DNA of 64,000 nucleotides from Trametes villosa (lineage: Eukaryota; Basidiomycota; Agaricomycetes; Polyporales; Polyporaceae). The stretch spans positions 310,001-374,000 of the forward strand of contig PUDQ02000067.1 in assembly GCA_002964805.2 (NCBI GenBank). Reading direction: 5' to 3'. The notes under the pieces were generated by a model. The model made no database searches. It was not told the DNA's origin and worked only from the letters and a program-made list of their open reading frames with translations. Of the stretch, positions 1-64,000 are shown one piece after another (within the stretch, counting starts at the first letter, position 1; each line of letters starts with the position of its first letter). The translations under genes and the position numbers were made by a program.

Positions 1-3000
1 CAGATCAGCGGCGCGGAGGTACACGACCCCATGTCGCTCCTTCGCAGCATGATCAGCCGTCAGGTAGCGCCCGCGTTGGTTGTCGCCGACCGCGCGTTCA
101 CTACTAGCGAAGAAGCAACGGAGGCCATCAAGGCCCTTTCCAAGGCTGCGGTGCAGATGGGTCTCTCAAGCGTCGTCAATGAGCTTGGCTTGGCCGACAG
201 CCTCGGTCGGCAGGTGGAGGACCCTTTGGAGGATGTGCCGGAAGCCATTCCCGTGATGAAGTCCAAGGTGCGTAAATCGCTGTGTAACTGAGCTTGTGCC
301 TTGCTAACACGGCGTAGGAGCTCCCCACGGTCGACGTCCAGCGGAACGAAGACGGAGCGGTCACCCAGCTGACTTCCAACGAGCCTGCCCCGCACCCTAA
401 CGGCGACATCCCGTTCAACCTGGAGACTCTTCGCCGGCATCTGGGCCAGGTCATCCTCGCACGCCGTGTGCTCTCGGAGGATCTCGTTCTGCGTCAGCGC
501 CTGCTGGAACAGTCGGTATACAACGTCGCGGTGGAGCGCATGAAGCACCAGGCGGAGCTGTTTGATCAGCTCGGCTTGCCCAGCAAGAGCCTGCATTCCA
601 CCGACCTCCGGACGTGGATGTGGCATTGGCACGTCAAGTTGCAAGCGCGTATCGAGGCCGAGATTGCGAACCTGGAAGTCGAGGAGCGTATCATTGGTAC
701 GTCCACGCACATTGACGCGAAAACGCCGAGCTCACACTGCAGCAGCTCGTCTCAAGAGGAAGGGAAGCAAAGAGGAAGCACAGCTCAGCCCGTTCTTGAA
801 GCTGCTGAAGCCCGAGAAGCTATCGCTCATCACGGTCCTCGAGCTGATGCACCTCCACGGCTCGGGGGGCGTGCAGGACGGCATGAAGACTGCGCGGGCC
901 TTGCTTGCTGTAGGCCGAGCCGTCGAGAGCGAGTACAAGGCGGAGATGTGCAAGAAGAACAACATCTCGGTCCCGAATGCGACGCCTGCGCGCCCCGGGG
1001 ACCAGAACGTCTTCACGAACCTCGGCTACCGCGACTTGCACGCGCGCCGCGTCACCGCCCGGAAGTACATGGAGGACTCCGAGGAATGGACGTCGGACTG
1101 GTCGCAGCTCGTCCGGGTGAAGATTGGCAGCTTCCTCGTCGACTGCCTCATGGATGTCGCTACGGTTCAGCGAACCATCAAGGACCCGCGAACCGACGAG
1201 AAAATGTAGGTTGATCCGTGGTATACTTGTCCTCCCGGTATCTGACGCTGGTTCGCAGCACCGAGGACCAGCCTGCCTTCTTTCACTCGTACGAGTACCT
1301 ACGGGGCCACAAGCTCGGCGTGATCAAGTTCAACCCCGCCGTCGCGGAGCGGATGTCCAAGGATCCGATCGGGGAGACCCTCCACCCGCGGCACCTGCCT
1401 ATGCTCGTCAAGCCCAAGCCGTGGCTCAGCTACAACAACGGCGGCTACCTGTACAACCGGACCTGGGCCATGCGGTTCAAGGAGTCGCGCGAGCAGGAGC
1501 TCTATCTCCGCCATGCGTCGGACGCTGGCCGCCTCGAGCTCGTCTTCGCCGGCCTGGACGTGCTCAGCAGCACCCCGTGGCAGATCAACCGCCGCGTGTT
1601 CGACGTCGTGCTGAAGGTGTGGAACTCGGGCGAGCGGTTCTGCAAGATACCGCCCGCTGTGCCCGACGAGCCGGAGCCTGAGCGGCCGCCGAACATGGAG
1701 TTCGACAACAAAGCAAAGATGGTCTACCTCGAGCGCCAGAAGACGTGGATGCAGGCGAAGGCTGCGAACCATTCCGACCGATGCAGCATCAACTACAAGG
1801 TCGAGATCGCGCGTGCGGTGAGTGCCATCCTGCATGGGGCTGGAGACAACTACTGACGTCCATTTATAGTTCCTTGGCGACACCATCTATCTCCCGCACA
1901 ACGTCGACTTCCGCGGCCGCGCGTATCCCATTCCTCCCCACCTAAGCCATATCGGTGACGACCTCTCGCGTGGCCTGCTCCTCTTCGGTGAGGCAAAGCC
2001 GCTTGGCGCGCGGGGCTTGCGCTGGCTCAAGATTCACCTTGCCAACTTGGCCGGGTACGACAAGGCCAGCTTCGACGAGCGCGTCGAGTTCGTCCACGAA
2101 CACCTGGACGATATCTTTGACAGCGCGGAGCGCCCGCTCGAGGGCGCCCGCTGGTGGACCAAGGCGGACGACCCGTGGCAATGTCTCGCGACGTGCATCG
2201 AGCTGAAGGCGGCGCTGACCTCGCCGGAGCCTGAAGCGTACGAGTGCGCCCTTCCGGTGCATCAGGATGGAACCTGTAACGGTCTACAGCACTACGCTGC
2301 GTTGGGCGGCGACGCGGTCGGCGCGGCGCAGGTGAATCTTGCAGCTGCGGACCGGCCGTCGGACGTGTACACGTACGTCGCGAAGATGGTCGAAGACCAG
2401 ATCGCGCGTGACCTGAAGGACGGCCACGCATTCGCGGAGCTTCTGTCCGGCAAGATCTCGCGTAAGGTCGTGAAGCAAACGGTGAGCTCTACATTGGTAA
2501 TCTAGCAGAGTTGTCGCTCATCTCGGCTTGTTACCAGGTCATGACGACGGTGTACGGCGTCACGTTCATCGGCGCGCGCGACCAGATCGAGCGCCAACTC
2601 AAGGACCGAGGAGACATCCCGCCCGAGCAGTGCTGGCTCGCCGCGTCCTACCTGGCCAAGAAGGTGCTCGCGTCGATTGGTGACCTCTTCAAGGGCGCGA
2701 AGGAGATCCAGACGTGGCTGAACACGTGTGCGCGCCTCATCGCGAAGTCGATCCCGGAGGACCGCCTCATGCAGTCGTTCGCGGAGCCGGCCGTTTCCCC
2801 CAAGGCGAAGCGCAGCAGCGCGCCGCGGTGGAAGAAGGAGCAGATGACGTCTGTCGTGTGGACGACGCCGCTCGGGCTGCCGATCGTGCAGCCGTACCGG
2901 TCTGTGAAGCGCAAGCAGGTCATGACCGCGCTCCAGACAGTCTTCATCTCGGACCCGAACGTGCCGTCGACGGTGAACGCGCAGAAGCAGGCGTCCGCGT

Positions 3001-3625
3001 TCCCGCCCAACTTCATCCACAGCCTCGACGCGACGCACATGATGCTCACCGCGCTCGAGTGTCGGGTACGTTCTACTTCACTTCGCCTCGGGTTGAGGTG
3101 TTTGCTGACGTCGTGCTGTAGTCACAAGGGCTGGCGTTCGCGTCCGTGCACGACTCGTACTGGACGCACGCGGGGAGCATCGACCAGATGAACGCGGTCA
3201 TCCGCGACACGTTCATCGCGCTGCACTCGTCAGACGTGCTTAGCGGGCTCGCGCAGGAGTTCCGCGAGCGCTACGCGGACTACAAGGTCCCGCTGATGGC
3301 TCTCCAGGGCCCCGCGATGAAGCGACTCAACCTCGAGGGCGCAGCTGCGCCCGAGGACATCCAGGCGCTCAAGGAGGTCGAGAGCGACGAGGTGGAGAAG
3401 CCCGAAGAGGAGGCCCTCGCGGCGGACGACGCAGAGCTCGACGAGTTTGACGAGGAGGAGGAGAAGCCGAAGAAGCGCAGGGCGAAGAGAACCTCGGCGA
3501 AGGGCGACATCGAGCAGCGGCTCGCGGGCAAGTTCGTGAACCTCGTCGATATCCTGCCCCCGCTTCCGCAGAAGGGCAAGTTCGACGTGAACGCGATCAA
3601 GGAGTCGCAGTATTTTTTCTCGTAG
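1..3625 (+). CDS. RPO41: Mitochondrial DNA-directed RNA polymerase (5' end outside window)
   Basis: Single-subunit, T7-phage-like RNA polymerase that transcribes mitochondrial DNA in the matrix. The frame is open from base 1, so the gene starts upstream. Exons read: 1-267, 318-696, 743-1205, 1259-1817, 1870-2481, 2538-3065, 3122-3625, about 1,103 residues visible. The family motifs are present: the template-contacting [22 protein letters not shown] stretch at the exon 4/5 boundary, motif A with the catalytic Asp in [19 protein letters not shown] (about 2260-2315), motif [17 protein letters not shown] (split by the intron at 2482-2537), and motif C HDSYWTHA with the second catalytic Asp (about 3146-3170). 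The protein ends in the family's usual aromatic tail, YFFS. An acidic/Lys-rich insert (about 3370-3490) precedes the terminus and looks lineage-specific. It is convergent with the AKR7 gene. Very confident on identity; exon ends are inferred from splice consensus. Confidence 0.96.
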
Positions 3626-4037
3626 AGTGACCGACGGGCCATGCCGCTGTTCTCCTCGCCCACTCCTTCACCAGATGCGCGCTGCATCAGGCGCCGAGGG
3701 GCGCGCGCGTTTCGTCGGTCCATGCAACTGTCCCCGCTCGGTTTCGCTCTCGCCCAGCTCTCCGCTGCCTCGCCTCGCTCGGATGTTCCTGGGATCCTCG
3801 TCACGCATCGCTTTCGTATCACCGCTCACATCTGGTTACACCACGCATCCGTCCGCTCCTGCATAGTATCATCGGCATTCATGTATCTTACACGCATTAT
3901 ATTCGCTACATCCATCTACTTAGACGTATTCGGAACAATAAACCCATGCCTCTCCTCTCTGGAATTTCCATCACTATGACTGCGTAAGTATCGTTTAGAG
4001 CAGTAAGCGATTGCGGCCGACGACGTTCGTTCTGGTA
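3626..4037. other. Convergent intergenic spacer between RPO41 and AKR7 copy 1
   Basis: Both neighbouring genes end here, so this stretch should hold two 3' UTRs. AT content rises toward about 3840-3960. I see no convincing ORF or RNA gene. Confidence 0.6.
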
Positions 4038-5860
4038 TCAATGGAAGTACTCGGTCGCGTATGGCGAGACGGACAGCCAGGCTTCGTCCAGGACTTGCAG
4101 AACCTCTTCGGCTGCAACAGTGCAATACCATCAGCTTCGTCTCACGAATATTGTACACGAGCAAGGCACTCACGCAACGGGCCCTTCTCGAGATCGCCCA
4201 GGTTCTGTATGTGGTGAGCGGCCCGGTCCCGGTCAGCTCTCGTGCCCATCCATCTCCGTCATCCGTAGAGAGAGACTAGACGCACCTCCTCGATGTGCTT
4301 CACGCTCGACGCGCCGATGAGGACAGCGTCACCGTGCTCGCGACGCATGAGCGAGTGGTGCGAGATCCAGCGAAGTGCGACCTCGGCGAGCGTGAGCCCG
4401 TGCTTCTGCGCGACGGCCTCAATCTGCGCGAGCGCGCGGAAGTACGGTTCTTTCCAGTAGCGCGCGCGGTAGTTCTGCATGGCGTGGGTAAGCACCAGTA
4501 CGTGCAGTACGACGAGGGCCGGGCAAGGGAGAGCCTGCATACCTGGCCTTGGCCCTTGTTGGGGTCGAAGCGAGAGCCGGGCTCTACCTGATCCTCGAGA
4601 GAGCGGTAGCGACCGGTAAAGAAGCCACCGCCGACTACGCCGTGTGCGTCACAGATGTCAGTATCACAGGTTGTTCATGGGGGAATGAGGGAAATGCGCA
4701 CGCGGGTTGAACTCATAGAACGCGATGCCGAACTTGCGCAGACACGGGAAGAGCTCCGGCTCGACTTTCCTGTGTGTCCCGGGAACCATGTAAGTGATGT
4801 GCCGCACCCGTGAAGACCGGATCGACTGGCCTGTGGATCGCGTTGTAGATACCCTGGTACGCGGTGGGTTGGATGTAGCCGTTCGCCTTGCAGATGCCCA
4901 CCATCTCCGCGACTTCCCACCTATAAGTTTGGCAGTGAGGATCGCATTGTCTGCTTGTATGCGAGGCACACGAATGACGAATGACGCACGACATGTAGTT
5001 GGATATGCCAAAGCGCTTGAACTTGCCCTCCTTGTGGAGTTCGTTCACCGCCCGCAGAGTGTCCTCGTACGGGGTCGTACGGTCCGGGCCGTGCAGGTAC
5101 CACATGTCGATCGAGCTGTACGATATTTGCGTGAGCAAGGCCCCGGCTAAGAAAGAGGGTTCTTTGAATAGCGTACTCGGTGTTGAGTGCCTTGAGCTGG
5201 ATGTCGAGGAACTTGCGCAAATCCTACGGGTCGCGCATTCAACGCCTAGCCTCAAAGAACGTGATAGATGGGCGTATTACCTCAGGCGAGTGTGAGATCC
5301 GCGTTCCAGCAGCACCCCGCCAGCGAGTGCTCGCCTGTGATGAGTATGAAAATCGCATGCATGGTTAGGGCGACTGAGATCACCGACAGTTCAGTAAATA
5401 GGGCACGCACGGCGTTGGGGTATAGCTTCGTGTCCATGACAATCCCGCGCTTCTTCCAGTCGATCTTGCCAAGGTACTCCTCGCTGGTTCCTCCGCTGTA
5501 CGTCCGGGCGGTGTCGATCTGTTTTCGCGGGGCTGGTTGAGAACGAAACTTTTCACTCCAATGACCCTCGCGTGGACTTCGCGCACCTCGTAGTGACTGT
5601 GCTTCTGGAAGACATCAAGAATCGCCTCCACGTCTTTGAGGTCGTGCACGCGTGCACCTGTGCATGAAGGGCATGGTCAGCGCTGCTGCTCCATGTGAGG
5701 GATGCCAGATCAAGGGGGACGCTGACCTTCTTTGCCCTCTTCGCCGAACGTCATGGCGCCCTAGATCGCAGTGCAGACCGGTGAGTATGAATCTAACGTT
5801 TCGCATTTCAATACTTACCATAACGATGTTCAACGCGCTCTTCTGCTCCGGCCTAGCCAT
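4038..5860 (-). CDS. AKR7-type aldo/keto reductase, copy 1
   Basis: NADPH-dependent aldo/keto reductase of the AKR7 (aflatoxin-aldehyde/succinic semialdehyde reductase-like) group; cytosolic family, substrate unknown. Start is ATG at 5860 (MARPEQKSALNIVM), stop at 4038 after EAWLSVSPYATEYFH. Family blocks appear in order in about a dozen short exons: MTFGEEG, HDLKDVEAILDVFQ, IDTARTYSGGTSEEYLG (catalytic Asp/Tyr region), SIDMWYLHGPD, GKFKRFGISNYM, a WEVAEMVGICKANGY block, ELFPCLRKFGIAFYEFNP, the GGGFFTGRY loop, the RYWKEPYF block and the cofactor-binding ALRWISHHS...VLIGASSVKHIEE. The intron after the AIHR codons (about 4829) begins GC rather than GT, while copy 2 has GT at the same place, so this may be a GC-AG intron or a splice lesion. 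All other junctions look normal. It borders the DUF6533 array and is paralogous to the gene at 34677-36509. Confidence 0.88.
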
Positions 5861-6527
5861 CTCGTTCCTTGTTACTACTTGGTGTGAGTGGGGTGTAAGC
5901 GCGATGGTGGGAGGCGAATGCAAGTCGCGAATGAGGAGCACGGGTGCCCGCCCTCGGTATTTATAGAGGCTGCCTGAGGGAAGAGATGCTCCTGACCACT
6001 GAGCTCGTCATGCTTTATCTCACACTGCCGACGTGCCGGTGCGTAGGTCCTGGGTCGTCCCAGTGCCGACCGGGCATTGGAATACGGGTTGTAAGTGTGG
6101 GCGTATGTGCTATGGCCTACGAAGGCGGACTTGGGGCGCTTTCCGCGGCTAACTGATGATCAGAGTCAGTACATAGTCCAATATGGCCCCCGGTCCTGTT
6201 TCCGGTGGCTGTCGCTGAGAAACGGCTTCCACACCACTCGATTCTTCAGGTGTTACGGTACGCAGCTGCGAACATCAGCATCGTTCGAGCCCGGAGAGGG
6301 GCGGACCGAGCAGTGTCACTGCAGAGCGACCCCGTCTGACGCCAATGTACAATTCGAATAAACGTAGAAAACGTAGAGGGTCGCAGTTGTGGCTGGGGCC
6401 GTGTATGAGGAGCATAGAGGGTGTGTCTAGCGGGGGAGAAGGGGTCAACGCCGGGAATGACAACAAACTAAAAAAAACCTTGTCCGGCAAGGAAAGGTTT
6501 GGAAAAAAGAGGGGGGGATCGCCACTC
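5861..6527. other. Spacer between AKR7 copy 1 promoter and 3' end of DUF6533 unit 1
   Basis: Contains the presumed AKR7 promoter (about 5861-6050) and the 3' flank of unit 1. No ORF here resembles a protein; a short A-run occurs near 6470-6476. Confidence 0.5.
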
Positions 6528-8345
6528 TCATTCCGCTGCTTCCCTGGGCCCGCCGCTCTCGATCCCTCCCTCAAGCTCAGCTTCGGACTCGCCGCTCTGC
6601 GAAGCCACCGCAAACTCGACTGACTCCCAATCGTCGCCGTCGTGGTCAGGGAAGGAGTAGATCGGACCTCCGACGGCGGTGAGGAACTCTGGGAGCTCGG
6701 GCGACCGGTCCCGACGCTCGGCGCCGCTGTTGACGTCGAGAGAGGGGGACGAGACGGATGTGTGAGCACCTTCGAGCCGTGCGTTTGTCTCGTGGAGGGC
6801 GAGGAGGAAACGGCTGTTCAGGATGGAGGAGATCCTGTACAGAGCATATGATGGAGTGATTAATACGGTTAAAGGGTGCTGGGAGGACAATACCGTACGG
6901 ATCAATGAACAGCAGTAGGTAGGCCCCGTCACCCGGCGCATATGTGATCTTTGCATCGAGGCCAACCATGTTTAGTATGATAACTTGGTGTGCGTTTTCG
7001 GGTTCGTACCGCGCGAATCACCAAGATCATTTCCACGAGGTTCATAGAAGCCAGTATGCTGCGGACAACCACATCAGTGTCGTAGTACAGCGATGCCATA
7101 TGACTCATGTGACGACAGACCAGAAGTATATGCTTCCTGAAAACCAGACGGCGATAGGGGATTAGGCTAGAGACGATAAGTGAGCGGTGCCGTGCCCACC
7201 ATTGTCCCACATGACTTGCTCGAGGGAAGGCCGGCGAATGGTTGTACTTGTCTTGAAAACGTTTGCCAAACGTGCCTGATACCAGGTGACAGCGACGGCC
7301 AGCAGGTCTGCGAGGATTATGCCGCCCCGAGAAGCGATGGTAACTGTTCGGGCAAGTGGGTAATCGCCGGTGCTTTCGTCACTGCAGTCTGGAGCACTCA
7401 CATCTACCCCGTTACCGAGTCAGCGCTATTCGTTGGCACAGTGTCCCGTAGCCTGGGACCCCAAGGTGGAGGACTTACCCTGTGTGCAGACTCGGGCTGA
7501 TATCGACAACCAATTCACAATAATCTGGTGGGGGGAGAATGATAATGCTGATCCAGTGCAAGTTGACCTACGCTCCCATTGCTGAGCCGGAAGGAAGTGG
7601 ATGACGAGGCAGAGGGCTTACCATATTGACGACGACGGGTGCTAGGCTTAGCACGAGCGTAGCCCCACCTACTACTCTGTTCTTCCTCGAAAGGGCGTAG
7701 ACTCGCAGCGTAGTAAACACTGTTGTGGTTCATTAGCAAGTTTGGGAATTCCGGCTGTCGTACTCACTGGCAGGTCCGAGGAAACTCAAATATTGCGTAG
7801 ACACATTAAGCCAGTTGAGTGCAGCACAGCTTCGTGTAGGGACAGCATGAGAGGAGATATGAGACGGACCCAATGAACAGAAGCATCTACCTCTGAGTGG
7901 CGGGTGCGCTTCAGAAATGTGATCTGCCACTGCGGATGCAAAAGAATACCCACCGTGTCCGACATCGAGGCACCCAGCGCGAGACCCATTATGTTGCATA
8001 GCAGGGACATGTACCTGTTCCACGCATAGAGAATGCGCGAAACCCAGCTCTTCGACGACTGCCAAATGTACTGGTATTCTCGGCCCGATGTGAGAATAAC
8101 GTCGTACGCAAGCAGCGCTATCCCAATCAAGCAGGTGCATTTAATCGATATGTGGCGGGCTGCGAGCGTGCATATAATAGCACGTACCCGTGACTACAAT
8201 ATTGCAGATGTTGCCTGTTCTCCTGCATGGGATGCTGGTTAGCTGCGTCCTATTGTCAAGACACGCCGCACAGAAATGAAACAGCCTACGCAGATGCAAC
8301 GTCGGCGATCTCTTGTGCGATCTCTGCAGTGGTCGGCGACGACAT
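6528..8345 (-). CDS. DUF6533 seven-helix membrane protein, array unit 1
   Basis: Predicted multi-pass membrane protein of the basidiomycete DUF6533 family; biochemical role unknown. Exons (minus strand): 8345-8290, 8222-8188, 8117-7954, 7892-7891, 7829-7768, 7719-7622, 7567-7479, 7403-7402, 7343-7200, 7136-7121, 7058-7010, 6948-6899, 6834-6528; 1,074 bases, 357 residues. Order of features: polar N-terminus MSSPTTAEIAQEIADVASA; DUF6533 signature YDVILTSGREYQYIW followed by SKSWVSRILYAWNRY; TTLRVYALSRKNR loop after helix 3; lumenal Cys block PPPDYCEL; helix ILADLLAVAVTWYQAR with RRPSLEQVMW; short SIYF exon; helix SMNLVEMILVI; ISSILNSRFLLALHETNARL; then an acidic Ser-rich cytoplasmic-type tail with GGPIYSFPDHDGDDW. 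The two 2-base exons (7892-7891 AG, 7403-7402 AT) are required to keep frame. Splicing is inferred, not observed. Confidence 0.85.
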
Positions 8346-9869
8346 GACTGAGTACACCGTCTCCTCGGCTAAGCTGCGTAGAGTGGGGGATGATAGGAGT
8401 CCCTGGTGACAACGGCCGCTCTCATGACCCGCTTTTGAACAGAACCTAGGCATTGCGAATAACCTTCAGTCAAGGTCACGCGCGGTTCGTTGAGAAGACA
8501 CTGTACCTTGCCATCAAGCTGAGCCGTCAAAGCATTACGCCCATCGTAAAACCCAATTGCATGCCGTATGCTTGCTCGCGCAGCGAGAGATCCTGTAGAA
8601 GTAAATTTTCAGGCTGATATGATAGCGAAGTCAAGGCATCAGCGCACCTGAACGCTCTACACCCGGCTGGACGTGATACCGCAGAGGTTTTAGTCGCCGT
8701 ATGAGCGCGAAGAAGGCATTCTGCATGACTGTAGTTGCGAGGTATTGCCGTACGGACGCGAAGAAGTCATTATTTATAACAGCAGCCGCGAGGGCAGTGT
8801 TGGGTGGCGTCTTTCGAGGTCTGTTTTAAGAACAGGATGCAGTGTAAGGTTGGAGTTTAACAGCGCCGCGGTTACTTTGCAGAGACCGAGACGCACCGAT
8901 AGATGTCCGACGTCGTCGGCGAAGTTGCTATTGGGGACACAGATGCAACTTTCGAATTGCATCCTGTACGCTTCGATGTTGAACGAGGTTCGGTCGGGAG
9001 CTATGCGGTACTTGCACGGGTTGAAATCACACCGTTGTACGAATGTGGGCCACGGGCCGCGCGTGTTTAGGAGTTACCCTTCAGCCACGTTCCTGAAGCA
9101 CTCGATTGCCAAATATCTACCTAGCTGGACAAAAAGTCAGCATCCGAGACGGCAGAGTGAGGTAGGAGTACAGCATAAATCGCACTGATAATAGCGTGTA
9201 ACATAAGTATCGCAAAAGCTCTCGAGTGTCCCCCAGCGACCGGTAACGCATGAAGATGCTAGTAGCGGGCATGGTACCCTCAAGTCCGTCCGGCTGCATC
9301 GACGCAGCGCGGACACGGCCGCCGCGATAGTTCTGCCGCGTAGTAGTTGCTACTGTTGAGCGTGATTCAGACGAGAGCGGTGCGTGTGCTCTCAACTAGA
9401 CCGGCCCGTCCTGTCAGCCTTCTTTCCCTCCTGCGGCGATTATGTACACATACCATCTAATGCAGGTCAGCTGAGAGCCACGAGCGGGGCTCTCGAGGAA
9501 ACAATTCGAGTTGCGCGTCCACGTCGAGGCAAAGCGCAGTCGCTACCCACGATATGCAGTAATCCAGGTAGCGAGCTGTTAGATTACGTGTAGTCTGTGG
9601 CAATAATAAGAGGGTGCACTTACCCTTGAGGTAATAGGAGGCCTGATGACACGTAGTACGGAGACCCAGGGGTACGGCCGGTACGCCCGGCGCATTGCCC
9701 TCGACATTGCACGCGTCGAGGGCAATGCCGATTGGAAGGGAAGTCAAAACGAGTAGTAGCGCAGACGAAAGCCTTGCAATGTTGCATAGTTCAATGCCGT
9801 TAGACAGAAAGAACAGCCGATTCCGAAGAGGCACTGGCAACTGGTTTGCTGGTAGCAGAGAATCAGGTT
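8346..9869. other. Array spacer behind unit 1, decayed sequence
   Basis: No intact gene. Several short blocks recur in the spacers behind other units: a block near 8580-8610 resembling 19285-19315 and 24495-24520, one near 8850-8965 resembling 19480-19600 and 24690-24800, and a minus-strand peptide near 9240-9300 (PDGLEGTMPATSIFMR) matching 25050-25090. This suggests remnants of an ancestral repeated sequence, probably a second gene, now full of stops. Confidence 0.5.
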
Positions 9870-9910
9870 TAGCGCCCAATCTTGGTACCGATGCAATCTC
9901 GTGGGCGCTA
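9870..9910. repeat. Palindromic array element, copy A
   Basis: A 41-base element with perfect 9-base inverted arms TAGCGCCCA / TGGGCGCTA around a 23-base centre containing GGTACCGAT and CAATCT. Related copies occur in the other spacers (see findings). It could be a regulatory site, a recombination scar, or the end of a small non-autonomous element; the sequence does not decide. Confidence 0.75.
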
Positions 9911-10315
9911 TCTCCGCAGGCTCTCTGTCTCTCTCTCCATCGCCACGACTCGATGTCAGTACTACCGCCGGTACACCTGCCACAAACCCGCCCAGATTTA
10001 TCACAGGCTAAAAATTAACCCTGAGGATTCAAATCCGAATCTGGCCCCCTTCATCGGCGGCGGTCGTTCCCAAAACTCCAGGAACATCGACACGCCAGTG
10101 TACATAGGGAACAGAGCCCCGGTATGTCGTGTGTGTAGGAACCGAAGTGAAATAAAAGGTGGCATAAATTGCTCAGGAACCATGTCTACGACCAACTTGC
10201 GCCCTTGTACGGTCATAACTCATGCTCGCCGAGCCTCGCACTGTCAAGGAGACTTGTCTTCGTCCGGGTCCCGCGGTACATAGGGAAAGCCACACAGGGC
10301 GTCTTCGATACCGCA

Positions 10316-12130
10316 TTATACCAGTACCCCGCCCGCCGGCACACACTCTCCCTCGGGCGAGTCGGGCTCGGTGTCATCTCCGCACGACGGCCGCGCGAAG
10401 TCGGGCGACTGCAAGCTCTCATCAGCGCAGGAGCGGAGATGGCCCCCGAGAGAGCCGAGGTACGCCGGGAGCTCGGGCGACCCGGCTCGGATCCCCCTCT
10501 GCCCATCGCCACTGTCACTGCCCAGGTGGAGGGAGAAGGAGGACCCGGTGGACGCGTCGGCGCCCTCGAGCCGCGCTCGGGTCTCGTGCAGGGCGAGGAG
10601 GAAGCGGCTGTTCAGCACGGAGGAGATGCTGCGCAGGAGGGTCAGTGTAGGCGAAGGCGACGGAAGTGGCGCGGGGGGCCTTACGGGTCGACGAACTCCA
10701 GGATGTAGGAGCCTGCGCCGGGTTGGATTGTGGTCTTCCGGAGGGTGTTATTTGCAAGGACAGGTGTGGTGATGGGTAAAGAACGCACCGAGAATATGAC
10801 TAGCGCCATGTCTACTACGTTCATAGACACCAGGGTGCTGCGTGATAACCAGTCAACTGTCAGGCCTAGGATGCGAAGCGTAGCACAAGATCTGAACAAG
10901 AGAACGAACCAGAAGTAGATATTTCCTAACAGATAACCTCATAATTCAGCACACGGGGAAGAGGCGTCAGGAAGCCGAATGGCGTCCAGCTCACCATTTT
11001 CCCACATGACCTGCTCCAGGGAGGGCCGCCGCAGCACGCCCCTCGTCACTCGATGAGCCGTCCGTGTGCGGCGCCACGTAACGACGACGGCCAGCAGATC
11101 CGAGAGGATCAGGCAGCCCCTTGAGCCCATGGTCACTGTTTTGGAAGGTCAATCCTTGTACGTTCGCTCATACGGCGTTTCGTGCTCACATCTAGCGCGA
11201 TTACGGACGTTGAATATATTGTATCAGCTCCGAGCGCGTAGTTTGAGCGAGATTCTGACGACCTACCCTAGGAAGACTGCTGTGCTCGTAGTGCTGTACG
11301 AGCTGCAGTTCAGCGGCGAGGGCAGGTTGATGGGCGAGATCTGGTACGAAATGCTCTGCCGTGCGCTATACTATTAGCCAGGAACTAGCATATATGCAGG
11401 GCGAAGAGGGTACTGACCGCGTTCATGATGAAGGGTGCCATGCTTAACACGAGCGTAATCCCGCCGAGTGCCCTGTTCTTGTTGGAGAGTGCGTAGATGC
11501 GCAGAGTGGTGAACACTGGGACACCATGCTGTCAGCGCGTGTGTAGAGTGACAATGGCCGACGAGGGAGTACTCACGGGCGGGGCCGACCAGGCTCAGAA
11601 TCTGGACGGAGTAGGCGAGCCAGACGAGAGTGGCGCATCTTCATGGCAGGGCTTCGGCGTCAGGAGTGCATGGAAGAGAGAGCTGAAAATGCGCATATAC
11701 CTCTGCGCAGGACCACTTTAGCAATATATTTTGGGATACCCTTCGCGTACTCACAGTGTCCGATATCGCCGGAGCCGTCCCGAGGACCAGGAGAGAGTAC
11801 AACAGGATCATGTACCTGTTGTACACGTATAGGGCTCGCGAGAACCGGCTCTTCGCTGAGCGCCACACGTATTGGTATTCCTTGCCGAAAGTGAGGACGA
11901 CGTCATAAACGAGCAACGCTACGTTGGGCGAGGTGAGTGAGACGCGAGCACGTTCTAGCGCACTCCGTACCCGTGGCTGCAATCCCGCAGTAGTTGGTTG
12001 CGGACCTGCGAGAAAAACGCTGGGCGTGAGCTGCGATTTCTGCCAATAGTCTATAGCGAGGTGCGCACACTCACAGGGACTCGACAAGAGCAACATCCTG
12101 TGCCACGGCAGCAGAAGTCGACGACGCCAT
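10316..12130 (-). CDS. DUF6533 seven-helix membrane protein, array unit 2
   Basis: Exons: 12130-12075, 12005-11971, 11918-11755, 11702-11701, 11638-11577, 11515-11418, 11355-11267, 11191-11190, 11135-10995, 10925-10910, 10837-10789, 10734-10685, 10628-10316; 1,077 bases, 358 residues, fully open. The signature reads YDVVLTFGKEYQYVW; helix ILSDLLAVVVTWRR and RRPSLEQVMWENG follow. This is the most diverged copy: the N-terminus starts MASSTSAAVAQ, and the C-terminal tail lacks the SFPDHDDEDW motif shared by the others, ending in a Pro/Glu/Gly-rich stretch. The 2-base exons are AG at 11702-11701 and AT at 11191-11190. Intron 10 happens to be free of stops in frame (72 bases), so its retention would also leave the frame open in this copy. 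Function unknown. Confidence 0.84.
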
Positions 12131-13353
12131 ATCTCGGTGTGGTGAGTTGGGATGGTAGACTCACGGAAAGTCAAGGTGCGTCTTTTGTTTAGATGTTTGC
12201 GTTCCTTATGAGTGCCATCCGTTTCGTGGCAACAACCTTCGTCTGAGACGACATTGCTGTTGCCCTGATCTGCGCCAGAACATCCCGGCGAACTACATTC
12301 TCAGTCCGCCGATCCCTCGCGGTCGGGAGACCGTAGTTAGATAGCTGCTACTCCGAAGGTCGCCCAGCGCGCACGAAACGTCTTCTGTGCAAGTGCCATC
12401 GGTTGAGAAGCTGTGGCGATGTACAGGGGTCGCTGAGCGCAGTTAGTGAGCATGTGGGTGAACATCGTAGTAGCGGGCACGCTCACCGCTTTTCGAACAG
12501 GATGATCTTCAGTCGCAGTTGGAAGTTAGATGCTGGATAGGCGCTCGGAGGGTTAGCTGCGACGGCAACGTTGAACGCGACATAGAAGTACTTGATACGC
12601 CGTCCCCTTGATAGTTTAACAGCGGGGCCGCGCGGAAGACTCGCGCCGGAGGTAGTATAGCTATTGTACTCCTGGCGGGGCTATCGATAGCCAATGCGAG
12701 CGACTAGAGGATATGAGATACCTTGAAGGCGGCGTGGGCGAGCGCTTGCCCGCTAGCATCTTGGTACCATGGCTTTGATCTGGGCGTGCGCGCGGAAGCG
12801 GGGTCTCGTCCAGCAGCTCACGCAGCAGCTCTACGAGGCATATGTTGTCCGGCGGCGGCGTCAGCGCGTGCGACATTGAACGAAGGAAGTCGGTGTGTGA
12901 GCGCGCGGAGGCAGGGGGGTTGGGCTGTGGCGCGTGCGAACTTCTAACCTTGGTTCTTGTTGGGTCCGAAGTGCCAGGGGCTTGAGTAATTCCTCGACGT
13001 AGTCGGACCCGGAGCAGCTAGCGAAGAAGAGCAGATGAGGACTGCACGTACATGTGAGTCCAACATTAGGACGCTATGTCGAATGAATCTCCGCGCGCTT
13101 TGGCAACCAGCCTTAGCCCCGAGGAGCCCGAGAGCCTACAGGCGGCTACGCTGTCTCTTCGAGCAAATCAATGGTACCACGCGTGAAGCAGTTCGACCAC
13201 AACCATTCGGATACATGCATCGCGTCTGTGGGAATAGAACAAATCAATGTCTGCTCATCACAAGATTCCAAGATGGGGGTATCTCAAGCAAGAGGACTCG
13301 GGAGAGAGCGACAGCGTTTGCGTGAAGCCAGTTCTGATCTGTGCCGGCCTCGT
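12131..13353. other. Array spacer behind unit 2
   Basis: Shortest spacer of the array. No gene seen. A degenerate version of the palindromic element lies at about 12741-12790 (shares ATCTTGGTACC and a GATCTGGGCG arm with copy A). The rest is decayed array sequence. Confidence 0.5.
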
Positions 13354-15171
13354 TCAAAGCGTGGTACCGCCCTCGGCTCGGAGTCCTCCCTCCGCGCCGG
13401 TCTCAGCGCCGGCCTCCACCTCCGCCGCAACTTCCGAATCGCCGCCCTGTGACGGCGCCGTGAACTCGACTGACCCCCAGTCTTCGTCGTCGTGGTCAGG
13501 GAAGGAGTGGATCGGGCCACCGACGGCGGCAAGGAACTCCGGGAGCTCGGGCGACCCGTCTCTCGGGCCGCCGTCGCTGTCAATGTTGAGGGAGATGGAG
13601 GAGATGGAGGTGTTGGCGCCTTCAAGCCGGGCGTTGGTCTCATGGAGGGCGAGGAGGAAGCGGCTGTTCAGGATAGAGGAGATGCTGGGCAAACGGTTTG
13701 TCAGAACTATCAGTCCAATCGTGAATGTGGGAGGGAAGAGGAGCCGTACGGGTCGATGAAAGTCAAGATGTTAGCCCCGTAACCCGGCGTATATATGGTC
13801 TTCAGAGACACTGGGTAAGAGATAAATTGCTGTATATCTCGGTGGGTACGCACCGAGCGTATGACTAGCACCATATCCACGACGTTCATAGACACTAGTG
13901 TGCTGAGCCCGAATTGCTAGTTGAAACGGGATACGTGGTGCCGAAACTGGACCGAACGAACCAGAAATAAACACTGCCTGTTAAGTGAAAGAGCCGTTGT
14001 CAGTGATCGTCGCAAGCTAGGTGTAGTACAAGGACCGTGTCAACCCACCGTTTTCCCACATGACCTGCTCCAGGGAAGGCCGGCGTATCGTATCGGTCCC
14101 CAATGTCCTCGCCGAGCGTGCTTGGTACCATGTGACGGCGACAGCCAGCGAGTCGACGAGGATCAGACAGCTTCGAGAAGCGATGACAACTGTTTTCCAG
14201 GCACGTTAATACTCGACTACGGTGGTTTTCTGTAACCGAATCTCGTAGTACTCACATCTGTCCCATCAGCGAGTTGGCGATCTTCAGACGGCGTCTCGTA
14301 ATGCGTTTTGGAAGAGAGAGGGCTTACCCCGTATATAGATTCTTGCTGATATCGTCCACCAATGCGCAGTTGAACGGCGCGGGAAGATTGATGGGGTGGA
14401 ACCAGCGGAAGTTGACCTACAACGTCGTCACCGAGTGTGATTGGAGTGATCGAAAGCGTAGACGGCTCACCATATTCATGACGAAGGGTGCCAGACTGAG
14501 GACGAGGGCGACCTCCCAGCGCCCTGTCCTTCCTTGAGAGGGCGTATATTCGCAGCATAGTGAACACTATCAGGGACGGTTAGCGGGATTTATACTCCGA
14601 ATTGTGTCGTACGCACTGCCAGGGCCAAGTATACTCAGGTACGCCATGATACTCCCTACCCATCCGAGAGTGACACAACTTCATGCGAGGGTAATATTAG
14701 AAGTTATCCGGGACGAGACTGATGAACTCATGCCCTACCTCTGAGGAAGTGTACGTCAGTGATCTGCCATGGTGAAATGGGAAAGTGTGCTTACGGTGTC
14801 CGATACCGGATTGATACTCCCAACATTTAGAACGTTATACGCGAGGGACGTATACCTGTTCCACACATAGAGAATGCGCGAAGCGTAGCTCTTTGGAGCT
14901 CGCCAGATGTATTGGTATTCTTGACCTAGAGTGAGGAGGGTATCGTACACGAGGAGTGCTATCACATTCTGAGATGAGTGTCTGATACAAAGCGTGCTTG
15001 GGGTATGCGTAGAAAGGTACGCACTTGTGACTGCGATGATGCATGTAGCCAGCGTAACCCTACGCCGAAACATAGTTTATCAGCTGCGCCTCAACACCAT
15101 CTCCGAGAAACAACTTACTGAGTCTGTGCAGCAGCGATTTCTTGATCGACGACCGCAGTGGTCGACGACAT
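13354..15171 (-). pseudogene. DUF6533 membrane protein, array unit 3, frameshifted
   Basis: All 13 exons can be placed with good splice sites, from ATG at 15171 (MSSTTAVVDQEIAAAQTQ) to the stop at 13354, including both 2-base exons (AG 14740-14739, AT 14257-14256). Exon 6 (14566-14471) is 96 bases instead of the 98 found in the other units: two bases are missing in the Gly-Gly stretch after YALSRKDRALGG, near 14507-14516, so the frame shifts before helix 4. Downstream exons stay well conserved (RRPSLEQVMWENG, TLVSMNVVDMVLVI, the GGPIHSFPDHDDEDWGS tail), implying the lesion is recent or is a sequence error. If real, the product is truncated after about three helices. Confidence 0.8.
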
Positions 15172-16675
15172 GGTTTGGTACGTTGGGTTCGTGGCGACGC
15201 TTTGCGGAGAGGCGGGAGATGAGCTGGGGAATGGGAGGCCCGCCGGTCGCTCCCTTTTAAACCCAACTTATTCAATGGCTACAACCTTCGCTCCAGGCTG
15301 TGCTGTCGCTGTGAGAGCAGGCGCCACGTCGGGAAACCGAATGAGACTGTTGGTACATCGAGCCCCGCGCGCGTACTGCAACCAACTGGACACAAGTGCT
15401 CGACTGTCCGTCGCGGGGGGTGAGGATGCCCTGTACGCTCGGGCACTCTAAGTTCTGGGACCGAGATGTCCCGTAGAAGTCTGTCGGCGTCTGGAGCTGT
15501 CATTCCGAGGTTGGGGCACACAAGTCCTATGTTACTGACAGAGCCATGCTGCGAACACACTTACCGAGCTTATACGCAACGTTGCTCTTTGGTGTCCGCT
15601 ACGAAGAGAACACCGCCCCAATAGGGCCCATTGCAACTCGATCCAGTCGACGATACGATAGGCCCCTCATCTGAAGGCATAGGCAGATGTTCGAGACCAC
15701 CCGGGAGCTCATCTCGCGCTCACAGCCTTCGCGTTCGCAGCCTGCAACGTGTCAGGTGAGATTCTATCCGCGGATGAAACACGCGCACCTTCCTGTGGTC
15801 TCCGCTTGTAAGTGTTTTGCTGTCCTGGCTAGATTGAGACCCTGTGGCGGTCGCGGAGCTCGCCTAGAGTTGGACATCGGTTTCCACAGCGCTGCGTAAT
15901 ATGGTCACTGTCTCGCAGGCGTGCTCTATGGATAGATTGTAGCGCGTGACAGCGGGAGCCATGCTCTCAATTCCGTCCGTTCAACGCAACATGGCGCCGG
16001 ATCATGTCGTTCGCACCGATGAGCGGTGCGAAAGAAAGCGGCATGCACAATCAGCATGCTCTCTCTAAGTGAAAACACCATTCAGCCAGTCACATCAAAT
16101 TCCCGGGAGGTTGAGAGCACATACCGTGCAGAACTGCGATCTCCATGTACATCGCTTTCGACCTACGCGTGCGGCTATACGCGCCAGCGCCGTCCCCGAC
16201 GCGTCCTTTTGCCTCAGCCTCGCCTCGCACTGAGTTCATTTAAGTTTTCTTTGCATATGCGAGGCGCAGTGAGCATGGCCCGCGATGAGTGAGTCGAGGA
16301 AGGTGAATGGAGATGCAGTGTGGGAGGGCGGAAGCAGAGGGCGGACAATGTCATGCCCGACGTTGGTGTTCTGTCGTGGGTTGCAGACGTCTCGCTACGC
16401 TTTCGGACAGGGAAGCCTACTTATTATGTACTCTGCGACGAGTGCGCGCGTCCAGGAGGGGTCGATGACCATCGAGGAAGCCCTGGCGGGGTTTGGACTT
16501 GCAGGCTGTGGCCGCAGCAGCCTCCCTCTTGACTAACAGCCCGCGTCGTTCGAGGCCGAGATGATACACTGCCGTAGAGTAAAAGATAACTCATGGAAAA
16601 ATGTGCAGACGGATGAATGAAGCAAGAGCTTGGGAGGAACACGAGGAACGGATGCGGGGAGTGTCCGACATAAAT
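15172..16675. other. Array spacer behind unit 3
   Basis: No intact gene. Scattered blocks resemble the spacers of units 4, 5 and 7 (for example near 15460-15480 and 15700-15725), but too decayed to read as protein. Confidence 0.45.
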
Positions 16676-16716
16676 AGGCGCCCACGCATCGTACCGATCC
16701 AATCTTGTGGGCGCTA
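16676..16716. repeat. Palindromic array element, copy B
   Basis: Left arm GGCGCCCA, centre with CGTACCGATCCAATCTTG, right arm TGGGCGCTA. Just to the left is a TATA-like ATAAATAGG. Same orientation as copies A and C-F. Confidence 0.75.
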
Positions 16717-17158
16717 CTACTATAGGCTGTCAGAGGCTGTCGCAGCACGGAAGGCTCTACTCAAGCGACCACCACAACCACGAAATGCTGACTCGTTCAT
16801 TGAACCAATGGTACATGAGCCTAAGACTTCGAGCGCGTTCGAAGTCAATAATCCTACGGTTGTATCAGACGCTATATATGGGCTCCGAGTTGCATGTGCA
16901 CGGCCTGGCCCATTGCACTGGTGTCGCAGGCACGAGTCTAAGTGGACGACGCCGTGCCGCCCCGAGTCACCAAAAAACCCCTCTCTATAGTTATGGTATA
17001 TGTGGGAATGATACAAGTGAGGGAAACCGGTTGGGCAATTTAGACTTCGTAGAATCGCGATACACGGGCCCTGGGCGACCCGGATCAAAAGTCCAAGAAG
17101 TCGTCTGCAGACGAGAACGCACGGGGGGACATCGAGACGGCGGATCCGCGTCGACGAA

Positions 17159-19003
17159 TCACGCCAGCTCTTCCTCGGACCCAACTTTGATCGCGGCACC
17201 GCTCTCGACTCCTTCCTCCGTGCCGCACTCCGTTTCTGCTTCCGACGAGCCGGACTCGCTGCCCCGCATCGACGCCACAAATTGGAGCGTCCCCCAGTCC
17301 GACCCTTCGTCCTCGTGGTCGGGGAAGGAGTGGATAGGGCCGCCGACAGCGGAGAGAAACCCCGGAAGATCGGGCGACACGTCCCTCGGCCCGCCGCCGC
17401 TGTTGATGTCGAGGGAGAGGGAGGAAATGGTCGAGCTGGCGCCTGCAAGCCGCGCGTTGGTCTCGTGGAGGGCGAGGAGGAAGCGGCTGTTCAGGATGGA
17501 AGAGAGGCTGGATATATTGGACGTAGCGGTGAACACGGGCGCTTACACCAAAGAAGATGAGGGTCTTACGGGTCTATGAATACGATGATGTAGGCCGCCT
17601 GACCCGGTGCAATGGTGATCTGTAAGAGAGTAAAAGACTATGTTAATCGATGCATATCTGACCGGACACGCACCGAGAGTATGACTAGTATCATATCCAC
17701 GATATTCAAAGACACCAGTGCGCTGCATTGCACCGTCAGCATGGAAAGCGCGCTCGGAGCGTCGGATAAGGACCACAAACCAGAAGTATACAATTCCTGT
17801 TGAATACACAAATTGTTACAGCTCAGCATCCGCGCAGCAAGTAGAAAGAGGATTCTGTAGAGCTTACCATTTTGCCACATGACTCGCTCGAGAGAAGGTC
17901 GTCGCATCGCACTCGTCTTGAATACGTTCGCTGAACGCGCTTGGAACCAGGTAACGGCGACTGCCAGTGAGTCTACGAGGATCAGACAGCTGCGGGACGT
18001 GATGACCACTGTTTGTGCGTGTCAGTGGCTAGTACTCGATTCGTCACGAGGAGATTTAGCACTCACTTCTGCCCCACGGTCGCCGGATCGGATCAGCGCT
18101 ATTTAGATGCTGTCCCGTAAGGCACCTCAAGAGAGAAGACCTACCCCTTGTACACTCTCGGGGTGTTAATGTTGCTGTATTGACAGTTATACGGCGCGGG
18201 GAGATTGACGGGCCGGAGCCAGTGGTAGTTAGTCTGCAGCGTCATCACTCAGCCCGGAACGGGGTGTATGACAAGACATAGGGCTGACCACATTGATGGC
18301 GAAGGGCACCAGACTCAGGACGAGCGCGATTCCACCCAGGGCCCAGTTCTTCCTTGAGAGCGCGTAGATTCGCAGTGTGGTAAACACTAGCATGGGCCGT
18401 TAGTGGGTCCGGTGCTGCTGGTTGTCCGAGTCGTACTCACTAGCAGGTCCAAGCAAACACAAGTACAGCACAGAGACCGTGAGCCAGTCGAGTGCGGCGC
18501 AGCTTCAGGCGTGGCAATATCAGGGGGCATGCGGGATAAACTGATAAGCATAGAAATCTACCTCTGAGAGTGCATACTTGAGTGGTCTAGTATAGATTGG
18601 GGATGGAAAAGCACGCTCACCGTGTCCGACATCGAGGGGAGTGACCCCAGTTGCAGGATAAAATACAGCAGTGGCAAGTACCGGTTCCACACGTAGAGGA
18701 CGCGTGATACCCAGCTCTTCGAAGAACGCCAGACATAACGGTATTCTTGGCCTGTAGTAAGGACCATGTCGTAGATGAGGAGCGCTATCATCACGAGAGT
18801 TAGCATTTCTCGTACGAAGTGTGATCCGCGCGTGCATAACAGTACGCACCTGTAAGAGCGATGTCACAGATGATTTGTGTTCTCCTGCACAGAATGTGCG
18901 TTAGCAATGTCGCACTGACACGTGCGCTAACTGAAGCCACATACAAAGCCACAGCGGAGGCGATGAGTTCTTGTGCAATGGCTGCAGCGCTCGGCGACGA
19001 CAT
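17159..19003 (-). CDS. DUF6533 seven-helix membrane protein, array unit 4
   Basis: ATG at 19003 (MSSPSAAAIAQELIASAVAL), stop at 17159; 1,116 bases, 371 residues in 13 exons. Anchor exons: 18784-18621 (YDMVLTTGQEYRYVW, SKSWVSRVLYVWNRY), 18563-18562 (2-base AG), 18068-18067 (2-base exon, here AA instead of AT, giving Gly-Met), 18008-17868 (LVDSLAVAVTWFQAR, RRPSLERVMWQNG), last exon 17507-17159. The tail carries GGPIHSFPDHEDEGSDW and further acidic residues. All junctions have GT/AG ends and the frame stays open. Function unknown; probably a paralogue from tandem duplication. Confidence 0.85.
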
Positions 19004-21371
19004 GGCTCAGCACACCTGACGTTTTGCAGAGTGAGGGAAGAGCTGACAAGCTAGGGGAGTGGTAGCTCAAAGCACTTACTTTTGAGCAGAACCCGCCCGA
19101 TGGAACAACCTGCGCCGCAGAGCAGTATCTATCGTGCCGTTCCTCGAGACATCACGTCGCGCAAACCGGTAGAACTGTCGGCGCACAGCGTCCATCGTAC
19201 AACCAACTGAGAAAGAGTGCTTCACCGTCAGCAACGGGTGGCGAGAACGTCCGGAAGGCTCACGTCACCTTCCTTTTAGTACGCCGAGAGATCCTGCAGA
19301 AGTGCATCTGGCTGCTGCTGTGACGAGAGCGAGGCATCAACGCGCGGTGGTATAGCTTCCCCGACCGAGAGCTATGCGGCGGCGGGCGCACTCATCGCCG
19401 TACGAACGCGACGAACGCATTCTGTTTGGCCGCGGCCGCGACGACGATGTTCGTTGGCGTGTGTATTGCGGACCTGCTGTTAGAACAAGATCGAAGTGAA
19501 AGCTTAACTGCGCCGCGGGTATGATGGAGCGGCTTCGACGTACCGCAAGAGGTCTCCTGTCGGCCGCAAAGTTTATCTTGAGGCCACAAGGGCAACTCGC
19601 GAGGTGCAAACTGCAGGCTTCTAGATTAGTCAAGGTTCAGATGTGTTACGTCCGGTGCACGAGTAACGATCATAACCTTAGGCCAGAAGCACGCGCTCGC
19701 CGCTTCTACTTGCGACACTGACAGAACTCCTATCTGGCAGCCGACAGCCTGATGAATCTTCGCAGGACCCGATTGGGATAAATATCGGCCTAGCAAAGAT
19801 CGAGAATCCTTGACGATCGAGCGGCAGGCAGGAGTTGAGTGCCGCCCGCACCTAGAGCGCGCAACATGCCCACTCGGAGGCTCACGAAAAGGCCCTGAAT
19901 CTCGAATCCGGCGCCCTCAAGTTTGGTGTCTAGCCACAAAACGTGATACTGTTGCTAGACGGCGGAGGATTCACTATCCCCGCTTGCGCCGACCGAGAGC
20001 GACGACGTGGTCGATGCGTACCGATCTCTAGTATATAATCTTGGTCCCGGCCAGTCAGTCATCTCGAGCTCCTGGCGCCGTTTGTAAGCACACACCTTGC
20101 CATCCAGCCGCGCTCGAGGGCAGGGAGCTGCTTCGGCCACGTCTTAGGAAACATGAGCCCGCTCTTAAGACATCGGACGAATACATACCAACCAGTGACT
20201 TCAAGTGTTCGCGAGTCCGCTGACGTTCCGTATCGGCGGCAGAACCACCCTTGGGCGTAGCAGCGAGAGGAGAGCGGCCGGCGCGCCAAGGAGTGCAGCG
20301 TGCACCGGAAGGGGTCCTTCCACGGGTAGCTATACGTCGTCGCGCCCTTCATGCTGGCACCGCAGGTAGGAGCACATTGTGCAGCCCACGAAAGTCAGCC
20401 GAAAAATTGAGGACGCGACGTGCCTTGTATCGTAGCGTCGCCGTCCGGTCGTCCGCCACAGAGAGAGAGGGAGAGGGGGACGCGCCGGGTGCGGTAGCTG
20501 GTGCGGTGGCGGTGTTTGAAGCGATGCGTCGGGCTTGTTGATCAGGTGCTACACGAACGTTTGAAGCGCGACGTTGGGCACGAACACAATTGTGGTGAGG
20601 AGCTCGGAGAGGAGCGATACCGGCGACTCAAGGAGCGTGAGCACGCAGGGGGTCGACAGCGAAAGGAGGAGCGCCACGTCGATTGCTAGCAGCCCTTCGT
20701 ATGCTTCCGGTTGATCAGACGCTGAGATGACGGGGAAAGGGGAGAGAGACTTGCTGACCTGAGGGTGGGCGGCGAGGCCGCGCGTCCGGGGGGGACTTCA
20801 TGGCGACAAAACCCTGGCGTTAGGAGAGGTAAAGGTGGGTCTTGGGGGCGGAGCTGCAGGCGCGCCGGACATGCATGGTTGATATTCCCGGTGCGTCCTG
20901 CGTGCCGATCTCAGAACAGTACGCATTCAGTGGCCGTCGCGGAATACGCTACGGAGAGCGAGAGCGTAGTGGTATCACCGCGACTCCCACTACCACAATA
21001 GCCTCTCGTTGAATTCCTTCCTGCGCTACAGCAACATTCTTCGGGTTTCGGAAAGGAGGACACACCGCGAATTCGGATTGAAGAGGCCATCCTAGACCCT
21101 ACCGACGTAACCGAGGCTCGGCGTCGCACTGGAGCGGCGCGGTGCTGCGGCCAGGCACGAATATTTGCGCAGTTTGGGACCTGGGTGTGCGGCGGGCATG
21201 GTTCGAAGTTAGGATGCAGACTTAGGAAAGTCCAATCAGAGGTAGGAGATGTGATAAAGCAAGAACATTTACAGTTGTCGATAACCGGACGACAAGTACT
21301 GGCATGAAGAGCCTAAGCAGGTCAACTGCAGGACCCCGCCTAACGGTCACGCCGCTGGCGAGGACTTCAGT
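19004..21371. pseudogene. Array spacer behind unit 4 with decayed membrane-protein exons
   Basis: No intact gene. On the minus strand two pieces resemble exons: about 20535-20700 reads a hydrophobic stretch containing AIDVALLLSLSTPC and LLTTIVFVPNVALQTFV before an in-frame stop, and about 20285-20350 reads YSYPWKDPFRC. The spacer behind unit 5 has equivalents (LARLATLAVFSAALCPFIVLYAF and YSRSWKDLFRS) in the same order, so an ancestral gene lay upstream of each DUF6533 copy and is now dead. I do not recognise its family. Confidence 0.4.
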
Positions 21372-21412
21372 TAGCGCCCACGCCTCGTACCGATCTAATC
21401 TCGCGAGCGTCA
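21372..21412. repeat. Palindromic array element, copy C
   Basis: Left arm TAGCGCCCA intact, centre CGTACCGATCTAATCTCG, right arm degenerate (CGAGCGTCA). Confidence 0.65.
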
Positions 21413-22375
21413 ACTCGGATCCAAGTTTCACACTCCCAGTGCTCTGGCGGCGACGCAGCATCAGTGACCACGCAGCGCGGCTGCGGCAGACATGTTTCAA
21501 GCCCCGAGATATTCAACGCAACTATCACGACAATATCGTGCGATGTTTCTATAGAATGAACGAGTCAGCGACAGCTTATGTGGCTGGTCGTGACGATTCA
21601 GGATGTCGCGCGACTCGGTGTCCTACAGAGTGGGTTTCCATTGCGCCGCCCGCGCCTTCGGCTTATTATTTTTCATGGGCTATACGTGGCCATGAATAGC
21701 CCAGGTAGATAAAGTCGCCAGACACCGTCTTCGACCTTGGTGCCATCCACTCCGAGTCGTCTCCACTCGTACGTGCGGCCCCGGGACATGGGACTCGCAG
21801 TCCACCCTATGTCGCGCCCAGCCCCCTCCCTGGCGTGCGCGTCAACGCCAACACGGAAACGGTTTAGTTGATGCTAGGATACGCTCCTGGGCCTTGCGAG
21901 GAGCCGACGCGCACATTCGAACGACTTTTGACGAGTGAGCCGCAACCGCGGAAAACGCGCCACGCACCCGCCGCGCACGAGTGCCGGCCTCTCTACTCAA
22001 GTCCGCGCCTACACCTCAGCCTCGCATCACTAGGCCCATGCACATCACGTCATACTACGCTCAAATACCCCGACACTGAGCGAGGTGTCGCGAGAGGAAG
22101 CGCGCGCGCGAGCTTGGAGGTAGGCTCCCGGCCAGCCGCAATTGTAGGCATCAGTCGCAGTATTCGGATCGCGAGGCCTATATCGGGGTAGTAGAAACAC
22201 CAATACATATCTGCCCCGCGACCGCAATATAAATATAGTATACTAGACAAGGCCAGAATATAGGGTCCTCAGGATCCAGACAGCCGCCAGCCGGGTCAAA
22301 GCTCCAAGAAAGTAGTACACGCATAGCAAAGAGATCTCAGGAGGGAATACCTCAATGCTGGCGAAAGCGCGTGCG
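21413..22375. other. Spacer between element C and unit 5
   Basis: No gene seen. It lies downstream of the unit 5 stop codon and should include its 3' UTR. Confidence 0.45.
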
Positions 22376-24226
22376 TTAAGCCGGCACCTCCACAATCCCG
22401 CCTTCGACGACTGTGCCGCTCTCGACTCCTCTCTGCGTCTCCGCCTCCGCGCTCGCCTCCATATCTACACCCGCCTCGGACTCGCCGCCCTGCGACGGCA
22501 TCGCGAACTCGACCGATCCCCAGTCCTCGTCCTCGTGGTCATGGAAGGAGTGAATAGGGCCTCCGACGGTAGCGAGGAACGCCGGGAGCTCTGCCGACCC
22601 GCGCCTCCGCTCGACGCCGCTGTTGATATCGAGGGAGAGGGAGGAAAGAGACACATCGGCGCCTTCGAGCCGGGCGTTGGTCTCGTGGAGGTCCAGAAGG
22701 AAGCGGCTGTTCAGTGTGGAGGAAATCCTGTGCGGGGGGTCGATCGTGAGGTTCAGTGCCTTTGTGTGGGTCAAAAATGTGGGGAACCTTACGGGTCTAT
22801 GAAGTATATGAGATAAGCCCCTTCACCTGGCTGCACTACTGTGACCTTATAGAAAAGGTATGTTGGAAAACCAACGCATATTAGGCCAGGGACGCACCGA
22901 AACGATGACCAGTATCATTTCCACAATATTCATCGACACTAGCGCACTGCGCACAAAACGGTTAGAAAGGAAAGCGCGGAGTTCAGCTTGAACATCACAG
23001 ACTAGAAGTAAAAACTCCCTGATGATCAGACAGTTCAATCCAGGTCAACATTCGGGCGAAAGGGGGTAAGAAGACCTTCTCAAGCTCACCATTTTCCCAC
23101 ATGACTCGCTCGAGGGAAGACCGGCGGGATATTGTACTCGTCCTGAATAGGCTTGCTGAGCGGGCTGTGTACCAGGTGACAGCAACGACCAGCGAGTCTG
23201 CGAGAATCAGACAACCCCGAGAAGCGATGGTCACTAGCTGGAGAAGTCAGTAACTACTACTTTAACGTATTTAGAGCCTGGGGCACCCACATCTACCCCG
23301 TCCACCACGTCAGCGCTATTCAGGCAGTGTCCCATTATGACAGGGCATTCCAAGGGGGAAAGACTTACCCCGTATGTAAACTCGGGCTGATCGTGGAAGC
23401 CACTTCACAGTTATCGGGCGCGGGGAGATTGACGGGCAGGTATCGGTATATCACGTTCTACAGTTGCACCACTGAGCTGGAATCAGAGCGAATGACGAGA
23501 CAGAGGACTGACCATGTTGATCACGAAGGGCGCCAGACTCAGCACGAGCGCGACCCCGCCCAGCGTCCTGTTCTTCTTGGAGAGTGCATAGATCCGCAGC
23601 GTGGTAAACACTAACATAGGCCGTAAGCTGGGTATGGCAACTCTAATTGTCGTACTCACTAGCAGGCCCAAGCAAGTTCAGGCACATTGCAGTATCAACG
23701 AGATATGTGAGTGCGACACAGCTGTGTACGAGAACGATATTAGACAGAATACGGGATGGTACCGATAAACACAAGCATCTACCTCTGAGAATGTACTTCA
23801 GTGAACGAATGCGGTCAGGGGGTGGAGAGGATACTGACCGTGTCCGACATCGAAGGAAGCGTTCCGAGTTCCAGGAGGTTGGACAGCAAGGTCACGTATC
23901 TGTTCCACGCATAGAGCACGCGCGAAGCCCAGCTCTTGGACGATTTCCAGATGTATTGGTATTCTTGTCCCGAAGTGAGGATGACGTCGTACGCGAGCAG
24001 CGCTATCGCCATCCACCATCAGTGCTTCTTGTCTGTGGTGTGCTGTAAACGAGAAGACAGTGCATACCCGTAACTGCCATGCTGCAGCTGTTGCCCGCTC
24101 TCCTGCACGAAATATTCGTAAGTCGTGCCTCATTGCCGTTTGTGTGGAAATGAGATAAAAAACCTACAAAGTCGCAGCGCTGGCGATCTCTTGCGCGATG
24201 ATCGCTGCTGTGTTCGAGGCTGACAT
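22376..24226 (-). CDS. DUF6533 seven-helix membrane protein, array unit 5
   Basis: ATG at 24226 (MSASNTAAIIAQEIASAATL), stop at 22376; 1,125 bases, 374 residues, 13 exons. Anchors: exon 1 ends 24168; exon 3 24002-23839 (YDVILTSGQEYQYIW, SKSWASRVLYAWNRY); 2-base exon AG 23784-23783; exon 7 with LPAPDNCEV; 2-base exon AT 23292-23291; exon 9 23233-23090 (LADSLVVAVTWYTAR); last exon 22727-22376 with GGPIHSFHDHEDEDWGS. The 16-base exon 10 ends TTCTA before the donor instead of TTCTG, which would be a stop (TAG) only if that intron were retained. Exon 12 is three bases longer than in the other units. No lesion found. Confidence 0.86.
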
Positions 24227-26473
24227 GACTCGGGACACCGGTACGTGGCTCTAAGGACTGAAGAAATAGGGGGATAGCTGGGGACCATGGCAGCTCAAAT
24301 CACTTGCTTTTTGAGCGGAACCCGGTCGATGCGAACCTTCGCTTAAGGTAAGTAGGGGTTACTGGAGTAGATACTACGCGGTGCAACGAAGATGATCTGT
24401 CGGTGCATCGCGCACAGCGCCGGTGCTCGACCATCGCCAGCGGGCGGCGAGGTCGTATGGCAGGCGAATGTCAACTTCTCGTTCGTACACCGAGATATCC
24501 TGCGGAGGAGGCACATCTCGGTGCTGCTATGGTGAGGTGAGGCATGGGCGCGCCATGGCATTTACTCCCCCGGAAGAGAGCCATGCGGCCGCACTCCTCG
24601 CGGTGTAAGCGCGACGAACACGTTCTGCGAGACTGCGGCCGGAAGTGCAGTGTTTGTTGCTGTACGTCGGGGCACTGCAGTCAGGACGAGATGTAAGCTG
24701 AGATTAAAGCTTAACTACGCCGCGATAATGATGCAGCTACCTCTCCACACCGAAAGATGTCCGATGTCGTCCGGACAGTCTATCTTGTAGCCGTAAGGGC
24801 AACTTGCGAGATGTACCTTACACTCTTCGAAGTTGACAAGGTTTTGATGGGAGCTGTGGGGTGCACAAGTCAGGATAATACGATTGGGTGGACATCTCGG
24901 ACCACCTACGTGTATCTTGGGAGTCACCACAATGTCGCATTCATACAGAACTCGAATCAGGTAGCTGTAGACCTGGCACCTGGGAAGTCGAGGGGCGCCC
25001 AGGAGTTGAGCTTCACGCGCACCAGCAGCGCCCGGATGCGCATGAACAGGCTAGTAGCGGGAGCGGCGCCCTCAAGTCCGTCCGGGTGCAACAATGCAGC
25101 GCGTGCCAGTGTACTGCAGTCGCGATGGGTCGGCCACGCAGTTACTACCGTCAAGGGCGAGCCGGACGAGAGTGGTACGCACGGTCTCAACTAAACAGCT
25201 CTAGTCGGTCAGCGTTCTTGGCCTCCTCCCCTCGTTATGAGCACATACCGTCTAATCCTGCTCACAGGGGGCGCTAGGGTTGAAGGATGAGACGCGGGGC
25301 GTCTGCGTTCGGCCAGACAGCTAGATATCTCGCCACTATATCATAGAGGGTCCTATCGCCAGTAGCTACAAGTGTCGATATCGCCCGACGGTGCGTCACC
25401 AAAGCACCCGTAGCGGCGGTCGCGCTCAGTAGCCCCGTATGCTACGGAAGAGGTCCTTCCACGAGCGGCTGTACATTGTCGCGCTCTCCACGTGGTCGCA
25501 CGCACGGCTGGGTTACGCCGTGCAGCCTGCGAACCAGAGCGGCAGGTACGCGATGTCCATCAGCCAGGATCCTGCGCGCTGCGAGTCTCGAATTGAAGTC
25601 ATAGGAAAGCAAGGATACGCAAGGGGTTGAGGGAGGCGAGATAGGCAGAGAATAAGTGGGAAGGGGAAAAAAGACGGATGTAATGGAGACAGAGACAGAG
25701 ACAGAGAGGCGGGAGGGCATATGAGCGGGGATATCAAGGCAAACGGGCGAGACTAGAGAGGGAACGCGGGCGAGAAAGACGTACCGCAGCCGGTGACGGT
25801 GCTTGACGCAACGTCGTCAAGCTCTCCGACCTAGCATTCGGCAAACGCATAGAGCACGATGAAGGGGCAGAGCGCGGCGGAAAACACAGCGAGAGTCGCG
25901 AGGCGGGCGAGCACGTCGTGCGTCGAGAGCGAGGACGGGCGCACGATGAAACCCACGCCCTGCAGTGGTGGCGGTGCGTCAGTCATCGAACTTTCGCTGG
26001 CGAGAGGAGGGTAAGGGAGAAGGCAACTGAGGGACTTACCGAAGCCGTGGTCGGTCAGGCCATGTATCCGGGGTCAGTAGGGGTCGTGGGTGGCGAACTA
26101 TGTATCGTCGTCTGTTGGATGTCGTGTGGCCCGTCGAAAGATTCGGAGGATCCATTCGCTTGCATGTGATAGATGTCATAGAGGTACGAGCGCACAATCA
26201 GTCTGCTGTCCTTGAGCTTGACGCGTGCGATTCTGAAGGCGATGCAACATAAGAGGGAAGCGGAGACGAAGTCATGGCAAGCCGCAGAGCCGTGGAGGAA
26301 AACTCAGATCGCTCCTGGTGCCTGTTTTGTAGACTCATAGCGCGATACAAGTAGTCTAAGCAGGGAAGATAAGATGGAATGAAGGAAGGAAACAGCTTTT
26401 GGTACCAGGCGGCAGCGCAGACTTGTATGCGCCGTGCGGTGGGGGTCGGACAAGTTGGAGAGGAGCGAAGTGT
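24227..26473. pseudogene. Array spacer behind unit 5 with decayed membrane-protein-like exons
   Basis: Minus-strand pieces in plausible exon order: near 26240-26050 a stretch reading ARVKLKDSRLIVRSYLYDIY after a good CAG acceptor; 25962-25830 reading GFIVRPSSLSTHDVLARLAT then a hydrophobic run and a stop; 25575-25515 SWLMDIAYLPLWFAGCTA then TAA; 25490-25440 YSRSWKDLFRSIRGY. Together they look like a broken multi-exon membrane protein of unknown family, matching relics behind unit 4. At 24957-25190 a further peptide (PDGLEGAAPATSLFMR) repeats one behind unit 1. No complete frame exists. Confidence 0.4.
25686..25708. repeat. Short GACAGA-type tandem repeat
   Basis: Purine-rich run of AGAGAC units about 23 bases long inside the decayed spacer. 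Confidence 0.7.
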
Positions 26474-26514
26474 AAGCGCCCACTCCTCGTACCGATTCAA
26501 TCTGAGAGGCGCTT
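26474..26514. repeat. Palindromic array element, copy D
   Basis: Left arm AAGCGCCCA, centre CGTACCGATTCAATCTGA, right arm GAGGCGCTT; arms remain complementary over most of their length although both changed from the A/B type. Confidence 0.68.
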
Positions 26515-27315
26515 ATCAACTCACTCAGGATCTACCACCTTCCACCACTGGCAGTACTGACTCAAGGGGCTGTGGTAGAGTGCAGGACATCGCGGAGCTT
26601 GCATCAGAACGGACCTCGTACGTGGCACTTGCGCCGCTGGCTCACGAGAAAGTGCCAGTGTCGGTGCGGGGTGTTCAAAGAACCTGACAAATATTCAGCA
26701 GTGGCAGCAGCACTGACATCTGCCGGCCCCTGTACTCTTAGCATGCCCTTCAAATATTTTATGTCGATTTTCACAACTGTGTGTATTCCCGACTTGAATA
26801 CAACTCGGGGAGGATCCCTGGGCTACTTATTCTTCGATCTGACTCTATTCCGCGCGGCATTTCTCTTGTGCGTGTACGTATGAGCATTGCATTTTACGCA
26901 CAGATGCGGTCGCGTCTTGCGAGCCGCCACAGGATGAGCACGCGCGCGAAGTCCGTCGACTACGGGAGTTTCGACTCAGAAGGTACTTGGACGACTAGGT
27001 GATTACGACCTCCCCAATCGTAAACAGCATCCTCAATTTCTTCACAGGCTATAAGCAGCAATTTGTTAGAGTAGACTGCTGGAGCTGCAGGTGTAAGTAC
27101 AGCGTAGTATGCGATTGCAGCGTCTAAGATTTGCGCGATAGGAGAGAGCATCGTGCATATTGTATACAGGGCTCAGAAAATCGGCGAACACGGGTCAAGG
27201 TTAGGATGTGAGACAGGCCAGGTCACCAAGAGACCGTATCCGAAGGAATAATAGACGGGAGTAACCGACGGCGAGAGTGGGTGCGTCGGGCGAGCTCCTC
27301 CCCGGGCCTGCCCTC
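26515..27315. other. Spacer between element D and unit 6
   Basis: No gene seen; a minus-strand stretch near 26960-27150 is open and mildly hydrophobic but has no recognisable similarity. Confidence 0.4.
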
Positions 27316-29101
27316 TCAGAGCCCGCCGCCACCGCCGCCAACGCCACTCTCCGTGCCCGCCTCCGACCCCGCTTCCGCTCCTGCCTCAAAATCGCTGCCG
27401 TGCGAGGGGGATGCGAAGTCGACCGATCCCCAATCCTCATCGTCGTGGTCGGGGAAGGAGTGAATAGTGCCTCCGACGGTCGCGAGAAGCGCCGGGAGCT
27501 CGGGCGACCCGTCCCTCGGCGAGCCCGAGCTATTGGTTTCGAAGCAAAGGGATGACATGGACGTGTTGGTGCCTTCGAGCCGAGCGCCGGTCTCGTGGAG
27601 GGCGAGAAGGAATCGGCTATTCAGGATGGAGGAGATGCTGTTCGTGATGTTTGTGGCGATGATCAGTATAGTTCTGGTATGCCGGAAAGACGACAGCATA
27701 CGGGTCTATGAACACTATGATGTACGCCCCGTATCCGGGCGCGAATGTGATCTGTAGCGCAAAGCTATGTCAGAGGTTGCTGGTTGGACGCGACGTAGGA
27801 GTGCGACAAGTACCATTTCCACGATATTCATAGATGCGAGTGCGCTGTAGACGAACTCATCAGAGAGTCAAGCGCGACGTTAACTTGGAGAATCACAGAC
27901 CAGAAGTAAATGATACCTGTTGAGCAGACGGGTCGTTGCGAGTGAATATCTGGGTGGAACGAAGAGGGAGACCTGTCGAACTCACCGCCTTGCCACATAA
28001 CTTGGTCTAGGGAGAGCCGGCGCATCGTACTCGTGTTGAACACATTCGTGGAGCGCGCTCGGTACCAGGTCACAGCGACGGCGAGCAATTCTGCGAGGAT
28101 GAGACAACATCGAGAGGAGATGGTTACTATATTCAAAGACAGGTAAGCAGCGTTAACTGCCTCCCTCCCCATAACCGGGAGCCGTGGCACTCACATCTGT
28201 GCCCTCGCCGGGTCAGCGATGTTCATAAGATGTCCCGTTCGATAGCTCAAGGAAGATCACTTACCCCGCGCGCAGACCCGGGTCGATCTTCGCAGTAAAG
28301 ACGCAGTCATCCGGGGCGGGGCGATTGACGGGCCGGGACCAGGCGTAGTGCGTCTACAGACGCATCGTTCAGCCGGAACGAACTGGATGGTGAGAGAAAG
28401 AGCTGACCAGGTTGATGCCGAGGGGCGCAAGGCTGAGCACGAGCGCGATCCCAGCCAGCACCCAGCTCTTCCTTGAGAGTGCGAAGATTCGCAGGGTGGT
28501 AAACACTAGCATAAGCTGTTAGTGCCTACTAATGCTTCTAGATGTCGTACTCACTTGCAGGTCCTAGCAGGCCCAGGTAATCGACGGTCACGCTGGGCCA
28601 CACGAGCATGGCACAGCTGAGTGTAGGAGCGATGTCAGAAAGGATGAGAATGATGAACGCAGATGTCTACCTCTGTAGCGTGATTCAGTGCCCTCGTATT
28701 ACCAGGAAGTGCAAAATGATGCTCACAGTGTCCGACATGGAGGGGATCCACCCCAGACACAGGATGCTATACAGCATCGGTATATAACGATTCCACGCGT
28801 AAAGAATGCGCGAAGCCCGGCTCTTTGATGACCTCCAGATATACTGATATTCTTGGCCCCAAGCGAGGAGGACGTCGTATACGAGCAGCGCTATCGCAGC
28901 CAAGTAAATGAGTGTTACACGCAATGAGCTCTGATTGCAAGTTAGGCAGTACGTACCCGTCACTGCAATGCCGGAGATCGCGCTCACTCTCCTACACAGG
29001 CAGGTCAGCACCCTATGATCACCTCGAACGAGGAGAGCAGCCTACTGAAATGCAGCATCGGCGATCACTTCCTCAATGTCCGCAGTGGTTAACGACGACA
29101 T
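27316..29101 (-). CDS. DUF6533 seven-helix membrane protein, array unit 6 (doubtful intron 11 donor)
   Basis: ATG at 29101 (MSSLTTADIEEVIADAAFQ), stop at 27316. Signature YDVLLAWGQEYQYIW; SKSRASRILYAWNRY; ILAELLAVAVTWYRAR; tail GGTIHSFPDHDDEDWGS and a final Gly run. 2-base exons: AG 28672-28671 and AT 28196-28195. Exon 11 starts at 27844 and should end at 27796, but the next two bases are CG; the nearest GT lies one base further (27794-27793), which would shift the frame. A GT 18 bases inside the exon (ATG|GTACTT) would keep the frame and delete six residues of a helix. The gene is therefore either damaged or makes a slightly shorter protein. Other exons are intact and match the common lengths. 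Confidence 0.75.
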
Positions 29102-30415
29102 CGGCGCACCGTCCTCTCAGCGGTACGACTACGCAGAGTGAAGGAAGAGGGGCACCACTGTGCAACGGCAGCTCACGTCGCTTTTCAGTGCGGCCCCAAT
29201 AACTTTGCTCAGGGGAAGGCGCGAGTCCTTGAGCAGACAACCCACCACGCAAATCAAATTCGCTGCCGGCGCATCACTTCCGGCGCTCACCCACCACCAG
29301 CGAGTGGGACACCCTGCGGGCGCGCACCGTCCTCCTATTCGCCTAGCAAAGATCCTGTGGAAGTACATCTTGATGCTGCGAAGTCGAAGCATCGGCGCGA
29401 CGGGGCATTGCACATCCAGCCGGGAGGAATGCGACGGGCGCACTCACCATCGTAAGGATGCGCCGAACACACGTTGCAGATTCCGCGCGCGGATGCCATG
29501 AAATGAGAGGATGTCGCCAAACTGTGTGCAGAATACAATCATCTGCACTGGCAGCCGAAGTCTTGACACAGATTCGAATAGACGTCGTCCGGAGGCTCAG
29601 CTCGCGGGCTCCTATTCAAGAACAACAAGGTCTAGGCGAAAGATATTCCGCGCATCAGAAAAGAATACACTTGCAGATAAGGCACATCCACTGACCGGCA
29701 GTTCACATGGCCCGGAGACGCTGCCCGTCCAGACGCGTTTTGCGAATCACCGCCTGGTTATGCTTCTATGGTACACGCTCGAATTCGAGACCTGTGAGTA
29801 GCTCCAGAGCGGCGTCGAGCGTTCGTGACGAGAGAGAAGCACCCAGGGGCTGAGCATGTTCGCATCGGCGCGCCCGAAATGCCCGTCCCGAAGGTGTATG
29901 AGGGGGCCCTGATTCCCGGTGACCCATGCATATGCCAGGGGGCGCTCCGCTCTCCTGTCCATCTGGCCCTTACAGTGCAGTGCTGTATGCTGCGGCCTGG
30001 GGACCATTGGATGCGACGGTGCGCAGCGTAGCCCGTGCCGGGCACGAGCGATCGCCTGAGGTCTCCAACTAATGTGTGTAGTTTGAATACTCCTGTTAAT
30101 CTCGCTGGATTCATGATATACTGCGTATTGTAAGAATCCATCTGTGAAAGCGTACGTAGTAGATGCAGGAGTTTTCTGCGGTCAAAGAGCGACAAAGACA
30201 GGGGAATGTCGAGACATTACCAGTGGCCGCCACAGCAATGTTCAACGCCGGCGGCTACAGACGCCTGGCCATGTCTGCGGCGTTTCATTGCTTGCAAATG
30301 CGTACAGCTTGAGAGAGGTGCTGCACGAGTGCGTTCAGTAACATGGCGAGCTGAAGAGTAGGACGTAATCGTCGACGAGGACGCCCGGGCGCTCGAGTCG
30401 TCCAAGGCCCCGGAT
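29102..30415. other. Array spacer behind unit 6
   Basis: No intact gene. Contains the block near 29340-29370 (minus strand MYFHRIFAR) at the position of similar degenerate blocks behind units 1, 4 and 5. Confidence 0.45.
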
Positions 30416-30454
30416 TAGCGCCCACGCTTCGTACCGATCCAATCTTGGGCGCTA
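30416..30454. repeat. Palindromic array element, copy E
   Basis: Perfect 9-base arms TAGCGCCCA / TGGGCGCTA around CGTACCGATCCAATCT; 39 bases, the best preserved copy together with A. Confidence 0.78.
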
Positions 30455-30762
30455 GAAAAGATTAAAACTCGCCGTCGTCGCCAGTACGATCAGCTGTTTC
30501 TCGGTCTCACTAACCACGGAAGTACACTTCACAGGAGATTGGAGCCATTTCAATCCCTCACGGCGGCACGCTCCCACGTGTGCTAATGCATGGGTATCTG
30601 ACATAGGTAATAGCTCGCCCTATGTACTGAGTACGAGCGAGAATATACGCATAGTAGGGTATGCGCAGCACGATTGTAGTCAAGACGGAACAAAATCACT
30701 GTGTGTCAAAGAAAGATTCAAAGCAAGGGTATTCGGAAGAGCCGACGGTGAGAAGTGGTGCG

Positions 30763-32588
30763 TCAGGCCAGTTCCTCCCCGGCCCCGGTGTCAGCGAGCG
30801 CCGTCACACTCTCGACTCCTCCCTCCGCGCCCGCCCCTATTCCCGCCTCGGGCTCGCTGCCCTCCGACTGCCCAGGAAACTCAGCCTTACCCCAGTCTTC
30901 GTCGTGGTGGTCAGGGAAAGAGTGGATCGGGCCTCCCACTGTCGCGAGGAAGTTGGGAAGCTCGGGAGACTCCCTCCGGGGCTCGCCGCCGCTGACGAAG
31001 TCGAGGGAGAGCGAGGATATGGACGTGTTGGCGCCTTCGAGCCGCGCATTGGTCTCGTGAAGGGCGAGGAGGAAACGGCTGTTTAGGACAGAGGAGATGC
31101 TATGCAAGATGCATATTTTATCAATCAGTAGAGTGTAGGTATGCCGGAAGGACGACGCCGTACGGGTCTATGAAAAGCAGTATGTAGGCCCCGCAACCGG
31201 GCGCGTATGTCATCTTTGGACCAGAACGTGTTAGAAATGTTTTTATATACGCATTTGGGCACGCACCGAGAGTATCACCAGTACCATCTCCACAGTATTC
31301 ATTGAAGCCAGTGTGCTGCAGAAAAGCCCGTCAGAGTCGTCGTGCGGCGCCAGGTCAAGTTGTGACAGACCAGAAGTACACGCTTCCTACAAAACAGACG
31401 GAGATTGGCAGTTAGGCCTGGAAGGGTAAGAGGATCGTGTTGGGCTCACCGTTTTGCCACATAACTTGCTCGAGGGAAGCCCGACGCAATATACCGTTAC
31501 TGAACAGGTTTGCGGAGCGTGCTTGGTACCAGGTGACAGCGACGGCCAGCAAATCTGCGAGGATGATGCAGCCCCGAGAAGCGATGGTAACTGTTTGAAG
31601 AGAACTCAGCAATTCCCATTTTCTCGTGACTGATATTTATAGCACCCACATCTATCCCATTGGTGGTCGCGAGCCGGTCAGCGCTATTCAGGCAGTGCCC
31701 TACAGGACACCCTCAGGGAGACGACTTACCCCATGTTAAGACTCTGACTGATATTGTCGAGTACTGCACAGCCGTACGGTGCGGGGTAGTTGGCGGGCTG
31801 AACCCAGTATATGTTGGCCTACAGGTGCACCGTTCAGTTCGAACAGCATGAATGACGAGTCAGTGAACTCACCAGGTTGATGACGAAGGGCGCCAGACTC
31901 AGCACGAGTGTGACCCCGCCGAGAACCTTGTTCCTCTTCGAAAGGGCGTAAACCCGCAGCGTCGTGAACACTAGCATGGGCCCTTAGCAGGTCTGACGTT
32001 GCCAGCTACTGCCATACGCACTGGCAGGACCGAGCAAACCCAGGTACTCCACAGCAAGATTGACCCAATCGAGTGCGGCACAGCTTCACGCCGGGAATCG
32101 GAGGGGATATGGCGTAAATCGATGAACGTGAGTATCTACCTCTGAGCATGTGCACTTCAGAGTTTTGGTGGGGTGCAAGATGGGAGACCATGCTTACAGT
32201 GTCCGACATCGACTCAGGCATTAGCCCAAGCTCCAGGATGTTGAACAGCAGGGTCATGTATCTGTTCCATGCGTAGAGAACGCGCGAAGCCCGGCTCTTG
32301 GATGATTGCCAAATGTACTGATATTCCCGGCCGGAAGTAAGGACGACGTCGTACGCGAGCACCGCTATCGTAATCGCGGATCAGTGTGTGTCGTATGCGG
32401 TAGGCTATGAAGCGGCATTTAACAGTACGTACCCGTGATTGCGATGGCACAGAAGTTGCTCGCTCTTCTGCATATACAGACACGTTAGTCGGCTAAGCCC
32501 CGTCGACATCCGTGTGGCGATAAATAGCTTACATTGACGCAATGTTAGCGATGACTTCTTCAATGATCTCAGCAGTTGACGACGACAT
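30763..32588 (-). CDS. DUF6533 seven-helix membrane protein, array unit 7
   Basis: ATG at 32588 (MSSSTAEIIEEVIANIASM), stop at 30763; 1,104 bases, 367 residues. Anchors: exon 3 32364-32198 (YDVVLTSGREYQYIW; three bases longer than in other units, adding one residue before SMSDT), 2-base exon AG 32141-32140, exon 6 31970-31873 (TTLRVYALSKRNKVLGG), exon 7 31818-31730 (PAPYGCAV), 2-base exon AT 31651-31650, exon 9 31590-31450, last exon 31099-30763 with GGPIHSFPDHHDEDWG and an acidic end. All junctions are canonical and the frame is open. It is the array copy closest to AKR7 copy 2. Confidence 0.86.
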
Positions 32589-34155
32589 AATGCGGCACGG
32601 CGAATCCTGTGTGATGCGTTGGGAAAGTATGAAGAGGAAGTAGGGGGCACCGCTGGGGCATCGCAACGCAGAGCACTCTCCTTTAAGGAAGACCTACTCC
32701 ATGGGCACACCCTCGCTATAGGGTACGTTGACGTTGCACGAGTGAGCACCAAGCCGTGCAGCCAAGGTAGCCTGCCGGCGCACGATGTCCTTGTACAAGG
32801 CACCCACCGGAAGTGCTCAACCGGCCTCAGCATGTCGCAAGGATTTATGGTAGGCACATGTCATCTCCTCGTTCGTACACTGGGAGGCCTTGCAGAAGCC
32901 TTCCTCGGCACTGCGGTGGTGAGGTTGAGGCGCCGGCGCGCTGCGGTATTGAATACCTCGCCGATACTAGAGACGTAACGGGCGCGCTCACCACGATGCC
33001 CATGAATTGCAGAACCGCGCCCGCGGGGAAGTTGATAGCAGGCATGCATGAGGACGTCGCCAAGCCGATTGCGGGCTCAGCTCCGTCGCGGCTTTGATAG
33101 AGCTACCTTGATTCACAGACTCGGAAAGACGCGTGATGTCGCCCGAAAGCTCATCCCGCGGCGTCCTAAAAACACAAAACACAACGTTCAGATGGGTGAC
33201 ATTCGGCGCGTTAGATAGACATACGCTCACAGATGAGGATCGCACGCCAGCCGCTTCTATTGCCGTCGCCGAAAGGACTTCTGGTAGCCGGAAGCGAATG
33301 ACGGCCGAGGGCGCTGCGGGACACCCAGGTGCGTCTTGTGAGGCGCCCCCTCGCGTTTCTACAACACAGCCTCGAGTGAGGTAACTGTTGTCCAGGGAGG
33401 ATTCGAGCATCCGCGACAGACGGGCGGCGCCCAGTCGGAGCTGAGCGTCATTCACACCAACAGCGCGCGTGACGATCATCGCGAAGACACGAAAAAACAC
33501 CGCCTTTTGGTAGCGCATGCGAACGCTAGCGGGCGCACACCGAGCGGTGTTCAAAAAGTACGGCTTCTCAAAGCTGCCATGGCGAGGCCGGAGCAGAGAG
33601 ATGCAGCGTCAGCGAGCAGCATCGCCAGGGAGCACGAGAAAACATACCCTGCACTGCCGCGCCTCACGAGGACGATGTTCTTTTGCGCCCAGGAAGATCC
33701 TGATGCTTGACCGGGACGTAGATTGCAGCTCAACTACGCCGCAGGCACGACAGAACACACATCTAGACGCATACAGGACGATGTGCGATGCCATCCGCGA
33801 GCTCATCTGCCAATCGCCATGGCATTCAGCGATACACTCCGAAGGGTCAAGCCTGGGACGGATAAGGTTTAGATGCGAGAACTTTGGGACATGAGCAACG
33901 TCTAGGAACGAGATGCACATGCCGTTCTATCTCCAGCAACCGCAGTCTGGCAGCGAGCGAATACTGAGGGTTTCCACTAGTTACGAGCACGTACCGGCCC
34001 CTTCTGGCCCCCGCGGCCCCGGTAGCACCCTTGTCCGGCAGTGTACGAGTACCGCAGACGTTGGTGATGTTTCGACGGCGAGCGAAAAAAGATCCCATGA
34101 GGGCATTCAGAGACCGAACGTCACTCAGCACGCCGCTGGAGGAAAGCAAAGTTGC
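32589..34155. other. Array spacer behind unit 7
   Basis: No intact gene. Blocks near 32877-32930 and 33720-33800 resemble spacers behind units 4 and 5. Confidence 0.45.
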
Positions 34156-34190
34156 CAAGCGCCCGCGCCTCGTACCGATCCAATATTTTG
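34156..34190. repeat. Palindromic array element, copy F (half decayed)
   Basis: Left arm AAGCGCCCG and centre CGTACCGATCCAATAT are recognisable; the right arm is lost. Confidence 0.55.
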
Positions 34191-34676
34191 TACTAAGTAG
34201 TGCGCCCATAGCTTACTCGACACACCCTTCATTACGCTCACGCTCACATTTGACTTCATGCATCAGCAGGATATGGTACATTGTAGGCATGTACTGTACT
34301 TGCACTCATCTTCGAGGATTTCCAAATGGTTCAACGAATGTGGTATGTAAGTAACTTCCTGGTCATGTACTGCGTCGCCGCCGCCACCGCAAACTTCCGA
34401 TGCAACGCATATATTCAGAACCACTACAGTTTCAAGCTATCACCCATGACAAAAAACATCTACAACCATCAACCATCACATCACAACCACCAACAATAAA
34501 CCGGAAACTCTCCGAGGGCGAACGTCGTATGTGAGGGATTGTACGAGATTATCGAGCTGCAGCGGGCTGAAGGCAAGACTCGGAGCATGGTCTTGTCGAC
34601 ACTGATCGTGCGTTCTGATCAGTAGCCTTCCGTGATTTACTGGAGAGCGTGCGACGTACCAAGTTCGATTCCTCGT
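34191..34676. other. AT-richer spacer before AKR7 copy 2
   Basis: Relatively A-rich (about 34430-34510 has many CAACCAT-like words). Marks the downstream side of AKR7 copy 2; no gene seen. Confidence 0.5.
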
Positions 34677-36509
34677 TTAGTGGAAGTACTGGGACGAGTA
34701 TTGGGAGACGGAGAGCCAGGCCTCGTCGAGCACCTTAACCACCTCATCGGCTGCATCAGTTCAAATCATCAGCCAACTTGTCTGGTACGTCCTCAACAGA
34801 ATACTCACGCAGCGGGCCCTTCTCGAGATCAGCCAAGTTCTATCCAACACGAAACGTCCCTTCAGCCATCGGAGACAAGTATAAGGGAAAGCGAGGCGCA
34901 CCTCCTCGATGTGCTTGACGCTCGAGGCGCCGATGAGGACCGCGTCCCCATACTCGCGGCGCAGGAGCGAGTGGTGCGAGACCCAGCGGAGCGCGATCTC
35001 CGTGAGCGTGAGCCCGTGCTTCTGCGCGACGGCCTCGATCTGCGCGAGCGCGCGGAAGTACGGCTCCTTCCAGTACCGGTTGCGGTAGGCCTGCGTGTGT
35101 CGCGTTGGAAAGGTAAGTATGATTTGTTGAAGGGCGAGAAGGCGGGCAGGGAGGGAAGTAGGAAAGGGGGACGCACCTGGCCCATGTGCTTGTTGGGGTC
35201 GAAGCGGGAGCCGGGCTCGACCTTGTCCTCGAGGGAGTGGTAGCGGCCGGTGAAGAAACCGCCGCCGACTGCACAGAAATAGCATCATTAAATTCCACAG
35301 AGCATGTCGGGAGGGGGCACTGGTAAGACGTACGCGGGTTAAACTCGTAGAACGCGATGCCGAACTTGCGCAGGCACGGGAAGAGCTCCGGCTCGACCTT
35401 CCTGCGCCACCAAAAAGCACATCAGACCTTTGAGCCCAGTAATATAGCGCGGGGAGATAGACCTGTGGATGGCATTGTAGATGCCCTGGTACACCGTCGG
35501 CTGGACGTATCCCTTCGCCTTGCAGATGCCCACGATCTCCGCGACCTCCCACCTACCGCACACCCACCCCAGTTAGTCAGAATAGCCCAACGCACGATGA
35601 GTCGAAAGGAAAGTGACGAAGGACGCACGACATATAGTTGGAGATGCCGAAGCGCTTGAACTTGCCCTCCTTGTAGAGCTCGTCCACGCCGCGGAGCGTG
35701 TCCTCGTACGGCGTGGTGCGGTCCGGGCCGTGCAGGTACCACATGTCGAGGCAGCTGCAGCGTGCGCGTCAGCCGGACCAGCGACGGATATGAGATGGGA
35801 TGGACGTACTCGGTGTTGAGCGTCTTGAGCTGGGCCTCGAGGTACTTGCGCAGGTCCTATAGATGGCACGCGGGGTTTAGCATCCGGTGTCTCCCGTCAA
35901 ACTCACGCCGGAGAAGCAGGACGCACCGCAGGCGAGTGCGAGATGGAAATGCCCGTCAAGGCGCGCCAACGCGCGTTCCCCTACACCAAAACCCATCAGC
36001 ACTGAGCACCACCCTTTAACCCCTTGAAGGCTGGGTACACACGGCGTTCGGGTAAAGCTTTGTCTGCATGGCGAGCCCGCGCTCCTGCCAGTTGATCCTG
36101 CCGAGGTACTGCTCGCTCGTGCCGCCGCTGTACATCAGCGCGGTGTCGACCTGTCCGTCGAGCGAGTGCGTGCAAAGTCGCGGTCAGAATCGCTTGAGAA
36201 TGGACAAGGGGCATGGGGGGCGGGAGTGGGTGGGGCGGCGTACCTCGGTGTGGCCGTGCGCCTGGAAGACGTCGAGGATGACCTCGACGTCCTTGAGGTC
36301 GTGGACGCGGGCGCCTGGGAGGAGTCAAACGGTGAGCACCGCTGCTCGGTGGAGAAGGTGCGGTCGGGGTCAGACCTTCTTGGCCCTCAGCGCCGAACGT
36401 CATGGCACCCTAGCCAGGCAACGAGCATGAGCATACACACAGCGGACGTGCCCCGCCAAACGCGTACCATGACGATGTTGAGCGTGCTCTTCTGCTCGGG
36501 CTTAGACAT
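34677..36509 (-). CDS. AKR7-type aldo/keto reductase, copy 2
   Basis: Paralogue of the gene at 4038-5860 with the same exon layout. ATG at 36509 (MSKPEQKSTLNIVM), stop at 34677 after EAWLSVSQYSSQYFH. Blocks: MTFGAEG, VHDLKDVEVILDVFQ, VDTALMYSGGTSEQYLG, LDMWYLHGPD, GKFKRFGISNYM, WEVAEIVGICKAKGY, ELFPCLRKFGIAFYEFNP, GGGFFTGRY, NRYWKEPYF, ALRWVSHHS, VLIGASSVKHIEE. The junction before the LDMWYL block is ACC GA|GTACGT and gives LNTDC-LDMWYLHG, which fits both copies. Unlike copy 1 the intron after AIHR has a normal GT donor, so this is the cleaner copy. It is a soluble NADPH-dependent reductase by family; substrate unknown. Confidence 0.92.
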
Positions 36510-37213
36510 GTCGGTTGCTCGGGTTGTATGCGGGTGAATGCGCTTCAGTAGAGGTTGGCTGTGAGTGTTGTTCTGCTAGGATGGGTGCACCCTCCCCGCT
36601 TTTATACCCCCTCGACCCTCAGCACGAAGGGCTCGCCATCCTCGAGCGCCTGTCATAACTTTTTAGTGTGTGCGGCACAGCGCCCCGTACCAATGCCGAC
36701 CGGTCATTAGAGAGAGGGTGGACGCAGCACTCTACAGTTCAGATATTACGTGGGCGCTACACATTCTGAGTGGACACGCAGCGACGTGGGGAGAACTCGC
36801 TGTGCGCTTGTGAATGCGAGGGACCGGGAGCGGTTTGGGCGGCACATAGGCGACCTCGAGCGATTGCGTACGCGAGTACGAGGGCGTGCCGTCCGGGGTG
36901 CGTCATGATACGTGGGCGGCGGCAGCTACGGCGTCTAGGCATGCCTTGGGAGACGGCGGCCGCCCCTCACGAGTCACGGCTCGCAGTGCTGAGCTTCAGT
37001 GCAATTTGACGGCGCGGATGAGGTCAAGGGATAGGACCCGGCAACAGAGATTGATTCAGTCGAGCCAGTTCAGGAACGTGGTAATACACAAAGCATGTAA
37101 GAGTGCAACGAACTACAAAGTGCCGAGATGAGTGGACATTCGCGAGGCACGCGATTCAAGCGGGCTCACTGCTAGCTGACTACCAGAAGGCGACGCATGG
37201 CTGCGCAGCACGT
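36510..37213. other. Spacer between AKR7 copy 2 promoter and IF1 3' end
   Basis: Holds the AKR7 copy 2 promoter. An isolated TGGGCGCTA, identical to one arm of the array palindrome, lies at 36751-36759. No ORF of note. Confidence 0.5.
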
Positions 37214-37691
37214 TTACTGCTTCTTGCCGTCGCCGTGAAGCTCATCGTGCTCCTTCTGGAGCTGCTCCTGTAGGGTGAGGACACGGTGTTAGCGGGCAAG
37301 TTTTCCATGCCAATCAATGGTCAACGCACGAGCTCAGTCTTCTTCTGGGCAATCTGAATACAGTATCGTTAGCAGACATTACGCGGACAAAGATGACGCG
37401 ATGACGCACCGCCTTCTTCAGCTTCTCAATCTGCTCCTTCTCGTGCTGGCGAGCGTACTGGTCTGCAGCACAATTCAGTACATGAACGTATATCTCCGAT
37501 TTCAATCATTCTAACCTTCGTGGGCCTTCTCCTTCTTGCTGCTCACCCCGTCAGCTCCTCCCACGCGGAAACAATCACACGCATCACACTCACTTGAACG
37601 CGTTGTCCGAGTAGAAGCGCGCCGCGACGGGCGTGGCGACCGCGCGGGGCGCACGAGCAACAGAGCGGCGGGCAGCGACGGCAGCAAGCAT
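37214..37691 (-). CDS. INH1: Mitochondrial ATPase inhibitor, IF1 type
   Basis: Small matrix protein that binds F1-ATPase and blocks ATP hydrolysis when the membrane potential falls. About 85 residues from five short exons. MLAAVAARRSVARAPRAVAT is a typical amphipathic Arg-rich import presequence, followed by ARFYSDNAF. The conserved inhibitory/coiled-coil part reads DQYARQHEKEQIEKLKKA, IAQKKTEL, EQLQKEHDELHGDGKKQ. The acceptor of exon 2 is ambiguous by one codon (CAG repeat at the boundary). It is divergent from the ATP synthase subunit h gene with only about 184 bases between start codons. Confidence 0.88.
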
Positions 37692-37875
37692 CTTGTATGT
37701 GGTGGTTGTGGTGGTGGACGGTGAAGCGGGGGTGGGGGACGTCTGCGCGTGCCACGGCTTTCCTCCTCCCCGCCGAGCGGCCCTAGGCGCCCGGGGCGCG
37801 TCTCCGAGACCAACCGAGGCCGGGTGGCGTGACCGTTGGGCGTCACGTCACGCCCATCCCTCTTCCGCATCGACC
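37692..37875. promoter_or_regulatory. Shared divergent promoter of IF1 and ATP synthase subunit h
   Basis: 184 bases between the two ATGs; must carry both promoters and 5' leaders. No TATA box is obvious; GC-rich. Confidence 0.6.
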
Positions 37876-38452
37876 ATGTCGTCCGCAATCCTCAGGCAGG
37901 CCTCCTCCGTCGTACGTCCCGATTTCTGTCATCTAGGAGGTGGGCAGATGGCTCAATATATGCGGGGGTCATCATAGGCTCGCGCTGCGACGCGCTCGTG
38001 CGCATTCTCGACCTCTGCGGTCGCGCGGAAAGGTGCGTGCAGCCCAGCGCCCGCTCTTCCGTGGCATTTCTGACCGCCCGTCCCGATCCCCTGCGTGGTC
38101 ACGCAGACTTCGTGCAGGACCTCTACATCAAGGAGCTCAAGTCCTACAAGGCCCCCGCTCCCGTGCGTCCCCCCTCCTGTCATTCTGTTCACCGCTGCTG
38201 ACACGCAGGACGACGCTGCAGGCCAAGGACGCCCACGTCGGTGTCGTGAAGGCGTACTCGCTCCCCCCCGCGCCGCAGGCCCCGGCGCTGCCCGCGGACC
38301 TCGCTGCTGAGCTCTCGGCGTACGACGCGGCGGAGCCGACGTTCGCCGCCGCGGCGAAGACCACGGAGGAGCAGAGCAGCGGCCCCACCGGCGCGGACGC
38401 CTTCCTCTCCTTCCTCGAGGCGGACGAGCCCAAGGCGGAGGCGCATCACTAA
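37876..38452 (+). CDS. ATP14: Mitochondrial ATP synthase subunit h
   Basis: Peripheral/stator subunit h of the F1Fo ATP synthase. Exon 1 MSSAILRQASSV; exon 2 (about 37977-38032) gives ARAATRSCAFSTSAVARK, completing an import presequence with a typical cleavage region; exon 3 DFVQDLYIKELKSYKAPAP, the family's hallmark start of the mature protein; the last exon begins AKDAHVGVVKAYSLPPAP and ends in an acidic tail with FLSFLEADEPKAEAHH, stop 38450-38452. I chose the GCTGCAG|GCC acceptor for the last exon because it keeps frame and matches the family. About 120 residues, usual for the family. Confidence 0.9.
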
Positions 38453-38601
38453 GCGTGTTAGATAGAAGCGGCAGGGCAGACATTTGAGTAGATGAGGTGC
38501 GAAAATGTGCTAGAGGACTAGGTTGGTGAATGCAGCCTCTGGTTCGGATATGCTATCCAACGGAGGAACACGCTACTATGGTACACGGGTGGTATAGGCT
38601 G

Positions 38602-39633
38602 CTACAGCTTTCCTACGTCTGCTTCTAACTCGTGAGTCCGATCCCACTCCGCAATACCTTCCGCCAAGGACTCTGGGGTCGGCCTCTCAGCAACTACTGC
38701 AACCTCGATGTGCAACTCTTCGTGCAGGAAGGCGGAGGTTGTGGGGCCAATGGCCGCTATGCGGGCTCGACGTCTCGACACTGACTGCGCGGCTGGAATA
38801 TCGAAGTATTTGGCGAGCGTCGGGGAGACCGCGTTCGCAGCACTTGGCGCGAAGTGCACGACCCACCAGTCCTCCAGAGTGTCTGCGGCTGTATACTCCT
38901 TCAGAGCGGCGTTTAGGGAATGCTCAATAGGACATACCTGAAGCACCTGCACGCAACGCATCCTGAAAATCCTCCTCAAACCTCGACGATCCTTGCGTCG
39001 CATACACCTGCAGGCTCTCCAAATACAGCCCTCCTTCGCCCAATATCTTCGGCAGCGTGTCCCGGTTCTTGTCCCCCGTGAGGTACAGCAGCCGCCGTCT
39101 CCCTTCCTCAGGCAGGTCGGAAAGGATGAAGTGCGCGAGCTTCTCAGCAGTGCCTGATTCGGCCCCACGAATATCGCGCGGGGTGTATGGGGACGACGGA
39201 AACGCGGCATGGATGGCGAATAACGCGGAGGCGGTCGTACTTCCGACGACGTAGAACGGGATGGTTAACCAGTCGGGCTCTGTATAGAAACGTTAGGTCT
39301 CTGACTGTTACTTCGGAGTGCGCGAGACATACCCGTATCTTCAAGTTCTATTCGTGCATTGCTAGGCTCATTCGCGAGCCGCTGCACGACCGCCTGCCAG
39401 GCCTCGCATGCGCGCCCGCTTGTCACGATAACCCCAGCATACCTCGCGTCCGCGTCCTCGCCCCCGATAGCTCCGCCATCCCTCACAACCTCCGCGAGAG
39501 CATCGAGGTTCTTGTGCACGGTCTCAAGCACCGGGACCGATATCGGGCGGTACCCGCGCGCGCGGAACGCCTCCTCGTACTTGTCCGGGCCGTCTTCGGC
39601 AGGCGAGCGTAGCAGGAGCACGCTAGCTGGCAT
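38602..39633 (-). CDS. HEM4: Uroporphyrinogen-III synthase
   Basis: Cyclises hydroxymethylbilane to uroporphyrinogen III in haem synthesis (cytosol). Three exons: 39633-39333, 39279-38938, 38888-38602; 930 bases, 309 residues. MPASVLLLRSPAEDGPDKYE and RPISVPVLET at the N-terminus; VIVTSGRACEAW; IPFYVVGSTTASAL; LLYLTGDKNRDTLPKIL; LEDWWVVHFAPSAANAV; and RIAAIGPTTSAFLHE near the end are the family's usual blocks. The second intron (38937-38889) uses an ACAG acceptor that keeps ASAADTLEDW in frame. It is divergent from the carrier gene to its right. Confidence 0.9.
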
Positions 39634-39945
39634 ACTTGGCACGCAGTGACTAGAAGTTATCCCCGTGTGTGTAGAGTGTGGCTGAGAGCAGGCGTAGGAC
39701 GGTGAGAGGGAGCGGGGGATGGGAGGTCATCGTGGGTCGAGTGAATGCCGGAGCGCGGGAGACCGCGGTGAGATCATCCGCGCGCGCCCCGCGCGCCTGG
39801 CTCGCGCTCGCGTCTTGGCCTCTTGAGTCTTGACCGCGACGACCTCTGACTCCGCCCGCACGGCTGAGGGACCTCGGCTGAATTTCACGATCTTCCAGGA
39901 ATATCCTCTTTGTTTTTTGTTCTCTGAAAACGCGCGTGAAGAGCC
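39634..39945. promoter_or_regulatory. Divergent promoter region of HEM4 and mitochondrial carrier
   Basis: 312 bases between start codons; a pyrimidine-rich run (TTTGTTTTTTGTTCTC, about 39910-39925) precedes the carrier ATG. Two genes of mitochondrial/haem metabolism share it. Confidence 0.55.
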
Positions 39946-41425
39946 ATGTCGAAGAAGGAGAAGCCGCTGCACTCGCTCATCGCGGGCACCACCGCAGGCG
40001 CGGTCGAAGCGTACGCCCCTCGCGCATGCATGCCTCTGAATCATATCCGCTCATAACATGGACTCGCAGGTTCATCACGTATCCTACTGAATACGTGAAG
40101 ACGCGGTCGCAGTTCAGCGGCAAGGTCAGGCTCCCTGAATCCTCGCGGGGGGTGGAATTGACTCATTCTGGTGCGGGGTACAGAGGGAGAGCCCTTTGAC
40201 GATTATTCGAACGACGCTCCAGCAGAAGGGTGTCGCAGGGTTGTACTCAGGATGCATGGCTCTCGTCATCGGTACGCTGTCTGTGCTCTAGCTACTCGGG
40301 CACAGGGCTGAATAGTGTGGATGTGTGTTGTAGGTAACGCGGTGAAGGCCGGTGTGCGGTTCGTCTCGTACGACCACTTCAAGCACGCGCTTGCGGATGC
40401 TGAGGTGAGTCTATTATATCTGTGTACCTGAAGAACAGACGAGAGGCTGACGTGCATGTGTGGGGGAGGGCAAAGTCTCCGCGCCAAGGAGTCTGCTCGG
40501 TACGTCTCCCGCTTCACCCGCCTACTCGCTCTACTGACCGGCGTGCACCCTCAACACAGCGGGCCTGGGTGCAGGGATGACGGAAGCAGTCTTCGCCGTC
40601 ACGCCCTCGGAGACCATCAAGTGCGTCCGCTCGCGCTTGTCGTGTGCACAGGTCGGCGCTGACAGTACGGCAGAACGAAGCTCATCGACGATGCGAAGAG
40701 CCCGAACCCGCGCTTCCGTGGCCTCGTCCACGGCACTACGTGCATAGTGCGAGAAGAGGGCCTGCGCGGAATATACCGCGGCCTTTTCCCTGTGGTGCGC
40801 GCTTTCGTCTATGTATGCGTATGCGGCGTTGGCTAAGTATGCTGTTCTGCAGATGATGCGTCAAGGTACTGCCCGATTCCTCCACCATCGCAGGGTCCCC
40901 GCTGACGCACCGTTGACCAGGCGCGAACTCCGCGGTACGCTTCACAACATACACGACCCTCAAGCAGTTCGTGCAGAGCCAGTCCGGCCGCTCAGGCCAG
41001 CAGCTCTCGAGCGCCATGACGTTCGGGATCGGCGCCGTCGCTGGCCTCGTCACCGTCTACACCACCATGCCCCTCGAGTGCGCTCTCCCCCCTTTGCATG
41101 CTTCCTTATTGAAGATGTAGCGCTAACGGACATTTGGTTGCCTTGAATTGAACGCATATAGCGTGATCAAGACGCGCATGCAGAGCCTGGAGGCGCGGCA
41201 GGCGTACCGCAACTCGTTCCACTGCGCGTACCGGATCTTCACCGAGGAGGGCCTGTTCCGCTTCTGGACGGGCACGACGCCCAGGCTGGCGCGGCTAGTG
41301 GTGCGTGCGTTCCTTTCGACCTCTCCTCGACAGGTACTGACAAAAAATTGTAGCTGAGCGGAGGGATCGTGTTCACGGTATACGAGAACGTGATCAAGGT
41401 GATCGGAGGGAGGGCAACATCATGA
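39946..41425 (+). CDS. CTP1: Mitochondrial tricarboxylate (citrate) carrier
   Basis: Inner-membrane carrier exchanging citrate for other di/tricarboxylates. MSKKEKPLHSLIAGTTAGAVEA opens the first repeat. The three mitochondrial carrier signatures are present: YPTEYVKTR in repeat 1, TPSETIKTK in repeat 2 and MPLDVIKTR in repeat 3, each followed by the G-x-x-G-x-Y/F-x-G type ending (GLYSG, GIYRGLFP, RFWTG). VFTVYENVIKVIGGRATS closes the protein at 41425. Many short introns, one after nearly every helix. About 295 residues, normal for the family. Confidence 0.92.
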
Positions 41426-43030
41426 GCGAGCATAGAGCCAGACGTACGCTAGCAATGCATTCGTTTCCTTCTTTCTCCTCCTCGTGAGTAAACGGCCCTG
41501 CTGTGCCCTCCAGTGGTTGTGTTCCGTGATCTGGTACGTGCCAAGACTGATGTTCAACAAGAAAACTAGCACACTGACGGTGCCTGCTAGGTGTGGCTGA
41601 GTGCAGTACCGGATGATTCGCTGCGATCTGCCTGCGAATCGATTTTCGACCCGGACGCCTACGCTCCGGCAAGCTAGTACTGGTCGTGCATCAGGGAGGC
41701 AGCCTGGATATTGAACTCTCGGTAGGCGCGAGGGGACTGTGGATCTGAAACGTTGACAGCTCTGGAGGATCTTTCGACTCGGAGTGTCACCAACAAGGGC
41801 TCTCGGATACAGCACACTTTTCGTCTCAGGAAGGTCCCTTGCTAGTCAGAGCAAGACTCTCAACGGTCGACCCTCATTCGAGGTGCATCAAACTCTGCAC
41901 CGCGTCAAGATAGAGTCGACGAGCAAGGATCAGCGCCGGGCCCCAGCAGGCGCACTTCGAGTACTCATTTGAAGGGGCTCGTGGGGTATGTAACATCCTC
42001 GCCTTCCGCGCCCGGACCGCAGCTGATATATATGGTGATGCAGAAGCGTTAGCGATGCGCGCGCCCATGGGAGAACGTGTAGATCTCCGCGAAAGAAGCT
42101 GACCCTGTGCATGTCAATCCATCCCGGGACGCTTCGCTGACATCCCGGGTGTTCGAATATACCTCTGAGCCGCACTCGCTTAAGGGAAGGCATCTGCTTG
42201 TTCTCCGTTGGGCGGCTCACGCCGGTTTCCCAACCCTTTCCGCGGCACACGACCAAGCTACGACCACACCGTACAACGGCGCAACGCCTCCACCATAACT
42301 TGCGGTACGCCCCTTGGCTTGGCACTCATCCTTCGCACGCCCTAACGGCGCCATCCAGCATCTGGAAGGGAAGGCAGTCGGCGCCAGGCGTCGCGCCCGT
42401 CAAAGTCGACTGACGTGGGGGCGCAACGGCGTTCGTATGACTCGACTCCCGCGCCCGCATTCAGTCTGCACAGCTTCGGGTCCGCCCGAAAGTATGTTTG
42501 GCTTCGCCAAGGACCACCTGAGCGGGGGTGGGCGATGTTGGGGGCAGGTGAGCGGCGGGCGTCGAACGCTAACCTGCGGAAGACCGTCGCCAGTCTTCTA
42601 CTGGTTACGATCACTGCAGGGTCGCAAGAAGATGCTCTAGTAAGTGCAATTATCCCTCCGCTAGCAGGCACAGTGTGGACTTCACGGTACGCTACCGCAC
42701 AATCTCACATAACAGGGGCTCACTTTCTACATAGGCAACCCGCCGATGAGGGAGGCGCAAGCAGACGTTGCACGCAGGCCGCCAGCCGGCTCGCCTGATC
42801 CGCCATGACAGAGCGCGAACCGCTGTCACTCGCCGGGCGACGCGATCCCTCACCGAGATGGACAGGTCACGCTAGGCATATTGGGCCGCTATTAGCAGCC
42901 CCGCAGAATACTCGTGCTTCCTGTGGGATTCATATAAGATGGACCACCTGCCTCGAGCCGCCCCTTGTGCGCCGCCGGCCCCCTGCCATCCTCCCCCGCT
43001 CGCTCTGTCAACTCAGCACCCTCAGCGACC
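41426..43030. other. Intergenic region without recognised gene
   Basis: A minus-strand frame near 41560-41620 reads a hydrophobic run (SVLVFLLNISLGTYQI), but no neighbouring exons could be assembled. Element-like words from the DUF6533 array (TACCTCTGAG near 42155) occur without accompanying exons. Contains the promoter of the secreted protein gene. Confidence 0.45.
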
Positions 43031-43927
43031 ATGTTTGCGGTTCATCGTCTCGCTGTCGTCGTACTTTTCGGTGCGGCTGCATTGGTAACGCCGGTAGCGG
43101 CTAGCGCAGGGCCCCGCGCCCCGACGACGCCCCTGAGCTCGCATAGCTTCCTGGTCAACGGGCTTGTCAACCTCGCGGCACGGGCGAACGGCTGTCCGGT
43201 AGGCTGGGCCGTCTGCTCGTCCTTCTCTTGCTATCCGCTCGACGGATCCGAGTGCTGCTCTGGTTCGTCTCCCGTATATCCTGGCACGACGAACATGCGC
43301 TGACTGCTCGAGTCTCCCCTTGGCAGACGGTGCCTTCTGCGAAGTAGGGTGCGTAGCTCTCCCTCGAAGTGTACGCTAATATCGCGTGCTAACCAACGCC
43401 TCCAGGGAAGTCTGCCTCGCTGGAGGAGGCTGCTGCCCCATCGGCGAGATCTGCGGCGGCGTCGCTCCACCGCCCATCACCATCGGTGGGGGCAACACCC
43501 CGACCGACACCGACACCTTCCTCCCCCCGCCGCCGCCCACGACCACCCACCGCGCGCCGACGAGCACCGCCCGCCCCACCAAAACCGACGTGACTCCGAC
43601 TCCGACCGATACTTTCGAGCCCACCAGCGACGACCCGCTGGGCATCACCGCGTTCTCGGTAACCCCGCACGCCAGTGTCACGGTGACGACGCCGAGCTCG
43701 TTCCTCGCGGGGGGCACGGAGCCGGGCGAGGGCCTGCTGCCGACCTCGTCGGGTGCACCTCAGTTCCCGTTCAGCGGAGGAAATAGCGGGGCTGCGAAGA
43801 TGGCGAAGGGGGTGCCGATGGCTATGGTTCTTGCGGCGGTGCTTGCTGTTCTCATGAGCATCGGTACGTCACCCATTCATCGACGGGAAGTACTCGCTAT
43901 CTAACATTGTGCCGCAATCCAGTCTGA
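43031..43927 (+). CDS. Secreted Cys-rich protein with probable GPI anchor
   Basis: Exons 43031-43262, 43327-43348, 43406-43863, 43923-43927; 717 bases, 238 residues. MFAVHRLAVVVLFGAAALVT is a signal peptide. A Cys-rich module follows with repeated CC pairs (CPVGW, CYPL, ECCSG, CEVGEVCLAGGGCCPIGEIC), similar in layout to small fungal granulin-like wall proteins. The middle is a Thr/Pro/Ser-rich linker fit for O-mannosylation, and the C-terminus is a hydrophobic run (VPMAMVLAAVLAVLMSIV) after small residues, as in GPI signals. The last exon contributes only V and the stop, with a CTAAC branch box 20 bases before its acceptor. Likely wall or plasma-membrane surface protein; function unknown. Confidence 0.82.
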
Positions 43928-44359
43928 TGAGCAGGGGGCTCGTCCAAATCGTGCGACGTGCGACGGACCCTCGCGGGTATTTACCAACGCAAGCTTCCGC
44001 TTGTGAGCTATAGTCCAACCTCTCGGATACTCTGTTACTTCCCTTTCCTCCGTGGTACAGTACACTTTAGTAATGTATGTCAAGTCTGAATGTGACGGAC
44101 GGGTAGGGCGGTGCTGCCCAATTATATGCTGTACAGTATTGAATCGTTGTGGGGGTGGCTTGTAGTTCTATGCAAGTGCTCGTTCGTCAGCATTATTGGG
44201 GGATGGGCAGACAGTAGCGGCTACTTACACGCATGTGGGCTCGACCTGCGAGCAGATGAGGCGGAGGCGTCTTCTGAGATCGAGGCTCTAGCATGTACCC
44301 ATGTAAGCATCGTATTCTGCAGGATCTTCCTGAGCGTGTCTGAGAGTACTTACCAGCCG
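43928..44359. other. Convergent spacer
   Basis: Two 3' ends meet here; nothing else seen. Confidence 0.5.
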
Positions 44360-45820
44360 CTACTTCGCGTTCGCATTGCCGGTGTAAAGGGTGTAGGACT
44401 CGCGTGCCTGTGCAGCCTCAGCAACCATAGCCAGCATGTGAACGCCGTCCGGGAGGAGCGCCGGGTCGATCTGAGGGACGTAGTGAGACGTGTGCGGTTG
44501 CGAGCGATATGGCATGCCGTGGAAGCCCGGATGCTGGTAGGGAAGGGTGTTGCCAGAAAGGGCCTCGAGTGGCTGCCGAGGTACCATCTGCTCGTTAGCC
44601 AGGAGCTGAGCGAGCGAGGGCAAGGTGATCTTGGGCGAGTCCGCGGGCGACAGGAGCGCCCTGCCGCACGTGTGGATGCTGGGCAGCCTGACATTACGCT
44701 CGGGTTGGTGGCCTGGAGCGCATGCGGCGATGGTGCCGTGGGCCTGAAGGTGGTGAGGAAGAGCGGAAGGGATGCCAGGGAACGGGCCAGAGGCGACCCG
44801 AGGATCATGGCCGGAGCCACGGTCGGGGGCAGCAGTGCCAGAGGGCGTATACCAGGGAGCAAGAGGAGGTGTCGGATAAAGCAAGCAGTCAGGATCTTGA
44901 TAATCTTTCTGAAAGGTGATGCTAGGAGCAGCGCCCAAATCAGGCCCGGCAGGGAGATCACAGAGAGGCACAAGCTCCAGTCCGGTCCCAGCAGATGTCA
45001 AGCTAGTATAGTCTCCGTGCATGTCGTACTCCTCCGCTAGACGAGCGTCAATCTCCGAGGCGTCCTCCTTGCTCTTCATAGCGCGTCCCTTGTCGTACTT
45101 GCCTGTCTTCTTGCAGATACACGTAGGGCAGCTTCTCACGAACCCCGCAATGAGCTCCTTGGGGACCCAGGTGTAGCGCTTTCGGATCTCGGCGGCCGTC
45201 CTGTCCCGCCCACCATGCTCGCTGCGTTCGTGGCAAAAGCAGAGGATAGCGTAGATATCTTCCTTCACCGCAACGCGCTTTCCGCCATGAACGACAATGA
45301 GTGGAGACCTAGCTTCCGTCTTGTGCTTGGTCTCGTCTGGTACGTCTGTCCCGGTGCGCGCCGCCAGCCTGAACATCTTCCGGACCCACCAGCGAAACTG
45401 GGGCGACCTGATATCAATGTCGTACGGGCGGTGAAGCACCTCCCAGATGTCTTCAAACATCTCCCGAGAGATGAGCGCCTTCGCCTTCTTGCGGCTGTCG
45501 AGCGAGGCCAGGTACTCCGCTTCCACGACAGCGTACTCCTCGCGGCTAGGCATGCCGAGCTCTCGGTGAACGGGGCGTTCGCGCTTCTGAAGCTTCTTTG
45601 CGAGGGGTATCTCCTCTGAAGATGCTGAGGGGAGTAGAGAGGACTCAGCACGGTTGACGCGAGTGGAGTCTCCGAGGGGGCATGAAGGTGAGTAGGGCTT
45701 GGCCCCTTTCCCACTGCGCTTCTGGGTGGGGCGGCTAGCCTTCGAAGGTGGCATGTCTGAAACCGTAGCTCGACGAAGATGCGATCTGCTGAGCAACGGT
45801 AGTTGGTTATTGTCGCGCAT
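44360..45820 (-). CDS. Protein with integrase-type zinc-binding motif
   Basis: One uninterrupted frame of up to 486 residues; a second ATG at 45754 (MPPSKASRPTQK) is an alternative start and I favour it slightly because the preceding bases (TTTCAG) look like an acceptor. Around residues 195-232 lies an H..H..C..C arrangement, CHERSEHGGRD...RSCPTC, as in the zinc-binding domain of retroelement integrases (H2C2). No catalytic D,D-35-E core, reverse transcriptase or terminal repeats flank it. The N-terminal third is basic with EDIWEVLHRPYDIDIRSPQF; the C-terminal half is Pro/His-rich and probably disordered. I infer a domesticated DNA- or chromatin-binding protein. Convergent with the secreted protein gene. 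Confidence 0.8.
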   Translation of the reverse strand: MRDNNQLPLLSRSHLRRATVSDMPPSKASRPTQKRSGKGAKPYSPSCPLGDSTRVNRAESSLLPSASSEEIPLAKKLQKRERPVHRELGMPSREEYAVVEAEYLASLDSRKKAKALISREMFEDIWEVLHRPYDIDIRSPQFRWWVRKMFRLAARTGTDVPDETKHKTEARSPLIVVHGGKRVAVKEDIYAILCFCHERSEHGGRDRTAAEIRKRYTWVPKELIAGFVRSCPTCICKKTGKYDKGRAMKSKEDASEIDARLAEEYDMHGDYTSLTSAGTGLELVPLCDLPAGPDLGAAPSITFQKDYQDPDCLLYPTPPLAPWYTPSGTAAPDRGSGHDPRVASGPFPGIPSALPHHLQAHGTIAACAPGHQPERNVRLPSIHTCGRALLSPADSPKITLPSLAQLLANEQMVPRQPLEALSGNTLPYQHPGFHGMPYRSQPHTSHYVPQIDPALLPDGVHMLAMVAEAAQARESYTLYTGNANAK

Positions 45821-46244
45821 ATATGGTGATTTACTGACGTACCTATACTCCCAGCCCGCTTCCGCTTCCAGAGCGATCGCAAGACAGATTCTATGGTGAC
45901 AAGCTCGTCAACGATCAGCGTCCTTCCAAGTAGCTGAAGTAGCTCACAGTGAATGATGAAGATGTAGTGTGGATGTTTAGAGTGTGGTCGGTACGCGAGA
46001 TGGTGGGAGGAAGTAAGAAAGGCTGTACGAAAGGCTCGAATGGACCAACGGGCGGATGTGACGGGTCGGCCAGAAGCTGCCACCCCGTCACATCTCACTT
46101 CGGCTTGCGGTTGAGCAACTTACCAGTGAACAAACTCACGGCAAGAAGCGAGCTTGAAATACATCCTGATAAAAACGGGGGAATAAGTTACATCGTAGTA
46201 TAGTAGTCCATGTGTGTTAACAGCACTGAGCTAGAGCAATCGGT
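45821..46244. other. Spacer between zinc-motif gene promoter and PH-CNH gene end
   Basis: No coding signal found. Confidence 0.5.
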
Positions 46245-48711
46245 CTAAGGAACGTAGACGGGAAGAGTGTCCGCCACACTGAGTAGAGATGGAGAATAGC
46301 GTGTTCCGGGGGCGACTAGACGTTCTGTCGGAGCCAATTCGACTACATGTTGTGGTCTCTGGTGAGCTGGTGTGGAATGTGGCGTGCAAGGAGCCGCGAA
46401 CGTGGACATGTCCGAGTCGTCCATAACTGCGTGAATCCTGGGCGTCTGGGGATCTTCAAAGTCATCCACTACTTGCGGGGCAGGCCCGGCCAGGATGATA
46501 CCTCGGCCATCCCAGGTACACCGAATGTCCTGGCCGGAGACAATCTGTGCGAGGCGTCCGGACTCGACGTGGCGTACCTCGATGAAGGCGGGATTGAACA
46601 AGAGCACGTATGGTGCGTGCCACGCGGCTTGCACGGCTACTCCCTCCCACTCAATCATTGGGGGAGAGCGAGAAGGTGCGCCTCGTTTGTCCACGTAGAG
46701 GCCGAACTCTGAAATAGTCAATCTTCTCAGGCACGTATCAATGACTGCATAGATGCGGCTCCTACCGTCGAAACATAGAAGAAACTCGTCCTCTCGTATT
46801 CGAAACATTGCGATCGGCTTCGAGGTACCCGGTTTTTTGCCTAGTCTGCGCAGGTCCTCCTCTGCTGGGATGCTGGCACTCGAGAAGCTGAGATATGCAT
46901 GTGAGTTACCCCTTGCGCCTGGAATCATTACACACGACTTACTCCTCTAGGTCCATAATCTCAAAGCCTTGGGCGCATAGTACGCAGACCTTCGTCTTAA
47001 GGAACAGAAGGTCGTGCGCGTCAGAGGGCAAGAAGAAGTCCTGAATAGGCTCATGAGGATGCTGAAGACAGAGTAGGCTTCCAAGACATACTCTGTAAAC
47101 GGCGATCTTCGGTGGGTCTTGCGCCCCGGCCCACGGCTCCTGGGAGCGGCTCACTTCCAGAAGTCGGAAAACGCTGTCAAGCTACATCGTCCTCTTCCGT
47201 TAGCTTTCAGCGAGATATTCCTGACAAAGTACATACCCCTTTCCGCTTCTTGGACACGATGAGGGTACGCCCAGCCCAGCGGCCGACGGTGAAGAAATGG
47301 ACGTGGCCATGAGTACCACTTAGCCTCTGCAGCCCGAATGGCGCTGGCTGTTCTCCGGGTTGCGTACTGCTGGGAACCACACTTTCGATGTCGGCCGCAT
47401 ACAGAACCTGCGCGAACATACCAGTCCATACATGAGCGTGCTTCGGTGAATGACTGTAGGCAGCAGAGCTTCCGCACCCTGTCTGCGAGGAGGATGAGAA
47501 AACCGTACTCGGCGAGAAACGCAATCTGGGTGACGAATTTGAGGGACATGACACGTCGGAGGGCTGTGAGAGAAAACTCAGTATGCTTGCACAAATTCGC
47601 ATGAAAACACCGCCTTTACATTGCGGTCGATGGGGCATGCCTATCCACACCCCGTCCTCGCTGCCGATGGCGATGAATCGGCGGCCATCGCTGATCCCTG
47701 ACAGAAACCCTCAGTCCGTCTTCTCTACGCGGCGCATGAGCGGAAGCGGCGCTCACCGAAAGGTAGCGTGCAGAACACCCTCCCAGTCACCAGCCCCGGC
47801 TGGTGCGCGGGAACCTCCTGGCTCGACGCCGTGTCCGCGGTAATCGTCTCCATCCTGAAGATGCTCTGCGCCTCGCGCGCGGCCTTGCGCGCCTCGATCG
47901 CCTCGCGCAGCTTCCGCCGCCACTCGCTGCGCTCCTCGACCGTGCGCGTGTAGAGCGTGTACGACCCGCCGTGCTTCCCATGCGCGTGGATCGAGAGCGG
48001 GTAGTACGCGTCCGCGCTGGGGCCGGCGTCGAAGGCGAGCGCGGGGTCCGGCGAGATGCGGCCGGGCGAGTCGCTCCGCCCAGGGCGCATCATGCGGCTG
48101 AGCGTGTTGCTGCGCTGCACAGGCCGGATGGAGAGGCTCTCGAGCGCGAGGAGCTCTAGGCGCACTGGCTGTATGCGGGGTCAGTGCGCGATTCGTGGCG
48201 AGGATTAGGTACCTACGGGCTTCCATACGACGTAGCGCACGTCGGGGCCGTGACCTTTCGGTTTTGCCATCACGACTGCGAGATATGGGTCGTCAGCTCT
48301 CAGGGTTGGCAGATCGCAACGCGGCCCCGCCGACGTACGGTAATTGTCGAATAGCACGACCAAGAGCTGCTTCCAGCTGCTCATGGCACGCTTCAGCGGG
48401 CTATTCTCGGTATGTCGGAAGAGCGGGGCCGCATGTATGACCTCCCGGTCGCTGTCTGTCAAACCCAAATCCTGGTAGCTTGTCAGTTCAAAGAATAGCG
48501 CCACCTTGTAGAATCGGACTTGCCGTTACAGTACTTGCATCTTTGAACGATAGCTTGTCGTTGTACCAGACCGCGCTAAATAGTCGCGCGTCTCCTCCGC
48601 CTGTAGTGTGATTGCGCTTGTCAGTACGGTGAAGCACCTGAAGCACGAGGCAGACGCGTTATCCGCGTCTTTGACGACATTCTTACCTTCCCCATTATTG
48701 ATCATGGCCAA
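46245..48711 (-). CDS. PH plus CNH domain protein, Rho1-GEF-like but lacking the DH domain
   Basis: Start ATG at 48711 (MAMINNGEG), then DARLFSAVWYNDKLSFKDAST|DLGLTDSDREVIHAAPLF, which corresponds to the linker between DH and PH in fungal Rom1/Rom2 Rho1 exchange factors. The PH domain runs through WKQLLVVLFDNY, VVWKP|PVRLELLALES and YTLYTRTVEERSEWRRKLREA. A CNH (citron homology) domain follows: DGRRFIAIGSEDGVWIGM, SLKFVTQIAFLAEYGFLILLAD, GHVHFFTVGRWAGRTLIVSKK, LLFLKTKVCVLCAQGFEIMDL, FLLCFD|EFGLYVDKRG, PYVLLFNPAFIEVRHVESG. Ends 46245. Only 816 bases separate the start from the kinase stop and I find no DH domain there. Either the exchange activity is lost or this is a PH-CNH adaptor. Exact exon ends in the middle CNH part are uncertain. 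Confidence 0.8.
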
Positions 48712-49527
48712 TGGCGCTGCCTAGTCTTGTTCTCGGAAGTGTCGGACTACCAGATCGCCTCGGTCGTACTACCACCGCGACAAGTATGAACACCAGAAAA
48801 GCGCAAGTCGAAAGTTATGTCACTAAAGCAAGGAAGAAAGACATCCTACAAGCTGCGGCGCAACCTGATATACCTCAAGGCCGTGTAATGGCAGTGAAAA
48901 TGCTGTGAAGCCGGGCGTCGTGATGGTCGATGTACAACGTTCACTCGTCGTCTCTAGCCGAGCTGAAAAGCGCGCGCCTCCTCTCTCATCTCCGGATCGG
49001 TATGCACCCATGCTGGGAAGAAGCCTTGGTATATTTATTTTGCGATTACTTATGAGTGCGCAGAAAAACGGATGCTGTAGCTATGACATGAGTGCGGATC
49101 CACCGAGACCTGGGATATCATATACTCAGAAGCGGCAAGTAACTAAGAAGGGAGACAGACGATCTCTCGAACGGCGTCCAGGGGAGAACCGGGCACGATA
49201 ACGGAGGGGATGCGAATACGGGAAGGCCAAGACCAATAGCGTTACCAGGAGAAGGTGAAACCGGGACGGAAGCGGGAAAGTCAGAGGGGAGATGGGGTGG
49301 GGAGTGAGGTGGGAGGATTAGGCGGAACTAAGCGTAGGGGGACACGAGCCAGAGCCGTATGGACAGTGCGGGAGCGATGGTATGGACACATGTATGTACG
49401 ATGCTGAGGACGCGAGAATCATGCCGATGCAATGGGGGGCCGTATACTTACTGCAATATTCACCGCTGGAGGTCGGCACGTCTACAGGAGCATTAGCATC
49501 ATCACCACCATGGAGCGACACGGAAAC
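48712..49527. other. Spacer between kinase end and PH-CNH start
   Basis: Searched for a missing DH domain on the minus strand; only short frames with no RhoGEF-like blocks are present. Confidence 0.55.
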
Positions 49528-52500
49528 TCACTGTCTAAGGGTGTCATACAAGAACTTGTAGCTCCGCAAGTTACCCTTCAGCCTCCTGATATCTAGACTG
49601 TACGTGTCGTCCAGACGGTCCAGCCGTGTCAGTTCCACCGAGAAGCGAACTTCGTCACCCGCGTCTTGCAGCTGGTCGCCATAGATCGTCTCCAGCGAGA
49701 TGGGCGAGGGCACCTCGCTCGAGCCCGCGGGCGCAGCGCCAGCGAGTACGGTTTCGGAGGTCGCCTCGGATTCGAGGGACGGCGACACCTGGTGCAGCGT
49801 GCCAGTCGAGACTTGCGACGACTGTCGGCGCATAAGAAGGCCTCTCAACATCCCGCCGGTAGACGAGCCGAAAGAGGCGTTGGACTGCGAAGGAAGAGGC
49901 AAGCCACGCTTGTCGACCTAACAGGACCATCAGCAACGCTCCACGCCAAAGCAAGACGAGCACTTACCCCACCCGAAGCTGCTGAACCGACCATCGTGAA
50001 CGCGGCAAGGCTTCCAGAGCCATCGCGCAGGCCGAGCCCGGTGCGCTTCCGCTTCGGCCGGATGCACCTGTACTTGTACTCGTGCTCGATAGCGATGTCG
50101 ATGCCCATCCCCTCGAGGACGGCCTTGACGTGCTTCATGACGTCCGGCGGCGCACCCGTCGTGATCGTCGTCTGATCGACCGCACCGTGATGGACACGCA
50201 GGTTGGCGCGGGCGGGCGTGAACTGCTTGAGCACGCGGTCCGTGAAGCTGTGGGGAGCGAACGACCCGTCCGACGGCGTCGCGGTGAGCGGCAGCGGGGA
50301 GTGCAGCTTGTCCGAGCCGGGCGTCGTGAGGTGCTGCGCGGCCGCCGTGTTGATGGCGTGGGGAGCCGCAGGCGTCGGTCGCTGGGCGGGGCGCTCGACG
50401 TCCGTCGGGGGCGGCATGGCCTTCTCGATCTCCGAGTCCGAGATGTCGGAGGGCCCGCGGCCCTTGCTCTTCGAGCGGAACCACTGCATGACCTTGCTCG
50501 CCTTGACGGTCGAGGCGGGGATCGGCACACGCTGACTCTTCCAGGAGGCCGTCGAGTAGCCGCCGGCCTCGTCCTGACCGGCGCGCAGCACTTGCGGCGT
50601 CGCGGGCGGCGCGGCGCTGTTCTTGGGCGGCACCGCAGGGGCAGCGCGCTCCTCGGGCGTGCGCGATTTCTCGAGCGCGATGTCGGGCTTCTCCTTCATC
50701 GGCGTCTCCGCGTCCTTCTTCGACCGAGTCGACTTCGTGAAGGGTGCGACCATCACTGTCAGCGTGTTGCGCCTGCTTGACTTCTTGCTGTTGACGGTGC
50801 CGCTTGGGCTGAGGAGCGATGCGTTCGTGCTGGTGTCTGCGGCCGACGACGGGACCTGGACGCTCGACGGGCGGCGGCCGATGTCCTTGAGCGAAGGAAC
50901 AGCGTCCTTGGACGAGGAGCGCCCAACAGACTTCTGGCTCTGCGAGGGCGTCCGTCCGACCGTGCCGTTGCTTTGCTCCGCACTCGATCCGGACGAGAAC
51001 ATCTTCGATAGACCGATCTTGTCGATGGACAGGCCCTTCTTGTGGCGGCTCTGCTTCGACGATCCCGAACCCGTCGATCCACTGCTGCCATTCTGGTAGT
51101 GCGCCACCTTCTCGTCTGACGGAGCGACGGGGGTCGCGGGAGGGCCCGTAACCTCGATGGAGACGACTGGCGCCGACTCCTGAGAGACGGGGACGACGGG
51201 GGAAGAGGCAGGCTTCGGAGGCGTGGGTTCTTGGCGCTGCCTCGATGAAGGCGTGCCCGGGAGAGGCTTCTGGGACGACCGACGCTCGACGTCCGAGGAC
51301 TGCCTCCGCGTCGGGCGCTCCTGTGCAGGGGAGCTCCCATTGACGTGGGACCTCTCGCGCTGGGGCTCCGGCTTCGCGTCCGACTCCCCATACTCGACCT
51401 GGATGGTATGGCGGTTGGGAGCCTTCGTACGCTTCGACTCCGGAGACGTCGTTTTGACGGGTGCGTAGGAGGTGGGTGGGGGTGCGGTGGTCTTGGGTTG
51501 CTCGTCAACTTGCATCCTGTCCTCGTGTGCGACATCCCCAGGAGCTGTGCCTGAGGGGAGGGAGATAGACGGGACCTCCTGAGACGGCGAAGGAGCGAAG
51601 GGGTCGTCATCGAGGCCCAGCGGAGACGTGGTCGGGAGAACGATAGCAGAGTTGACGCCGCGACGGCCGGCGCTCGAAGGCGCAGACGTCTCGTACAGGA
51701 ACTCAGGCTGGGCCTGCTGCGGGTACCGCTGGTCGCGGCTCCGCGAGCCAGAGGGGGACGTGTTGTACGCATCGGTCCGTGCGCTTTGGCTGCGCGCAAT
51801 CTTGGAGGCCGACGCTTCCGCCGAGGCCGCTTGCTTCATCTGTCGCTGGTAGGCCAGACGCTTCTGGTGATGCTGCTCGATGGCGGTACGTTCGAGCTCC
51901 GGTACGGTCTTCTGGAACGTGTGAGCGTAGGGGGCAAGCCATTCATGAGCCATGATCGTGGGGAGGTCGGCACGACGCGCAGGATCTGGTACAAGCATGA
52001 TGGAGAGTAGGTCTCGCGCTTCCTTGGAGATGTAGTCGGGGAATGACAGGGGCGTGTTGACGATGTACTTGTACAACAGGTTGATGTTGTCGCCGTCCGG
52101 GTTGGCGGGGTCGTCGTCGAAGGGGAGATAGCCAGCAAGCATCGCATATAGGATGACTCCGCAGGACCAGATGTCGACCGCAGAGCCAACATACAGCCCG
52201 TCGGAGATGACGAGCTCGGGAGCAGCATAACAGGGAGACCCACAGCTCGTCTGCATGAGGTCGTCTGAGCGATGCTCGAAGCGGTTAGCAAACCCGAAGT
52301 CGGTGATGATGACATTCCGATGACGGTCCAGGAGCAGGTTCTCGAGCTTGAGGTCCCGGTGGACGATTTTCTTTTGGTGGATATACCAGACGCCGGAAAT
52401 GAGCTGGGAGAACAGCTTGCACGCATCCTTCTCCCGCAAGTAGCGGTGGGCGAGAATGTGATCGAACAACTCGCCGCCAGACGCGTACTCGAGGATGATA

Positions 52501-53050
52501 CCGATGTACTTGTCCGTTTCGATGACGTCGTACAGCCGGACGATGTTGGGGTGTTTGAGGGTCTGCGGCCGCACGTTCATGTGCGTCCTCGGGAAATGAA
52601 CACAGCTCATGGAACACGCACCCGCAAAACCTCGATCTCCCGTTCCACCTTCGACATGCGTACACTGGAATCGATGTTGCCCCGTCGAATGAGCTTCACA
52701 GCGACTTCTTCGCCCCATTGCATGTGCAGCCCGAGTTTGACCTTCCCGAACTCCCCTTCACCCAAGGTCTGGAGAAGGAGGTATGGGCCGAACTTGGGAA
52801 TGGTTCGCCTTGGGTGTGCCGCTGCATACTCCAGAGCAGCAGGGTGAGAATAGATGTCGCGGTAGCCAGGTTGCTCCTCTTGTTGGGGTTGGGAGGTCAC
52901 GACAGTGTGTGAGGCACGCTTCCGCGTCGCTGACTGGGAGCTGGCAGCGGTTGAACTGGTCGGCTGCACAGACACTGGCCTGGCGCCATGTTGGCGCGAG
53001 GGACCAGGCTGAGAGCCATCGGGGACTTGCAGGCTGGAGAATGGATCCAT
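49528..53050 (-). CDS. KIN4: Kin4-type Ser/Thr protein kinase
   Basis: Exons 53050-52622, 52562-49968, 49917-49528; 3,414 bases, 1,137 residues. Kinase domain about residues 88-350: Gly loop GEGEFGKVKLG (97-107), VAVK Lys119, HRD Asp213, DFG 231-233, GSPCYAAPEL, DIWSCGVILYAMLAGYLPFDDD. The insert DGDNINLLYKYIVNTPLSFPDYI matches the Kin4/Frk1 group rather than Snf1 or Kin1. A long Ser/Pro-rich regulatory region follows, then EHEYKYRCIRPKRKR and, at the end, VRFSVELTRLDRLDDTYSLDIRR with SYKFLYDTLRQ, which fits a KA1 membrane-binding domain. In yeast this group guards spindle position (known for the family); here the role is inferred only. Confidence 0.9.
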
Positions 53051-53934
53051 GGGTGAGGGGAAGGAGTGATCCGGAGAAAGTGAACCAGGCTGAACGCGCG
53101 ATGTGAGAAAAGATGAGGAAAAGAAGACGCTGACACAAACATACGAGTTAAGCGACGCGACCGCGTGATAGCGTGATGTTGCACCCGTCGTCAGATACCT
53201 GGAAACAGCGCTGTGGACGACGAGGAATGACCAGAGGGCGGGATGAGGGGGGAGAGCTCGTCGGGGGCGACAACGCCGAGCTCGATGTGGTAGCAGAACA
53301 AAGAGTGGCAGGTCCCGGCGAGAAGCAGGAACGTGTGTCCTTACTAAGCGAGCAGGAACTGATGGCGAGGGAAGCCGCGTTCGGGTGGTTCAGCACAGTG
53401 GGCGACGCCGAGGAGAGTGCTCGACGTTGTGAAACAAGCGTTGCTCGACGCCCGAGACAGCGCTGAACCAGGTCCGTACCACGTGGCAGACTTGGTTACG
53501 CTCATTACTATTCCCGATAAGTAAGTCCCATTTGCTTCCGGTATCCGGGTGGTGTCCCGCAGGTTAGGCGTACTGCGGGAGCCAACCTGCGCCATTTAAG
53601 AATGCTGCGATTCCAGGATGCAGACCAGACATGAATAAACCATCCTCAACGAGTGCGTACTATGGAAAGTGAGTGCGAGTGGTGGGATGCTGGGGCCTTG
53701 GGCGCCTCCTTTGGCAACTAGGATTTCCATCTGCATCGGTCACAACATATATAAGTATCTGCTCGAGAGTGAAAGCGAGTGAAGCGACTTTCTAGGGGCG
53801 CGGAACGTATGTCTGTGAAGTTCCGGGGCTCAAGACATTAAATGGGATGCCGAAGCAGCGTTCACGAACGCAAGCATCGCGACTTCAAAGGTTACCTACA
53901 CGCTCCTACACGGTGCCCCTGGCTGCCAGAAGGT
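53051..53934. promoter_or_regulatory. Kinase promoter and spacer to SDR gene
   Basis: Upstream region of the kinase gene; purine-rich near 53060-53130. No ORF with recognisable content. Confidence 0.45.
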
Positions 53935-55137
53935 TCAGAGCCCCAGGTCGCTTCGTTCATTCAGGAGGCGTCCTTCCATGCCTCCCTCGATCATGAGGAC
54001 TTGGCCGGTGATATGCCCCGAGAGGGACGAGGAGGACATGATGACAACTTGACCCGCAATATCTTCCGGGGTCGCCACTTTCTTCAGCGGCGTCCTACAA
54101 ATCAGGCGGTAAGCCGGCGCCCCGCCTATAACGCCCAAACATGGAATAGGGAGACTCACGAAGCCAGCGCCCGGTACACCACATTCGGGTCCTGGAGCGA
54201 TTCCTCCGCCATGGGTGTCTTAACCCAACCTGCACCAGCCGGCGGTCAGGATTACGACATGCTCGCAGGAACTCCCGAAGGCGTACCTGGCGCAATGGCG
54301 TTAACCCGCCCCTTCGGCGCGATCTTCACAATCTCGTTCTTCAGGCTGAGGCACAGCCCGTACATCATCGCTGAACATCCTGTCAGCGCCCTCTCTACGT
54401 CCCCGAGCCGCACGACCCATCCAGCGCACTCACCGCTCTTCGTCGCCGAATAGTCCGCATGGCCCGCCTCGCCATACTTGCCCGCCGTGCTCCCGATGAG
54501 CACAATCGCCGCCTTCTCCTTCCTGCCCTCCTCCGCGACCTCCAGCCCGCGCAGGTACTCGCGCGCGACCAGGAACGACGACGTCAGGTTCGTGCGGAGC
54601 GTCGCCTCCCACTGCGCGAGCGCCATCTGCGCGAGCGGCACATCGCGCGCCTCGTAGTACGCGTGGTTCACGACCACGACCTGCACGGGCCCGAACCCAC
54701 TCTGCGCGTCCGCGGCGGCCGCGAAGAGCCGCTGCGTGTCGTCCTCGCGCGCGAGGTCCGCCTGGAGCGCGCGCAGGCGCGTCGCGCCGTGCTCGGTGAG
54801 CAGCGGCTCGAGCGGCGTGGACTTGGTGTTGTAGTGCGCAGTCACGCGCGCGCCGACCTCTGTGTTTCGGGTGCATCAGCTGTATTCGACGGGTGGCAGG
54901 GAAGGCGCGGGGGTGCAAACGCAAACGCAAACCGGGTGCCGGCTGCGGGCCATGGCGGCGAGGTGAAACAGGCACTGGAGGACTGGAAGTACTGACGGAG
55001 GAAGCTGCGCACGGTGGCAAGCCCGATACCGCCGCTCGCCCCTGAGCCGCGAACGAGTGTCAGAAGATGTTACATGTCGTATTTCCTGAGAACTCACCTG
55101 TAACAAGAACGTGGACATCTTTGAGGCCAAAATCCAT
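53935..55137 (-). CDS. Short-chain dehydrogenase/reductase (SDR)
   Basis: Classical SDR with a Rossmann fold using NAD(P)H. Start at 55137: MDFGLKDVHVLVTG|ASGGIGLATVRSF, with the TGxxxGIG cofactor loop split by an intron. Further family blocks: RVTAHYNTKSTPLEPL, VVVVNHAYYEARD (NNAG-like position, here NHAY), LRTNLTSSFLVAREYL, AIVLIGSTAGKYGEAGHADYSATKS with catalytic Ser, Tyr and Lys, AMMYGLCLSLKNEIVKIAPKGRVNAIAPG, TPLKKVATPEDIAGQVVIMSS and SGHITGQVLMIEGGMEGR. Stop at 53935. Substrate unknown. Exon ends in the 54150-54300 region are approximate. Confidence 0.88.
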
Positions 55138-56599
55138 TGTTTCTGCAACTGTGTGGACTGCTTCGATCTTCAGTTCACCGGGGCGTCTCGCACGAGCACG
55201 TCCTGCGTCGACTGCGTCGAGATGGACGGCGAGACGATCTCATCGATTATAGCTCTGAAGCTTACGTGGGATGCCCCACCCGGATCGAGTCACACGCCAG
55301 CAATAGGCAACTGAACACGCACGGTGCGATATATATTCGCCGAATCGCAACCTAAAAGCAAGTGCGGGGGTAATCGTGAGTGATAGCGCGACATCGTACA
55401 AGCGGAGAACTGAACCTGATGTATACATGAGATCCTGGCTTGAGCTGACTGTTCAGGAGTGCGGCCTTGCTGCGTATAATACATTGGGTGCACACTGGAG
55501 AATGAGCACGGGCAAGCGGGGATGTGTACGGACGCATAAATATTGGGTAGGTATCACAGTGCGTGTAGATGCGGGGGTGCAATACGAATAACAGTATGTG
55601 CCGCCGGACCGCGGCGAGGCATGTGCATGAACAGCCGGTACGGCACTCTATGCGGTCGCGGCGAGGGGAAGCGTGAATGCGACGTCGTGGAACGTGAGGG
55701 TCGTAAAGCGCGTCTTCGGTGCGGAGAGCAAGACAAGAGGAGGGTCCGGGATATGAGACGCTGGCGGGAGGTGGCGGTCAGCGGACAGTGCGGCGGGGAG
55801 GGGCGTACCGCAGGTGCCGACGCGCGCAGCAGAGCGAGATCTCCTCGATGGATTCACGGACTCTGCTACGAGAATACTGCACTAATGCCAAGGGGGAGCG
55901 CACTAGTGCAGCTATGGACGCACTCATGAGGCCACAGCCGCGCAGAGATCGTCGCGTGCCGGGTCTGCAGCCGCGGCAGCGCATAGAGATGCGATACGAC
56001 GCCCGCGCAGGATTTAGTTCTGCGATCCCGGTGCCAAGACGAGAGCGCGACGGTTGAGGCCGGTGACGGTCAGCAAGAACGAGACCAAGTTTGAAGGCGC
56101 CCGCAGCAGACACCGCTCGATGCTCGACCGGCGCCTATTGGCCTGCGCTCTCCTCTCACGCCCGCACGTCTCCCGCTTCGCTCTGCCGCGCTCTGCCGCG
56201 GTTCTCGAGTGCACCATGCCCGTAACATATTTGGCGCGGGCAGCATGTACACGCAGACTCGGAGCGGCCGCAGCGTCGGGGTCCGGTCGTCTCGGATCGC
56301 CCGGCTCGCGTACATATGGGTCAACAACTCCAGCCGACGCCGGGGCTCGCCCGCTCATTTCTACAAACGTAAAGTGCCCCCGCTCTCGATGATTGGAATG
56401 AGCTGACCAGTAGCATCCCATCAGAATTATACGCAGGACCTGGGCCGCGCGAAACTCGTTTTCCAGCACCGCGTACTCGCCGGACCTGCGCGCTGGGCAA
56501 TGTCGTGCGAGGGTCGTTTGTCCTGCCCGCGGTATCCTCAACGCCCTGTGAACGCGCCGTACGTCGGGGGCAGTGCTCCCATGTTTTTGAATCAGTTTT
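55138..56599. other. Spacer upstream of SDR gene
   Basis: SDR promoter followed by GC-rich sequence without recognisable coding blocks. Confidence 0.4.
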
Positions 56600-57200
56600 C
56601 TGACGTCCCGTTAGGAGTTTGCCGCGTGCACGCGCGAACGCGCACAAGCTCGGAGTATGCCCTTCGGTACAGCTCTGGAGCGCGGGCTCCCGGCCGCCTG
56701 AGCTTCTCTCTCATGCGCAGCCGCCGCGCAGCCGTCCTGCCAAGGTACTCTTCGCTGTGTGCTCCGATTGTACGGTGCTGATACCTTCTCAGCACTCCTG
56801 GCGGCTCCAGCACGTCTCGCGGCCATGTCAAAACGTTAGTAAACGCCGCTTGAGATGCCGCGCTACGAGCACTGACCGGTCCTGCCTCGCCAGCGACGCG
56901 TCGAGGCGAGACTCCGGTACGTGCCGCGTACCGCGTATCGTGTGCTCTCGCACTGCCGCCGACCGGTCCTCCCGTACGTAGTGAATTCTCACCGGTAACG
57001 CCGCACCCTAACACCATCTCCTTCCCGGCGCAGCGCGTTGGGCGATCAATTCCCGGCCTCTCCTCCCGAACGTCCGAAAAGCCGCGGCCGGCGCCGTCTT
57101 CGTGTCAACAACGACGCCATTGTGCAAACGCGCGGCTTCCAAAATCGTGTGCGCGCAGTCCCCGGTGCACGAGGGCACACGCCCGGTTTGCATCAGCGCT
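56600..57200 (-). pseudogene. Decayed AKR7 aldo/keto reductase fragment
   Basis: At about 56705-56785 the minus strand reads TIGAHSEEYLGRTAARRL, matching TYSGGTSEEYLGK of AKR7 copy 1; the plus-strand DNA CCTGCCAAGGTACTCTTCGCT there is nearly identical to the copy 1 DNA at about 5468. Upstream on the minus strand (about 57060-57150) CAHTILEAARLHNGVVVDT aligns with the preceding AKR7 exon (DVEAILDVFQKHSHYEIDT). Order and strand are right, but no other exons are readable. A third, dead AKR7 copy is the best explanation. Confidence 0.5.
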
Positions 57201-60200
57201 GCGAATGTAGTCCGGCAGAGTCATCCCGGAGGTAGCCCCCTCCTCGCATCGATCGTACCTTTACTGATGGCTTCTCTATGTCCGCAGCCTCACCTACAGT
57301 CAGGAAACGAGCGACTGAGCGCGAGCCGTCGCACGTCGCGCCGTTCGGCCTCAAGCTGCGACTGCTCGAGTTTTCGGGGCCTCCTGCTCCCCCGCTTTGG
57401 TGTTCGACCGCATCCGACAGGTATACTACGGCCTTCCAGGCAGCGACATGCCTCAGGCCAGCACAGTGCTCACGCAGACGGAATGGCCAGGCTGCTGTTC
57501 AGAGGGCAGACGCGGTGAGTGTGCTCAAGCTTACCAGAGAACAAGATCGGGCTCATTTCGTCTCTGCCCTTAGAAGCCTGCGATCTAGACCATCTATCTG
57601 CCACTCCGCGACCCGGAAGCGGTCGCGTGCGCAAGCGTTCTGTCCGTGCGAGGCTGTGCGGAGGGCAGAATACGCGAGGTCAGTTCATTTTGCATGCTTG
57701 GCGCGCTCGGCCGCTCGCCGACCGGGAATCGAGATGCGGCGGCTCACGTCGCATCCGCCGCGTCCGCTGCATCGTCCCCAGAGCCTTCTGTCGGCTCGCT
57801 TGCTCTCCAGTATGGCCCGGGTCCGACGCGCTGGACGAGCCTGCTGCGCCCGGTCCACACTCGGGATTCTAAAGACGTGGGAAGCACATTAAGCGAAGAT
57901 TCGGCGGGCACGGCCAGGAACCCCCCGGACGAGCAGAGGCGGCGGCAGGTATTTTCACCAACAGCCGCTGCGTGCGACCCGCTCTGTTCGCGGCCAGCCT
58001 CGAGGGCTGGCTGATGTATATACTCCGAATCGAACTAGTTGCCGAGGGGAATAGTTGGTCAGTATCCGTTGCACGCCTGCTGACACGCTCCTCTCGGGGC
58101 TAGTGTGTGCATTGCGCCGTGAGTACTTTTTCGTTTCGTGCCTTGTTTCTGACTATCTCACAGCTTCTTTCCTGTCTAGGGCGCGTCCAAGAGAGTACGA
58201 AACCCGTCCGCGCCGATAAGCGCACTGCGCGCGGAGGCTCTGTGCACCGCGTGCGCCAGGCGCAGCTCTCGGTACGTACACTCGATCACCGTCGCTCCGA
58301 ACGGCCAACAGTCATCCTCGTCAGATGGGCGCCCTCACGCCACACTTCCGCTTCCACGCGCGCCGCAAGGCGGTATCTTGGTCCACCGAGACGTCCGTAT
58401 ACTGCGCTCCCGACCTCGTTCGTTCGCCGGCCCCTGAAGCACTTGTGGAGCGAGTCGGGAGAGGCAGAGTAGGATGTGAGGCAGAGTTCCTGCCACCCTC
58501 CCTGCTCGTCCACTCCCGATCTACTCCCAGGCGGTGGCGACTCCGTTCGGCCTCAGAACCGCCGTTCGTCTACCAAGCCCCATCACAGCGAGCCGAATCC
58601 GCCGCTGCATCAAACATCGAAACGACGATGGACCAGCGCTGCCCTGCGGCGGTCTCCAGCCCTCAAACTGATGCTCTATCGCTCGCAAAGCGAGGTTCGG
58701 GTGCGTGTCCGCCGTTCCGGGGCGGCTTTCCTGCACCCCTGAATGACTTCCACAGGACTCCGTGCTCGCCCGCGCGTGCACCCCCATGGGGGCGGCCAGG
58801 CAACGTTGGCGTCGTCCTGTACATCGCTCAGGAGGTACGTGGATTGCAGCTAGTTTGACTCGTGCGGGCGGGAGCTCACGTCTACTAGCTCGAAATAGTG
58901 AAATGGTGCGCCCATCCTTCGTTTCGTAGACACAGCGATCGACGTTTAGAACATATTGACTGTCTCACTACGCGCGTGGCGTTCGAAAGCTAACTACCCG
59001 CCGCGCCTTCCGATCCCTCTCGCGTGTCTCCAATTACCTCCCGAGTCCCGGCCGTTCTCCCTCGCCTCGCTCAGCCATTTTGCGGGCATCTCGACACCTG
59101 ATGGATCTTCGGGCCGCCGCGGATGTAGCACCTCCTCAGGTGTAGCCCGGAGTCGTCGCCGAACTCACATCGGGCTCCCCGACGGCGTCCTTCTGCTTCC
59201 GCCGTGAGCTTTTCGGGTCTGGGAGCCCCTCAGCAGGGGCCCACGCACACGCTCTCCCGCATAGCAAGAATCCCGGCGTACGTCCCCTCTCCGCGACTCA
59301 TCCTGCCCTTCTCGTATCGCCGCCAAATGCTCCGGATACACACCTCCGGGCCGGCTCTGGGATCGCGGCTTGCACTCGCGGTCTAGAAGCCTCAGCCACT
59401 CGAGCAACTCTGCGCCGTATCAGGCGGCTGAGCATGTTGTCCTGAGAAGACGCCGTCATTCCGCGCCCATTCGCGAGCTGATCCCCGGTGTATTCGGCCA
59501 TACGCGCGCGCACATCATGTATCTACCGTAGTACGTAGATTGAAAGCGCGCGGATTTTCACCGCGCGTACACCGCAACCGGCTCCTCTTTCGCGACCGCG
59601 AGGGGGCGGGCGGTCTCCCTGGCGTCTCTCAATGCAAAGTCGGCGAGTGGGAGGCATGGGGCGACTGAGTAGACACAGCCGGGCGGGGCGGGTCGCAGAA
59701 GCCCAGACGGGAGTGTCTGAGCAGGAGAGTAACCCGGGAGCGCGTGCTCTGCGCATACGGAGAGAGGAGGATTTGTGGGGACGTCATACTCGACGCGCCC
59801 TATGCATGAATATTGAATCCCCCCGGGCGCGCCGTTGGCAGGGAATACTCGACTGCACGAGCTTGAATCATTGCGCGATCGGGGCCAACGGGAGTAGCTG
59901 TGCCATCCACAGTGCTCGCCAATCTTCTGCAGGACGTTTTCAGCGCTGTTTCAGCACGAAGCGAGGGATACTGGCAAACTCATATGCGTATGGAGCGCTG
60001 CCAATCCCGCCAAGGGGCATTGACTGTTCGTACGTCCATCCAAAAATAAGGCGGGGCCGCCGCCGCCGAGTGGGGCAGGGAGAGCGAACAGTCACCCCGC
60101 GTTCATGAAGCGAGACAGAGCGCGAGTCGACGCGTATTTGACCTGTGCTAGCGGGAGCGCGTCGGCCATCGTTCTCGTTCTCGGCGGCCGTGCCGCGAGG

Positions 60201-63200
60201 GGCGTACTCCATTTCACGCGCCAGGAGGCAGAACATCGCCCCTCATCGGGGGCGAGATGCAGCAGCACTAGCCCATCGCGTGCTGCCTTACCAAGCCGAG
60301 TCGCGGAGGGACGCGCCATCGACGCGCGCATGCTCGCCTCCAATAGGCCGTCCGTACGAGAACAGAGGAGTCGCGCGAGCGGGGCCCGATGCCCGCCCTC
60401 CGGTGTTCCGCGCGTAAGGCGAGGGAGGGGATCGGCTACCTGTAATTACGGTCCAATGAGCGTGCCACAAAGCAAGACTGTGCGACCGGGGCGTCACTGT
60501 ACCGGCGAGTGCGTACACGGTCCTACCGCCGGACTCGACGGGGGGACTGTCGATCACTGGCAAGATCGCGCGGCGGGGTTTGTGGCGAGTAGCGAGTAGA
60601 TTGTCCTGTCCTGCCCGGATGCAGGTGCGCGATGTTATTCACAGCCTGGGAGGCAGTCTGCGGGCCACCGTGAGCGGCGCATACCATGAAAGGCGCTAGA
60701 AACATAGAATAGTTCAGCAGCGATCGAAATCGGAATCGGGGCGGTCCGGCCTGAGTGAACACCATAGGGTACCTTCGTTCAACGCTCGGGATCGGTTGAG
60801 TACGCGGCGGAATCGTTGTCGCTGCGAGAGACGCTGCGCGCGACATTAGTCGTGCAGGAGAAATAACCCCGTTTCGAGCAGTGGCGCGCTCTGCCCTTCG
60901 TCGGGGAAGCAAGTAGTACGACGGCTGTGTAGGAGGGTTGGCCTGTAACGTCTGTATGCAGGTGAGCGGCAGCCGTGCGCAAACAGTGAAAGCATAGCGC
61001 ACGCACCCGTTTGCGTTCATTCGGACGCGCGAACGGCGACGAACCAGCGAGCGTCCCGCGCTCGGTGGCGTCGTATCGTCTGGGCCTCTGCATTCGAGAG
61101 CGGCACGAAAACCATGCACGCCGCACTTGCTTCGTTTTGCGGCACGCGCCCTTCGGTGTCACGGTTTCGAGCGAATCGTATTAAGCTAGTCTACGTACAA
61201 CACATCTGTACGGAAACTGATGCGCCCTGCACATCGTTCAGCCAAGCACAAGGATGAGCCGCCGTCGAGCTCACCTGCGTGCATCGTTCCGGGCGATTGC
61301 GTGGGCGCATGAGCCGCCCGACGAACGCCCCAGCTCGTCAGTTCTCCCTCCGCGTCTGCGCACTCGTGGGTGGCGGCTATAGATGGCCTGTAGGAGGCCG
61401 CCGTGAGCAGTGCGAAATCGCGCAAACGACGCGTCCGTCTACGCCAGCCGCGGGCGAGCTGTCTCCGACGGCGGGCCCTGCCGAGTCGCACATGCGGCTC
61501 AGAGCCGCGGCGACTCTGCTAACCCGCACGCGCGTTGCATGGAGAACATGGGCGGGGAGCAGACGGCCGCCCTGCCCGCTGTTCGCGCTGGTATTCGAGC
61601 GCCGCAAAGTCTGCGTGCGCTCGCTTTCGCCGTCCCTCGCACGCGCGACCACGGCTTATTGACGGTGCACCTGTCGGGGCGGGTCTCCTGGCGCACTAGC
61701 ATAGCAGCCCCGCATTCGCGGGCGGCCGGCGAGCTCGACGCCGCGGGCGATCTGGAGAGCTCAACGGCGCAACTGCGACTAGCAGCAGTTCGCCTTGATG
61801 CAGTCAGCACGTCCGGGAGACGTCGGCGTCGACGCCCCGCACGCTGGTCGAAGAGACGGTCGCCGCGCGCTGCGTCGAATGCTTCCTCTGCAGTCTCAGG
61901 GCGGCGCAGGGGAGCGCGTACCACCCTATCCCATGCATCGAAACGCGCACTCCGTCGGCGCCGGCTCTCGTGCGGTACACTCTGCACGCCGGACATACGA
62001 CCGTGCCGCTCATCGCGGATGCTCGTATACACGGCCATAGTCGACGAAGAGCAGCATGCCGGGCTGCGGGCATGGGCTCCGAGTCGGGAACGTGGGTGTT
62101 CGACGCTGCCGCCGCCGCTGCCCGCGACGCTCGAAACGTTGGACGCCGTCCCGTGCGCGACAGGAAACCTTGGGGGGCGGGCATGGCACGCCCGAGGTCG
62201 GTACAGCGCGTACGTCCTCCGATCACCACGCACGGCGCGTCTCGATCGACGACGCGGACGCTGCGCGCATCGCACGCGCCTCTTGGCGCTGTCTCCCTTG
62301 GTGTTTCTCGACGCGAGCGTGTGGGCATGCCTGTGGGCGCCGATCGTGAGCCGACGACGAGGGCGGCAACCAGCCGTGCCCCCGAACGGCCCAGCTGCAG
62401 GCCTGGAAGCGGACACGAGTTCTTACACAGAAACGATCTCGACGGGGAGTCGACGTCCTTGTCGGCCTCGTCGCCCGCCGAACTCGTCACCGGGTGCGTC
62501 GCCCTCAGCCTCTGCACCCACCCTGCGCGACGCCAGGCGTCCACGCGAGATACGCAGTGTCGCGTCTATGCAACGGCCGGAAAGCGACAGGATCCGCCCG
62601 CGCCGCGGGGAGCACACGAGGGCCGCGCATGCTCCCGCCGTACCGCACTACTCGCCATCGACGCGCGAAAGGAGCTGGCGGGCGATGCCTGGGCGGCCAT
62701 CGAGCGCACGCGCGGACAGCGCCCCGGCGGTGCTCGTCTTGACGAACACCCTCACGCCCGAGGTGGCGGCCCGTGCCCTACACGCCAATCGTCGCCTGTC
62801 GAAGGGCATCCTGGGACGCCGCAGCGCCTGAAAGACGTGTGCCGAGACGCAACGGTACGCGTGCGCATAGACACCAGCCGTCACATTCGGGTTGACGAGT
62901 CAAGGCCCGCCTCGAGCGCGGCACATCCCGCGCGGCCGCGGCCACGTCGGACTCGCATGTCGCGGCGCTCGTCTCCACCGCCAACCGCGCACGATGTGCG
63001 CATATCCCTGCACCGGAGAAGGAGGCGCACTCGCTCCGTCCTCCGGCGGGAGGGCAGCCCGCATGCTTCCCCGTCGAGGGCACCCCCGATCTGTGCCGCC
63101 CCCGCACACGCACGGACCCATGGTGATCGCCAAGACTGTGGGCGGCCCCGGAGCGTGCTTGTCCACCTTCGGCCCACTGCATCGCGAGGCGGGCGGGAGG

Positions 63201-64000
63201 CGCTGTCGCACCGTAGCCCGCTTGTATCCGACGCGTGCACGGCACCCCGAAATTGGTGTTCGCCCCGGCTCGATTTGCGATGCCTCGGGGTGGTCACCCC
63301 CCTCCGGACACACGAGAACCGCACGCACCTGGGATAAACGGAGTCCGGACAATCGGTTCCCCCTTGCCGTACGTGGGCGTTCGGAGGTCGTCTCAATGGC
63401 GCCGCAGACAACATTACTGGCCAACGCAAGACCAGAAAGCCAGTAGCAGGCGGGCAGACAGCAGGTGAGAGCGGCAGCGGCGAAGACATCCAAGGCCGGA
63501 GTGCGATCGAAAACGTCCGAGTCCCGTACGTACGAGGCATAGACGAGCGACCCGATGGCGTTTGAGGGTGTGCGCGGCGCGGCGTGCGCGTCCGTCCATC
63601 ACATCGCGCGTACGCAGCGCCCGGAGGAGCCGTGCGAGCGCCGTATGCTCTGATGGCCCGTGCGTGACATTCCGAGAGCTGTGAGACGTTATAAGGAAGC
63701 TGCACGAGCGGAGGGGGCTCGGCATCACTCTCGACGCCGGGCTTACCTCTTCCACCATCGCCGGACCCAGTGTGCGGTTTCGGTGCGTGCTGGTGTCCTG
63801 CTAGCACTCGGCGTGCACTCTGAGTGGACGGACCGCACGGAGGAGCAGCGCGCGGTCTTTCCGGCTGGCCAGTCCGGGTGCAGGACGGGGCCTGTGGGTG
63901 TCTGGTAAGCAGCTAGCGGGCAAGTTCAGCGCAGTGCTCACCGTCGAATGAGCGTGCAGCAGGGCCAAGCAGGCCGGGGGCGTGCGCGAGTGCGGTTAGG
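57201..64000. other. GC/CpG-rich region without intact recognised genes
   Basis: Long open frames occur on both strands at once (for example 61410-62831 plus against 61499-62416 minus). Their translations are dominated by Arg, Ala, Ser and Pro with no domain, as expected from GC-rich non-coding DNA with few stop codons. Two places look more like degraded coding sequence: minus strand about 58265-58330 reads DDCWPFGATVIECTYREL, like protein kinase subdomain IX, and minus about 63395-63570 reads a hydrophobic helix-like stretch. No transposon, tRNA or rRNA seen. Confidence 0.5.

What the first reader, a model, noticed from the sequence alone, without database searches (positions are those of the whole stretch)
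7891..7892. A 2-nucleotide exon (AG) predicted in all seven DUF6533 paralogues
Exon 3 ends in phase 0 (GAC ACN|GT) and the next long exon opens with one base before its first full codon (N TGY GYN), so two bases are missing. In every unit the gap contains acceptor AG, then AG, then a donor GT: minus strand ...CAG|AG|GTAKRY. Plus-strand positions: 7891-7892, 11701-11702, 14739-14740, 18562-18563, 23783-23784, 28671-28672, 32140-32141. Flanking introns, where measured, are 52-62 bases, normal here. Inserting AG restores the frame in all seven, giving Ser or Arg; skipping it gives stops in most copies. Exons of 2 bases are extremely rare and would defeat standard gene predictors.
Basis: partly seen in the sequence, partly recalled or inferred. 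Interest (0 to 1): 0.93.

Follow-up and report, generated by a model that had tools for sequence, protein, structure and literature searches.

The report
Two-letter exon kept across receptor-like family
About a hundred related membrane-protein genes in this fungus appear to need an exon only two DNA letters long to be read correctly, which gene-finding software usually misses and which offers a natural set of variants for studying how cells splice exons that small.

Summary
At all seven coordinates the minus strand reads CAG|AG|GTA, flanked by 52-62 nt introns, and the two bases keep the frame. It is much wider than reported. The genome has 121 DUF6533 matches. A scan placed a 2-nt exon in 91; 90 passed a shuffle test at p<=0.05, and ten further copies (one of them the 91st) were read by eye, about 100 in all. 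Exons of 2 nt fit 90 of 121 copies in frame; no other length from 0 to 17 nt fits more than 17. The length is fixed but the letters vary: AG 62, GG 9, AC 7, CG 5, others 7, so 'AG' is only the local version. Seven copies are best read with one intron missing and the pair inside a larger exon; the clearest is L078 beside L020. Both introns carry their own branch-site signal. A Trametes polyzona protein reads MSDE-S-C, matching the reconstruction; 23 of 28 database proteins covering the site depart from that join. No RNA evidence was available. One- and few-nucleotide exons are known, so this is a new and unusually large case of a known kind.

The parts
7891..7892 (-). 2-nt exon AG, unit 1 (AG+C = Ser)
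7893..7953 (-). intron 1 of unit 1, 61 nt, GTGGGT...CAG
7830..7890 (-). intron 2 of unit 1, 61 nt, GTAGAT...AAG
7954..8117 (-). exon 3 of unit 1 (most of the DUF6533 domain), ends phase 0 at MSDT
7768..7829 (-). exon 5 of unit 1, opens C TGT (Cys)
11701..11702 (-). 2-nt exon AG, unit 2 (AG+A = Arg)
11703..11754 (-). intron 1 of unit 2, 52 nt
11639..11700 (-). intron 2 of unit 2, 62 nt
14739..14740 (-). 2-nt exon AG, unit 3 (Ser); donor GTAGGG
14741..14794 (-). intron 1 of unit 3, 54 nt
14679..14738 (-). intron 2 of unit 3, 60 nt
18562..18563 (-). 2-nt exon AG, unit 4 (Ser)
18564..18620 (-). intron 1 of unit 4, 57 nt
18503..18561 (-). intron 2 of unit 4, 59 nt
23783..23784 (-). 2-nt exon AG, unit 5 (Ser)
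23785..23838 (-). intron 1 of unit 5, 54 nt
23722..23782 (-). intron 2 of unit 5, 61 nt
28671..28672 (-). 2-nt exon AG, unit 6 (Ser)
28673..28726 (-). intron 1 of unit 6, 54 nt
28617..28670 (-). intron 2 of unit 6, 54 nt
32140..32141 (-). 2-nt exon AG, unit 7 (Ser)
32142..32197 (-). intron 1 of unit 7, 56 nt
32084..32139 (-). intron 2 of unit 7, 56 nt

Best explanation
A constitutive 2-nt coding exon supplies codon positions 1 and 2 of the residue just before a conserved Cys in DUF6533 membrane proteins. It is old within the family: the length is held at two while the letters drift. Shown by sequence: position, frame, length, and splice and branch signals on both sides. Read from paralogues: single-intron states with the pair inside a larger exon. 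Inferred: because 2 nt is far too short for acceptor and donor to be bound at the same time, the two short introns are each recognised by intron definition and removed one after the other. Whichever goes first, the other keeps a complete set of sites; if intron 1 goes first, the pair becomes the last two exonic bases of the donor of intron 2, which may be why AG (donor consensus AG|GT) is the commonest pair. Missing the exon shifts the frame.
For: Exact at 7 of 7 window sites. Of 121 genome copies, 91 carry a GT-only model, 90 with shuffle p<=0.05 and 82 with p<=0.01. Exon-length scan under identical rules: strict, 2 nt fits 60 of 121 and no other length 0-15 fits more than 3 in frame; lenient, 2 nt fits 90 of 121 and the next best length fits 17 in frame. 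In the window 2 nt fits 7 of 7, any other length 0-17 at most 4 of 7. Pair letters vary (AG 62, GG 9, AC 7, CG 5, GC 2, CT 2, AT 1, TC 1, GT 1), with at least 18 changes on the tree among two-intron copies, yet the length stays 2. L078 has SDQ followed directly by GG and a donor where its tree neighbour L020 (SH-aLRT 92) has SDQ, intron, GG, intron. L059, L093, L094 and L112 are read the same way, and L076 and L117 with the second intron missing. Branch motif CTRAY near both acceptors: 44% of 88 first introns against 15% in shuffles (maximum 26%), 52% of second introns against 13% (maximum 23%). Trametes polyzona P0007 reads MSDE-S-C, equal to the L062 reconstruction.
Against: No RNA data. Taken one at a time, 86 of 90 copies have at least one other frame-keeping route with a single longer intron; the commonest, a donor 10 nt upstream (C at +3, 28 of 32 of the form GTCNGA), exists in 32 of 90. 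If frame is ignored, a 6-nt block fits 31 of 121 in the lenient scan (5 of 121 in the strict one). The search that found the intron-less copies is weak alone: an apparent first-intron-absent solution also exists in 66 of 90 two-intron copies and a second-intron-absent one in 25; L059 and L076 each had four options, and L093 also has a weak two-intron option. So that line rests mainly on L078 against L020 and on the good donors in the others. The link between the pair and the first base of exon 5 (Fisher p=2.9e-9) had only 4 independent pairs. P0007 may itself lack an intron; its gene was not seen. The tree rests on 77 columns, with 37 of 100 branches drawn open. Seven copies fit no model and seven are damaged or unclear.
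Confidence: 0.93

Rival explanations
1. One longer intron (about 110-130 nt) joins exon 3 to exon 5 through other sites, and the AG-NN-GT block is accidental.
For: Some frame-keeping donor/acceptor pair exists in 86 of 90 copies; the donor 10 nt upstream with the same exon 5 acceptor exists in 32. Some Trametes annotations join an earlier point of exon 3 to the Cys exon (P0003, P0020, P0022).
Against: No alternative is shared by all seven window copies and none by more than 32 of 90. The -10 donor has C at +3 in 32 of 32 and would delete the MSDT end, which L078 (SDQ-G-C) and P0007 (MSDE-S-C) retain. A second branch-site peak sits before the inner acceptor.
Confidence: 0.03
2. The block is a recursive-splicing (ratchet) point: the pair is later discarded, so the main mRNA lacks it, or the exon is switched in and out.
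For: Acceptor and donor are almost juxtaposed. With AG as the pair, CAGAG offers two acceptors 2 nt apart; use of the second would leave no exon (read from the sequence).
Against: Loss of the pair shifts the frame (unit 1 stops after seven codons). Pairs other than AG have no second acceptor. L078 keeps the pair in a larger exon. Introns are only 49-86 nt, not long.
Confidence: 0.04
3. Stwintron: one intron interrupts a splice signal of the other.
For: Fungi have such twin introns (PMC12403724, abstract and outline seen).
Against: Each intron here has its own donor, branch signal and acceptor, and paralogues are read with either one alone. By definition a stwintron would leave no exonic bases between its parts (inference).
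Confidence: 0.02
4. The copies are decaying genes and the shared block is inherited debris.
For: Some copies look damaged (L025, L061, L081, L105).
Against: Flanking introns of the window copies are unalike (31-34% ungapped identity against 57% for the end of exon 3), yet the block and its length persist across copies with different letters. Open frame downstream was required by the scan, so it is not counted as evidence.
Confidence: 0.02

Closest known systems
1-nt exon of CYP621A in Fusarium (PMC12940212; parts 1 and 2 of 3 of the text read)
   Same: Fungal, ultra-short, inside an over-long apparent intron, needed for the frame, found by phase mismatch and an intronless relative, missed by annotation.
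   Different: 1 nt, the same block AGGGT in all 24 genes stated there, orthologues across Fusarium species, supported by RNA reads in two species. Here 2 nt, variable letters, about a hundred paralogues in one genome, no RNA reads seen.
1-nt exons of APC11 and VPS55 in plants (PMC4674806 and PMC8831610; passages seen)
   Same: Conserved, misannotated; intronless relatives contain the base in a larger exon. The APC11 authors propose intron definition plus stepwise removal.
   Different: Low-copy plant genes, 1 nt, verified in RNA.
Exons of 2-5 nt in Arabidopsis, Drosophila and humans (as cited in PMC12940212; the original was not seen)
   Same: Same size class.
   Different: Cited there only as size records; no large fungal gene family is mentioned in that sentence.
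Ratchet points of recursive splicing in Drosophila (PMC8605326; passages seen)
   Same: Acceptor directly followed by donor; stepwise removal.
   Different: Usually no base retained in mRNA and found in long introns; here two bases stay in the coding sequence and the introns are 49-86 nt.
Microexons in Phanerochaete P450 genes (PMC1184071; passages seen)
   Same: Wood-decay basidiomycete, small introns, tiny exons.
   Different: Shortest exon stated there is 6 bp.

Membership tests
Ultra-short microexon (1-3 nt) | Exon of 1-3 nt bounded by acceptor AG and donor GT | tested here: met
   7 of 7 window units; 91 of 121 copies in the genome by scan
Ultra-short microexon (1-3 nt) | Inclusion needed to keep the reading frame | tested here: met
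   Exon-length scans; unit 1 assembled with and without it
Ultra-short microexon (1-3 nt) | Same bases found inside a larger exon in relatives lacking an intron | tested here: met
   Clear for L078 beside L020; likely for L059, L093, L094, L112, L076, L117, where the search alone is weak
Ultra-short microexon (1-3 nt) | Present in mature RNA | not testable with these tools
   No RNA reads available
Recursive-splicing ratchet point | Acceptor and donor juxtaposed with no base retained | tested here: not met
   Two bases lie between them and are inside a larger exon in L078
Stwintron | Internal intron splits a splice signal of an external intron | tested here: not met
   Both introns have their own donor, branch signal and acceptor
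Pfam PF20151 DUF6533 | Domain score above the curated cut-off | tested here: met
   7 of 7 window copies over cut-off
Class D (Ste2-like) GPCR | Shared fold | tested here: inconclusive
   [not shown]

The most novel reading that the evidence does not exclude
In this fungal lineage a whole receptor-like gene family depends on an obligately two-step splicing unit whose central exon is held at exactly two bases by selection on frame while its letters drift, giving a naturally mutagenised library of about a hundred such units. The unit may also act as a common control point, since one-step splicing of the pair of introns would switch any family member off by frameshift.
Probability: 0.3. Interest if true: 0.85.

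Novelty: new member of a known kind. Interest (0 to 1): 0.72.

Why it matters
If confirmed in RNA, one genome would supply about a hundred 2-nt exons with different letters, site strengths and intron lengths, which makes the old question of how the spliceosome includes exons smaller than its own binding footprint directly testable. It also means that standard annotation of this family is often wrong next to a conserved cysteine at the start of a predicted helix: 23 of 28 database proteins that cover the site, read by eye, depart from the expected join. Protein-level studies of DUF6533 proteins, which include the fruiting-body gene snb1 (PMC10949477, section 8), should check gene models at this point.

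Tried and rejected
Looked for fungal relatives in viral contigs and genome contigs with alignment A3: pattern matches, but no relative confirmed, so intron structure outside this genome could not be seen. PDB sequence search with A4 gave one row at E 0.36. Foldseek gave mostly GPCR rows at the top but none at E<=0.001.

The codon-splitting test (pair AG followed by C/T in exon 5: 60 of 62; other pairs 11 of 28; Fisher 2.9e-9) is not used as evidence because related copies are not independent and only 4 independent pairs exist. Origin of the two introns is not resolved: L059/L093/L094/L112 are read without the first and L117 without the second, but the root is uncertain.

Considered and rejected: AG as a fixed motif (other pairs occur); a single longer intron; a stwintron; a zero-length ratchet; pseudogene debris. 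The output was cut; reprinted the copies that had no scan solution. Scan placements of L034, L072 and L108 were replaced in the tree by other solutions; L034 and L108 were left out (88 of 90).

Papers: searches showed nothing on a 2-nt exon in DUF6533 genes or on a family-wide 2-nt exon in the rows listed; several listed only 15-20 of 50-680 papers found, and the library lacks most subscription journals. DUF6533 is named in 2 papers of that library; I saw one passage of each, plus section 8 of one.

Full report
What was checked. The seven coordinates are exact. On the minus strand each reads CAG|AG|GTA. Exon 3 ends in phase 0 after SDT, intron 1 is 52-61 nt, then AG, then intron 2 of 54-62 nt, then exon 5 opening N TGY. 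For unit 1 the chain of exons 8345-8290, 8222-8188, 8117-7954, 7892-7891, 7829-7768, 7719-7622 and 7567-7479 gives one open frame; without the two bases it stops seven codons on. The rest of the gene was not modelled fully.

How far it extends. The window lies in a 46.7 Mb assembly of 140 contigs with 121 DUF6533 matches, a lower bound that includes weak partial ones; seven are in the window. I fetched the other 114 and examined all 121. A block [CT]AGAGGT lies 70-170 nt past the domain in 66 of 121. The rest showed that the letters differ, not the structure. A scan for phase-0 donor, acceptor, two bases, donor, acceptor and N TGY with twelve open codons found a solution in 94 of 121. With the donor position restricted it found 91; in 90 of these at most 5% of 400 dinucleotide shuffles matched the central block, in 82 at most 1%. 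Pair letters in the 90: AG 62, GG 9, AC 7, CG 5, GC 2, CT 2, AT 1, TC 1, GT 1. Introns are 49-78 and 49-86 nt.

Sorting of all 121, partly by eye. Ninety carry the 2-nt exon by scan. Six more do so if one donor is GC (L011, L042, L091, L098, L102, L114); L091 is the copy that failed the shuffle test with GT. Four more carry a pair with one or two extra codons before the Cys or a GAG acceptor (L049, L070, L092, L107). Five are read without the first intron (L059, L078, L093, L094, L112) and two without the second (L076, L117). Seven are damaged or unclear (L021, L025, L043, L061, L075, L081, L105). Seven fit no model, some of another subfamily or partial (L104, L111, L118-L122).

Is two special? 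With identical rules other exon lengths were tried. Strict donors, 0-15 nt: 2 nt fits 60 of 121, other lengths at most 3 in frame and at most 5 if frame is ignored. Lenient donors, 0-17 nt: 2 nt fits 90, the next best in frame, 14 nt, fits 17; if frame is ignored, 6 nt fits 31. In the window 2 nt fits 7 of 7, 8 and 14 nt fit 4 of 7. These copies are related, so counts are not independent trials; the weight comes from intron sequences that no longer resemble each other (31-34% ungapped identity in the window copies against 57% for the end of exon 3) while the block stays.

Natural controls. L078 has SDQ followed directly by GG and then a donor, where L020 has SDQ, an intron, GG and a second intron. 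On a tree of 103 copies (77 columns, quick method, 37 of 100 branches drawn open) L078 pairs with L020 at SH-aLRT 92 inside a group of two-intron copies, so it reads as precise loss of the first intron. L076, with acceptor then GAA TGT in one exon, joins five two-intron copies at 95 as their sister; loss of the second intron is likely but depends on deeper, weaker branches. L059, L093, L094 and L112 form a group read without the first intron, with donors GTACGC, GTGAGT, GTGAGT and GTGAGC. A caution: the search for such states also gives a first-intron-absent solution in 66 of 90 two-intron copies and a second-intron-absent one in 25, and L059 and L076 had four options each, so L078 carries most of this argument. 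The pair changes at least 18 times among two-intron copies.

Both gaps are introns. The branch motif CTRAY lies mostly 15-25 nt before each acceptor: 44% of 88 first introns against 15% in 200 mononucleotide shuffles (maximum 26%), and 52% of second introns against 13% (maximum 23%). Retaining the first breaks the frame or adds a stop in 82 of 88, the second in 86 of 88. Across 90 copies, positions outside the splice sites (beyond the YAG and the first six donor bases) carry 0.02-0.44 bits, the two exon positions 0.97 and 1.24.

Against. There is no RNA. In 86 of 90 copies some single-intron route keeps the frame; the commonest is a donor 10 nt upstream, in 32. It would remove the MSDT end that L078 and P0007 retain, and no route is common to the seven window copies. 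The pair and the first base of exon 5 are associated as codon mates should be (Fisher 2.9e-9), but only 4 independent pairs were available, so this is not counted.

Databases. Three protein searches returned 31 different proteins, mostly Trametes and relatives; the third scored only the 7997 candidates sharing most words. Of 28 that cover the site, by eye: P0007 of T. polyzona is exact (MSDE-S-C), P0004 of T. cingulata has the same length with Val, P0015 is ambiguous, P0030 and P0031 are too distant, and 23 depart from the expected join through missing, added or frame-shifted residues. Their genes were not seen, so the cause is inferred. P0007 supports the frame, but its gene may lack an intron.

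How it most likely works. The gene makes a pre-mRNA with two adjacent short introns separated by two bases. Each intron is recognised across itself. Simultaneous recognition is implausible at 2 nt, so removal is stepwise; the order is not known. This is the proposal made for the Arabidopsis 1-nt exon (PMC4674806, passages). AG may be commonest because it matches the donor consensus, and because it gives Ser; these two causes were not separated.

Comparison. One-nucleotide exons are known in plants and in Fusarium, and 2-5 nt exons are cited for other organisms (PMC12940212). So the kind is known. What stands out is the number in one genome, the free change of letters at fixed length, and relatives with one intron missing.

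Noticed in passing
contig C65 of G000, window included: 24 of the 121 DUF6533 copies lie on this one 438 kb contig, most between 215 and 405 kb, a large cluster around the window.
   Followed up: partly
L011, L042, L072, L091, L098, L102, L114: A GC donor with otherwise usable sequence gives the best reading of one of the two introns flanking the 2-nt exon.
   Followed up: partly
L025: A copy resembling L031 has an acceptor directly followed by a donor with no bases between; its downstream reading frame looks degenerate.
   Followed up: no
[not shown]
   Followed up: partly
P0005: A Trametes versicolor DUF6533 annotation also carries a cullin domain (PF00888); perhaps a wrong gene fusion after the disrupted site.
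   Followed up: no
L059, L093, L094, L112 (contig C27): A small group is read without the first of the two introns throughout; whether this is ancestral or a loss is open.
   Followed up: partly
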